From Snodgrassella alvi (GTDB lineage Bacteria; Pseudomonadota; Gammaproteobacteria; Burkholderiales; Neisseriaceae), in NCBI RefSeq assembly GCF_002777745.1, contig NZ_MEIO01000002.1, positions 1 through 49,428 on the forward strand: 49,428 nt of DNA. The letters are read 5' to 3'. The first letter of the stretch is position 1. Every line of letters starts with the position of its first letter. The position numbers and the translations under genes are program-made. Below, piece after piece: positions 1 through 49,428 of the stretch. The notes beneath the pieces were generated by a model that searched no databases, was not told where the DNA came from, and saw nothing but the letters and a program-made list of their open reading frames with translations.

Positions 1-1344
1 CGTGCTCCTTCTTATGGCAAGATTGTGAATCTGGCAGATGGTTCACTTGAGCCGGATTCGCATGAAGCAGTAAATGGCGGACAATTAAGAATAGTGAAAG
101 ACGATCTGCTCAGTTTGTCTTCATCTGCTTCAACAGGCTTATCTTCGATAAGCAGTATGGTACAAGATACACCAATAGCTCAAATTAATAATGATATTGG
201 TAATCTGCAAGAAAATACATTGCAATGGAATGGTACAGCCTATGATGCCACCCATAATGGCACTGCTCAGCGCATTACCAATGTAGCAGCCGGTCGTGTT
301 AGAGAGAATTCCACCGATGCCGTCAACAACCACCAATTGTGGGAAGTGAGAAATGATCTGAATAGTCTGTCTACAACGGTAAATAATCTGCCTACAGGAG
401 GCAATATTTCCCAGGACGCTTTGAATAATCTGTCAGCATCAATTAGTACAAGCGTAGCCAACCAGCTTCGTCCCGTAGCAGAAGCGATAGGTACAAATTT
501 ACCTTCTTCTGGTATTATTCCTGCGCCTGACTACGAAATTTATGCTCCTAACGGAGAAAGGACAGTAGTACATAATGTACGTGCTGCGCTGGAAAACATA
601 CAAAATAATGGTGCATCGATGTATGCGAAGATCAACAGCAGCAAGCAAGCATCACAAGCTAAAGGTGAGGATTCGATAGCAATAGGCGGAAATGCGGTGG
701 CTCAAGGTACCTCGGCAATTGCGATAGGTGATTCAGCGAGTGCGCCGGAAAGTAATAGTGTAGCGCTGGGTAAAGAGGCGAAAGTAACGCAGGACGGAGG
801 TGTGGCTCTGGGTGCCGGATCAGTAGCAAACAGGGCTGGCGGCCGTGGAGTTGGAGAAGTGTATATACCACCGGAAGCGAAAGGCAACGACAGGCTGGTT
901 AGCGCAATTGAAGCAACGAGAAGTAAAGAGTATGGAGCGGTATCGGTAGGAAATACAGAAGATGGACAATATCGTCAGATAACCGGCGTCGCTGCGGGTA
1001 CGGAGGATACGGATGCGGTGAATGTGGCTCAGCTTAAAGGTGTTAGTAATCAGATTAGCAAAGTAAATGAATATGTTAATCAGTTAAATGACAATCTTCA
1101 CCATGTTGAGCGCCGTGCCTATTCTGGTACTGCAATGGCAATGGCATTGTCTGGTGCCTATCTGCCGTCCCTGAGCTCTGGCGGACAGGCTGTTGGTATC
1201 GGTGTAGGTACATACCGTAGTTATGGTGCCATAGGTGTAAACTATAAGGCAGCAAGTAAAAACGGTAAAATTACGTGGGGTGCAGGTGTTTCCACTACTG
1301 GTAAAGAAGCAGCTGTTAACTCTGCAATCGGCTTTAAGTGGTAA
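1..1344 (+). CDS. YadA-like trimeric autotransporter adhesin, C-terminal part (5'-truncated by window edge)
   Basis: The reading frame is open from base 1, so the gene starts to the left of the window; only about 447 C-terminal residues are visible. Three neck/stalk motifs of the type (I)xNVAAG...DAVNxxQL are seen, near positions 22-90, 259-340 and 975-1035. Between them, around 670-770, lies a run of YadA head repeats (SIAIGGNAVAQG, SAIAIGDSA, NSVALG). The last ~80 residues (from about 1099) form the YadA membrane anchor, a short coiled coil plus four beta strands ending in ..IGFKW with a terminal aromatic residue. Such proteins trimerise, insert a 12-stranded barrel in the outer membrane (BamA-dependent) and display an adhesive stalk. 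The signal peptide and most of the passenger are outside the window. Family assignment is firm; the ligand is unknown. Three DUF2827-like genes follow directly. Confidence 0.95.
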   Translation, partial: RAPSYGKIVNLADGSLEPDSHEAVNGGQLRIVKDDLLSLSSSASTGLSSISSMVQDTPIAQINNDIGNLQENTLQWNGTAYDATHNGTAQRITNVAAGRVRENSTDAVNNHQLWEVRNDLNSLSTTVNNLPTGGNISQDALNNLSASISTSVANQLRPVAEAIGTNLPSSGIIPAPDYEIYAPNGERTVVHNVRAALENIQNNGASMYAKINSSKQASQAKGEDSIAIGGNAVAQGTSAIAIGDSASAPESNSVALGKEAKVTQDGGVALGAGSVANRAGGRGVGEVYIPPEAKGNDRLVSAIEATRSKEYGAVSVGNTEDGQYRQITGVAAGTEDTDAVNVAQLKGVSNQISKVNEYVNQLNDNLHHVERRAYSGTAMAMALSGAYLPSLSSGGQAVGIGVGTYRSYGAIGVNYKAASKNGKITWGAGVSTTGKEAAVNSAIGFKW

Positions 1345-1360
1345 AAAATCTTAGCTGAGT

Positions 1361-1401
1361 AAACTTCTGGTCTTCCTTTATGAAGCCCAGAAGTTTTATT
1401 T
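1361..1401 (+). terminator. Hairpin terminator after the adhesin gene
   Basis: A perfect 10-bp inverted repeat (AAACTTCTGG / CCAGAAGTTT, 1361-1370 and 1387-1396) is followed by TATTT. It lies 17 bases after the adhesin stop codon and before the ATG chosen for the next gene, so transcription of the downstream genes needs read-through or a promoter in the ~45 bases that follow. Confidence 0.65.
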
Positions 1402-1442
1402 GTTTATCAGTAGTAGTATTTTTACTAAGAATACGGATTAAT

Positions 1443-2588
1443 ATGCGCATCGGTATTTCTGTTATCACCCATGCTAACCAGAATATCTGGGAAAATGGTA
1501 TGGGGCAGAATATTATATTTTTAGCTCTAAGTCTGAAGGCTATCCCATTTGTTAAATCAGTTGATCTGATTAATGTGGGTGGGCAGCCGAGTATGGCTGA
1601 GCAGATTGATTTAAATCTGTTTGATTTGCGTTTAATGTCAGAGCAGGAAGCTAGTGATGCTTTCGATGTTATTATTGAGCTGGCGGGGGCATTGAATCCG
1701 CAATGGCTGGCCTTACAGCGGGCTCGTGGCAAAAAGGTGGTGTTTTATTGTGTTGGCCAGCCTTATGTGGGACTGGTGGAATATAATATATTTGAAAAAC
1801 CTACCAATTTTTCGCCGGTAGACCGTTCTGATGAGGTATGGCTGTTACCCAAAGATAAGGCTTATATTCCGATGCTGCGTACGATGTATCGCCGCCCGGT
1901 GCATGTTACGCCCTATCTGTGGGATCCGATGTTTGTATCCAAGCGCACACAGGAAATCAGTGCACTTGGCTTCCGTTTTGGCTGGCGTGGCAATTTGCAT
2001 GATGGTATTAAAACACCTTTGAATGTAGCTATTTTTGAGCCTAATATTTCAGTTGTCAAAACTTCATCTATTCCGATGCTGGCCTGTGATGAAGCTTATC
2101 GCCAGCAGCCGCAGTCAGTAGGGATGATGCATGTGCTCAATACGCTGCATATGAAAGATCATTTGACGATGCTGTATCTGGCCAATTCGCTGAATCTGGT
2201 TAAGGAGCATAAAGCCTGCTTTTATGGCCGCCATGATATAGCTGGTTTTATGGCGCAGCATGCGAATGCTGTGGTTTCACATCAATGGTGTAATGACCAG
2301 AATTATCTGTATATGGATACGCTATATGGTGATTATCCGCTGATTCACAATTCTCCGTGGCTAAAAGAGTTTGGCGCTGGTTATTATTATCCGGACTTTG
2401 ATGCACCAGAGGCAGGCAGGCAATTGATTCTTGCCTGGCAGCATCATGAGGAAAATCTGGATAGCCAGCGTCAGGCTGCGCAGGCTTTGTTTAAGGCCAT
2501 TTCTCCTTTGGCTGAAGCCAATATTGCTGCCCATACGCAACTGTTATCTAATCTGTGTGCTGATCGTCCGGAATTATTAAGAGGTTAA
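1443..2588 (+). CDS. DUF2827-like protein, putative GT-B-fold glycosyltransferase (paralogue 1 of 3)
   Basis: 381 residues from the ATG at 1443. The frame also opens at 1380, but that start lies inside the terminator hairpin, and the paralogues begin their conserved core just before the WENG motif, so 1443 is preferred; no strong Shine-Dalgarno is seen. Conserved landmarks shared with the next two genes: W(E/N)NGxxQN near residue 16, a (D)xxIE strand plus RG near 80-105, (D)(E/D)xWxxP, LWDPMF, FEPN(I)xVVKTS near 205, and a C-terminal HQWxNxxNYxY...YGxYPLIHNS block near 280-305 followed by G-Y-Y. The C-terminal pattern resembles the nucleotide-sugar half of GT-B glycosyltransferases. I recall this as the DUF2827 family, often found beside surface adhesins in Burkholderia; that recollection and the enzymatic role are inference. 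This copy has Cys (HQWCN) where the other two have Glu (WEN). It is followed after 3 bases by paralogue 2. Confidence 0.75.
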   Translation: MRIGISVITHANQNIWENGMGQNIIFLALSLKAIPFVKSVDLINVGGQPSMAEQIDLNLFDLRLMSEQEASDAFDVIIELAGALNPQWLALQRARGKKVVFYCVGQPYVGLVEYNIFEKPTNFSPVDRSDEVWLLPKDKAYIPMLRTMYRRPVHVTPYLWDPMFVSKRTQEISALGFRFGWRGNLHDGIKTPLNVAIFEPNISVVKTSSIPMLACDEAYRQQPQSVGMMHVLNTLHMKDHLTMLYLANSLNLVKEHKACFYGRHDIAGFMAQHANAVVSHQWCNDQNYLYMDTLYGDYPLIHNSPWLKEFGAGYYYPDFDAPEAGRQLILAWQHHEENLDSQRQAAQALFKAISPLAEANIAAHTQLLSNLCADRPELLRG

Positions 2589-2591
2589 TTC

Positions 2592-3722
2592 ATGCCGTCT
2601 GTGTCTTCGCTTCGTGTAGGTGTTTCGATTTATGTGCGTAAAGGAGCACAGTCGCTGTGGGAAAATGGCATTTTTCAGAATTGCCTGTTTCTGGCGATGT
2701 TATTACAGAAATCACCGATTGTTGGTAATGTGGTGCTGGTGGCTGGTTCCGGTGATGGCGATATGCAGGATGCAATGAATTTCCTGCGGGATTCGCCTGT
2801 GCCGGTGATTGATATGGCCAGTGCCATGAATGAGCTCGATGTGATGATTGAGATGAGCGCCCAGTTGGCTAAGGAATGGATGATAAATTTCAAGGCCAGA
2901 GGTGGTAAAGTAGTCAGTATGCGGGTGGGCAATGATTATGTGATTGATATTGAACGTATGCTGTTCAATAAGCCATCTGCTTTGCTGATTACGGGGGCGC
3001 CATATGATGAAGTATGGACATTACCTGAATACGAAAAAACCTGTATGCCATACTTCTCAAGTGCATTTCGTGCTCCGGTGCGGATTATGCCGCATTTATG
3101 GAGTCCGGTTATTCTGGAGCGCGCATGTGAAAAATTGTCTGAAGGTGAGCGGTTTGAGTACCGGCCGGGGCGCAGACGCTGGCGTGTTGGTATGTTTGAG
3201 CCCAATATGTGTATGGTGAAAACCAGTTATATGCCTATGCTGGTATGTGAAAGCGCACATCGGCTGAATCCGGATTTTATTGAACATATTTACGCGTGTA
3301 ATACTATGAATCTGAGAGAGCAGAAAACTTTCAGTCTGTTTGCTCAGAGTCTGGATATTGCTCGGCATGGTTTGATTTCGTTTGAAGGTCGTTATCCTAT
3401 ATGGCAGGTAGTTTCGCGTTATTGTGAGGCGATTGTTTGTCATCATTGGGAAAACGCGCAGAATTATATTTATTATGAAGCTTTGTATGGTGGCTATCCG
3501 CTGATTCATAATTCACACCTGATTGGTGATTGTGGCTATCGCTATCATGATTTTGACTGTGAAGAAGGTGGGCAGAAACTGGTGGATGCATATAAGATGC
3601 ATGATGAGAATCTTGCCAGTTATCGTGAGCAGGCAAATGCCTTTCTGGCAACTCTGTATCCTGAAGCGGAAAGCAACGTCCGCTGTTATACTGAGGCACT
3701 TGCATCGCTGTTTAAAGCTTAG
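2592..3722 (+). CDS. DUF2827-like protein, putative glycosyltransferase (paralogue 2 of 3)
   Basis: 376 residues; ATG preceded by GAGG (2580-2583) and separated from paralogue 1 by only 3 bases, so the two are co-transcribed and probably translationally coupled. It carries the shared landmarks: LWENGIFQN near residue 22, LDVMIEMSAQ near 77, DEVWTLP, LWSP, GMFEPNMCMVKTSYMPML near 199, and HHWENAQNYIYYEALYGGYP with PLIHNS near 280-310. No signal peptide or membrane segment is seen, so a cytoplasmic protein is expected. Like its neighbours it has no recognised catalytic assignment; the Rossmann-like alternation and the C-terminal G-x-P-L-I-H-N signature favour a GT-B transferase. Substrate is unknown; the adhesin immediately upstream is the obvious candidate acceptor (inference from position). 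Confidence 0.75.
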   Translation: MPSVSSLRVGVSIYVRKGAQSLWENGIFQNCLFLAMLLQKSPIVGNVVLVAGSGDGDMQDAMNFLRDSPVPVIDMASAMNELDVMIEMSAQLAKEWMINFKARGGKVVSMRVGNDYVIDIERMLFNKPSALLITGAPYDEVWTLPEYEKTCMPYFSSAFRAPVRIMPHLWSPVILERACEKLSEGERFEYRPGRRRWRVGMFEPNMCMVKTSYMPMLVCESAHRLNPDFIEHIYACNTMNLREQKTFSLFAQSLDIARHGLISFEGRYPIWQVVSRYCEAIVCHHWENAQNYIYYEALYGGYPLIHNSHLIGDCGYRYHDFDCEEGGQKLVDAYKMHDENLASYREQANAFLATLYPEAESNVRCYTEALASLFKA

Positions 3723-3798
3723 ATTGCACTGATTTTGCTATCTCTTTGATATTTATGTACATAAACCTGCCAGAAATAAAATATTCTCTATTGAAATT

Positions 3799-4989
3799 AT
3801 GAGCTTATCTAGTACTTCGAATTTAATTTCCAGCCATGATCAGGACGCTACGCCAGCACGTTTGTGTATTGGGATTACTATCGGTCTGAGCCATCCTGAA
3901 GAAACGCTGTGGAATAATGGCATTAAACAGAATGCTGTTTTTCTTGCTGATGCGCTGAAAAATTGCCCGAATGTAGATTCTGTGGTGTTGGTAAATACAA
4001 CGGGTGTACCGATTACATCAAGCTTACCTTGGGATTTGCAGGTATGGCCAACTAAAAGTTTTTCTGAGGCAAAAGATCAGGTTGATGTACTGATTGAGCT
4101 AGGTGGACAGATTAGTGCTGAGCAGACGGCCTATATCAAGAATAGAGGCGTGCGTCTGATTTCTTATTGCTGTGGTTTTGAATATATCCATATGATGGAA
4201 GCGGTTTTGTTTTCGCGTAATATGGGTGGGGCTAATCTGTTCATTAATCAACGTTATGATGATATCTGGATGATTCCGCAGGTTGCTAATTGCAGCCGGG
4301 CGTATTTTGAAGTATTTCGCCGTCATGAAGCACGTGTGGTGCCGTTTGTATGGAGTCCGATATTCTTGAATCAGAAAACGGCTGCTATACCATTTCAGGG
4401 CTCATGGCAGGCGCCGGATTCTGGTAATAAGGGTTGGCGTTTGTCGGTTATGGAACCGAATATTGATGTAGTAAAATTCTGCCTGTACCCGATTCTGATT
4501 GCAGAACTAGTGTATCGGAATAATCCTGAAGCCATTAATATCCTACAGGTTTGCAATACCTTACCGATGGCGCAGAAATCAATGGAATTCATTGCTTTAA
4601 TGAATAAGCTGGATATTGTGAGAAATCGCAAGTCTGTATTTCTGGGTCGTTATGATACACCAACATTTTTGGCAGCCAATACCGATGCGGTGATTTCACA
4701 TCAATGGGAAAATCCGCTTAATTATTTCTATCTGGAAGTATGCTGGCAGGGCTATCCTTTAATTCATAATGCAGAGATGGTTTCAGATCTAGGCTATTAT
4801 TATGCTGGCAATGATGTGCAAGCGGGTGCCAAGCAGTTATCTGCTGTGATGAACGATCATGCATGTCATTCAGCTCAGTATCTGTATAACCAACGTAAAC
4901 TGATCGCCCGCTTCCTGCCAGATAATACTGATCTGGTGGCCAGTTATTCTGCATTGCTGACAGAAGTAATGGCCAGACCATTGCGCTAA
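3799..4989 (+). CDS. DUF2827-like protein, putative glycosyltransferase (paralogue 3 of 3)
   Basis: 396 residues with an N-terminal extension of about 20 residues relative to paralogues 1 and 2 before the core begins (LCIGITIGLS...LWNNGIKQNAVFLA). A 76-base AT-rich gap separates it from paralogue 2, and the ATG has no convincing Shine-Dalgarno, so it may have its own promoter or weak translation. Landmarks: VDVLIELGGQ, DDIWMIP, VWSPIF, MEPNIDVVKF, and HQWENPLNYFYLEV followed by GYPLIHN. It is the most diverged copy: the YGGYP context becomes WQGYP, and KTS after the FEPN-type motif becomes KFC. It ends 6 bases before the stop codon of the convergent dehydrogenase gene, with no terminator in between. 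Same family inference as its neighbours; function unproven. Confidence 0.72.
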   Translation: MSLSSTSNLISSHDQDATPARLCIGITIGLSHPEETLWNNGIKQNAVFLADALKNCPNVDSVVLVNTTGVPITSSLPWDLQVWPTKSFSEAKDQVDVLIELGGQISAEQTAYIKNRGVRLISYCCGFEYIHMMEAVLFSRNMGGANLFINQRYDDIWMIPQVANCSRAYFEVFRRHEARVVPFVWSPIFLNQKTAAIPFQGSWQAPDSGNKGWRLSVMEPNIDVVKFCLYPILIAELVYRNNPEAINILQVCNTLPMAQKSMEFIALMNKLDIVRNRKSVFLGRYDTPTFLAANTDAVISHQWENPLNYFYLEVCWQGYPLIHNAEMVSDLGYYYAGNDVQAGAKQLSAVMNDHACHSAQYLYNQRKLIARFLPDNTDLVASYSALLTEVMARPLR

Positions 4990-4995
4990 TTACTT

Positions 4996-5931
4996 TTATT
5001 TTTTACACATATAAGTGTTAATATTGTCCTCTAGGATGGTACAGATACGCTGTATGGCTTCTTCGCTGCCCCATGCCATATGCGGGGTAATAATCAGGTT
5101 AGGCAGGTGAGCACGCAGTAATGGATTACCATGTACGGGCGGTTCTTCGCTTAGTACATCTACACCTGCTCCGCCTAACTGTCCGTATTTCAATGCGGCT
5201 ACTAATGCCTCTTCCGCTACCAGACCACCGCGTCCTACATTAATCAGTACAGTCTGTGGTTTCATCATTTTTAATTCTGCTTCATCAATCAGATTACGTG
5301 TTTGCTCATTCAGGGGACAATGCAGGGATATGACGTCGGCTTGCTGTATGAGCTGGGTAAATGGTGTGTAGCCATTACGGCAGCTAGTGGCATTTTTGTG
5401 TTCACCCCAGAGAATATGCATTCCGAAAGCCTGAGCTCGTGCTGCCAGTGCCTGTCCGATGCCGCCTTTCCCGAAAATACCCAGTGTTTTGCCGTTCAGA
5501 TCACGGATGGGAGCACCGAAGTGGCAGAAAAAAGGGCTGTTTTGCCATAATCCGGCCGCTATATCGCGCTGATAAGCCGGTAAATGACGCATTAATGCCA
5601 GAATAAGCATCATTGCATGTTCGGCAACAGTATCGTTGCCATAGCCACGGACATTGCGTATACCTACGTTGTGTTCTTGTGCCGCTTGCTGATCAATATG
5701 ATCCAGACCGGTAGCCGGTACGGCAATTAGTTGCAGTTGCGGACTGTTGCTGATGGCATCGGCATCAATGCGTACTTTGTTGGATACGACAATATTGGCA
5801 TGAGCGATTCGAGCGGCAACTTCATCTGGACTGCTATGGCTGTAGCTGGTGATATGATGGGGAAACTGGAAGTTGAACGGGAACTCGGGCAGGGTGGCAC
5901 GATCCAGAAAAACAATTTCGCTGATATTCAT
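4996..5931 (-). CDS. hprA: D-isomer-specific 2-hydroxyacid dehydrogenase (glycerate/hydroxypyruvate reductase-like)
   Basis: 311 residues. The NAD-binding Rossmann motif GKGGIG is at about 154-159, and the three catalytic residues of the family are present: Arg234 (NVGRGG), Glu263 (LSEEPP) and His284 (ITPHMAW). The enzyme reduces a 2-keto acid to the D-2-hydroxy acid with NAD(P)H in the cytoplasm; length and the GYGNDTVAEH stretch resemble the glycerate dehydrogenase (HprA) subgroup of Neisseria. Substrate within the superfamily cannot be fixed from sequence alone (D-lactate or glyoxylate are alternatives). It is divergent from the FKBP gene and convergent with paralogue 3 of the DUF2827-like set. 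Confidence 0.85.
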   Translation of the reverse strand: MNISEIVFLDRATLPEFPFNFQFPHHITSYSHSSPDEVAARIAHANIVVSNKVRIDADAISNSPQLQLIAVPATGLDHIDQQAAQEHNVGIRNVRGYGNDTVAEHAMMLILALMRHLPAYQRDIAAGLWQNSPFFCHFGAPIRDLNGKTLGIFGKGGIGQALAARAQAFGMHILWGEHKNATSCRNGYTPFTQLIQQADVISLHCPLNEQTRNLIDEAELKMMKPQTVLINVGRGGLVAEEALVAALKYGQLGGAGVDVLSEEPPVHGNPLLRAHLPNLIITPHMAWGSEEAIQRICTILEDNINTYMCKK

Positions 5932-6034
5932 GTTTTCTCCTGATAAATAAAAAGATTGCTGCGACCTAGAACATGCATGGGTTGAGTGTCTGTGTTACAG
6001 TGTACGCTATTTTATTAGCCAAGGATGAATAAGT

Positions 6035-6361
6035 ATGGATCTGGTGATTGAAGATTTGCAGCAGGGTACTGGTAAGGACGCTGTAAAGGGAAAGGAAATC
6101 ACGGTGCATTATACTGGTATGCTGGAAGACGGTACGGTGTTTGATTCCAGTGTTACCCGTCAGCAGCCGCTCACATTTACTCTGGGCGCTGGTATAGTGA
6201 TTGCTGGCTGGGATAAAGGTTTTGATGGCATGAAAGAGGGCGGTAAACGTAAACTGACTATTCCGCCACATATGGCTTATGGTCGCCGTGGTGTTGAAGG
6301 GGTGATTCCGCCTGATGCTACGCTGATTTTTGATGTGGAATTATTGCAGGTTGATGATTGA
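6035..6361 (+). CDS. fbp: FKBP-type peptidyl-prolyl cis-trans isomerase
   Basis: 108 residues, a complete single FKBP domain without signal peptide, so cytoplasmic. Family residues are visible: VHYTGMLEDGTVFDSS, GxVIAGWDKGFDGMKEGGKRKL, IPPHMAYG and FDVELL. It catalyses proline cis-trans isomerisation during protein folding; Neisseria carries a very similar small FKBP of about 109 residues. The start has a good Shine-Dalgarno (AAGGAT, 6021-6026, 8 bases upstream). It appears monocistronic, closed by the hairpin at 6384. Confidence 0.92.
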   Translation: MDLVIEDLQQGTGKDAVKGKEITVHYTGMLEDGTVFDSSVTRQQPLTFTLGAGIVIAGWDKGFDGMKEGGKRKLTIPPHMAYGRRGVEGVIPPDATLIFDVELLQVDD

Positions 6362-6383
6362 GTTGCAGTTGTATACAGATTTT

Positions 6384-6419
6384 GTTCAGGCAGCTGTTTC
6401 AGGCTGCCTGAACTGTTTT
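6384..6419 (+). terminator. Terminator hairpin carrying a DNA-uptake-sequence-like word
   Basis: A perfect 11-bp inverted repeat (GTTCAGGCAGC, 6384-6394; GCTGCCTGAAC, 6403-6413) with an 8-base loop and a short T-rich tail, 22 bases after the FKBP stop. The right arm, 6401-6412, reads AGGCTGCCTGAA, which I recall as the Simonsiella dialect of the Neisseriaceae DNA uptake sequence. Inverted uptake sequences serving as terminators are usual in Neisseria. Confidence 0.7.
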
Positions 6420-6436
6420 GATAAGCTGGGGTTTTG

Positions 6437-7813
6437 ATGATGGAGAATAATCCGACTATTGCTGCGATTGCAACTGCGCCCGGGCGTGGTGGAGTGGGGG
6501 TAGTGCGTTTGTCCGGTAAAAATCTACTGTCTCTGGCGCAAAAATTAAGTGGTGGCAAAACGCCTGTACCACGCAGGGTGATGTATACCGATTTTGTTGA
6601 TGAACAGGGTGCTGTTATTGATAATGGTTTGCTGCTGTATTTTGCGGCACCGGCCAGCTTTACTGGTGAGGATGTGGTTGAGTTACAGGGGCATGGCGGG
6701 CCGGTAGTGTTGCAGATGTTATTGCAACGCTGCCTGCAACTGGGCGCCCGGCTGGCTGAACCGGGAGAGTTTACCAAACGTGCTTTTCTAAATAACAAAC
6801 TGGATCTGGCACAGGCTGAAAGTGTGGCTGATTTGATTGATGCTTCCAGCCAGTCTGCAGCACGCATGGCGGTGCGCAGCCTGAAAGGGGCATTTTCGCA
6901 GGAAATTCACCGACTGGTAGATGAGCTGATTACTTTGCGCATGCTGGTGGAAGCAACGCTGGATTTTCCAGAGGAGGACATTGATTTTCTTCAGGCAGCG
7001 GATGCCAGCGGTAAGCTGGCGCAGTTGCGCAGCCAGTTGGACAAGGTGCTGCTGCATGCACAACAGGGCGCATTGTTACGTGAAGGCATGAATGTGGTGC
7101 TGGTAGGGGCGCCCAATGTGGGTAAATCGAGCCTGCTCAATGCGCTGGCAGGTGATGATGTGGCGATTGTCACTGATATTGCTGGTACAACGCGGGATAC
7201 GGTCAGGGAGCAGATTACGCTGGATGGTGTACCGGTACATATTATTGATACGGCTGGTTTGCGTGAAACTGAGGATGTGGTTGAGCGTATCGGTATTGAA
7301 CGCAGTCAGCAGGCGGTACAACAGGCGGATGTAGCACTGGTGCTGGTTGACCAGCGTGAAGGTATAAATGCCACCACAGCGGCGATTCTGGCGCAGTTAC
7401 CGGCAGGTTTACACAAGATTGAAGTGCATAATAAGATTGATTTAACAGGTGAAGATGCTGCGAGTGTTTCACGTGAAACCGGCCAGCTACAGGCATTTAC
7501 GGATGCGGAACAGGTGATTGCTCTGTCTGCCAGAACGGGTGTCGGTCTGGATTTACTGCGTCGGGCGCTGTTGCAGCAAGTGGGCTGGCAGGGAGAAAGT
7601 GAAGGCCTGTTTCTGGCACGAACACGCCATATTCAGGCTCTTGAGCACGCTCAGCAGGAGTTGCTGAATGCCAGTTTATGTCAGGATAATCAGATTGAGC
7701 TGTTGGCGGAACATTTGCGTCTGGCTCAAAATGCATTAAATGAAATTACCGGTGAATTCAGTGCCGATGATTTGCTGGGGGTGATTTTTAGCCGGTTTTG
7801 TATTGGTAAATAA
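6437..7813 (+). CDS. mnmE: tRNA uridine-5-carboxymethylaminomethyl modification GTPase MnmE
   Basis: 458 residues. The N-terminal tetrahydrofolate-binding domain opens with [15 protein letters not shown]; the inserted G domain has G1 APNVGKSS (about residue 225), GTTRD, DTAGLRE (about 270) and NKID (about 332); the protein ends in the invariant FCIGK, whose Cys is needed for catalysis. With MnmG it adds the cmnm5 group to the wobble uridine of several tRNAs. MnmG is not in this window. Three in-frame starts are possible, TTG 6434, ATG 6437 and ATG 6440; the GGGG at 6428-6431 suits 6437 or 6440, and 6437 is given. Confidence 0.97.
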
Positions 7814-7843
7814 GTTTTTAGCAGAAGATATTAGTCTGTTGGC

Positions 7844-7883
7844 AGCACTAACTACTGTTGTGAAGGGTAGTTAGTGCTTTTTT
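7844..7883 (+). terminator. Rho-independent terminator after mnmE
   Basis: A perfect 12-bp stem (AGCACTAACTAC, 7844-7855; GTAGTTAGTGCT, 7867-7878) with an 11-base loop is followed directly by six T. Confidence 0.92.
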
Positions 7884-7943
7884 GTTCTGGATGTGGCTGA
7901 ATTGCTGTTGTGATGATAAATAGGATAGGTATGACAGCTACGG

Positions 7944-8153
7944 TTAAAGCGCTTGTAAGAGAGCAAATCTTGGCAGGGTCTGACCATTGATGGTTATGGT
8001 CTCGATAAACATGCTTTTTGGGCGTACCCAGGTTGAATAATCACCATACAGACACTGGTAGATAACCAGTTCTTCTTCGGTTTCGCTATGGCGTGCTGTT
8101 CCGGTAACCTGATACAGTTTGCCTTTGTAATGTTGGTAGATGCCACGTTGCAT
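7944..8153 (-). CDS. Small DUF1653-family protein
   Basis: 69 residues, the usual size for DUF1653 proteins. The family pattern is clear: G-I-Y-x-H-Y-K-G-x-x-Y-x-V, [18 protein letters not shown], and WVRPKSMF followed by an acidic residue and, near the end, LPRFALL. It is a cytoplasmic protein of unknown function with an SH3-like beta fold predicted for the family. It stands alone on the minus strand between mnmE and cysI. Identification is firm, role unknown. Confidence 0.88.
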
Positions 8154-8318
8154 GTATGTTCCTGTGCTGGTTTAGATGCAGCCGGTGTGTTCTGGCTGCT
8201 GGGTGATATAACTAAAATCTCTTTGATTACAACTCGGTATTCTTTTGGCTGCTTGCTGTTTAATTATACAATGTTTTGAATGAATTATAACAAGATGCCA
8301 TATTAAGGAATACTGAAT

Positions 8319-10088
8319 ATGAATAATGACCCACGTGCCAGAATGCCTGATGCGCCATTGTCAGATAATGAGCGGCTGAAAGGTGAAAGTAATTATCTGT
8401 ATGGTGAGATTGCTGCGGATCTACATGATGGAATTACTGGTGGGTTTAATGGTGATGATTTCCAGTTGATTCGTTTTCATGGTATGTATGAGCAGGATGA
8501 CCGTGATGTTCGTGCACAGCGGCAGGCAGCCAGACTGGAACCACTGAAAAATGTGATGATGCGCTGTCGTCTGCCCGGCGGGATTATTACGCCGCAACAA
8601 TGGCTGGGAATTGATGAATTTGCTACGACACATACGCTGTATGGCAGTATTCGTCTGACTACGCGCCAGACATTCCAGTTTCACGGGGTGCTGAAACACG
8701 ATATTAAGCCAATGCATCAGTGGTTGCATCAGTTAGGACTAGATTCAATTGCTACGGCCGGTGATATTAATCGTAATGTTTTGTGTACCAATAATCCAGT
8801 TGAAAGCAGCCTGCATCGGGAAGCCTACGAATGGGCATGCAGGATTTCTGAACATTTATTGCCGCGGACACATGCTTATGCTGATATCTGGCTGGATGGG
8901 GAGAAGGTACTCAGTTCGGAACTGGCTGCGCCTTTGTCTGAAGGTGTCAGTGGTGATGCGGTGGAACCGATTAATGGCAAAACTTATTTACCACGCAAAT
9001 TCAAAACGGCGCTGGTTATTCCGCCACTGAATGATGTGGATTTGCACGCCAATGATTTGAATTTTGTAGCCATTGGTGAAGCAGGTAAGCTGGTTGGCTT
9101 TAATGTGCTGGTAGGTGGTGGTTTGTCTATCGATCACGGTAATCAGCATACTTTTCCTAATACAGCCAAGGATTTTGGTTTTATTCCGGTGGAGCAGGTA
9201 GTGCGTTGTGCTGAAGCGGTGGTAACAACACAGCGGGACTGGGGCAACCGCAGTGATCGCAAGAATGCGCGCACACGTTATACGTTGCAGCGTGTGGGGG
9301 TGGAGGTGTTTAAGGAGGAAGTTGAGCGGCGACAGGGTTTTAAATTCGCGGCCAGCCGCCCCTATGAATTAACTGAGCGCGGCGACCGTATCGGCTGGGT
9401 ATACGGTGAAGACGGGTGCTGGCATCTGACTTTATTTATTGAAAATGGCCGTTTGCTCGACTATCCGGATCGGCCGCTGAAAACCGGTATGCGTGAGCTG
9501 GCCAAAGTTCATAAGGGTGATTTCCGGCTGACTGCTAATCAGAATGTAATTGTTGCCGGTGTGTTGCCTGAAAATAAAGATGAAATTGAACGGATTGCGC
9601 GTGAATTCAGGCTGATTGATGATGATATTTCAGAGCAGCGCAAAAACAGTATGGCTTGTGTTGCTTTTCCGACCTGCCCGCTGGCGATGGCTGAATCTGA
9701 ACGCTTTTTGTCTGGCTTTATCGACCAGGTTGATGCGCTGATGGCGCAATATGGTCTGGCACAGGAGCATATTATCCTGCGCGTTACAGGTTGCCCAAAT
9801 AATTGTGGCCGTGCCTTACTGGCCGAGATTGGGCTGATTGGTAAGGCAATTGGTCGCTACAATCTGTATGTTGGTGGTAATCGTGCTGGTACGCGTATTC
9901 CGCGCTTGTTCCGTGAGAATATTACGGTTGATGAGGTGCTGGTTATCTTGCAGGAGTGGATTGCCCGCTGGGCACAGGAACGTAATGCGGGTGAAGGTTT
10001 TGGCGATTTTGCTATCCGCGTTGGTATTGTCAGGCCGGTAGTGGATGCAGCGGTGGATTTCTGGGATGTGGGCAAGGTAGTTATGTGA
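8319..10088 (+). CDS. cysI: Assimilatory sulfite reductase hemoprotein beta subunit
   Basis: 589 residues. The four cysteines that bind the siroheme-coupled [4Fe-4S] cluster are present at residues 447, 453, 492 and 496 (CVAFPTC and GCPNNC), with the same spacing as in E. coli CysI. The N-terminal ferredoxin-like repeats and the siroheme-binding TRQTFQFHG region are intact. With a flavoprotein CysJ it reduces sulfite to sulfide for cysteine synthesis. No cysJ is adjacent here; the neighbours are a DUF1653 gene and a convergent sulfate-binding protein gene, so CysJ must be encoded elsewhere or replaced. A fairly AT-rich 165-base upstream region would hold the promoter. Confidence 0.96.
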
Positions 10089-10139
10089 GAAATCAGTCTG
10101 GTAAATACGTTGCTGTATTCGGGGTAAATGGTCTGAATA

Positions 10140-10165
10140 CCTGATGGCAGGATCAGGCTATTTTT
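10140..10165 (+). terminator. Short hairpin with T-run after cysI
   Basis: A 6-bp stem (CCTGAT / ATCAGG, 10140-10145 and 10152-10157) with a 6-base loop, then five T at 10161-10165, 50 bases after the cysI stop. The stem is weak, so this is only a possible terminator. Confidence 0.4.
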
Positions 10166-10183
10166 AATATTTATGCTTTTGGT

Positions 10184-11203
10184 TTATGGTTTCGGGCTGG
10201 CATAAATCTGGTCAAATATGCCGCCATCGCTAAAGAAACGTTGTTGTGCTGCTGTCCAGCCGCCAAATTCTTTATCAATGGTAACCAGTTGCAGGCTAGG
10301 AAACTGGTGGCGGTATTCTGCCATGATTTTGGGATTAACCGGTCGGAAAAAGCTTTGCGCAATTAGTCGCTGTGCGCTGTCGCTATATAGATGTTGCAGA
10401 TAGGCGATAGCTAGCCTGCGCTTGTCCGGGATGGTTACATTGCTGTCAACTACTGCTACTGGTGGCTCGCACAGAATGGACAGGGACGGGGTGATAATTT
10501 CAAATTCGTCCGGTGCCTGTTTGTGCGCTAGTCTGGCTTCATTTTCCCATGCCAGTAATACATCGCCTAGCTGACGGTGGGTGAATGTAATGGTGGCGGC
10601 GCGCGCTCCGGTATCCATCATGGGTACGTGCTGAAGCAGGGCGCGTAAAAATGCTTCAGCACTGGCATCGTTGCCGTTTGGCTGGTGTTTGGCCCATGCC
10701 CACGCAGCTAAAAAATTCCAGCGTGCCCCGCCGGATGTTTTTGGGTTGGGTGTGATAATCTGGACATTGTTCTGTATCAGGTCGCCCCAGTCGTGAATAT
10801 GTTTAGGATTACCCTTACGCACCAGAAAGACGATAGTAGATGTATAGGGAGTGCTGTTATGAGGTAAACGTTGTTGCCAGTTTGGTGGCAGTAGTGCTTT
10901 TTTGCCACGGTTTAGGGCATTGATGTCTCCAGCCAGTGCCAGTGTCACGACATCTGCTTTCAGGCCATTCTGTACGGCAATGGCCTGCTTGCCGGAACCA
11001 CCATTAGACTGGCGGATGTGAATTTTCTGACCAGTTTGCTGATACCAGTAGTGCTGAAAATCAGTATTGTAGTGCTGGTATAGCTCGCGAGTGGCATCGT
11101 AGGATGCGTTGAGCAGGGTTGTTTCGCTGTTGTTATTGCTATTACATGCTGTTAAGCCTATTAATATTGCCCCTAACAGGCCATAGTGCTGATATATGTT
11201 CAT
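10184..11203 (-). CDS. sbp: Sulfate ABC transporter substrate-binding lipoprotein
   Basis: 339 residues. The N-terminus is a lipoprotein signal peptide with lipobox LTAC (Cys20), followed by LLNASYDATRELY..Y, the opening typical of periplasmic sulfate-binding proteins, and by QSNGGSGKQA and ADVVTLALAGDINAL, which belong to the sulfate pocket. It would capture sulfate or thiosulfate for a CysTWA permease, which is not in the window. Most enterobacterial Sbp proteins are soluble periplasmic; the lipid anchor here fits Neisseria-type Sbp. It is convergent with cysI, which uses the downstream product of the same pathway. Confidence 0.92.
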   Translation of the reverse strand: MNIYQHYGLLGAILIGLTACNSNNNSETTLLNASYDATRELYQHYNTDFQHYWYQQTGQKIHIRQSNGGSGKQAIAVQNGLKADVVTLALAGDINALNRGKKALLPPNWQQRLPHNSTPYTSTIVFLVRKGNPKHIHDWGDLIQNNVQIITPNPKTSGGARWNFLAAWAWAKHQPNGNDASAEAFLRALLQHVPMMDTGARAATITFTHRQLGDVLLAWENEARLAHKQAPDEFEIITPSLSILCEPPVAVVDSNVTIPDKRRLAIAYLQHLYSDSAQRLIAQSFFRPVNPKIMAEYRHQFPSLQLVTIDKEFGGWTAAQQRFFSDGGIFDQIYASPKP

Positions 11204-11423
11204 GCCAGAATTTTTGTTTGTAGACAGATGTTTTAATGTAGCAATGCTGGTATGGGGACGGAAATACTGTTTTTTTGTTTCTTTATAACTAAAAACAAGG
11301 TGGTGGTTTGGCTGGGTGCCTGAATGCTGGTCTGATTGATTACTGTGGATTTGAATTTGAAAAAGTCAGCTGAGGCTGTTATAAACCGCTTTTGATTTTA
11401 ATCTGTTTGATTGAGAAAGTTAC

Positions 11424-12719
11424 ATGAAGAGCCAGAATGCAGAGGTTGCAGCCGATAGAAAGCTGTTAACACGGGAAGATGTGCGTACCTTGATGCTGTC
11501 ATCCTTTGGTGGTGCGCTGGAGTTTTATGATTTTGTAATTTATGTTTTTTATGCCAAAGTATTGTCTGAACTGTTTTTTCCTGCTGGGTTAAACCCGTTC
11601 TGGGCAATGCTCAATACCTATGGTATTTTTGCTGCTGGCTATCTGTTCCGCCCGCTGGGCGGTATTGTGATGGCTCATTTTGGTGACTTGCTCGGGCGGA
11701 AACGTTTATTTGCATTGTCTATTATGATGATGGCATTACCAACTCTGTTTCTGGGGCTGATGCCTACTTTTGCTACTATTGGCTATGCTGCGCCAGTGTT
11801 GCTGTTGATATTGCGCATGATTCAGGGGGTGGCAATTGGTGGTGAAATTCCAGCAGCTTGGACTTTTGTATCTGAGCATGTGCCTGAAAAGCATGTGGGT
11901 ATGGCTAATGGCTTTCTCACGGCTGGTTTGTCGCTGGGAATTTTACTAGGCTCGCTGATTGCGCTGGTGATGGCGAAAAATTTCAGTAGTGAAGAGATTC
12001 TGGAGGGCGCTTGGCGTATTCCTTTTATTCTGGGCGGTTTGTTTGGCTTGCTGACTTTGTATTTACGCAGTTATCTGCATGAAACACCAGTTTTTAAAGC
12101 AATGCAGCAACGCAAGGAGCTGGTAACGGAAATGCCAGTTAAAGTTCTGATTAAAAAACATAAAACTGCTGTTGTCGTCGGTATGCTGCTCACTTGGTTT
12201 CTGACTGGCTGTGTTGTGGTAATTCTGCTGGCTATGCCGCAGTTATTGACGGGCAGCTTTGGTTTTTCCAGTACTCAGGCATTTGAAATGCAGAGTACAG
12301 CTATTGTGATGCAGATGTTGGGTTGTGTTTTGTATGGTCTGCTTGCTGACCGTCTGGGTACGGGGCGCATGCTGATTGGTGGAATTGCGTTTACTGGTTT
12401 GATGGCGGTGTTATTTTATCCGGCACTGGGGCATTATAGTGAGGGTATGATTTTTGCCCTGTATATGCTACTGGGGCTGGCTACGGGTGTGGCCGGTATT
12501 ATTTCTGCGGCCATGATTCGGATGTTTCCGCCAGCTATCCGCTTTACAGGTATTTCTTTTTCCTACAATGTAGCTTACGCGGTTGTTGGTGCTTTAACGC
12601 TGCCGCTGGTGCAATGGTTAAGCAGTTTTAGTCCGATTGGTGCCATGTATTATATTCTGCCTTTATGTATACTAGGCTTGCTGACTGCCTGTGTATTTCA
12701 GTACCGTTACCAGCGCTGA
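11424..12719 (+). CDS. MFS transporter, metabolite:H+ symporter (MHS) subfamily
   Basis: 431 residues with about 12 hydrophobic membrane segments. MHS hallmarks are present: GGALEFYDFVIY at the first membrane segment, RPLGG, the loop 2-3 motif FGDLLGRK, RMIQGVAIGGEIPAAWTFVSEH in the fourth-fifth segment region, and the YLHETPVF cytoplasmic loop after segment 6. Such proteins import organic acids or zwitterions (citrate, proline, shikimate, ketoglutarate) with protons across the inner membrane; the substrate cannot be told here. It is a single-gene unit closed by a strong bidirectional terminator. Confidence 0.88.
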   Translation: MKSQNAEVAADRKLLTREDVRTLMLSSFGGALEFYDFVIYVFYAKVLSELFFPAGLNPFWAMLNTYGIFAAGYLFRPLGGIVMAHFGDLLGRKRLFALSIMMMALPTLFLGLMPTFATIGYAAPVLLLILRMIQGVAIGGEIPAAWTFVSEHVPEKHVGMANGFLTAGLSLGILLGSLIALVMAKNFSSEEILEGAWRIPFILGGLFGLLTLYLRSYLHETPVFKAMQQRKELVTEMPVKVLIKKHKTAVVVGMLLTWFLTGCVVVILLAMPQLLTGSFGFSSTQAFEMQSTAIVMQMLGCVLYGLLADRLGTGRMLIGGIAFTGLMAVLFYPALGHYSEGMIFALYMLLGLATGVAGIISAAMIRMFPPAIRFTGISFSYNVAYAVVGALTLPLVQWLSSFSPIGAMYYILPLCILGLLTACVFQYRYQR

Positions 12720-12744
12720 TGCGCTAGTCATCAATGGTAGCCGT

Positions 12745-12800
12745 AAAAAAGCTGCTTTATCCTAGTGCGGCAGGCACCTGTGGATAAAGCAGCTTTTTTT
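12745..12800. terminator. Bidirectional terminator between the MHS transporter and secB
   Basis: A long stem (about 18 bp, AAAAAAGCTGCTTTATCC at 12745-12762 against its complement at 12782-12799) with A-run on the left and T-run on the right serves both convergent genes. Confidence 0.93.
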
Positions 12801-12808
12801 ATCAGCAA

Positions 12809-13273
12809 TCAGGCATTGCCTGCATTTGCCTGTTGAGCCTGATACATGGCCTCGAAGTTGATCGGAGCCAGCATTACTGGCGGGAAGCCAGAGCGGGTAA
12901 TGGTACTGGATACAGTCTCACGGGCATATGGGAACAGAATGTTCGGTGCGGCCACAGCCAGTAGCAGTTCCACATCATTTTCAGGAATATTTGCAATGCG
13001 GAAAATACCGCTTTGTGCCACTTCGTTCAGGAACAGAACACGGTCGTCGGTCATTTTGGCGGTCACGGTCACGGTAACAGTTACGTTATAAAATTCTTCC
13101 TCCAGCTTTTCAGCAGCAGAAGTTACGCGCATTTCGATTTGTGGTTCGCCATTTTCCAAAAAGATTTGTGGTGCATGCGGTACTTCCAGTGACAAATCTT
13201 TCAGGTAAATTTTTTCAATGCTGAATACCGGTTGTTGTGTAGTTTGTTCTTGTGCTTCTTCTTTTGTGCTCAT
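12809..13273 (-). CDS. secB: Protein-export chaperone SecB
   Basis: 154 residues, normal length for SecB. Family segments: [34 protein letters not shown] in the beta sheet, [13 protein letters not shown], and the C-terminal [31 protein letters not shown]. SecB is a cytoplasmic tetramer that keeps outer-membrane and periplasmic precursors unfolded and hands them to SecA. It lies downstream of grxC on the same strand (85 bases apart), the usual grxC-secB arrangement of beta- and gammaproteobacteria. Confidence 0.97.
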
Positions 13274-13358
13274 GCTTTTCTTTCAACAAAGGGATAAAAG
13301 TTAATGTTGCAGATTCATCCAGCTGCGCCAGATGAGGGAGAAAAGAGATATTACGTGC

Positions 13359-13616
13359 TTAGCCTGCCAGCAGTGCGTCTAGTTTACCTGCTTGGTTCAA
13401 AGCATTCAAATCATCAAAGCCGCCAACGTGAACTTCACCAATATAAATCTGCGGTACAGTACGACGACCAGTGCGCTGCATCATCTGTTCACGGACTTGT
13501 GGGTCGGTATCAATGCGGATTTCATTAATATCGGCTACGCCTTTTTGTTTGAGTAATGCTTTGGCCATCTGGCAATAAGGGCATACACCAGTGGTATACA
13601 TGGTAATCGGTTGCAT
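13359..13616 (-). CDS. grxC: Glutaredoxin 3 (GrxC)
   Basis: 85 residues from the ATG at 13614-13616, which has a good Shine-Dalgarno (AAGGAA). The frame extends further upstream, but no homologous sequence lies there. It has the redox-active site CPYC (Cys12, Cys15), the cis-proline TVPQIYIG and the glutathione-binding VGGFDDL. It reduces disulfides with glutathione in the cytoplasm. It is divergent from ftsE and upstream of secB. Confidence 0.95.
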   Translation of the reverse strand: MQPITMYTTGVCPYCQMAKALLKQKGVADINEIRIDTDPQVREQMMQRTGRRTVPQIYIGEVHVGGFDDLNALNQAGKLDALLAG

Positions 13617-13760
13617 TGCAGTTTCCTTGTTTGCGTACAGATACTGATTAGAATAGGATAGCATACCGCGAACTGGCGATACTGAACAGGTGCAGGCTTT
13701 CTTTGGCAGTATGCTGCGGTATAATTGACCAATATCCATATAACAAACGGACATATACAG

Positions 13761-14414
13761 ATGATTCGTTTTGAGCAGGTATCAAAAATATATCCGGGCG
13801 GTTTTACTGCACTGAAAAATCTCAGTTTCTCTATCAACAAAGGTGAGATGATTTTTATTGCCGGCCATTCTGGTGCTGGCAAGTCAACCATTCTTAAACT
13901 GATTAGCGGTATTGTTAAACCAACTAAGGGCAAGGTGTGGCTGAATAATCAGGATTTAGGGCGCTTAAATGACAATCAGTTGGGCTATTTGCGTCAGCAT
14001 ATCGGTATCGTATTTCAGGATCATAAATTACTGTTTGACCGCAATGTGTTGCAAAATGTGATGCTACCGTTGCGTATTATCGGTTATGAGCGCAGGCAGG
14101 CAGAGCGCAGGGCACGGGTGGCTATTGAGAAAGTTGGACTGGGTGGGCGTGAGCTGGCTGACCCGATTACTCTGTCCGGTGGTGAGCAACAGCGATTGTG
14201 TATTGCTCGTGCAATTGTACACCAGCCCGGTTTGCTGATTGCTGATGAACCATCTGCTAATCTGGACAGAGCTTATGCACTGGATATCATGGAGTTGTTT
14301 AAAACGTTTCATGAGGCCGGCACCACGGTCATGGTAGCCGCACATGATGAAACATTAATGGCTGACTATGGACACCGTATCATCCGCTTGCAGGAAGGTA
14401 GGTTATACGCATGA
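13761..14414 (+). CDS. ftsE: Cell division ATP-binding protein FtsE
   Basis: 217 residues from the ATG at 13761 (MIRFEQVSKIYPGG); an earlier in-frame start at 13725 would add residues not found in the family. Walker A GHSGAGKST is at about residues 35-43, signature LSGGEQQR at about 138, and Walker B LLIADEPSANLD at about 157. With FtsX it forms an ABC-type complex at the septum that activates peptidoglycan hydrolases. A TATAAT at 13720-13725 may be its -10 box. Its stop overlaps the ftsX start by 4 bases (ATGA), so the pair is coupled. Confidence 0.96.
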   Translation: MIRFEQVSKIYPGGFTALKNLSFSINKGEMIFIAGHSGAGKSTILKLISGIVKPTKGKVWLNNQDLGRLNDNQLGYLRQHIGIVFQDHKLLFDRNVLQNVMLPLRIIGYERRQAERRARVAIEKVGLGGRELADPITLSGGEQQRLCIARAIVHQPGLLIADEPSANLDRAYALDIMELFKTFHEAGTTVMVAAHDETLMADYGHRIIRLQEGRLYA

Positions 14415-15322
14415 AGCAACTGATTTCACTGCATAAAGAAGCTGGTTGTAAAGCGCTGCGCCAGTTGCTGCGTCAGCCAGTTGCAACTTTGTTGATTTTA
14501 CTGATGCTGGCGATTGCCATGACGTTACCTTTGGCTTTGTATCTCGGGGTGCAGAGTGGGCAGCAGTTATTGGGACAGATGAATGAGGTGCCAACCATGA
14601 CTCTGTATATGCAGATTGATGCCAAAGCCAGCGATAATCAGACTGTTGAACAAGCATTGCGCAGTAATAAGCAACTGGAAAAAGTGGTGTTTGTGAGCAA
14701 ACAGCAGGGACTGGAGGAGTTACAGCGCAGTATGGGCAATCAGGATCTGGTTTCAATGCTTGACAGCAATCCTTTACCGGATGCATTTACTGTTACCCCC
14801 CAAGTGGATACGCCTGAGGAACTGGCTGGCTTACAGACAAATCTGGCACAACTACCAATGGTGGAAAGTGTGAAAATGGATGCTGAATGGATGCAAACTC
14901 TGTATCAGATTAATCAGTTTATCCATCAGTTGCTGTGGTTTCTGGCTATTACACTGGGGCTGGCGTTTGCTCTGGTGGCCTATAACACTATTCGTTTGCA
15001 GATTCTCAGTCACCGTGAAGAAATCGAAATTACTAAGCTGTTAGGTGCACCGGCATCTTTTATCCGGCGGCCATTCCTTTATCTGGCTATCTGGCAAAGC
15101 CTGCTGGCTGCGGCCATCAGTATTGGGTTGTGTTACTGGCTCAATTACCAGACCCAGCCATTACTTAGCACCATTTTGCAGCCATACGGAGTGCATATTG
15201 TCTGGCGTTTTTTCAATCTCGGGGAAATACTCGCTATTTTGCTGGTAGTCTGTGGACTAGGTATGCTGGGTGCATGGCTGGCCACCCGCCAGCACTTGCT
15301 TAGTTTTAAAGCCGAACGGTAA
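14411..15322 (+). CDS. ftsX: Cell division protein FtsX
   Basis: 303 residues. One N-terminal membrane helix (about residues 20-42), a periplasmic domain of about 120 residues, and three C-terminal membrane helices around the conserved VAYNTIRLQILSHREEIEI and KLLGAP motif give the FtsX topology. It partners FtsE and transmits ATP hydrolysis to periplasmic amidase activators. The gene starts inside the ftsE stop codon and is closed by a terminator. Confidence 0.95.
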   Translation: MKQLISLHKEAGCKALRQLLRQPVATLLILLMLAIAMTLPLALYLGVQSGQQLLGQMNEVPTMTLYMQIDAKASDNQTVEQALRSNKQLEKVVFVSKQQGLEELQRSMGNQDLVSMLDSNPLPDAFTVTPQVDTPEELAGLQTNLAQLPMVESVKMDAEWMQTLYQINQFIHQLLWFLAITLGLAFALVAYNTIRLQILSHREEIEITKLLGAPASFIRRPFLYLAIWQSLLAAAISIGLCYWLNYQTQPLLSTILQPYGVHIVWRFFNLGEILAILLVVCGLGMLGAWLATRQHLLSFKAER

Positions 15323-15355
15323 AAAATACCCCCGCTGTATACGGGGGATATTTTT
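15322..15355. terminator. Terminator between ftsX and aroG
   Basis: A GC-rich stem (CCCCCG, 15329-15334; CGGGGG, 15342-15347), extended through one bulged base into flanking A- and T-runs, sits between two convergent genes and can serve both directions. Confidence 0.85.
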
Positions 15356-15413
15356 GAGCAGGGTGGTACCAGCAAAAAATCGCTTTTACAAACTATCCGG
15401 TACTGATACTGGA

Positions 15414-16469
15414 TTATTTTTGCTGACGTGCTTGTGCTGCCTGTGCCAGTAATTCCAGCATGGCTTCTGTTTCGTCCCAACCAATGCAGGCATCTGTAAT
15501 ACTCTGTCCATAATTGTCCGGGTTGTCCTGCCGTCCTGCTATAAGGTTGCTTTCTACCATTACCCCCATAATGTGCTGTTCACCGGCCTGAATTTGGGCG
15601 GCAATATCTTGTGCCACTTCCATTTGTCGGCGGTAATCCTTGCAACTGTTGGCATGGCTGCAATCAATCATCAGATTGGGTGTTACCTGATGTTTATTCA
15701 GTTCATTTACTGCTGCCTGCACATGCTCATGACTGTAATTGGGTTCTTTACCGCCGCGCAGGATGATATGGCAGTCTGGGTTACCACTGGTGCGCACAAT
15801 TGCCGAGTGTCCTGCCTTGGTAACTGAAAGAAAGTGATGCGGATGGCTGGAAGCGCCAATGGCGTCTATGGCAATTTTCAGATTGCCATCGGTACCGTTT
15901 TTAAAACCTACCGGACAGCTCAGACCGGAAGCCAGCTCGCGGTGTACCTGACTTTCGGTAGTACGGGCACCAATTGCTCCCCAGGAAATCAGGTCAGCAA
16001 AATATTGCGGAGTAATCATATCCAGAAATTCTGTGGCTGCTGGCATGCCCATATTATTCAGCTCCAGCAACAGCTTGCGAGCCAGACGCAAACCGTAGTT
16101 AATATCGTAGGAACCATCAATATGAGGATCATTGATAAATCCTTTCCAGCCGACAGTAGTGCGTGGTTTTTCAAAATAAACCCGCATTACAACCAGTAAC
16201 TCTCTGGCGTATTTCTCACGTAATACCTTAAGTCGTTGTGCATATTCCAATGCGGCTGCTGGATCATGGATGGAACAAGGGCCAATAATCACCAGTAAAC
16301 GCTTATCGAGACCATGAACCAGAGCAGCAATGGCGTTGCGTGTATTGTGTACTAATTCAGAAGCTTGTTCAGTGATAGGTAATTCATATAAATGGGCAAT
16401 GGGTGGCAATAGTTCTTTAATTTCTTTAATTCTAACGTCATCTATCGGGCGGGATACTACCTGATTCAT
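15414..16469 (-). CDS. aroG: 3-deoxy-7-phosphoheptulonate synthase (DAHP synthase, type I)
   Basis: 351 residues, the size of AroG/F/H. Motifs of the type I-alpha class: LVIIGPCSIHDP, VMRVYFEKPRTTVGWKG, AATEFLDMITPQYF, WGAIGARTTESQ, GFKNGTDGN and MIDCSHANS. It condenses phosphoenolpyruvate and erythrose-4-phosphate, the first step of aromatic amino acid synthesis. Which amino acid inhibits it cannot be read with certainty. The promoter must lie in the AT-rich 270 bases shared with the divergent queF unit; no attenuator-like leader peptide is seen. Confidence 0.95.
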   Translation of the reverse strand: MNQVVSRPIDDVRIKEIKELLPPIAHLYELPITEQASELVHNTRNAIAALVHGLDKRLLVIIGPCSIHDPAAALEYAQRLKVLREKYARELLVVMRVYFEKPRTTVGWKGFINDPHIDGSYDINYGLRLARKLLLELNNMGMPAATEFLDMITPQYFADLISWGAIGARTTESQVHRELASGLSCPVGFKNGTDGNLKIAIDAIGASSHPHHFLSVTKAGHSAIVRTSGNPDCHIILRGGKEPNYSHEHVQAAVNELNKHQVTPNLMIDCSHANSCKDYRRQMEVAQDIAAQIQAGEQHIMGVMVESNLIAGRQDNPDNYGQSITDACIGWDETEAMLELLAQAAQARQQK

Positions 16470-16705
16470 AATAATTCCTGTTTAATTCTATTGTTCTAAA
16501 TTTTAATGATTTACTTATCAGGCTATAATGAATGTGCTTAAAAAGCAAGGATTAAACTTTCGCATAACTATATTATTGCTTTAATATTAATTAAAATAGC
16601 AGATAATTAAAATTTATGCCTGATCAGTTCATATTCTCGGAATAATATATTAAAAATAACCATTTTATTGCCTTTGTACTTTGATTAAAGTATTGCAAGT
16701 GTGAT

Positions 16706-16734
16706 TTTAATTCCAAGTAAATTCTCGGTATAAT
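16706..16734 (+). promoter_or_regulatory. Probable promoter of the queF-yhhQ unit
   Basis: A perfect -10 box TATAAT at 16729-16734, with a poor -35 (TTTAAT, 16706-16711, 17-base spacer). Transcription would start near 16741, exactly where the riboswitch begins, which supports the call. Confidence 0.6.
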
Positions 16735-16741
16735 TGCCTAC

Positions 16742-16780
16742 TCTGTGGTTCGTAAACCTCCCACATTAAAAAACTAGGAA
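16742..16780 (+). promoter_or_regulatory. preQ1-I riboswitch upstream of queF
   Basis: The stretch has the class I preQ1 aptamer architecture: stem P1 (TGTGG at 16744-16748 against CCCACA at 16760-16765), the loop segment TTCGTAAACCTC containing the cytosine that pairs with preQ1, and the A-rich tail TTAAAAAACTAGGA (16766-16779), whose CTAGG pairs back into the loop as the pseudoknot. The tail contains the queF Shine-Dalgarno AGGA (16776-16779), 10 bases before the ATG. Ligand binding should hide it, giving translational repression by preQ1. Gene context (queF, yhhQ) fits fully. Confidence 0.92.
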
Positions 16781-16789
16781 ATCAATTAT

Positions 16790-17260
16790 ATGCGTGCACA
16801 AAATGATCTGGGCACAGTAAGCTTGCTGGGTAATCAGCATACAGAATACCGTAGTGATTATGCCCCTGAGCTGCTCGAAGCCTTTGACAACCAACATCCT
16901 GATAACGATTATTTCGTTAAATTTATCTGTCCTGAATTTACCAGTCTGTGTCCGAAAACCGGCCAGCCAGACTTTGCCACCATTTATATCAATTATTTGC
17001 CGCGTTTGCGTATGGTGGAAAGTAAATCTCTAAAACTGTATTTGTTCAGCTTTCGCAATCATGGTGATTTTCATGAAGATTGTGTCAATATTATCATGAA
17101 AGACCTGATTGCTTTGATGCAGCCAAAGTATATTGAAGTATATGGTGAATTTACCCCTCGTGGTGGTATTGCAATCCATCCGTATGCCAATTATGGTGAG
17201 GCGGATACGCGCTACAGCGATATGGCAGCACAACGTCTACTCCAGTTTCAGGTGAAATAA
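16790..17260 (+). CDS. queF: NADPH-dependent 7-cyano-7-deazaguanine reductase QueF
   Basis: 156 residues, the unimodular short form. The catalytic block [18 protein letters not shown] holds the nucleophilic Cys54 that forms the thioimide with preQ0 and the proton-donating Asp61; [16 protein letters not shown] follows as expected for the QueF signature, then FHEDC. It reduces preQ0 to preQ1, the only nitrile-to-amine reduction known in primary metabolism, for queuosine in tRNA. It is preceded by a preQ1 riboswitch, so the product represses the enzyme, and is followed by the transporter yhhQ. Confidence 0.97.
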
Positions 17261-17362
17261 CATTTGCACATTGCACGGTTATACATTTTGCCATCTTCAG
17301 TACATTGGCATGGTTTGTGCATGCCTGATGCGATGATGGCTGGTTGATTGATAGGAACAAAT

Positions 17363-18022
17363 ATGTATGAATTTTCCGCAGCGCAGCGCTATAAAGCATT
17401 GCGCTGGCTGACTTTCTGGCACATGCTGGTGATTGTGGCCAGTAATTATCTGGTACAGTTTCCCTTTACCTTGTTCGGCTTACACAATACCTGGGGAGCT
17501 TTTACCTTTCCGTTTATTTTTCTCACGACCGATTTAACCGTACGGATCTTTGGTTCCGGCTTGGCCAGACGGATTATTTTCTGGGTAATGCTGCCTTCAT
17601 TACTGTTTTCCTATGCCATTTCCGTATTGTTTCAGGATGGGCACTGGATGGGCTGGGCAGCATTAAGCCATTTTGATTTATTCGTAGCACGGATTGCACT
17701 GGCCAGTTTTACAGCTTATGTTGTCGGCCAGTTGATGGATATTTTGGTATTCAACCGGCTGCGCCAATGTCAGCGCTGGTGGCTGGCGCCCAGTGCTTCT
17801 GCTATTCTGGGCGGTGCTGTCGATACATTACTGTTTTTTGCTGTGGCGTTTTATCATTCGCCGGATGCATTTATGGCTGCCAACTGGTTACAGATATCCC
17901 TGACTGACTATGCTTTCAAAATCAGCGTAGCTGCGCTTTTCTTTCTGCCTACTTATGGGATTGTGTTACGTTATTTATTATATCGGCTGACAGCGTTAAG
18001 CCGGCGTACCATAAACGGATAA
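17363..18022 (+). CDS. yhhQ: 7-cyano-7-deazaguanine/queuosine precursor transporter YhhQ family
   Basis: 219 residues from the ATG at 17363, chosen for its Shine-Dalgarno AGGA (17353-17356); an upstream TTG at 17348 is less likely. About six membrane helices are visible. Family landmarks: ASNYLVQFP, FPFIFLTTDLTVRIFG, and the helix with SASAILGGAVDTLLFF. E. coli YhhQ (about 221 residues) imports preQ0/preQ1. Its position 102 bases behind the preQ1 riboswitch and queF supports the role directly. Together the two genes let the cell salvage and reduce deazaguanine precursors. Confidence 0.93.
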   Translation: MYEFSAAQRYKALRWLTFWHMLVIVASNYLVQFPFTLFGLHNTWGAFTFPFIFLTTDLTVRIFGSGLARRIIFWVMLPSLLFSYAISVLFQDGHWMGWAALSHFDLFVARIALASFTAYVVGQLMDILVFNRLRQCQRWWLAPSASAILGGAVDTLLFFAVAFYHSPDAFMAANWLQISLTDYAFKISVAALFFLPTYGIVLRYLLYRLTALSRRTING

Positions 18023-18053
18023 AATTTCTGTGAATTAGCTCAAATTACGATTT

Positions 18054-18098
18054 GCTGTCAATCAGGCCGTGTAAAAGCGGCCTGATTGCCATGACAGC
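18054..18098 (+). terminator. Hairpin after yhhQ
   Basis: An 11-bp stem (CAATCAGGCCG, 18059-18069; CGGCCTGATTG, 18078-18088), extended by GCTGTCA / TGACAGC at its base. There is no true T-run behind it, and a promoter for prfB follows at once, so it may be a weak terminator or an insulating hairpin. Confidence 0.55.
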
Positions 18099-18101
18099 TT
18101 C

Positions 18102-18110
18102 TGTTATAAT
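18102..18110 (+). promoter_or_regulatory. prfB: Extended -10 promoter of prfB
   Basis: TG-T-TATAAT (18102-18110) is a perfect extended -10 element 38 bases before the prfB ATG; no good -35 is present, as is usual for extended -10 promoters. Confidence 0.6.
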
Positions 18111-18147
18111 ACGCGCCTATTTTCAAATACCTGACTAAGAGAACATC

Positions 18148-19252
18148 ATGGAAGCGGAGCAGATTAATCAGTTAAACAATATTCTGGATGATATGGCATC
18201 CCGTAGTCATGATTTACGGAGGTATCTTTGACTACGCTGGCAAAAAAGACCGTCTGGAAGAAGTAATTGGCTTGTCAGAAGATCCAGAATTGTGGAACGA
18301 TCCGAAAAAAGCGCAGGAAGTGGGCAAAGAGCGCAAGGTGCTCGAAGGGATTGTATTAACATTGGATCACTTGCATAGCGGTATCGAAGATAATCGCCTG
18401 CTGCTGCAAATGGCCGTAGAGGAAAATGATACCGACGCCTTTGCTGCGGTACGGGCAGATATTACTGCCTTGCAGGAAGAAGTGGCACAGCTGGAATTTA
18501 AACGCATGTTTAATCAGCCGGCCGATGTCAACAACTGCTTTATTGATATTGTTGCCGGTGCCGGTGGTACAGAAGCAGAAGACTGGGCTGGCATGTTATT
18601 GCGCATGTATGTGCGCTATGGCGAACGCAAAGGCTTTAAGGTAGAAATCCTCGAAGAAGACGAGGGTGAAATTGCCGGGGTTAACCGGGCTACCATCAAG
18701 CTGGATGGTGAATACGCCTATGGATTGCTGCGTACCGAAACAGGTATCCATCGTCTGGTACGCTATTCACCTTTTGATTCCAATAACAAACGGCATACTT
18801 CGTTTGCTTCAGTATTTGTGTATCCCGAGGTGGACGACAGTTTTGAAATTGAAATCAATCCGGCGGATTTACGCGTAGATACATACCGTGCATCTGGTGC
18901 CGGCGGACAGCATATTAACAAAACTGATTCAGCTGTACGCATTACTCATGAACCTACCGGTATTGTGGTGCAGTGCCAGAATGACCGTTCGCAGCATCGC
19001 AATCGTGAAGAGGCGATGAATATGTTGAAAGCAAAACTGTTTGAGCTGGAAATGCGTCGCCGCAATGAAGAAAAACAGAATCTCGAAGCCAGCAAGGATG
19101 ATGTGGGCTGGGGACACCAGATTCGTTCTTATGTATTTGATTCATCTAGAATCAAGGATTTACGTACTGGCTACGAAGTTGGCAATATCAAGGCGGTTAT
19201 GGATGGTGACCTTGATGGCTTCATAGAAGCTAGCCTGAAACAAGGTGTTTAA
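18148..19252 (+). CDS. prfB: Peptide chain release factor 2, with programmed +1 frameshift
   Basis: The gene starts at ATG 18148; codon 28 is an in-frame TGA (18229-18231). After a +1 shift on CTT the frame continues from GAC at 18230 to 19252, giving about 367 residues, the normal RF2 length. The site has the classic elements: a Shine-Dalgarno-like GGAGG (18218-18222), the slippery CTT and the stop TGAC. RF2 landmarks follow: the SPF anticodon tripeptide in [13 protein letters not shown] and the GGQ motif in [18 protein letters not shown] (about residue 252), which triggers peptide release at UAA and UGA. An annotation starting at 18188 would be a wrong-frame artefact. Confidence 0.97.
18218..18232 (+). 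promoter_or_regulatory. prfB: prfB +1 recoding site
   Basis: GGAGG-TAT-CTT-TGA-C: internal Shine-Dalgarno, slippery Leu codon and RF2-specific stop. When RF2 is scarce, slow termination at TGA allows the shift and makes more RF2, an autoregulatory loop known from most bacteria. Confidence 0.95.
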
Positions 19253-19263
19253 GTAAAAGGTCA

Positions 19264-19301
19264 TAAGGCTGCCTGCTGTATCTGGGCAGCCTTAATTTTT
19301 T
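19264..19301 (+). terminator. Terminator after prfB
   Basis: A 10-bp stem (TAAGGCTGCC, 19264-19273; GGCAGCCTTA, 19285-19294) is followed by A and a run of six T. The left arm contains AGGCTGCCTG, 10 of 12 bases of the uptake-sequence-like word at 6401. Confidence 0.9.
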
Positions 19302-19313
19302 AAGGTACCTTGC

Positions 19314-20126
19314 ATGGATTGCATTGATGTCATCATTCCCTGCTATAACGCAGAAAATACACTGGCACGGGCAATTGAAAGTGTACTGGTGCAGCCTGAG
19401 CTGGGTTGCCTGTGGCTAGTTGATGATGCCTCTACCGATAGTACTGCCAGCCAGATTCGGCAATGGCAGCAGCGTTATCCACAGCAGATTAGGGCAGAAT
19501 TTCTGGCAACTAACCGCGGGCAAGCACTGGCACGTAACTGGGCAGCATTGCTTTCTGCCAGCAGCCATATTGCTTTTCTGGATGCTGATGATGCCTATCA
19601 GCCTCATGCGCTTCAGGCAGCCAGTGCGGTATTTCGCTTTCGCCCGCAAGTTGGTTTGCTGCGTTTACCGGTAAGCGGGCACAATATTCCGGAACATTAT
19701 CGCCAGCATGCGCAATTTGCATTGGTCTGGCGTACTTTTGAAATGATTACAGCCACCAATACCGTTTTTAACCGCGCCTATTTTCTGGCCTGTGGTGGTT
19801 TTCCTGCTGATTCACTGTTTCGACGTCTGGGCGGTGAAGATGGAGCCCTGGGTCTGGCCACTGTAGAAAGCTGTATGGTGGCTACACTCTTTGATAAAGC
19901 CGGTATGGCTGATATCGGTGTCGATTTTTATGGCCATGACAACATGCATGTACGTAAACTGCTTGATGATATGCTGTTTGGGCATGCTCGCCCCGATTGT
20001 AGTGAAGCAGCATTGCAACAGGCAAATGCTGTTACTCAAACCATTGTACAACGCTTGCAGGATTTGCAGCAGATATTGGATTACCCCAATCCGGGTAAGC
20101 AAGCGTTACAGCTTTTCACGGATTAA
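19314..20126 (+). CDS. Family 2 glycosyltransferase
   Basis: 270 residues, soluble. GT-A features: IDVIIPCYNAENTLARAIESV at the N-terminus, LVDDASTDST, and the metal-binding DxD in FLDADDAY (Asp90-Asp92), followed later by ACGGFPADSLFRRLGGEDGA, where the acidic GEDGA would hold the catalytic base. It transfers a sugar from a nucleotide donor to an unknown acceptor. It sits alone between prfB and purB, not in a polysaccharide cluster, so no role can be assigned. No membrane segment is seen. Confidence 0.85.
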   Translation: MDCIDVIIPCYNAENTLARAIESVLVQPELGCLWLVDDASTDSTASQIRQWQQRYPQQIRAEFLATNRGQALARNWAALLSASSHIAFLDADDAYQPHALQAASAVFRFRPQVGLLRLPVSGHNIPEHYRQHAQFALVWRTFEMITATNTVFNRAYFLACGGFPADSLFRRLGGEDGALGLATVESCMVATLFDKAGMADIGVDFYGHDNMHVRKLLDDMLFGHARPDCSEAALQQANAVTQTIVQRLQDLQQILDYPNPGKQALQLFTD

Positions 20127-20157
20127 CCACTTCACCCTATGTGCAATGGTTAACTGA

Positions 20158-21564
<1,407 letters not shown>

Positions 21565-21573
21565 ATCTTTTTC

Positions 21574-21612
21574 AAACAATAATGGTGGGCAGTGGCGCAC
21601 CATTATTGTTTA
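21574..21612 (+). terminator. Terminator after purB
   Basis: A perfect 14-bp stem (AAACAATAATGGTG, 21574-21587; its complement at 21598-21611) ending in a T-rich arm, 10 bases behind the stop codon. Confidence 0.88.
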
Positions 21613-21738
21613 TGTCAATCAGAATGAGCATACCATTCACCGCTAAAATAATCGCATAGTTTAAAAATACTGCCTCATTTTTAATAGCAGAAATTTTATC
21701 TGACTGTGGATAACTTGGCAGAAATTCTTTGGTTCTTA

Positions 21739-22128
21739 TTATTTATGTGGATAATTTGCCATCTTAATCGGGTTATTATCTGGATCCCGAATGGGAGTGG
21801 AAGTAATTTGTCACAAGTACCAGTTTTAGTGGCTGGTGTTAGCTCAAGTGGAATCTTGTGTTAATACAATATTGCCATTACCTGATCCAGTATTTATTCC
21901 CCTCTATAATGAACTATAAATCGGCAGAATCTGGAGTAGAGGGGCAAATCTTAGTTTAAATTCATGTTTCTGCTAGTGAAAATTAATTTCCATCTGACCA
22001 AAATGCAGCACAGTGTGGTTATCAGCGAAGGTATTTATCTGCATGCCAAGTATATTGGCATAAAAGGCACACGATGTCTGAATATCTTTAATGGTTAATA
22101 GCAGATGATCCCGTGCATTAATCAGCAT
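21739..22128 (-). pseudogene. Decayed VOC-family (glyoxalase/bleomycin-resistance fold) gene
   Basis: Reading the minus strand from ATG 22128 (preceded by AAGGAA) gives a clear VOC start: ARDHLLLTIKDI, then CAFYANILGMQINTF, then VLHFGQMEINFH and a TAG stop at about codon 58. Homologous sequence continues in shifted frames: QKHEF directly after the stop, then SADL-stop-FI, LDQVMAI, a further stop, HKIPLELTPATKTG, and finally, after another shift, PIRDPDNN and MANY to a TAA at 21739-21741. At least three in-frame stops and two frameshifts are needed to join about 130 codons, the normal family length. It is therefore a dead gene. I recall the family as a small metal-dependent dioxygenase/lyase fold; the former substrate is unknown. 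Confidence 0.88.
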
Positions 22129-22902
22129 AAATTGTTCCTTTACCGTGAAATATGGCGGATTTTAGCTTCTGTATAAATCTGATCTGTCTGATATAATTTT
22201 TATGCTACAGATTCTGTGGAAATAAAATCTCAGCCCTATTGGTTGTAGTCAGATAAACAAACCTGCATCAGATAAAATTGGTATAGCTGGCACATAACCA
22301 TCAATTTATCTATGAGTGAGGTAACATAATTATTCTGCTTAACGATTAATAAGAGACATTAAATATTCATAGAACCATTATTAATTAACGTTTGTGCGCA
22401 AAAAGCAGCCAATAAAAAGCGCTATACAATTTTATCTGAAATAAAATCTGTGCAGCTTGGGCAAATGTAATACTTGATCAGGGTCGGTATCGATACGCCG
22501 AAATAGAAAGCTGTATGTCAGAGGTACTGGAAATGATACAGTCAATTGGGTAGCAGGGATTATTAAAGTGGTTATCTTTTTATATGGCATAAATACGTTA
22601 TCGCTAAGATAATATATCAGATAAAATAAAATTATATAGTCATATAGAACGGTAATTCTATCCAATTGCTTTATTTGATATTTATCTGCTGATAATTGAG
22701 TATTCAAAATACTTACAACCAAGTAATTTTATTTTTATGGCATAAATATCTTGGCAGCGTACTTATTGTAAGCAGTATCTGCTGCGGTCAGTATCAGGAA
22801 AATTTATATTCCAATGATCAATGTATATAGCAACTTATTTGATAACTGCTCAATAGCGCTACTTAGCTTATTCAGAATAAAACAATTACGCAAACGGTAG
22901 AT
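22129..22902. other. AT-rich gene-free stretch with possible coding debris
   Basis: No convincing gene. On the plus strand at about 22468-22590 a reading without ATG gives DQGRYRYAEIESCMSEVL, interrupted shortly after by TAG, which looks like an old coding remnant I cannot name. A 96-codon minus-strand frame at 22432-22722 has low-complexity composition and no family features. The element ATCAGATAAAAT occurs twice (about 22267 and 22616). Confidence 0.4.
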
Positions 22903-22904
22903 AT

Positions 22905-22936
22905 AAAAACGCCAATGCTTTTTAAGAGCATTGGCA
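22905..22936 (-). terminator. Terminator after hisD (minus strand)
   Basis: A 9-bp stem (GCCAATGCT, 22911-22919; AGCATTGGC, 22928-22936) followed on the minus strand by GTTTTT, 16 bases behind the hisD stop codon. Confidence 0.85.
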
Positions 22937-22951
22937 TTGGAATTAAACTAA

Positions 22952-24241
22952 TTATTCCATACGTAATTCCGCTGCGCGGGCATGCGCTGTCAGTCCTTCA
23001 CCATGTGCCAGAATACTGGCAATCTGACCTAACTCTCTGGCTCCCTGAGCAGAAACCTGAATCAGGCTACTGCGCTTTTGAAAATCATATACGCCCAGCG
23101 GAGAAGCAAAACGGGCGGTGCGGCTGGTTGGCAAGACGTGATTAGGGCCGGCACAGTAATCACCCAGACTTTCACTGGTATACTGTCCCATAAAAATGGC
23201 ACCTGCATGGCGAATTTTCGATGCCCAGTTTTGTGGGTTAGCTACCGACAATTCCAGATGTTCTGGTGCCAGATAATTGGCAATCTCACAGGCTTCATCT
23301 AGGTTCTGTGCCTGAATAATAGCACCACGATTGGCCAGTGACGCTTCAATGATTTTTTTGCGCGGCATTTGTGCCAATAGTGCCTGCATCTGTGCTTCTA
23401 CTTCGTGCGCATAGTCGGCATCGGTAGTAATTAGAATCGCCTGAGCAATTTCATCGTGTTCTGCCTGACTGAACAAATCCATCGCTACCCATTTAGCTGG
23501 GGTAGTGCCGTCGGCAATAACCAGAATTTCACTTGGTCCGGCAACCATATCGATACCCACTACACCAAATACGCGTCGTTTAGCTGCGGCAACATAGGCA
23601 TTGCCCGGACCAGTAATCTTATCAACCTGAGCAATACTCTGCGTACCGTAAGCCAGTGCTGCTACAGCTTGTGCACCACCAATAGTAAATACCTGTGTCA
23701 CGCCAGCGACATAGGCTGCGGCCAGAACGATATCATTACGCTCACCGTAAGGCATGGGTACAACCATCACAATTTCAGTCACACCGGCCACATGTGCTGG
23801 TATAGCATTCATCATTACCGAGCTCGGATAAGCAGCCTTGCCACCGGGAACATAAATACCTACCCGATCTAAAGCAGTAATCTGCTGTCCCAGCAGCGTA
23901 CCGTTTTCATCCTCATATTGCCATGACTGCTGTTTCTGGTGCTGGTGATAGCTTTCAATCCGTTTTGCCGCAGTTTGTAGTGCCGTCTGTACGTCTGGCG
24001 GCAAGCGGGCAAATGCAGTGGCCAGATCAGCCTGATTTAAAGTCAGCTCAGCCATGGATTGTGCCTGCGTATGATCGAAGCGATTAGTGTATTCGATTAC
24101 AGCAGCATCACCACGTTGCTGTACATCTGCACAAATAGTGGCTACAGCTGCATCTACCTGTGGATCCTGTGCAGTTTCAAATGCCTGTAATGCTGTTAAC
24201 TGAGTTTTAAAATCAGCGTCCTGCGTAGAGATATATTTCAT
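22952..24241 (-). CDS. hisD: Histidinol dehydrogenase
   Basis: 429 residues, the usual length. Family segments: [63 protein letters not shown] with the zinc ligand His, and APEHLELSV with the catalytic Glu-His pair. It oxidises L-histidinol to histidine in two NAD-dependent steps. It is the third gene of a minus-strand unit hisG, NYN protein, hisD, with a hairpin (24252) just before its start. The Shine-Dalgarno AAAGG lies unusually close (1-2 bases) to the ATG. Confidence 0.96.
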
Positions 24242-24251
24242 GCCTTTGTAT

Positions 24252-24274
24252 TTCGGGCAGCCTGAGCTGCCCGA
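24252..24274 (-). terminator. Hairpin between the NYN gene and hisD, with uptake-sequence-like word
   Basis: An 8-bp GC-rich stem (TCGGGCAG, 24253-24260; CTGCCCGA, 24267-24274) lies in the 47-base gap, 11 bases before the hisD ATG. It lacks a T-run, so it may modulate rather than end transcription. Read on the minus strand, 24263-24252 is AGGCTGCCCGAA, 11 of 12 matches to the word at 6401. Confidence 0.5.
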
Positions 24275-24288
24275 CCTAATATTATTAA

Positions 24289-25779
24289 TTAAAAATTGTT
24301 GCCAAAATTATCATCATCTTCATCAATAACCGGTTTTATGGATTTGGCTGCCAGCTCATGTGCCGGTATGGTATTGCCGTCTACTTCAACATCATAAGGT
24401 TTAACTACCCGTACCCGCAAGCCACGGCCGGCCTTGCGACTATCTACCCACTCACTGCTGATGGCAGCAATAGCATTATTGGCACTATCAAAGCCATAAT
24501 CCCTAGCATTGAACCCACCATCGCTGGTTACCAGCTCACGGGCTACTGAGCTAACTGTTGCCCAGCCTTCGATATCACAGGTTCGTTCAATGGCTTTTTG
24601 CACCATTGGCACCAGACGGTTCCAGTGATGCCGGTTAGATGTTTCGTTACCACCGGAACGGCCTGACTTGGCTGAACGATTATTGAAAGTAGATTTAGAC
24701 GGGCGGCCGCGACCACGGCTGCTTTCGGCTGGTGTTACTGCAGTTTCAAATACGATTTTGCGCGGACGTCCACGGCCACGTTTAACCTGGTCTTCACGAG
24801 GTTTATCATGGTTGGTAAATTCCGGTTCCTTAGTTTCGATTTGTACCAGTACCGGTTCTTTATCTTTCTTTTTCTCTTCTGGTTCAATGGTTACGCTAAC
24901 CTTTTCTGCCGGCATTGATGTGCCCACTGCCGGAATGGTGATTACAAGCGGTGCATCATTGTTCTGTTGGAAAGCGGCTTGTTCATTAATTGGCGCATAA
25001 GGCTTGCTTTCTGACTTGGGTGCAAGATTATTATTACGTTTTTTCAGGCGCAGCCATAAATGATTACCATGCATTTGGGTTTCAAAAATATCGATGGCAT
25101 TAATCAGATAAGAAAGTTTGGTATAGCCATAATTGCGCGCATCAAAATCAGAATTTACCTTGTTGATATATTGTCCAACCACGCCCAGTGATGTCCAGCC
25201 TTCATCATCAGCATGTTCTTTCACCGCATTACGGAACAGATTTATCAGTGCAGTATCCTGTTTCAGCTCGGCCGGAGTTTTACGTTTATTGCGGAAAATT
25301 GGTGCCTGAGTTTTGTCTTCACCAATTTCTACTGTAGTATGGCTGAGTAAATTTTCAGTATAGATAAATTTATCACATGCTTTGCGGAATGATTCCGGCG
25401 TTTTCTTTTGTCCAAAACCATAAACGGTCAGACCATTCTCACGGATACGCGAAGCCAGACGAGTAAAATCACTATCGCTGGATACGATACAGAAACCATC
25501 AAAAGTATTACTGTATAATAAGTCCATCGCATCAATGACCATAGCCATGTCTGTGGCATTTTTTCCCTTGGTATAGGCAAACTGCTGTACCGGAGTAATC
25601 GCATGTGGTAACAATGCATCTTTCCATCTGGACAAACCACTGCTCCAGTCGCCATAAATGCGTTTAACACTGGCAATGCCATATTTCGCAATTTCTTCCA
25701 GTAAAGACTCAACTGTAGTGGCAGAAGTATTATCTGCATCAATAAGTACCGCCAGTTTGGCCGAATTTTCTGTAGTCAT
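24289..25779 (-). CDS. NYN-domain (LabA/DUF88) protein with two OST-HTH domains and AT-hook-like motifs
   Basis: 496 residues. Residues 1-145 form a NYN/PIN-like ribonuclease domain with its acidic centre intact: Asp14 and Asp16 (VLIDADN), Asp77 (ATDMAM), Asp102/Asp104 (SSDSDF). Residues about 173-247 and 386-462 are two OST-HTH/LOTUS-type domains ([14 protein letters not shown]...[11 protein letters not shown] and [14 protein letters not shown]...FNARDYGF). The linker between them is Lys/Glu-rich and contains two AT-hook-like motifs, KRGRGRPRK (333-341) and SRGRGRPSK (354-362). The tail is acidic. Family members act in RNA turnover or RNA-guided regulation; here an endoribonuclease binding RNA (LOTUS) and possibly AT-rich DNA is inferred. 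It lies between hisG (45 bases) and hisD (47 bases) in the same direction. Confidence 0.88.
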
Positions 25780-25824
25780 TTTTAAGAGTTCCTATTTGAT
25801 AAAAATGTTAAATAAAAATTTAGT

Positions 25825-26478
25825 TTAAAATCCTTGATTTTTTGCATCAGCAAAAACGTCAATAATGGGTTGTATGGTTGTGTATTTCAGCTTTAGAGCT
25901 GCCTTGTTTACCACCAACTGGCTGGAAATATCTACCACATGTTCTACTGCCTGCAGATTATTTGCCTGTAATGTATTACCGGTAGAAACCAGATCAACGA
26001 TTGCATCGGCCAGTCCTACCAATGGAGCCAGCTCCATCGAGCCATACAATTTAATCAAATCAATGTGCACACCTTTACCGGCAAAATGCTCGGCAGCAAT
26101 ATTCGGGTATTTACTGGCTACCCGCAAACGGCAACCAGGTTGCGAGGCTGCTGCGTAATCAAAATTCTTGCGTACAGCAACCATCATTCGGCATCGGGCA
26201 ATATTTAAATCCAGAGGCTGATATAGCCCATCGCCATCATGTTCAATTAAAACATCTTTTCCGGCAATTCCAAAATCAGCTGCACCATATTGAACATATG
26301 TGGGCACATCTGTTGCGCGCACAATAATTAAACGAATATTATCATGATTAGTGTTAATAATCAGTTTACGTGACTGTTCTGGGTCTTCAATTGCATTAAT
26401 TCCGGCTGCTGCCAGTAATGGCAGAGTTTCTTCATAAATTCGTCCTTTGGATAACGCTATGGTTAATTGTGCAGTCAT
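25825..26478 (-). CDS. hisG: ATP phosphoribosyltransferase catalytic subunit, short form
   Basis: 217 residues, the HisG-S form without the C-terminal regulatory domain. Motifs: [58 protein letters not shown] and the PRPP-binding [22 protein letters not shown]. It starts histidine synthesis from ATP and PRPP. The short form works only with the regulatory HisZ subunit, which is not in this window. It is the first gene of the hisG-NYN-hisD unit. Confidence 0.95.
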
Positions 26479-26584
26479 TTTTTATCAGTATAAGTATAGA
26501 GGATAAATAAAATTTGTTAAGCTATAAATTTATTATTGTATAAAATAAATTTTCATAAATTATAAAAATATTAATCATATAATT

Positions 26585-27235
26585 TTAATCTAACAACTGT
26601 TTTATGTCATGAGTCAATTGAGTTGCTGTCTGGCTGTGTGGTTCATAAACCACGGTATGTCCCTGTTTATCTAGCAAATAAGTACCTGTGCTGTGATCAA
26701 TTAGATATTCATTTGGGCTACTGCCGGCCACTTTGCGTACAGCAATTTTATATTGATCAACAACACTATTAAGCGCTTCCACGTGTTGTTTGTCTACTGT
26801 CAGACCAATAAAATTTGGATTAAAAGCGGACGCATAGGCAGTCATAACCTGTGGTGTATCACGCTGAGGATCTACAGTAATAAATAAAACCTGTACCTGT
26901 TTACCCTTTTCACCCAGTTGATTTATGGCATCAGCATATGAAAGCAAATTGGTTGGACATACATCGGGACAATGAGTATAGCCAAATACCAGCACTACAA
27001 CTTTACCCCGAAAATCTCGCAAATGTATTGTTTTTCCATTTGCACCCAGTAAAGAAAAATCTTTACCACCGAGACCTGCATCACGGACATCACTGCCTTC
27101 AAAATTGAATTGCTTTGGCTGAACAATGTCTGTTGTACTTGCGGCTTGTGCCACTGAGGCTGTCGACTGAGGCTGGCATGCCCCAAGCATCAGTGTGGAT
27201 ATCATTATAGCCAGAAAAGATTGGATTTTAAGCAT
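26585..27235 (-). CDS. SCO1/SenC family copper-binding lipoprotein
   Basis: 216 residues from ATG 27235; the frame runs 10 codons further upstream but the signal peptide begins at MLKIQSFL. It has a lipobox LGAC (Cys20), then a thioredoxin-fold domain with the metal-binding CPDVC (Cys89, Cys93) and the distant His181 (LIDHSTGTY). SCO proteins deliver copper to the CuA centre of cytochrome oxidase or act as thiol reductases in the periplasm. No oxidase genes are near, so its partner is unknown. The gap to hisG is 106 AT-rich bases, suggesting a separate transcript. Confidence 0.93.
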   Translation of the reverse strand: MLKIQSFLAIMISTLMLGACQPQSTASVAQAASTTDIVQPKQFNFEGSDVRDAGLGGKDFSLLGANGKTIHLRDFRGKVVVLVFGYTHCPDVCPTNLLSYADAINQLGEKGKQVQVLFITVDPQRDTPQVMTAYASAFNPNFIGLTVDKQHVEALNSVVDQYKIAVRKVAGSSPNEYLIDHSTGTYLLDKQGHTVVYEPHSQTATQLTHDIKQLLD

Positions 27236-27396
27236 AAATTTATTAATAATACAGAAGTCGCACATTTATAATGTTTAGATAAAAATACTATACAGATTTC
27301 TAGTTCTAAATTTAAGTAAAATATAAAAAAAATCAAATATAAAATCAATATTTTAATTAGAAATAATTAAAAAAATTTTTTGCCATAAAAAAAATC

Positions 27397-27424
27397 TTTA
27401 CAACATTGGAAAATCCGCTATAAT
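27397..27424 (+). promoter_or_regulatory. tRNA-Leu promoter
   Basis: TTTACA (27397-27402), 16-base spacer, TATAAT (27419-27424), 16 bases before the mature tRNA 5' end; a near-consensus sigma-70 promoter. Confidence 0.8.
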
Positions 27425-27440
27425 ATCGTCTTCTTCGCTA

Positions 27441-27525
27441 GCCCAGGTGGCGAAATTGGTAGACGCAGGGGACTCAAAATCCCCCGCCGCAAGGTGTGAC
27501 GGTTCGAGTCCGTCCCTGGGCACCA
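27441..27525 (+). tRNA. tRNA-Leu, anticodon CAA
   Basis: 85 bases including an encoded CCA. Acceptor stem GCCCAGG pairs with CCTGGGC; D-arm GGCGAAATTGGTAGACGC; anticodon stem GGGGA/TCCCC with loop CTCAAAA, giving anticodon CAA for UUG codons; a long variable arm (class II) and T-arm GACGGTTCGAGTCCGTC. It closely resembles E. coli leuX. Confidence 0.97.
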
Positions 27526-27531
27526 GATTTT

Positions 27532-27567
27532 AAAAATACCGCTATTATCAAAGTAGCGGTATTTTTT
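27532..27567 (+). terminator. Terminator after tRNA-Leu
   Basis: A 13-bp stem (AAAAATACCGCTA, 27532-27544; complement 27554-27566) ending in a T-run. Confidence 0.93.
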
Positions 27568-27651
27568 CATTGAACTCTTAATAAGTAAAAATTTAGATAT
27601 TTAGGGTTAGATAAATAAGACTATTTGTACTATTTAGCGTGGACTGAAATA

Positions 27652-28611
27652 ATGGTTATCAAAGAAGCCGATATTAGAACAGGGGACATAGAAACACTGA
27701 ATCAATTATTGCTTCGGCCTGATTTACTTACCAACACTCGCCATAAAATTGAGCAACAACTCAAATTTATTTATTCAGGAATTAAAGGTGAAAAGCAATC
27801 TGCTTATCAGTTGCAATTTCATTTTGGTCAGAGTGATGATTGGGTAGTTATTCATGATCTGCGGTTGCCATTTCAGGGAAGGATTGCTCAGATTGATCAC
27901 CTGCTTATCAATCGAAAGTTACAAGTTTTTGTCTGTGAAAGCAAAAGAGTTGCTGGTGAAATCAGCATAAATGAGCAAGGAGAATTTTCTCAGCTATATA
28001 ATGGCAAAACACAGGGAATGTCTTCACCATTAGAGCAGAATCAACGTCATATTAGTATCTTGAAAAATATATTCAAATCCAGCTTAGTTGCATTGCCGAC
28101 CCGCTTAGGAATACGTCTGCAACCTACGCTGTATAGCTTAATACTTGTTTCCAGCGAGGCACATATTCGCCGCCCTAAAGTTAATATTGCTGGCATTGAT
28201 TGCATTATCAAGAATGATCAACTGAAAACCAAAGTAGCCGAACTTAGTAATAGTAATAATTTATTCCACCTTATCAAAAAGGTTTCTTCTGAAACATTAA
28301 AAGATATTGCCTATCAGTTGGTAAAATTACACAGCCCAATACAAAAAGATTGGTATGCTTATTTTGGTTTATCTGATTATGCAGATATACTTAAAGTACA
28401 GATACCTGCTAAGCCAGCAAATAAAATAGAAATCAAACACAAAACTAAAACGATTGATAATTATCAGTCTGATGTGACTGAAGAGAAACATTTTTGTATA
28501 ACTTGCTGTAAAAATATTTCATTAATAGTGGCGCAGTATTGCTGGAATAATAAAAAAATATTTAAAGGAAAGGCTTACTGCTATCAATGTCAGCAAAAAA
28601 TTAAGCAATAA
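27652..28611 (+). CDS. NERD-domain protein with C-terminal zinc-ribbon
   Basis: 319 residues from ATG 27652; a TTG at 27625 in the same frame is less likely. Residues about 40-160 resemble the NERD nuclease-related domain: GIKGEK, DWVVIHDLRLPFQGRIAQIDHLLINRKLQVFVCESKR, where the D...E-x-K pattern is the restriction-endonuclease-like core. The tail has Cys282, Cys285, Cys297, Cys310 and Cys313 in a zinc-ribbon or topoisomerase-type finger arrangement. NERD proteins are thought to process DNA, sometimes in mobile or defence contexts; the actual role is unknown. The gene stands alone behind tRNA-Leu in AT-rich, accessory-looking DNA. Confidence 0.85.
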   Translation: MVIKEADIRTGDIETLNQLLLRPDLLTNTRHKIEQQLKFIYSGIKGEKQSAYQLQFHFGQSDDWVVIHDLRLPFQGRIAQIDHLLINRKLQVFVCESKRVAGEISINEQGEFSQLYNGKTQGMSSPLEQNQRHISILKNIFKSSLVALPTRLGIRLQPTLYSLILVSSEAHIRRPKVNIAGIDCIIKNDQLKTKVAELSNSNNLFHLIKKVSSETLKDIAYQLVKLHSPIQKDWYAYFGLSDYADILKVQIPAKPANKIEIKHKTKTIDNYQSDVTEEKHFCITCCKNISLIVAQYCWNNKKIFKGKAYCYQCQQKIKQ

Positions 28612-29011
28612 CCGTAAACAGATAGAATCTTGCTTACCTGATGATCTAACAGCATGTAATTCAAGCCGAAATAAAATAGTGAGTTGAAATAAAAACCAAA
28701 TACTTTTTATATATCTGATTAGGTTGTTCTGCCATCGATATCAGTTTGATTTTCAGAGTATAAATTTAAAATAAAGATATTCAATTAACTTTAAGTGAAT
28801 TCTGCTTAAAGCAATATTAATCTCAGAGTTATCGTCAAGCCGGACTGACTGGATTCAGTGATTTCCTGATGATTACATATGGTAACAAAATTTAGTATGT
28901 TGATTCATAAACTTGTGATTGACCTGAATACGTTATACCCAAATTTAAAAGGAATACATATTGTACTAATGGAGCCTTAAGATTAATATAAATTCAATTA
29001 AAGTATTTATG
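28612..29011. other. AT-rich intergenic stretch
   Basis: No frame with coding features; no hairpin terminator directly behind the NERD gene. It probably holds the nfsB promoter near its right end. I see nothing else that can be named. Confidence 0.5.
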
Positions 29012-29034
29012 GCTTATCAATTGAATTGATAAGC
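29012..29034. promoter_or_regulatory. 23-bp near-perfect palindrome upstream of nfsB (candidate operator)
   Basis: GCTTATCAATT-G-AATTGATAAGC: two 11-bp arms around one central base, ending 36 bases before the nfsB ATG. It has no T-run and almost no loop, so it is a poor hairpin but a typical dimeric repressor site. The regulator is unknown and not encoded nearby. Confidence 0.6.
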
Positions 29035-29070
29035 ATCATCATCGCAGCTAGGCATCACAGGAGTACAAAT

Positions 29071-29715
29071 ATGAACATCGTTGATATATCAGAGTGGCGT
29101 TATACCACTAAGCATTATGATAAAAGTAAAAAAATTTCTGCAGAACAATTTGAACAGCTATTAGAAGTCATAAGGAATAGCCCATCATCAGTTAATTCAC
29201 AACCTTGGCATTTTTTCATCGCAGATAACGATCAGGCTCGTGAAAAAATTATGCCCGCGATACTGGAGTTCAATCAACCGCGGGTAGCAGATTCTTCGCA
29301 TACACTTGTATTTTGTATAAAAACACCGTTAGATGAACAATACTTGCAGAATTTGCTGGTACAGGAAGAAAAAGATGGGCGTTTTAATGATGCAGAAGTG
29401 AAGGAAATGCAGGATAAAGGGCGGCGTTTCTTTATCAATAAAAATAGCTCAACGCCTGAAAGACAGCAGGCATGGGAAGGCAGACAATTATATATTGCGT
29501 TAGGACAATTATTATTTGCTGCTGCGTCTATAGGGATTGATTCAACAGCAATCGAAGGTTTTGATGATGAGAAAATGGATGATATTTTAGGATTAAAACA
29601 AAAGGGTTTAAAAAGCATTCTGGTCGTAAGTCTGGGCTATCGTGCAGCTGATGACGACAATGCTAGCCGCCCGAAATCGCGGCTGCCGAAAGAGCAGATA
29701 TTTACTCAGGTATAA
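29071..29715 (+). CDS. nfsB: Oxygen-insensitive NAD(P)H nitroreductase (NfsB type)
   Basis: 214 residues from ATG 29071 with Shine-Dalgarno CAGGAG. It follows E. coli NfsB closely: WRYTTKHYDKSKKISAEQFE, the FMN-binding RNSPSSVNSQPWHF, VFCIKT, KGRRFF, AAASIGIDSTAIEGFD and the final SRLPKEQIFTQV. It is a cytoplasmic FMN enzyme reducing nitro compounds, quinones or flavins. The palindrome just upstream suggests control by a local repressor. Confidence 0.94.
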   Translation: MNIVDISEWRYTTKHYDKSKKISAEQFEQLLEVIRNSPSSVNSQPWHFFIADNDQAREKIMPAILEFNQPRVADSSHTLVFCIKTPLDEQYLQNLLVQEEKDGRFNDAEVKEMQDKGRRFFINKNSSTPERQQAWEGRQLYIALGQLLFAAASIGIDSTAIEGFDDEKMDDILGLKQKGLKSILVVSLGYRAADDDNASRPKSRLPKEQIFTQV

Positions 29716-29736
29716 TTTATTTTCCGATTTTATAAA

Positions 29737-29778
29737 TTAAGCTAGATTCTTTTCGCTGACTAAAAGAATCTAGCTTAA
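29737..29778. terminator. 17-bp inverted repeat after nfsB
   Basis: A perfect 17-bp stem (29737-29753 and 29762-29778) with an 8-base loop. The T-rich part is inside the stem rather than behind it. The core AGCTAGATT is shared with the hairpin after lpxA at 45123. Confidence 0.75.
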
Positions 29779-30133
29779 CGTAAGGCGAACTGTGATTAAA
29801 AATAACAAAGCCAGTAATATATTATATATTTAAATGACAAATTTTTGAGGTGGATAGATAAGATAACTAAGATTTCATACAAAAATTATTCATACTTAGC
29901 ATAATAATCTTAATATTCTAATAATAATATATCATTGAATTTTTTAATCAAAAACTAAATAATGTGCCACTATCTAAATTAAGTATATAGCAGTATCTAA
30001 TTGAAATTGATTCAATATTTAATATCAATATAATTTAAAGCTATATTCTATACATATATGAGTGCCTTTCTATGTGAGTTATGTACCAAGTATGGAAAAG
30101 TTACATTACCATACTTCATCCATAGAATATTAG
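29779..30133. other. Gene-free AT-rich stretch
   Basis: Very AT-rich with no open frame of note and no recognisable RNA or repeat. Confidence 0.5.
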
Positions 30134-30970
30134 TTACTTGAAATCATTAACAACCCATTCTTGCCTGTTATTTTGATTATTCCGATAAGCAACAATATAT
30201 GAACCTCTCCTTTTAAGTTACCGCTCTTTTTTGTGCGGTTTTATTGATTACTTGATACAACTTTTGGCTGGTCGTAGACTATTAACTGATAATACTGTTT
30301 TCGATTATTTAAGGTTAAAGCCGTATATTGTGATTGATTTATGTACATTGTTAGTTACTCGTATAAATTTACCTGATACATTTAGTTGATTAGTAAATCT
30401 AATTTTAATTTTTATCACTTCAATTACATGTTATAGATATTTGATTTATTGAGTTAACTTCAACAGTTGTCGTATTGTATTAGCGCAGTGGTTTGAGGAA
30501 TTTTTAGTGTTCTTTTTGAATCATACATACCATTTTCCTTAATTTTTTAGTGATTATCACGGTGGCAGCGACTATCTTTTGCATTTGACTATCTCTATAT
30601 AAAACATTTAGCTTATCTTCTCTGATAACAATACTTAATTTATTTACATGATAAAGTTATTGTATTCTGCTTTTGTGAAAAACACGCACTAGCGACACCA
30701 TCCCCAGAATATAGCTAAAAATTTCATTTACCTTGGCATTTAATTTCCATAACCTAGCTATTAATTTATTCTTTGTAATGATCTTTCTTTAATTTGCTAC
30801 CAATTCTTTACCATATAATTGTTAAATTATTATTTTTATTAGTTTCTATAGTTATAGAAAACAAAATATTTAACTTTAGAGTAATTATTATCAATATGGG
30901 TAAATGATTTAACATCTGCAATTTCTTTAAATTTAATTTTTTGCATAGAAAAATCCCAGTATAAAGTAAA
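30134..30970 (-). pseudogene. Decayed gene(s) on the minus strand, part DKNYY-like
   Basis: Several minus-strand pieces still read as protein. 30946-30839 gives MQKIKFKEIADVKSFTHIDN followed by NYSKVKYFVFYN, a pattern like the DKNYY repeat family (D-x-x-S-F ... Y-x-K-D-K-x-x-V-x-Y). About 30645-30555 reads VIREDKLNVLYRDSQM, a second such repeat. At 30196-30134 a third piece reads AYRNNQNNRQEWVVNDFK before a stop; its family is unknown. Stops and frameshifts separate them. The pieces may come from one or more genes, so the limits are approximate. Confidence 0.4.
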
Positions 30971-31487
30971 CTTTCATTTAATTTGATTTCTATATTATGG
31001 TATTTTATTAATGTTTAAAAAGTGAAATTCATCATGTAATGCTTGTGACATATGTGTTAATAGAACACAGCTTTTTTCTTCTATCGATACTATTCGCTAC
31101 GCTGTCATTTTGCATATTAAATCCTTCGTAAGTAACAAGGAAATTTCAACCTTTGCTCTGTCCTAATTTAGAGTGTAAGTACAAAATATTGCTATATTTC
31201 AATTTATAATAATTTATCTAACAACAGCATTGTAATATAGATAGTAAAAATAACCTATTTCCAGTAAATTCAATAACAAATTATATTTATCATTATAATA
31301 AAATTTAATATCTTATAAATCAGAGTTTACTTTCATTTCTCCACAATAAAGCTTGCATAAATTTGGCACACATATAATGAAAACACAGCAACTAAGCCGA
31401 TTTTAAAATAGCACTCTTCGGATTACTAAAAATATAAAAATTTATATCATATTTCAATACAACCCGTTTTTTGCATAATTTTGAATG
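30971..31487. other. Gene-free AT-rich stretch
   Basis: No frame, RNA or repeat can be supported; probably more eroded coding sequence, continuous with the debris to its left. Confidence 0.45.
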
Positions 31488-32096
31488 CTATCTATTCAGA
31501 TATTGGTAGCCATTTTCACTGACAAATATGGGTATGTTAATATCATGGCTTTCTGATTTAATAGTATCTACTTGCTGACAGCTAAAACCTACACCCACTA
31601 ACAATGGCTGAAGATAGCGAAAATTTGCCAGCGTTGCATCATAATAGCCGCCACCCTGTCCAAGTCGATTGCCCTGATGATCTATACCAAGTAGAGGTAT
31701 CAGCACAGTATGTAAATAGCGGGCTCTGATTTTGCATCCATTAAACTGCGGTATTTTATGCTTGCCGGTATTCTGGTGATGCAGGTTCAGATAACGAATA
31801 GTAGCGTGACGGCGAGGGAGACGAGGACAGGGCGTAAACCATAGCTGACGTTTCTTAGATTCTATATAGGGCAAATAAACCTGCGCGCCGCGTTTCTGCG
31901 CAGTAACAATAAATGACCACAAGGATAATTCACTACCAACAGCCCAATAAACGGCTATGCGTTTCTGACGACGAATAAATGGATACAAGAGGCGGTTGAT
32001 TTTCTTGGTGGCTAATCGACGTGATTCTTGGCTTAATGCTTTCCTGCGTTGGCGCAGCAGTCGCCGTAATTGCTGTTTATCTGAGTAAGTAGTCAT
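31488..32096 (-). CDS. 5-formyltetrahydrofolate cyclo-ligase
   Basis: 202 residues. The N-terminal KQQLRRLLRQRRKAL, the central LIPLLGIDHQGNRLGQGGGYYDATLA (the nucleotide and folate-binding signature) and the C-terminal VGVGFSCQQVDTI identify the family (YgfA/MTHFS). It converts 5-formyl-THF to methenyl-THF using ATP. It is divergent from rpsB. The protein is unusually basic, rich in Arg and Lys at its N-terminus. No 6S RNA, which neighbours this gene in some proteobacteria, could be recognised. Confidence 0.93.
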   Translation of the reverse strand: MTTYSDKQQLRRLLRQRRKALSQESRRLATKKINRLLYPFIRRQKRIAVYWAVGSELSLWSFIVTAQKRGAQVYLPYIESKKRQLWFTPCPRLPRRHATIRYLNLHHQNTGKHKIPQFNGCKIRARYLHTVLIPLLGIDHQGNRLGQGGGYYDATLANFRYLQPLLVGVGFSCQQVDTIKSESHDINIPIFVSENGYQYLNR

Positions 32097-32243
32097 GGAT
32101 TTAAACTGACAAATTTATATACAATGGTTTTAGACGATGGAATAAGCGGTATGGATTGCTATACTTGTGAAAATGTATTTTTTCCTGTATTATTCCTTGG
32201 TTTTACCTCGGTAAAAATTTTAGTAACGCTCGCATCGTACGCG

Positions 32244-32303
32244 AAAGGGTGCTCTGTTGCAGAGTTCTATGCGTGGCGGTGTCAGGCTTTAACCCTTTAA
32301 GGA
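32244..32303 (+). promoter_or_regulatory. Possible structured rpsB 5' leader (S2 autoregulation)
   Basis: In front of rpsB, AAAGGGT (32244-32250) can pair with ACCCTTT (32292-32298) directly beside the Shine-Dalgarno, enclosing a CTCTG-TTG-CAGAG hairpin (32252-32264). The layout recalls rpsB leader RNAs to which S2 binds in other proteobacteria; the match to a known motif is not proven. Confidence 0.4.
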
Positions 32304-32310
32304 TCGAATT

Positions 32311-33060
32311 ATGTCACAAATTACCATGCGCCAGATGTTGGAAGCAGGCGTACACTTTGGTCATCAGACTCGTTACTGGAACCCGAAAATGGCTGAGTAC
32401 ATTTTCGGTGCGCGTAACAAAATTCATATCATCAATCTGGAAAAAACCCTGCCGCTGTTTGTAGAAGCGCAGGATGTTGTGCGCCGTCTGGCTGCCAACA
32501 AAGGTACAGTTCTGTTTGTAGGTACCAAACGTCAGGCACGTGATATCGTTAAGGAAGAAGCAACCCGTGCTGGCGCTCCTTACGTAGATCATCGCTGGCT
32601 GGGCGGTATGCTAACCAACTACAAAACCGTAAAACAGTCTATCAAGCGTCTGGAAGAAAAAACTGCTGCGTTGGAAAATGCCACTGAAGCCGGTTATGGT
32701 AAAAAAGAAGTGCTTGAAATGCAACGCGAAGTGGCTAAACTGGAACGTTCTTTGGGCGGTATCAAAGACATGAAAGGCTTGCCAGATGCAATTTTCGTTA
32801 TCGATACCGGCTATCAGAAAGGTACATTGGTAGAAGCAGCCAAACTGGGTATTCCGGTTATCGCTGTAGTTGATACCAATAACAGCCCTGACGATGTTAA
32901 ATACGTGATTCCGGGTAATGATGATTCAGCCAAGGCAATCCGTCTGTATTGCCGCGGTATTGCCGATGCCATTCTAGAAGGTAAAGCTCAATCTTTACAG
33001 GAAGTGGTTCAGGCTGCTCAGGCTGCTGAAGAGAAACAGGCCGAAGCTACTGCTGAATAA
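32311..33060 (+). CDS. rpsB: 30S ribosomal protein S2
   Basis: 249 residues starting [27 protein letters not shown], with [35 protein letters not shown] and [13 protein letters not shown] as in all bacterial S2. Shine-Dalgarno AAGGAT. First gene of the long rpsB-to-lpxA cluster; an intrinsic terminator between rpsB and tsf sets their ratio. Confidence 0.98.
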
Positions 33061-33086
33061 TCAGCTATCTCGCATCTTTGTAAAAG

Positions 33087-33112
33087 AAGGGGACGTTAGT
33101 GCCCCTTTTTTT
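33087..33112 (+). terminator. Terminator/attenuator between rpsB and tsf
   Basis: AAGGGG (33087-33092) and CCCCTT (33102-33107) form a stem followed by a T-run to 33112. Partial read-through would feed tsf. Confidence 0.8.
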
Positions 33113-33173
33113 GAAACAAATTTTCAGCCTGATATCTATCCGGCTGAGCGTAATCAAGTTTAAGGAGTAAAAC

Positions 33174-34046
33174 ATGGCTGCAATTACTGCAAAAATGGTA
33201 GGTGATTTGCGTGCTGCTACCGGTTTAGGCATGATGGAATGCAAAAAAGCACTGGTAGAGGCCGAAGGTAACATGGAAAAAGCAGAAGAAATTCTGCGCA
33301 TTAAATCTGGTGCCAAAGCTGGCAAACTGGCTGGCCGTACTGCAGCAGAAGGTGTTATTGCCGAGTATGTAGATGGTAAAGTAGGTGCTGTAGCCGAAAT
33401 TAACTGTGAAACAGACTTCGTAGCCAAAGATGCCAGCTTTATGGCCTTTGCTCAGGCTGTTGCCAAAGCTGTTGTCGTACATAATCCAGCTACTCTGGAA
33501 GCTCTGGCTGAAGCCAAAACTGATGACGGCGTAACTATTGAAGAAGCACGTAAAGCCGTTATTGCCAAACTGGGTGAAAACATTACTGTACGTCGCTTTG
33601 AACGTATTGAAACCGAAAACAGTCTTGTTACCTACATGCACGGTACCAAAATCGGTGTGCTGGTTGAGCACAAAGGTGGCGACACTCAGGCAATCCGTCA
33701 GGTAGCAATGCATATTGCTGCTTCTAAGCCACAATGCGTTTCTGCTGCTGAAGTAAATCCGGAAATTGTGGCTAAAGAACGCCACATCTATGAAGAGCAG
33801 GCTGCTGCTTCTGGTAAACCGGCAAACATCATTGAAAAAATGGTTGAAGGCCGCGTGCAGAAGTTTCTGGCTGAGGTAACCTTGCTGGGACAACAGTTTG
33901 TTATCAATCCTGATCAGACTGTGGAAAAATTCCTTAAAGAACAGAATGCTGAAGTAAACCGTTTTGTTGCTTTCCACGTTGGTGAAGGTATTGAGAAAAA
34001 AGAAGTAGATTACGCCGCTGAAGTCGCTGCTGCTTCTAAAGTATAA
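33174..34046 (+). CDS. tsf: Elongation factor Ts
   Basis: 290 residues. N-terminal UBA-like domain with [22 protein letters not shown], then the TDFVAKD motif that inserts into EF-Tu, and the core domain ending in ..[21 protein letters not shown]. It recycles EF-Tu-GDP. Shine-Dalgarno AAGGAG. A 280-codon open frame on the other strand is a codon-bias shadow. Confidence 0.98.
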
Positions 34047-34063
34047 GGCTTTTAATGCCATAG

Positions 34064-34104
34064 GCACTCTGGATTCAGGATTCTGAATCAGGGTGCTTTT
34101 TTTT
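34064..34104 (+). terminator. Terminator after tsf
   Basis: A stem of GCAC-(T)CTGGATTCA against TGAATCA-GGGTGC (34064-34077 and 34084-34096), followed by eight T. Confidence 0.9.
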
Positions 34105-34220
34105 GAGTTATCTGTTTATCCCAGTTGAGATAACTGAAATAAAAGTTCCCATCCTTATCCATTGAAAATTATAGTGATAGCTGTTAATTATCTAATGGCA
34201 AACTGACAGAAAGAATGATC

Positions 34221-34940
34221 ATGACTAAACCAGCTAAATACAAGCGTGTATTATTGAAACTATCCGGTGAGTCCCTGATGGGGCCAGATGCTTTCGGTAT
34301 CAATCGCGATACTATTATGCAAATCACCGCACAGGTCAAAGAAGTGGTCGATATGGGCGTAGAAGTAGCCATTGTTATTGGTGGTGGCAACATCTTTCGT
34401 GGCATGGCACAGTCAGCCAAAGGCATGGAACGTGCAACAGCCGATTATATGGGCATGATGGCAACGGTAATGAATGCGCTGGCACTGAAAGAAGCGTTTG
34501 AAAGCCAGCAAGTTAAAGCCAGAGTTCAGTCTGCTTTGAGTATGCAACAGGTTGCAGAAACTTATGCCCGTCCCAAAGCCATTCAATATCTGGAAGAGGG
34601 CAAAGTAGTCATTTTTGCAGCAGGAACCGGTAATCCGTTTTTTACCACAGATACAGCAGCCAGTCTGCGCGGTGTAGAAATGAATTGTGATATTATGTTA
34701 AAAGCAACCAACGTAGATGGTGTCTATACTGCTGATCCCAAAACCAATCCTGAAGCCAGACGATATCAACAAATTACTTTTGATGACGCAATCAGTCAGA
34801 ATCTGAAGGTAATGGATGCCACAGCATTTGCCTTATGCAGAGAGCAGAAACTGAATATCGTGGTATTTGGCATATTCAAATCAGGTGCACTGAAGAATGT
34901 CATAATGGGTGAGGATGAAGGTACATTAGTACACGTATAA
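34221..34940 (+). CDS. pyrH: UMP kinase
   Basis: 239 residues from ATG 34221, chosen because GAAAG (34209-34213) is 7 bases away; the ATG at 34215 would sit on it. [56 protein letters not shown] and KATNVDGVY are family hallmarks. It phosphorylates UMP as a hexamer with allosteric GTP/UTP control. Confidence 0.97.
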
Positions 34941-35069
34941 AATCCACCAGCTACTTAACTAAACTTGTGGTAACGCGTATAACTGCGTTAGTATGCGCGT
35001 TTGCCATTTTCTGGTAGCAAAAGTTTCGAGAAAATGAAATAAATGCAACCAGTTCAGACAGGAATGTTC

Positions 35070-35627
35070 ATGATTAACGAAATTCAACACACCGCTGAAA
35101 CCAAAATGCAGAAATCCATCGAGGTATTGCGCGATAATCTGTCTAAAGTCCGCACAGGGCGCGCGCATACCGGATTACTTGATCAGGTAGAAGTAGAATA
35201 CTACGGAAGCATGGTTTCAGTTAGTCAGGTTGCCAGCGTAACCTTGCTGGATGCACGTACCATTGGGGTTAAACCCTATGAAAGCAAAATGGCAGCCGTT
35301 ATCGAAAAAGCAATCCGTAACTCCAATCTGGGTTTGAATCCAGCAGCCATGGGTGATTTAATTCGGGTGCCAATGCCCATGCTCACAGAAGAGCGGCGCA
35401 AAGATTTGATAAAAGTAGTCCGTGGCGAAGTGGAAGATGGCCGGGTAGTAGTGCGTAATGTTCGCCGTGATGCCAATAATGACCTCAAGCGTCTGCTCAA
35501 GGACAAGGAAATCAGTGAGGATGAAGCACACCGTGGTGAAGAAGGCATTCAGAAACTTACCGATAAATACATTGCTGAAATTGATAAAATGTTGGCCACC
35601 AAAGAAGCCGACCTGATGGCAATCTAA
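35070..35627 (+). CDS. frr: Ribosome recycling factor
   Basis: 185 residues from ATG 35070 (Shine-Dalgarno AGGA); the frame opens earlier at 35043 without homologous residues. [22 protein letters not shown] and [13 protein letters not shown] are invariant RRF segments. With EF-G it splits post-termination ribosomes. Next to pyrH as in most bacteria. Confidence 0.97.
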
Positions 35628-35655
35628 ACCTTTTAATCGACGTAAAGGATGTGTT

Positions 35656-36405
35656 TTGACTACCAGCAGTACCCAAAGCGTACCTGATCACACTGAAATT
35701 CCGCGTCACATAGCCGTTATCATGGATGGTAACGGACGCTGGGCTAAAAAGCGTTTTATGCCACGTATTATGGGGCATAAAAAAGGTCTGGAAATTCTGG
35801 AAGAAATGACGGCCAACTGCGCACGTATGGGCGTAGAGTATCTGACCGTCTTTGCTTTTTCTACCGAAAACTGGCGTCGGCCGACTGATGAAGTTAACTT
35901 TCTTATGAATCTGTTCTTGCAATCATTGCAAAAACGGGTACAAAGACTGCATAAAAATAACCTGCGTCTGCGTGTAATTGGGGATCGTAGCCGTTTTGCA
36001 GCAGAAATTGTGCGTGGTATTGAAGATGCCGAGGCATTAACTGCCGCTAATACTGGCCTTACACTGACAATCGCAGCTGATTATGGTGGTCGCTGGGATA
36101 TTTTGCAGGCAGCCAATCAGGCTATTCAGGCGGGGGCTACCGAGCTGACCGAGACCAGTATTCTTCCATATCTGTCACTTGGTAATGCTCCGGAACCAGA
36201 TTTGTTTATCCGCACTGGTGGTGAAACCCGCATCAGTAATTTTCTTTTATGGCAACTGGCTTATACTGAGTTATATTTCACGCCAGTTCTGTGGCCTGAT
36301 TTTGACGAATCCCAACTGAATATTGCTATCCGTTCCTATCAGGTTCGGGAGCGACGGTTTGGCAGAACTTCGGAGCAGTTGCCACTTACCCAACAGCGTC
36401 CTTGA
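35656..36405 (+). CDS. uppS: Undecaprenyl diphosphate synthase (TTG start)
   Basis: 249 residues with a TTG start at 35656 (Shine-Dalgarno AAAGGA, 35644-35649). The first internal ATG would cut the catalytic HIAVIMDGNGRWAKKR, so TTG is needed. Other motifs: GHKKG, FAFSTENWRRP, DLFIRTGGETRISNFLLWQ and TELYFTPVLWPDF. It makes the C55 lipid carrier for peptidoglycan and lipopolysaccharide. A 4-base gap separates it from cdsA. Confidence 0.96.
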   Translation: MTTSSTQSVPDHTEIPRHIAVIMDGNGRWAKKRFMPRIMGHKKGLEILEEMTANCARMGVEYLTVFAFSTENWRRPTDEVNFLMNLFLQSLQKRVQRLHKNNLRLRVIGDRSRFAAEIVRGIEDAEALTAANTGLTLTIAADYGGRWDILQAANQAIQAGATELTETSILPYLSLGNAPEPDLFIRTGGETRISNFLLWQLAYTELYFTPVLWPDFDESQLNIAIRSYQVRERRFGRTSEQLPLTQQRP

Positions 36406-36409
36406 TTTT

Positions 36410-37219
36410 ATGCTCAAACAACGTATTCTCACTGCTCTGGTTTTATTGCCCCTAATGATAAGTATGTTGTTTGGGGCGAACAACAGTTTATGGGCTGCTT
36501 TCTGCGGTATGATAGCACTACTGGCGTTATGGGAATATGCCCGTATTGTTCATTTTTCTAGTATACAGAACGCCCTCTATCTGCTATCTACTGCCGTCGG
36601 GGGGGGTTATCTTTACTTTCGTTATCAACAGAATGCATTACCACTCGGAATACAAATAGCGGTACTGCTGTTTTGGCTGATTATCGTGCCGGTTTGGTTA
36701 AAATTTAAATGGAAAATCAGGCCTAACCTGTTTGGTATCCTGATTGGCTGGCTGTTAATGATACCTTTTTGGCAGGCTTTAATATCCCTGCGGCCAGATA
36801 CCGTTGCAGCCACTGGCTTGCTGTCCATCATGGCACTGGTGTGGATTGCCGATATTGCTGCCTATTTTGTCGGAAGAGCGGTGGGTAAACGAAAACTGGC
36901 ACCGACAATCAGCCCGAATAAAAGCTGGGAAGGAGCTGTCGGTGCTGTTATCTGTGTTGCCATCTATACAATTGTTTTACAACAGCAAGGCTGGCTACCT
37001 ATTACCTTGCCCATGTGGCAAACCCTGTGTCTGGCTGTGATTTTAACTGCTGTGAGTATCTGTGGCGATTTACTAGAAAGCTGGCTGAAACGTGCCGGCG
37101 GCGTAAAAGACAGCAGCCAGCTCTTGCCTGGTCACGGAGGGGTATTTGATCGGGTAGATTCTCTGATTGCTGTACTAAGCGTTTATGCAGCCTTATTGGC
37201 TTGTTTTATTGTAAAGTGA
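36410..37219 (+). CDS. cdsA: Phosphatidate cytidylyltransferase
   Basis: 269 residues from ATG 36410, a membrane protein with about eight helices. The C-terminal signature [33 protein letters not shown] is complete, as is [17 protein letters not shown] and SPNKSWEG. It forms CDP-diacylglycerol for phospholipid synthesis. The longer frame from 36323 overlaps uppS and is not used. Confidence 0.96.
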
Positions 37220-37226
37220 TTTCCTG

Positions 37227-38429
37227 ATGAGTGGTTATAATCCAACGTCCATAACCATCCTGGGGGCTACCGGAAGTATTGGCCTGAATACTCTGGATGT
37301 TATAGCTCGCCATCCTGATCGATTTGCTGTTTTCGCACTGACCGCACACCAGCAAATTGATCGTCTGGCAGAACTATGTATTCGTTTTCAGCCAGTTTAT
37401 GCTGTAGTAGCCTCAGCAGCACAGGCAAGTGTTCTGCGGATACAATTACAGGCTGCTACTGTGAAAACCGAAGTATTATTCGGTGAACAGGCCTTGTGTG
37501 ATGTTGCTCAGGCCAGTGAAACTGATGCAGTGATGGCTGCCATTGTCGGTGCTGCCGGACTAAAACCAGCCTTGGCTGCGGCCAAAGCAGGTAAAACCAT
37601 TTATCTGGCAAACAAAGAAACGCTGGTAGTTGCCGGTGCATTATTTATGCAAACCGTACAGCAAAATGGTGCGCGGCTGTTGCCGGTTGATAGCGAACAC
37701 AATGCAATTTTTCAGGCTTTGCCGGCAGACTATCAAGGCGATCTGGAGCAGGCCGGAGTGACCTCTCTGATTTTAACTGCATCTGGTGGCCCTTTTCTGC
37801 ATACCGCACTGGCAGATTTTGCTGCCATTACACCTGAAGCTGCGATACGCCATCCCAACTGGCAAATGGGACGCAAAATTTCCGTGGATTCAGCCAGCAT
37901 GATGAACAAGGGTCTTGAATTAATTGAGGCTCGTTGGCTATTTAATGCCGCTGCCGACCAGTTGGAGGTAGTCATTCATCCGCAAAGTGTGATACACAGT
38001 ATGGTACGCTATATAGATGGTTCAGTTCTGGCACAAATGGGTGAACCAGATATGCGTATTCCGATTGCTCATTGTCTGGGTTTGCCAGATAGGATTGATT
38101 CCGGGGTTAAACAACTGGATTTCACCCGTTTAAGTGGCTTAAACTTTCTGGCACCAGATTTTGAACGTTTTCCATGCTTGAAACTGGCCTATGAGGTATT
38201 GCACAGTGGCCACGTTGCCAGCTCCTGTGTATTGAATGCTGCCAACGAAATTGCAGTGGCCGCTTTTCTGGATGGGTTCATTCGCTTTACAGATTTGGCA
38301 TCAATAGTAGATAGCTGCCTACAGCACTTCAGTGGACAATCTGCATCATCCATTGAGGAGCTTTTGCTACTGGATACACAAGTACGTAGCGTAGCAAAAA
38401 CATGGGTAGCTAGCCGAGCTGCCAGATGA
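37227..38429 (+). CDS. dxr: 1-deoxy-D-xylulose-5-phosphate reductoisomerase
   Basis: 400 residues. NADPH-binding [15 protein letters not shown] at the N-terminus, [18 protein letters not shown] (metal-binding), [31 protein letters not shown] and [12 protein letters not shown] are all intact. It makes MEP, the committed step of isoprenoid synthesis, upstream of undecaprenyl phosphate. Confidence 0.97.
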
Positions 38430-38443
38430 GAACAGGATAAGCC

Positions 38444-39784
38444 ATGTTATTAACCTTAGTTGCTTTTATTGTCGCGATCTTACTGCTGGTAAGTTTGCAT
38501 GAATTAGGCCATCTGGTTGTAGCACGCTGGTGCGGTGTTAAAGTACTGCGCTTTAGCATTGGTTTTGGTAAACCATTTTTTTGCGTGAAACGCGCCAATA
38601 TCGAATGGTGTCTGGCACCAATCCCCCTTGGGGGTTATGTCAAAATGGTAGACACCCGTGAAGGTGAGGTCAGTAAGGCTGACTTGCCATATGCTTTTGA
38701 CCAGCAACATCCACTTAAACGTATTGCAATCGTTGTGGCCGGCCCACTAACCAATCTGGTGCTGGCCGTATTGTTGTATGCTGCCAGTTTCAGTATAGGT
38801 GGTATTACCCAGATTCGTCCGTGGATCGGCATGGTTGAACCGGCAAGCGTGGCTGCAAATGCCGGCTTTCAGACTGGTGATCGCATCATTAGCGTGAATG
38901 GACAGCCAGTGACCGACTGGACAGATGCTCAGGCAAAGATCATGTTGAATCTGGATAGCGGTAAAGTTCAGGTTGATGTCGTTACTACAGCAGGACATCC
39001 CGACCAGCGACAGTTCAATATCGCCGGTACAAGTGCCGCAGATAATGTTGCCAAAACTGGTTATCTGGGTATCGTACCGTTTAAGGTTATTAACCAGATA
39101 GGTATGGTTGTACCCGATAGCGTAGCAGCAAAAGCTGGTTTGCATGCTGGTGATATCCTATTAACCATCAACGGCCGCAAACTTACAGACTGGCAGGACT
39201 GGGTGGACAGTATTCGTGCCAGTGCCGGTGCTAAACTGAATATTACCTATCAGCGCAACGGACAGATTCTGCAAACCAGCCTGCGACCGGATTCAGTGCT
39301 GGAAAAAGGTACCATTGTCGGACAGGTTGGAGTAGCTGCCATGCGCGATAAAGCATGGGATACACAGATTCGCGAGCATTATCAGCCCGGCTTTTTTCAA
39401 TCAGTACAACTGGCTATGCAGCGTACTTGGGATTACATTACACTAACCCTTTCCATGTTTGCCAAATTACTCACCGGTCAGGCATCGTTGCATTATCTTT
39501 CTGGGCCTTTGACTATCGCTGATGTCGCTGGCAAAACCGCAGCCATGGGATGGCAGAGCTATACAGAATTTCTGGCACTTGTTAGCGTGAGTCTTGGTGT
39601 GCTGAATTTATTACCCGTTCCCGTATTAGACGGGGGGCATTTACTGTATTATGCGATCGAATGGATTCGCGGTAAGCCCCTAAGTTTACGTATACAGGAA
39701 TTGGGGCTACGTTTTGGTATCGCTGCCATGTTAATGTTAATGCTGGTGGCTTTCTTCAATGATATTACCCGCTTGTTTGGATGA
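38444..39784 (+). CDS. rseP: RIP metalloprotease RseP (site-2 protease)
   Basis: 446 residues. The zinc-binding HELGH (His19-His23) is in the first membrane helix, the third ligand lies in PVPVLDGGHLLYY near the C-terminus, and two PDZ domains (about residues 115-285) fill the periplasmic part. It cuts membrane-spanning anti-sigma factors and signal peptide remnants. Its TGA stop touches the bamA start, so translation is coupled. Confidence 0.96.
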   Translation: MLLTLVAFIVAILLLVSLHELGHLVVARWCGVKVLRFSIGFGKPFFCVKRANIEWCLAPIPLGGYVKMVDTREGEVSKADLPYAFDQQHPLKRIAIVVAGPLTNLVLAVLLYAASFSIGGITQIRPWIGMVEPASVAANAGFQTGDRIISVNGQPVTDWTDAQAKIMLNLDSGKVQVDVVTTAGHPDQRQFNIAGTSAADNVAKTGYLGIVPFKVINQIGMVVPDSVAAKAGLHAGDILLTINGRKLTDWQDWVDSIRASAGAKLNITYQRNGQILQTSLRPDSVLEKGTIVGQVGVAAMRDKAWDTQIREHYQPGFFQSVQLAMQRTWDYITLTLSMFAKLLTGQASLHYLSGPLTIADVAGKTAAMGWQSYTEFLALVSVSLGVLNLLPVPVLDGGHLLYYAIEWIRGKPLSLRIQELGLRFGIAAMLMLMLVAFFNDITRLFG

Positions 39785-42160
39785 ATGATGAAATTAAAGC
39801 AGATTACTGTCAGTTTAATGGCTCTGGGCCTGTCTTCACTGGCTTTAGCAGTTGAACCGTTTACCATAAAAGACATTCGGGTAGAGGGTTTGCAACGTAC
39901 GGCACCTACAACCGTCTTCAGTTATTTGCCGGTTAAAATTGGGGATACATTCACCGATGCTGAAGGTGAAGGCATCATTAAGAGATTATATGCCACAGGT
40001 TTTTTTGATGATGTTCGAGTTGAAACTATGGGCAGTCAGGTACTGTTAACCGTAGTTGAACGGCCAATTATCAGCAGTTTTGATGTTATCGGCGGCAAGT
40101 CAATCAACAATAACGATATCAAGAAAAACCTGAGTGGCTTTGGTTTAGGGCAATCCCGCGTATTTAATCCTGCTACACTGGAGCAGGCCATAAGTGGTTT
40201 GCAGGATGCATATCGTCAGCGTGGCAAGAATGCCGTGAAAATCACGCCTAAAGTTACCCGACTGGAACGTAATCGTGTTGCCCTTGAACTAAAAATTGAT
40301 GAAGGTTCAACCACAACCATCAAATCAATTAATTTTAGTGGTAACAATCAGTTTTCAGCACATAACTTACGCAATCAGATGTCACTAAGCCAGAAAAGCT
40401 GGACAAGCTGGCTAACTAGGGATGACCGCTATTCTGATACCCAATTACAGCAGGATCTGGATAAAATCAATAATTATTATCAGGATCATGGCTATCTGAA
40501 TTTTCGTATTGCCGATGTCAAAGTGAACAATAGTGAAAACAAAACGGCTCAGGTAATTAATATCACAGTAGATGAAGGAGCCCGTTACCGCTGGGGTAAA
40601 GTAACCGTTAGCGGCGATACTCGGGAAGTACCAGTAGAATCATTACAGAAACTGGTAAAAATCAAACAGGGTAAATGGTATAACCGCTCACAGATGATTA
40701 ATATCATCAGAGCAATTCAAGAAAAAATGGGCAGTTCAGGCTATGCTTTCTGTCAAGTTAATGTTCGTCCTGTGACTGATGAAAATACCCATGTTGTAGA
40801 CTTCGTCCTGAACGTAGTACCCGACCGTAAAGTATATGTTAATCAAATCAACATCACCGGTAACAACAAAACTCGCGATGAAGTGTTGCGGCGTGAATTG
40901 CGGCAAATGGAACGCGCACCATACGATGTATCTAAAATTAACCGCTCCAAAGAGCGTATTCAACAACTGGGCTACTTTGATAATGCTGAAGTCGATGTTA
41001 AACCCGTGGCAGGTACACCGGATCAAGTAGATCTGGATTTGAGCGTTAAAGAACGTTCAACAGGATCAATCAATGTCGGTGCAGGGTGGGCACAAGATGA
41101 TGGCTTGCTGCTGTCAGCAGGTATTTCACAGGACAACCTATTTGGTACCGGCAAATCAGCTAGCCTGCAATTATCCCGTTCCAAAGTTAGTCAGGTTGCA
41201 GCACTGTCCTTTACCGATCCGTATTTCACCCCCGATGGCGTAAGTTTAGGGTATAACATGTATTACCGTGGTTACGATCCAAGTAAATCAGACAGTAACT
41301 CCATGGACTATAAGACTACCACAATTGGTGCAGGCATGAATCTGGGCGTTCCCATTACTGAGCATGATCGTATCAATTTTGGTCTGGGTGTAGAACACCT
41401 CGGAATTAAACTATATAACAATCCACCATGGCGTTATGAGGAGTTTGTTGATAAATACGGTAAAAATAACTGGATTTTCAAAGGAACCGTAGGCTGGGGG
41501 CGCAATACTACAGACAGTGCCGTATGGCCGACTCGTGGATATATTACGAATGCCAATATTGATGGTGGTTTACCGGGCGGTGATTTACAGTACTACAGCA
41601 TTAGTCATGACCAACGCTGGTATTTCCCATTAAGTAAAAACTTAACTATTATGCTGTATGGTCAGCTCGGTTATGCAGACGGCTATGGTAAAACCAAAGA
41701 CTTACCATTTATGTATGCCTTTAATGGTGGTGGTTTAGGTTCAGTGCGTGGTTATGAATCTGGTACACTTGGTCCCAAATACTTCAACAGATACAGTGAT
41801 GGCTCATACAGCAACGATTCCAGCAGTTATGGTGGTAATTATATTGCCACTGCCACTGCAGAGCTATTATTCCCGTTCCCGGGAATTAAAGACCAGCATA
41901 CTGTCCGTCTGAGTATGTTCGCAGATGCAGGTAGCGTATGGGATAACAAAACCTACAACTACCAAAATGAAAAGGACCCCTATGGTGGTTCCAAAACACA
42001 TAAATCCAGTTTTGGTAACGAGGTACGCTATTCAGCAGGTTTGGCTATCACTTGGTTATCGCCGATGGGACCTCTGAAATTCAGTTATGCCTATCCGATT
42101 CATAAAAAACCGGAAGATCAATTGCAACGCTTCCAATTCCAGTTAGGAACCACGTTCTAA
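39785..42160 (+). CDS. bamA: Outer-membrane protein assembly factor BamA
   Basis: 791 residues. Signal peptide (..LSSLALA, cut before VEPF), five POTRA domains to about residue 420 (IKDIRVEGLQRTAPTTVFSYLPV opens POTRA1), then a 16-stranded barrel with GGLGSVRGYESG (the VRGF-type motif of loop 6) and a C-terminal F (QFQLGTTF). It inserts beta-barrel proteins, including the trimeric autotransporter at the left edge. The ATG at 39785 follows the rseP stop directly; a second ATG comes at 39788. Confidence 0.98.
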   Translation: MMKLKQITVSLMALGLSSLALAVEPFTIKDIRVEGLQRTAPTTVFSYLPVKIGDTFTDAEGEGIIKRLYATGFFDDVRVETMGSQVLLTVVERPIISSFDVIGGKSINNNDIKKNLSGFGLGQSRVFNPATLEQAISGLQDAYRQRGKNAVKITPKVTRLERNRVALELKIDEGSTTTIKSINFSGNNQFSAHNLRNQMSLSQKSWTSWLTRDDRYSDTQLQQDLDKINNYYQDHGYLNFRIADVKVNNSENKTAQVINITVDEGARYRWGKVTVSGDTREVPVESLQKLVKIKQGKWYNRSQMINIIRAIQEKMGSSGYAFCQVNVRPVTDENTHVVDFVLNVVPDRKVYVNQINITGNNKTRDEVLRRELRQMERAPYDVSKINRSKERIQQLGYFDNAEVDVKPVAGTPDQVDLDLSVKERSTGSINVGAGWAQDDGLLLSAGISQDNLFGTGKSASLQLSRSKVSQVAALSFTDPYFTPDGVSLGYNMYYRGYDPSKSDSNSMDYKTTTIGAGMNLGVPITEHDRINFGLGVEHLGIKLYNNPPWRYEEFVDKYGKNNWIFKGTVGWGRNTTDSAVWPTRGYITNANIDGGLPGGDLQYYSISHDQRWYFPLSKNLTIMLYGQLGYADGYGKTKDLPFMYAFNGGGLGSVRGYESGTLGPKYFNRYSDGSYSNDSSSYGGNYIATATAELLFPFPGIKDQHTVRLSMFADAGSVWDNKTYNYQNEKDPYGGSKTHKSSFGNEVRYSAGLAITWLSPMGPLKFSYAYPIHKKPEDQLQRFQFQLGTTF

Positions 42161-42183
42161 TCGTGTCAGACAAGGACAAATTT

Positions 42184-42684
42184 ATGCTTAAAAAAATTGT
42201 CTTAACATTTGCTGCCACTTTGTTTTCCTGTACTTTAGCATGGGCAGAAAGCATACAAAAACTTGGATTTATTGATACCAGCCGAGTTTATCAGCAATCT
42301 ATTCAGGCACAGTCCATCCAGAAAGATTTGGATAAAGAATTTGCGCCACGGCAAAAAAAACTGCAAGCCATGCAAGCTGAAGGCCTGAAACTCAAAGAAG
42401 CAATTGAATCGGGTAAAGTACCTGAGGCAGAGCGAGAAGCAAAAATCAAACAGATGTTGCAAATGGATCAGCAGTATAAAGAAGCGGCATCTGGACTGGC
42501 AGAAGATTACAACCTACGTCGCAATGAAGAGTTTGCTTCACTCCAGCAAAATGCCAATAAGGTCATCATCGATATGGCACGAAAATACGGCTATGACCTT
42601 ATCATTCAAGATGCCATATTTGTTAACAGCAAATTTGACATCACAGATGCCGTTATCAAAGCATTAAATGAACAAAAACAGTAA
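42184..42684 (+). CDS. skp: Periplasmic chaperone Skp/OmpH
   Basis: 166 residues from ATG 42184 (Shine-Dalgarno AAGGA); signal peptide ending ..LAWA. LGFIDTSRVYQQS followed by a long charged helical stretch (coiled-coil tentacles) and the YDLIIQDAIFVNSKFDITDAVIKAL end identify the family. It holds outer-membrane proteins on their way to BamA, its upstream neighbour. Confidence 0.94.
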   Translation: MLKKIVLTFAATLFSCTLAWAESIQKLGFIDTSRVYQQSIQAQSIQKDLDKEFAPRQKKLQAMQAEGLKLKEAIESGKVPEAEREAKIKQMLQMDQQYKEAASGLAEDYNLRRNEEFASLQQNANKVIIDMARKYGYDLIIQDAIFVNSKFDITDAVIKALNEQKQ

Positions 42685-42693
42685 GGCAGAATT

Positions 42694-43755
42694 ATGGCTG
42701 TGAACCAGATAACCGCCACCGCTCTGGTTGAACAACTGGGCGGACAATTGCGTGGTGATGATGTAACTATCACCAATATTACTTCGTTGCAACAGGCAGA
42801 AGCTCATGATATCAGCTTCCTGAGTAATCCTCGTCTGCGTACTGAAGCAATTGCCAGCCGTGCTGGTGTATTAATTGTTACCGAAAAATCTGCTGAAATT
42901 TTATCTGGCCGTTCTCTGATTGTCACCGACGATCCCTATCTTTACTTTGCTCGTGTTGCGCGTTTATTTCATCCACGCCCACAGGCCAAGGCAGGTATTC
43001 ATCCCAGTGCAATTATTGCCCCGACAGCACAAATTGCAGCCAGTTGTGAAATTGGTGCCCATGTTATTATCGGCGAGCATTGCGTGATTGGTGAAAATAC
43101 ACGTATTCTGGCGGGCACAGTCATCGAAGAGGACTGTACAATAGGCAATGATTGTATTATCCACGCCAACGTGACCCTTTATCATGGTTGTCAGCTAGGT
43201 AACCGAGTAGAACTGCATTCTGGTTGCGTCATTGGTGCTGATGGCTTTGGTTTCGCCTGGGACAAACAGAAAAACGAATGGTTCAAAATTGTTCAGACTG
43301 GCTGTGTAGTTCTGGGCGACGATGTTGAAATCGGTGCCAATACCACAATTGATCGCGGTGCTATCGAAAACACTATTATTGGCAACGATGCCAAAATTGA
43401 TAATCAGGTTATGATTGGTCATAATGGCAAAATCGGTGCTCATGTAGCCATTGTGGCCTGTACCGGCATTGCCGGCAGTACAGAAGTGGGCGCCTATTCC
43501 GTTATTGGTGGCGCAGCGATGATTGGCGGTCATTTAAACATACCACCAAAAACAACCATTGGCGCAGCTACTGCTGTTAGCCACAGCATTAAAGAAAGTG
43601 GCTACTATGCTTCTATATTCCCATTACAAAAACACGGTGACTGGGTAAGAAATGCTGCACATATTCGTCATTTACACGAAATGAGCCAGAAAATAAAAGC
43701 ATTGGAACACCAATTAGCCGAGTTGAACGGCAAATCATCAAACCAACAGGATTAA
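42694..43755 (+). CDS. lpxD: UDP-3-O-acylglucosamine N-acyltransferase
   Basis: 353 residues. N-terminal uridine-binding domain ([11 protein letters not shown]), then a left-handed beta helix made of hexapeptide repeats ([17 protein letters not shown]), the catalytic region with [16 protein letters not shown] and [14 protein letters not shown], and a C-terminal helix. Third step of lipid A synthesis. Confidence 0.97.
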
Positions 43756-43759
43756 AGCA

Positions 43760-44218
43760 ATGGATTGGTCTTTACCTTTAGACGTTCGTACCCTACAAAA
43801 ATTATTGCCTCACCGTTATCCATTTTTACTGATTGATCGTGTCACCGCTTACGACAGCGAAGCCATGACCTTGAGTGCAATCAAAAATGTAACAGCTAAT
43901 GAACCTTTTTTTCTGGGGCATTTTCCCGATTTTCCGGTTATGCCCGGCGTTCTGATTATCGAAGCCATGGCACAGGCCTGCGGCACACTGGCAATCTTGA
44001 GTCATGGTGGCCGTGATGATGATGAAATTTATTTCTTTGTTGGTATCGATAATGCCCGTTTTAAACGCCAAGTTATACCTGGTGACCAACTTAGATTTGA
44101 AGTTAAACTATTGGCAAACAAACGTGATATCGGAAAATTCAAAGCTACTGCATGGGTAGAGGATCAGATTGCAGCAGAGGCCGAAATTATGTGTGCCAAG
44201 CGCAAGGTAGACAAATAA
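43760..44218 (+). CDS. fabZ: 3-hydroxyacyl-ACP dehydratase FabZ
   Basis: 152 residues. [14 protein letters not shown] and [20 protein letters not shown] hold the catalytic His and Glu. It dehydrates 3-hydroxyacyl-ACP in fatty acid synthesis and competes with LpxA/LpxD for substrate, hence the common clustering. A 4-base gap from lpxD; 119 AT-rich bases follow before lpxA, which may contain a promoter. Confidence 0.96.
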
Positions 44219-44337
44219 AGACTACCAATAACATAAGCACATAATACAAATAGAGTAAGTGCATATATAGTGCACAACTGGAATATTAATCACATATGAT
44301 TAAACTGGTCGTTAAACTACGACTGTAGGAAATATAC

Positions 44338-45114
44338 ATGACGCAGATTCACCCCACAGCCATTATTGATCCCAAAGCCGAACTCGATAGTAGCGTATCT
44401 GTGGGTGCTTACACCGTAATTGGTGCCAATGTGCAGATTGGTGCCGATACCGATATCGGACCTCATGTTGTTATAGATGGACATACCACTATTGGAACAG
44501 GCAATCGGATTTTTCAGTTTGCCTCACTGGGAGCGATTCCACAGGACAAAAAATACCGTGGCGAACCAACCAGACTAATTATTGGTAACCATAACACCAT
44601 TCGAGAATTTACCACCTTCAATACCGGTACAGTTACCGGTATTGGAGAAACCCGCGTAGGTGACAATAACTGGATCATGGCTTATGTCCATCTGGCTCAC
44701 GACTGTGTTGTTGGTAACCATACAGTCTTTGCCAATAATGCCTCATTAGCAGGACATGTTGTCATCGGTGATTATGTAATACTGGGTGGTTTCTCACTTG
44801 TACATCAATTTTGCAATATTGGCGACTATGCCATGACTGCATTCGCAGCGGGAGTGCATAAAGATGTTCCGCCTTATGTGATGGCAGCCGGTTATCGAGC
44901 CGAACCTTCCGGGCTTAATACCGAAGGCCTACGTCGCCACAACTTTACAGCAGAACAAATTGCCAACATCAAACGCCTGTATAAAATCCTTTATCGGCAA
45001 GGATTAAGTTATGCTGATGCCAAAGCCAGAATTATTGCAGAAGCAGATTCAGCACCTGAATTACAAGTGTTTAAAGAATTTTTCTCACAGTCCACTCGGG
45101 GCGTAATTCGCTAA
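44338..45114 (+). CDS. lpxA: UDP-N-acetylglucosamine O-acyltransferase
   Basis: 258 residues. Hexapeptide-repeat beta helix ([26 protein letters not shown]), the catalytic His in [13 protein letters not shown], and [13 protein letters not shown] with the C-terminal helical domain. First step of lipid A synthesis. lpxB, often next, is absent: a terminator follows and the next genes run the other way. Confidence 0.97.
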
Positions 45115-45122
45115 AAAATTAA

Positions 45123-45164
45123 ATAAAACAGCTAGATTAGCAGAAACTAATCTAGCTGTTTTAT
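45123..45164 (+). terminator. Terminator after lpxA
   Basis: A perfect 17-bp stem (45123-45139 and 45148-45164) with an 8-base loop and T-rich right end, closing the long cluster. Confidence 0.88.
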
Positions 45165-45319
45165 CCATAAATACAGACTTTAACCAGACAAATATATTCC
45201 TTAGTATCCATCAAATCCAGAACTGAGTATCGACTAGAATCAGCATATCAATGCAATTTAGCGGTCATATGAATAATAAATGGTACATACAGAATATCAT
45301 CATTTATTAAGCTGATATG

Positions 45320-45353
45320 AAAAAATGGGCTTTTCCTTTTAAAAAAGCCCATT
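45320..45353 (-). terminator. Terminator of the tonB-exbB-exbD unit
   Basis: An 11-bp stem (AATGGGCTTTT, 45324-45334; complement 45343-45353), with a T-run on the minus strand, 70 bases past the exbD stop. It could also stop plus-strand read-through. Confidence 0.8.
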
Positions 45354-45423
45354 AATGTGGTTACCCTGATAGAGTATAGAGACCAAGTAAACTTCGACAA
45401 TTTGAACTATTAGTTAATTCTTC

Positions 45424-45837
45424 TCACTTGTCTTCCGTAACAAAGCCAACTTTCACCAAGCCAGCATCCCGAGCCGCTGCTAACACCTGAGCAACATGAT
45501 CATAAGCCACATGCTTATCAGCAGCAATGGCCAGTACCACATCTGGATTAGCCTGTACTTTCAGATGTAAATCATTCTGCAATTGCACCAGCGAAAGAGT
45601 CTGATCACCTAATTTATACTGCCCCTCAGATCCAATAGATAAACGTAGCGGAGATGTCGGCTCAGCCTGTTGTGCAGGATTGGCAGCAGTAGGCAAAGTT
45701 AATGGAATAGAGTGAGTTAATACCGGCATCGTAATCATAAACACAATCAACAGTACCAGCATTACATCAACCAGCGGAGTCACATTAATATCTGCCGATT
45801 CATGAACCTCATCGTCACTGAAATGACCAAATGCCAT
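45424..45837 (-). CDS. exbD: Biopolymer transport protein ExbD
   Basis: 137 residues from ATG 45837. One membrane helix with the proton-path Asp in INVTPLVDVMLVLLIVFM (D29 region), then a periplasmic domain (VVLAIAADKHVAYDHVAQVLAAARDAGLVKVGFVT). Works with ExbB and TonB to energise outer-membrane receptors. Starts 3 bases after the exbB stop. Confidence 0.95.
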   Translation of the reverse strand: MAFGHFSDDEVHESADINVTPLVDVMLVLLIVFMITMPVLTHSIPLTLPTAANPAQQAEPTSPLRLSIGSEGQYKLGDQTLSLVQLQNDLHLKVQANPDVVLAIAADKHVAYDHVAQVLAAARDAGLVKVGFVTEDK

Positions 45838-45840
45838 CAC

Positions 45841-46506
45841 TTAATCCCCATTGTTTAATAACTGTGCATGTAAGTCATGAGCAAAGCCATCAAGATCGCG
45901 ACTTAAATTTTTCTTACTGCGTACCAGACCGTTATAAAACAACAATGCCGGAATAGCAGCAAACAGGCCAATAGCTGTGGAAACCAATGCTTCACCAATT
46001 GGGCCAGCAACTACAGCAATACTCATCTGCCCACTATGGCCAATATTAATTAAAGCATGATAAATGCCCCACACAGTACCAAATAGCCCAATAAATGGCG
46101 CGCTAGAGCTGATTGAGGCCAAGACAGTCAATCCACTTTCATAGCGGCGCATAACCTGTTCCATACTATTGCGAATCTGGCTTGTGAGATACTGATTGAA
46201 AGGCATCGCTGCGGCCAATGAATGATTAGCTTTATCATGATAAAGCTTACAGGCCTGCATGGCATCACGTGTCAGTAAAGCTACTGGCGACTGGTTATCT
46301 GCCAGCTCATGTTGCAACTGAGCCAGATTCTCAGCAGTTGCAAAACAACTTAATGCAGCGCGGTTATCACGTTTAGCACACCATAAACTCCAGCAACGTA
46401 CTAACGCAATAATCCAGGTCATAATGCTCATCAAGACAAGAATGGCCAAAACCGTCAGCAAAATCCAGCCACTCTGGGCATAAATTGAAGCAATATTACC
46501 GTCCAT
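45841..46506 (-). CDS. exbB: Biopolymer transport protein ExbB
   Basis: 221 residues from ATG 46506 (Shine-Dalgarno AAGG). Three membrane helices and the MotA/ExbB core LASISSSAPFIGLFGTVWGIYHALINI and GPIGEALVSTAIGLFAAIPALLFYN. Forms the proton-driven motor with ExbD. Confidence 0.95.
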   Translation of the reverse strand: MDGNIASIYAQSGWILLTVLAILVLMSIMTWIIALVRCWSLWCAKRDNRAALSCFATAENLAQLQHELADNQSPVALLTRDAMQACKLYHDKANHSLAAAMPFNQYLTSQIRNSMEQVMRRYESGLTVLASISSSAPFIGLFGTVWGIYHALINIGHSGQMSIAVVAGPIGEALVSTAIGLFAAIPALLFYNGLVRSKKNLSRDLDGFAHDLHAQLLNNGD

Positions 46507-46585
46507 AAGAATAATTACCTTCAAAGTTAACAATGATTTAATTAAATCATTTCAAAATACAAAAATCACATTACCGTTATTGCTA

Positions 46586-47359
46586 TCAATTAGGCATCCG
46601 AAAAGCTATATTAAAATGATATTTGTATGGAATCGGCAACCCACCACGAGTAGCTGGTTTGAAACGATACCTCAATACCGCCTGCTTGGCTGAACGATCA
46701 AGGCGACTATAACCACTACTATTACTTATCACAACATCCTGTGCTTTACCATCTGCCGATACCGAAACAGTCAATCCCACAACACCTTCTTCTCCATTAC
46801 TCACCGAATCAGGAGGATAAATTGGCTTTAACGCAGTCAAAAAACCACCCTGGTATTCTTTTGGTACTACCAAATTGCCCCCAGCCTGATCACCTGTACT
46901 TCTACCATTAACAGATGCAGCTTCAGCTTTTTCATTATTGTTTGCAGATATTGAATCCGCAACATTATTTATAGGTGCAGGAGCTATTGGCGCAGCCTTT
47001 TCTGCCGCCGCCGTTAATCTTGGCGTATCCTCTTTCGGCGGAGTAACCTTAAATTGATTTTGTGCCCTGGTTGCAACCACAGGCTTAATTAATGATTTTT
47101 CGGGCACCACTTTACTAACAGGTATCTTTACCGTTTGCTTGCGCACGTCAGATTGTTGGGATTGTGGCTTTAGAGCGGTATCATTAGCTGCTTGAACTAC
47201 CTGATTTGAACTCATGCCCAAGTCAACAAAATTAAGTACTTGTTGCTTAGTATCAATTTTTTGTTGCGTATTAATAGCTAGTGTTGCCCAAAATAGAAAA
47301 GCATGCATTCCCAGTACGAGAACAACAATTAAAAAATTGACTTTACGTTGATTTTCCAT
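46586..47359 (-). CDS. tonB: Energy transducer TonB
   Basis: 257 residues from ATG 47359. One N-terminal membrane helix (VNFLIVVLVLGMHAFLFWATLAI), a Pro/Lys/Ala-rich periplasmic linker, and a C-terminal domain with YPPDSVSNGEEGVVGLTVSVSADGKAQDVVISNSSGYSRLDRSA and the final YKYHFNIAFRM. It transmits the ExbBD motor to siderophore, heme and other receptors. Upstream is a probable Fur site. Confidence 0.94.
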   Translation of the reverse strand: MENQRKVNFLIVVLVLGMHAFLFWATLAINTQQKIDTKQQVLNFVDLGMSSNQVVQAANDTALKPQSQQSDVRKQTVKIPVSKVVPEKSLIKPVVATRAQNQFKVTPPKEDTPRLTAAAEKAAPIAPAPINNVADSISANNNEKAEAASVNGRSTGDQAGGNLVVPKEYQGGFLTALKPIYPPDSVSNGEEGVVGLTVSVSADGKAQDVVISNSSGYSRLDRSAKQAVLRYRFKPATRGGLPIPYKYHFNIAFRMPN

Positions 47360-47370
47360 ATTTTTGTCAT

Positions 47371-47389
47371 GATAATAGAAACCATTATT
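47371..47389 (-). promoter_or_regulatory. Probable Fur box upstream of tonB
   Basis: GATAATAGAAACCATTATT matches the 19-base Fur consensus (GATAATGATAATCATTATC) at 14 positions, with both outer hexamers nearly perfect. It sits 11 bases before the tonB start codon, so it would act at or just after the transcription start. Confidence 0.5.
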
Positions 47390-47684
47390 ATTTGCAATAT
47401 AACTTAACACTAAAATATTAAGATTGTTCTAGCAAAGCTAAGCCAAGCAATTTACAAACTGATTACAACTAAAATTAAGCCAGATTTTGAACTAGATTTA
47501 TACATGCATGACAAATCCATTTGAGAATATTTTTATAGCTGAGCATATTTGAATAACCTCAGCAATAAAAAATAAATTTTTGAACAACATGAATTATATT
47601 GGTAAAGTCTTAAAATATAATTATTGTGGATCTAATATCACTAACAATTTTTAAAAAATTAATTCTGAACAACAGGAGAAAAAT

Positions 47685-48416
47685 ATGAAAAAACGAATAA
47701 TAGCAATCATGCTGCCTTTTGCTGCTGCTCGGGCATTAGCAGCAACACCTACACTAAATTGGAGTATTCCAACTTCCAATACAATAGAAAATATCACCTT
47801 TGCTATTACAATCAATCAGGCCGCACCTATTGATGAATTTTATTTTGCCAATCAATTCAGCTTTATCGGAGGCGGAGGAATAGGTTATACCGGTATCCAG
47901 CCCACTACCAATGCCAAGGACGGTTCACGTCAATTCAAAGTACTTTTCAGCAGCTTTCGTAAAGATACCATTGTCAGACATCCTAATTGCAAAGGTGGTG
48001 CAGATGGAGCCAGAAGTGGGGCTACCTGCCGTATAAATATTCCAGGAGAACTAGGAGACACCTTTACTTTTAGAGTACAAAAAAATGGCAATCTGCTGAT
48101 GGGAACTGTTACTAATCAGACTACCGGACGCCGGGATATTATTGGGCAATGGGAGGTTAGCCCATCTGCAGGTAATCTAAATAATAAACAAATTTCATGG
48201 ATTGAAAATTACAAGATGAACAATCCGTCATTTCATCTGACGTGTGATAAAAAAGGTTGGCCTTACTATGAAGTTAAATTTTTACCACCCACCGCCAACA
48301 ACAGCACCATTAAAGGCAATATTTCCACCTTATCTGGTGGCTCACAGGCCTGCCCTGGTGCCATTACATGGCAACATGACGAAAGCGGAACATTAGTAAA
48401 AGGTGGTTATAAATAA
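47685..48416 (+). CDS. Secreted protein of unknown function (DUF3472-like)
   Basis: 243 residues with a signal peptide (KKRIIAIMLPFAAARALAA, cut near residue 20) and Shine-Dalgarno AGGAG. The middle part, GYTGIQPTT..., FKVLFSSF, CKGGADGARSGATC, FRVQKNG, MGTVTNQTTGRRDIIGQWEV, resembles DUF3472, a beta-rich extracellular domain, but I am not sure of the family. Four cysteines (about 104, 113, 187, 222) could form two disulfides. It lies alone between the Fur-controlled tonB unit and the rRNA operon, closed by a terminator. A periplasmic or surface carbohydrate-binding role is possible but unproven. Confidence 0.75.
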   Translation: MKKRIIAIMLPFAAARALAATPTLNWSIPTSNTIENITFAITINQAAPIDEFYFANQFSFIGGGGIGYTGIQPTTNAKDGSRQFKVLFSSFRKDTIVRHPNCKGGADGARSGATCRINIPGELGDTFTFRVQKNGNLLMGTVTNQTTGRRDIIGQWEVSPSAGNLNNKQISWIENYKMNNPSFHLTCDKKGWPYYEVKFLPPTANNSTIKGNISTLSGGSQACPGAITWQHDESGTLVKGGYK

Positions 48417-48435
48417 CATTCACGATTTAGAGACC

Positions 48436-48466
48436 CAAAAAGCACGTTTTAAAACGTGCTTTTTGC
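48436..48466 (+). terminator. Terminator after the secreted protein gene
   Basis: A perfect palindromic stem (CAAAAAGCACGTTTT / AAAACGTGCTTTTTG, 48436-48465) with T-run. Confidence 0.9.
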
Positions 48467-48801
48467 TTATCGATATTGATCTTAGTGCGATAATCTTAAC
48501 TAAAAAGTAATTACAGCCATAGAAAAACAATGAACATAGAAAAATCAAAATCAAATTTATACTTAAAAATATTGATTACAATATATAGACAACAACACAC
48601 ATAAGCATAGTATTTAAAGAGCAGAGCAGCTACAGAATAAAGTCAATAAAGAGAGCAAAAAGAAGTCAAAAGCGGCCGAACAGAGAAAGGGGAAAGAAGA
48701 AGTAAAAGCAAAAAAGGTAGGGATGATTAAAAAAGTGTCAATAATAAAGCATTAAAAAACAGTCATATGCTATATTTTCCAAAAATAATCGGAAGAAGTT
48801 G
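48467..48801. other. Gene-free region with a purine-rich tract, upstream of the rRNA promoter
   Basis: No gene. About 48617-48725 is strongly purine-rich on the plus strand (runs such as GAGAAAGGGGAAAGAAGAAG). The AT-rich 48730-48800 directly before the -35 box may include an UP element. Confidence 0.55.
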
Positions 48802-48830
48802 TTGACAGTGGTACTTCGGGGGCGTATAGT
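48802..48830 (+). promoter_or_regulatory. rRNA operon promoter
   Basis: TTGACA (48802-48807), 17-base spacer, TATAGT (48825-48830), followed by a GC-containing discriminator; 222 bases before 16S. Confidence 0.93.
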
Positions 48831-48901
48831 TCGCCTTCTTCGCTGATGACGCGACACGAAACGAACTAAACAGTTTAAAGTAGAACGCAGTCGAAAGCAA
48901 C

Positions 48902-48912
48902 GCTCTTTAACA
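48902..48912 (+). promoter_or_regulatory. boxA antitermination site
   Basis: GCTCTTTAACA matches the rRNA boxA, which loads NusB/NusE for antitermination. A stem near 48930-48957 (AGTGTGAG / CTCACACT) follows and may be part of the leader processing structure. Confidence 0.88.
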
Positions 48913-49051
48913 GAACAGATTACCGATAAGTGTGAGTGCGGATAAGCCTCACACTGATTCAGAGAGACGAGATAAAAACATATCTTGTCAATAACTTTGA
49001 AGCAGACCAGTGATACTAAAGGGAACTTTGGTATTGCAACAAGCTAAGATT

Positions 49052-49428
49052 AAACATAAGAGTTTGATCCTGGCTCAGATTGAACGCTGGCGGCATGCTT
49101 TACACATGCAAGTCGAACGGCAGCACGGAGAGCTTGCTCTCTGGTGGCGAGTGGCGAACGGGTGAGTAATGCATCGGAACGTACCGAGTAATGGGGGATA
49201 ACTGTCCGAAAGGATGGCTAATACCGCATACGCCCTGAGGGGGAAAGCGGGGGATCTTAGGACCTCGCGTTATTTGAGCGGCCGATGTTGGATTAGCTAG
49301 TTGGTGGGGTAAAGGCCTACCAAGGCGACGATCCATAGCGGGTCTGAGAGGATGATCCGCCACATTGGGACTGAGACACGGCCCAAACTCCTACGGGAGG
49401 CAGCAGTGGGGAATTTTGGACAATGGGG
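49052..49428 (+). rRNA. 16S ribosomal RNA, 5' part (cut by window end)
   Basis: Starts about 7 bases before AGAGTTTGATCCTGGCTCAG (the 27F primer site) and runs to the right edge past ACTCCTACGGGAGGCAGCAG (338F). The V1 region AAGTCGAACGGCAGCACGGA and neighbouring segments look like Neisseriaceae, best recalled as Snodgrassella. The 5' boundary is set by analogy to E. coli. Confidence 0.97.

Follow-up and report, generated by a model that had tools for sequence, protein, structure and literature searches.

The analyzed window, a stretch of 49,428 nucleotides at the start of a Snodgrassella alvi contig, opens with the C-terminal part of a trimeric autotransporter adhesin (TAA), which is followed by three paralogous genes on the same strand (Table 1). 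The sequence-only reading had described this arrangement, and Pfam matches, open reading frames (ORFs), and a pairwise identity of 30–36% between the three listed ORFs confirmed it. As the contig start cuts the adhesin gene, its 5' part is missing. The remaining fragment matches YadA_stalk (E = 2.4e-28) and YadA_head (E = 4.5e-10), while YadA_anchor (E = 9e-4) reached 19.7 bits in the search with the window proteins, below Pfam's 22.7. The genome search placed the anchor (PF03895) at about 1189–1341 with 23.2 bits. Only one Ser/Thr-rich coil piece was found in this fragment by the window scan (24 aa, 46% Ser plus Thr). A hairpin between the adhesin and the first paralogue is kept in six aligned Snodgrassella sequences, with changes on both sides in one pair. 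It was missed by the terminator scan, which had a loop limit of 8, and is a possible attenuator.

Table 1. Features at the start of the window (window coordinates).
Feature	Position	Strand	Evidence
TAA, C-terminal part: stalk, head repeats, anchor	1..1344	+	Pfam YadA_stalk/head/anchor
Ser/Thr-rich coil after neck motif (LLSLSSSASTGLSSISSM), candidate acceptor type	106..159	+	window scan
Hairpin, then T-rich stretch, between adhesin and first DUF2827 gene	1361..1396	+	fold z -4.38
DUF2827 class 1	1443..2588 (listed ORF from 1380)	+	PF10933 E 7.3e-114, 380.8 bits
DUF2827 class 2	2592..3722	+	PF10933 E 9.6e-142, 472.5 bits; AlphaFold model
DUF2827 class 3	3799..4989	+	PF10933 E 7.6e-138, 459.7 bits

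The paralogues had been taken for an unannotated family, which needs correction: all three proteins match Pfam DUF2827 (PF10933) over the full length and above 25 bits. In CysDuF, DUF2827 is assigned to 'Uronic acid pathway', according to the part of PMC12828279 that names it, and our literature search for a functional study of DUF2827 returned none. The three proteins had no NCBIfam match at E ≤ 0.1. The listed start of the class 1 gene is probably too early, because most of ten class 1 frames begin at or near MRIGIS, which corresponds to position 1443; with this start, a hydrophobic leader drops out of the protein. Over 19-residue windows, the hydropathy of the three proteins peaks at 1.67, 1.74, and 1.37, with 1.6 being a cut-off often used for membrane helices. 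Two of these peaks exceed this value, but both map to the initial helix-strand of the predicted Rossmann-like domain, which makes a membrane segment improbable, in line with the earlier assignment of the proteins as free of such segments. The three copies represent ancient classes, each of them conserved on its own. Their order is fixed in Neisseriaceae and Burkholderiales, with classes 1 and 2 as the constant core and class 3 often absent or on the opposite strand.

GT-B-like features had been suspected in these proteins, and structure prediction bore this out. AlphaFold modeled the second protein, the one copy submitted, with high confidence (pLDDT 94.2, pTM 0.92) as two Rossmann-like domains, and Foldseek returned 159 PDB matches at E ≤ 0.001 for this model. 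The titles of the best 50 of the 159 matches name glycosyltransferases, glycosyltransferase-type synthases, or a pseudo-glycosyltransferase (VldE). The top matches are retaining GT4-type enzymes (7qsg with E = 7.6e-10, HepE, MshA, BshA, and SenB), and GtfA, an O-GlcNAc transferase that acts on an adhesin, follows at rank 41 (E = 2e-7). The predicted DUF2827 fold is thus GT-B, nearest to retaining GT4-type enzymes. At the sequence level, glycosyltransferase Pfam models, including the GT4-type ones, gave no match to the three proteins at E ≤ 1, and two PDB sequence-profile matches (E = 0.27 and 0.81) were taken as chance. In 236 family rows (222 distinct), 14 of 22 checked positions are invariant, including E203, N205, K210, N291, H306, and N307. 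The same set of polar residues is kept across all three classes, and all three copies retain the putative active-site residues. The E-x7-E motif of GT4 enzymes is not kept; presumably its place is taken by N288-x7-D/E296, as located by pattern rather than superposition. N288 occurs in 233 of the 236 rows and D or E at 296 in all of them, with Asp in the class 1 protein where the second protein has E296.

A survey of genomes revealed that the distribution of DUF2827 is not independent of trimeric autotransporters, as the proposed functional link would require. A TAA profile, trained on these very loci and extending into stalk repeats, placed a TAA in the flanks of 68 out of 80 named DUF2827 loci, where about one would be expected from the background density of PF03895 anchors (215 in 49 genomes, or 0.67 per Mb). 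In 64 of the 80 loci (37 + 27, with L079 and L080 counted for their remnants), a C-terminal anchor supports the assignment, and another six TAAs continue past the end of the fetched stretch. The distance between TAA and DUF2827 is within 1 kb in 63 and within 150 bp in 46 of the 80 loci. No TAA ORF of 40 bits flanks the other 12 loci, although four of these contain remnants or pieces. In a sample of 399 genomes of the order, all seven DUF2827-positive genomes were TAA-positive; leaving out the genome of the window itself, this applies to six of six, compared to 35 of 398 overall (p = 3e-7). Both genes lie within 2.3 kb of each other in five of these six genomes, and in one genome (G183) the DUF2827 genes are 173 kb from the nearest anchor. 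DUF2827 genes are therefore located beside, and are co-distributed with, their candidate acceptor, as expected for a dedicated adhesin glycosyltransferase.

Linked adhesins also differ in composition. Ser plus Thr account for 41.7% of residues in 43 linked TAAs, compared to 20.8% in 30 unlinked TAAs from the same genomes (p = 2.7e-9) and 19.8% in 19 TAAs from DUF2827-negative genomes (p = 6.5e-9); only two phylogenetically independent pairs are supported, on a short anchor tree, which gives a test on such pairs too little power, and these p-values therefore treat related TAAs as independent. This difference is newly reported here. It was observed in 19 of 22 genomes, with the linked TAAs not exceeding the unlinked ones in the other three. 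A 24-aa window with at least 60% Ser plus Thr is present in 41 of 43 linked, 6 of 30 unlinked, and none of the 19 DUF2827-negative TAAs; the gamma-proteobacterial pair L175 stays below this value. The linked TAAs of Snodgrassella itself contain only 21–29% Ser plus Thr overall, and ten TAAs at 1–15 kb from DUF2827, which were set aside, have a median of 24.9%. For these counts, L154 and L164, which share contigs and overlapping ranges with L062 and L053, were included as linked adhesins, and two ambiguous rows of L156 were left out of the comparison of linked with unlinked TAAs. Anchors were taken from the second of two profiles with a loosened last-residue filter, since the first profile had drifted and the stricter filter cut real anchors. 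Within the Ser/Thr-rich stretches, Ser or Thr fill 70–90% of the heptad positions b, c, e, and f, i.e., those that face outward in a heptad coiled coil ('SLST repeats'). The linked stalks are little charged and form coiled coils rather than disordered regions, and Thr is enriched alongside Ser. The adhesin stalk of the window had been described as rich in Ser, Thr, and Asn; Ser and Thr are indeed raised in linked TAAs, whereas Asn is lowered (5.5% vs. 8.3%). N-x-S/T sequons are less frequent as well (1.50 per 100 aa vs. 1.93 and 1.76 in the comparison sets).

DUF2827 also occurs on mobile and viral DNA. On two of six distinct viral contigs, DUF2827 is preceded by a Ser/Thr-rich coiled-coil frame that is not a TAA, while the other four have no Ser/Thr coiled-coil partner beside it. 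We found no DUF2827 match in 50,697 phage records and no PHROGs match for the window proteins, but 18 of 72,556 plasmid records contain DUF2827, seven of which are typed conjugative. A partner protein from other genera yielded a confident model (pLDDT 91) with no fold match at E ≤ 0.001.

Sugar-transferase-like genes thus travel with Ser/Thr-covered stalks in many bacteria and therefore probably decorate those stalks. The predicted GT-B fold and the non-independent distribution support the earlier suggestion that the family could modify the adhesin, and we consider it quite probable that the three proteins are soluble cytoplasmic GT-B glycosyltransferases that put sugar on Ser/Thr of the coiled-coil stalk of the adjacent adhesin. 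Ser/Thr of the stalk are the likely acceptor. Catalytically active DUF2827 enzymes would use a nucleotide sugar as donor and attach sugar to the Ser/Thr hydroxyls of the stalk encoded just upstream, before its export; other Ser/Thr-rich TAAs in the same cell would probably be modified too. Classes 1 and 2 may start or extend the glycan, with class 3 adding a further unit. A stalk otherwise almost without surface charge would be solubilised, protected, or spaced by its sugar shell. More tentatively, and with somewhat more doubt than confidence, we propose that DUF2827 forms a third cytoplasmic O-glycosyltransferase family for Ser/Thr-faced trimeric coiled coils, in which the three old classes assemble a short glycan step by step on a 'mucin-like coiled coil', which would explain the Burkholderia SLST repeats, and that some phages acquired individual copies with which they coat Ser/Thr coiled-coil proteins of their own.

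Other readings of the same data have to be weighed. Lipid-linked glycans are often built by GT-B enzymes, so DUF2827 could act elsewhere, on a lipid-linked glycan or LPS, and leave the Ser-rich stalks to PglL, the general oligosaccharyltransferase of the periplasm. PglL of Burkholderia is genus-wide and prefers Ser in disordered periplasmic regions (PMC12645811, in the part dealing with this enzyme). However, the proximity of adhesin and DUF2827, the pairing with Ser/Thr coiled coils on two viral contigs, and the coiled-coil nature and Thr enrichment of the linked stalks make this explanation unlikely. HMW1C-like N-glycosylation at Asn of adhesin sequons is still less likely: it has a precedent in Kingella Knh, a TAA that is N-glucosylated by an HMW1C homologue (described in PMC9592894), but DUF2827 has no match to the NGT family, and the lower sequon frequency of linked TAAs led us to reject sequon N-glycosylation as the main link.

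The replacement of the first Glu of E-x7-E by Asn and the presence of VldE among the fold matches would fit proteins that have a GT-B fold but no transferase activity and that assist or monitor the folding of long repetitive stalks in the cytoplasm, as a chaperone or sensor. We regard this as improbable, given that all three classes keep the same polar residues and that three copies, each conserved separately and sharing a pocket, would scarcely be required for a mere chaperone role. Hitch-hiking of DUF2827 and Ser-rich TAAs on shared mobile islands, without a functional link, would agree with the plasmid occurrences and with the position of Snodgrassella beside Comamonadaceae for all three classes; immediate adjacency, a class order fixed across families, and the pairing with unrelated Ser/Thr coiled coils on two viral contigs argue against it and leave it hardly credible.

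If stalk O-glycosylation by DUF2827 is true, a widespread DUF would gain a function, the enzymes could serve as catalysts for densely O-glycosylating designed coiled coils, and the reading would bear on the surface construction of a bee gut symbiont. Among the known systems, BAHT enzymes (AAH and TibC; TIGR04414) have a GT-B fold and are characterized by iron binding, assembly into a dodecamer, and ADP-heptose as donor. As proposed for DUF2827, they are cytoplasmic, O-glycosylate passenger Ser/Thr, and are encoded beside or apart from the autotransporter, but a 2021 review raises the BAHT question with respect to beta-helix passengers (PMC8151025), whereas DUF2827 lies beside a trimeric coiled coil. 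Moreover, the DUF2827 locus holds three paralogues, and TIGR04414 has no match in the three proteins (E ≤ 0.1) or in their own genome. HMW1C/NGT enzymes (GT41, PF13844), including the Kingella Knh enzyme, are likewise cytoplasmic and modify adhesins, one of them a TAA (PMC9592894). In contrast to the proposed O-linkage, they act N-linked at sequons, which are not enriched in DUF2827-linked TAAs, and PF13844 has no match in the three proteins (E ≤ 1) or in their own genome. GtfA/GtfB of the streptococcal serine-rich repeat adhesins resemble DUF2827 in their GT-B fold (4pqg match, Foldseek). There, several transferases are encoded with one Ser/Thr-repeat adhesin, in a Gram-positive, accessory-Sec context. 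Unlike in that system, all three DUF2827 copies keep the putative active-site residues. Cytoplasmic glycosyltransferases that serve type 5 secreted proteins fall into two classes in the same review (PMC8151025), and DUF2827 would represent a third class with its own acceptor type. With respect to this acceptor, a 2020 paper suggested that the BCAM2418 repeats are O-glycosylated (PMC7142374); the passages on such repeats in PMC7142374, PMC2955633, and PMC4021183 propose no enzyme, and those on the Burkholderia cenocepacia TAA cluster in two papers name no glycosyltransferase beside it. The SLST repeats of the Burkholderia TAAs BoaA, BoaB, BMA1027, and BCAM2418 described in these sources (PMC7142374, PMC2955633, PMC4021183) are the same repeats as in DUF2827-linked TAAs, and the link between both, which is made in the present analysis, would provide a candidate enzyme for them.

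The window opens contig 2 of a Snodgrassella-group genome of 2.6 Mb. As the sequence-only reading had seen, the C-terminus of a trimeric autotransporter adhesin (TAA) is followed here by three paralogous genes on the same strand, all of which could now be assigned over their full length to Pfam family DUF2827. A genome search identified these as the only DUF2827 copies in this genome, and the first protein shares 85–93% identity with its five nearest named loci, all from Snodgrassella strains. The hairpin preceding the first DUF2827 gene was kept in six aligned Snodgrassella sequences, where just one pair shows changes on both sides. It is a possible attenuator and may lower the enzyme dose relative to the adhesin.

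Features of the gene group and of DUF2827 loci fetched from other contigs (L-numbers)
Feature	Position	Strand	Remark
TAA, C-terminal part	1–1344	+	gene cut by contig end
Hairpin with T-rich tail	1361–1396		between adhesin and first DUF2827 gene; fold z −4.38
DUF2827, class 1	1443–2588 (ORF listed from 1380)	+	Pfam DUF2827, whole length
DUF2827, class 2	2592–3722	+	Pfam DUF2827, whole length
DUF2827, class 3	3799–4989	+	Pfam DUF2827, whole length
D-2-hydroxyacid dehydrogenase-type gene	4996–5931	convergent	closes gene group
~200-residue neighbor protein	L039:5889–6488, L127:15143–15796 and relatives		
Ser/Thr-rich frame, viral	L207:5248–6204 (L207/L208)		ends 21 bp before DUF2827 match; contig with phage head genes
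Ser/Thr-rich frame, viral	L210:6790–7572		~430 bp upstream of DUF2827, frame 7562–8143 between; contig with phage portal gene
Two tandem ORFs, viral	L211:5227–7971		just upstream of DUF2827

The suspected association of the family with TAAs holds across genomes. A scan of genome contigs revealed 275 DUF2827 stretches, of which we analyzed the best 80, a sample that leans to near relatives because its rows were chosen by the first window protein. A TAA ORF (at least 40 bits with a home-made TAA profile) was found in the fetched flank of 68 of these 80 loci. The distance to the nearest one was at most 1 kb in 63 loci and at most 150 bp in 46; 52 loci had it immediately upstream, on the same strand. 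Two of the 63, L081 and L107, represent overlap with a DUF2827 frame that is decayed or partial. No such ORF was detected in the flanks of L036, L037, L050, L071, L079, L080, L084, L087, L091, L092, L104, and L106; TAA remnants or pieces occur in L050, L079, L080, and L084, and several of these twelve loci have short flanks. With 215 TAA anchor domains (PF03895) across the 49 genomes that represent 50 of the 80 loci (~0.67 per Mb), a TAA near DUF2827 is expected by chance in about one of 80 loci, or somewhat more, because PF03895 is less sensitive than the home-made profile. A less biased sample of 399 genomes from the order agrees with the linkage: seven passed the DUF2827 cut-off (an eighth match, in G694, fell below it), 36 had a TAA, and all seven DUF2827-positive genomes were TAA-positive. 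With our own genome removed, TAAs were present in 6/6 DUF2827-positive genomes vs. 35/398 overall (p = 3e-7), and an anchor match lay 0.1–2.3 kb from DUF2827 in five of the six, the exception being G183 (173 kb). In the phylum sample, DUF2827 was found in 6 of 398 genomes, own included, and G371, from another order, carries a TAA 151 bp upstream of DUF2827. Within the genus Snodgrassella, 11 of 14 genomes (own included) carry DUF2827, all with a TAA; two of the other three lack a PF03895 match (one being only 86% complete), and the third has two TAAs without the SLST words typical of Ser/Thr-rich stalk repeats.

Linked TAAs, i.e., those within 1 kb of DUF2827 with a C-terminal anchor and at least 300 residues (65, or 43 after near-copy removal), were compared to 30 unlinked TAAs and to 19 TAAs from 20 regions of DUF2827-negative genomes. 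The unlinked set came from 42 regions hand-picked blind to composition (40 anchor-search rows and two from our own genome), the remaining regions being linked, ambiguous, or without a passing ORF. Median Ser + Thr content was 41.7% in linked TAAs, compared to 20.8% in the unlinked and 19.8% in the DUF2827-negative set (p = 2.7e-9 and 6.5e-9, with related TAAs treated as independent), and charged residues made up 4.7% vs. 10.8% and 15.6%. N-x-S/T sequons were not enriched in the linked TAAs of these sets. Ten TAAs located 1–15 kb from DUF2827, which were set aside, had 24.9% Ser + Thr. Within genomes, linked TAAs exceeded unlinked ones in 19 of 22 cases (Wilcoxon p = 1.2e-5; exceptions G784, G792, and G806). 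A 24-residue window with at least 60% Ser + Thr was present in 41/43 linked, 6/30 unlinked, and 0/19 DUF2827-negative TAAs, and an SLST word in 42/43, 7/30, and 2/19, respectively. In 139 stretches (43,327 residues) chosen for at least 50% Ser + Thr, aliphatic residues recurred at lag 7 in 53%, compared to 23% after shuffling. When the register was fitted to place aliphatics at a and d (reaching 70 and 59%), Ser/Thr occupied 72, 86, 70, and 90% of positions b, c, e, and f, and Lys, Arg, and Glu contributed 0.1–0.2% each. Judged by this heptad pattern, the stretches are coiled coils with an outer face mostly of hydroxyl groups. In linked Snodgrassella TAAs, the pattern is local (21–29% Ser + Thr overall). 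A one-contig Snodgrassella genome encodes three TAAs carrying 24, 33, and 32 SLST words. As two of these adhesins lie away from DUF2827, action of DUF2827 in trans is likely. The anchor-domain tree offered just two supported independent pairs, too few for a conclusion (on average 1.5 concordant, none discordant).

The GT-B-like features noticed in the paralogs are borne out by structure prediction for one of them. An AlphaFold2 model of the second protein, built with 86 family members, reached a pLDDT of 94.2 and a pTM of 0.92, and Foldseek returned 159 PDB matches with E ≤ 0.001. The top matches were retaining GT4-type GT-B enzymes, i.e., a mycobacterial mannosyltransferase (7.6e-10), HepE, MshA, BshA, and SenB; GtfA, the pneumococcal adhesin O-GlcNAc transferase, ranked 41st (2e-7). 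Query TM-scores of 0.46–0.64 show that the model has a predicted GT-B fold without a close relative in the PDB. A sequence-profile search of the PDB gave no convincing match for DUF2827, and no glycosyltransferase model matched the window proteins in Pfam. In the family alignment (236 rows, 222 distinct, as overlapping loci give overlapping rows), 14 of 22 positions checked were invariant, including E203, N205, K210, N291, H306, and N307 (second-protein numbering), and all 22 are retained in the three window proteins, apart from D or E at 296. N288-x7-D/E296 stands, placed by pattern, where GT4 enzymes have E-x7-E. The nearest viral model in BFVD, an uncharacterized Pyramimonas orientalis virus protein (TMq 0.82, 18% identity), scored above every PDB match listed, placing a DUF2827-like protein in an algal virus.

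Position labels cluster on the 236-row tree (25 changes vs. a shuffled mean of 116). For a 72-row tree, classes were assigned from its own branch distances to the window proteins; a branch of this tree then sets each class apart (SH-aLRT 99, 98, and 100), with five rows from G183, G337, and G371 outside. The order 1-2-3 was found in 43 of the 80 named loci (best 80 of 275), a class 3 gene ahead of 1-2 and in the opposite orientation in eight (adhesin in between in six), 1-2 only in 24, one copy in four, and 1 and 3 in one; class 2 never preceded class 1 in these loci. From clustering, tree, and order we conclude that these are old, separately maintained copies rather than recent duplicates, which fits different steps, sugars, or partners. 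In the Caballeronia-type loci L079, L080, and L081, the class 1 gene is intact, and the adhesin and a later DUF2827 gene beside it both appear decayed, which suggests that they were lost jointly.

Relatives with 29–40% identity occur on eight viral contigs, apparently six distinct, and in none of 50,697 phage records. Two of the six carry a non-TAA Ser/Thr-rich coiled-coil frame upstream of DUF2827, both picked by eye. The 60% window screen yielded 11 rows, mostly from other frames, and is noisy for GC-rich contigs such as these. The L210 repeats contain 28.6% Ser and 14.7% Thr and do not reach the 60% window. L209, L211, L212, and L213/L214 showed no such partner. As far as the viral cases go, the partner of DUF2827 would be a Ser/Thr coiled coil and not a TAA as such. 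The second of the tandem ORFs on L211 matches Pfam Glyco_transf_34 above cut-off (E = 2.5e-8). Furthermore, 38 of the 80 named loci, and none of the eight from the Snodgrassella group, encode a ~200-residue protein next to DUF2827, frequently placed between classes 2 and 3. It has a start that by eye resembles a signal peptide, four Cys residues that are invariant across 21 aligned sequences, and a confident model (pLDDT 91) without a fold match; a Pfam scan of five members gave no match. It may help adhesin biogenesis. DUF2827 was also found in 18 of 72,556 plasmid records. At L127, L128, and L129, conjugative plasmids of Burkholderia carry the adhesin together with DUF2827 and OmpA-family genes; the L128 cassette adjoins a type VI secretion cluster. 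In two of three annotated plasmid copies, an OmpA-family gene separates the adhesin from DUF2827, while the third has such a gene further downstream; TPR genes are nearby in two.

SLST repeats have been described in Burkholderia TAAs, as far as the accessible text of these reports goes (PMC2955633, PMC4021183), and their O-glycosylation has been suggested, with no enzyme proposed in the accessible part of that source (PMC7142374). In one B. cenocepacia and one B. multivorans record, a TAA ORF (2,744 and 2,516 residues; 94 and 87 SLST words) lies about 1.1–1.2 kb upstream of DUF2827. The main rival explanation is that Ser-rich stalks are glycosylated not by DUF2827 but by the general oligosaccharyltransferase PglL, which Burkholderia possesses and which prefers Ser, according to the accessible text (PMC12645811). 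For DUF2827 as stalk glycosyltransferase, the analysis provides the predicted fold and the gene linkage; we infer activity, sugar, linkage type, and order of steps. The open literature, with subscription papers and preprints mostly outside it, yielded no text, in its accessible parts, tying DUF2827 or SLST stalks to a glycosyltransferase; the one PMC paper found to name DUF2827 is a database list, whose accessible part places it under 'Uronic acid pathway' (PMC12828279). In the proposed DUF2827 mechanism, adhesin and enzymes would be produced together, and the soluble enzymes, acting in the cytoplasm, would add sugar to the coil's Ser/Thr residues ahead of Sec export, with classes 1 and 2 as a putative core pair and class 3 as a putative extender or modifier. 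This would resemble the BAHT (AAH/TibC) and NGT (HMW1C) enzymes, which, according to the accessible text of PMC8151025, likewise modify other autotransporters in the cytoplasm before export.
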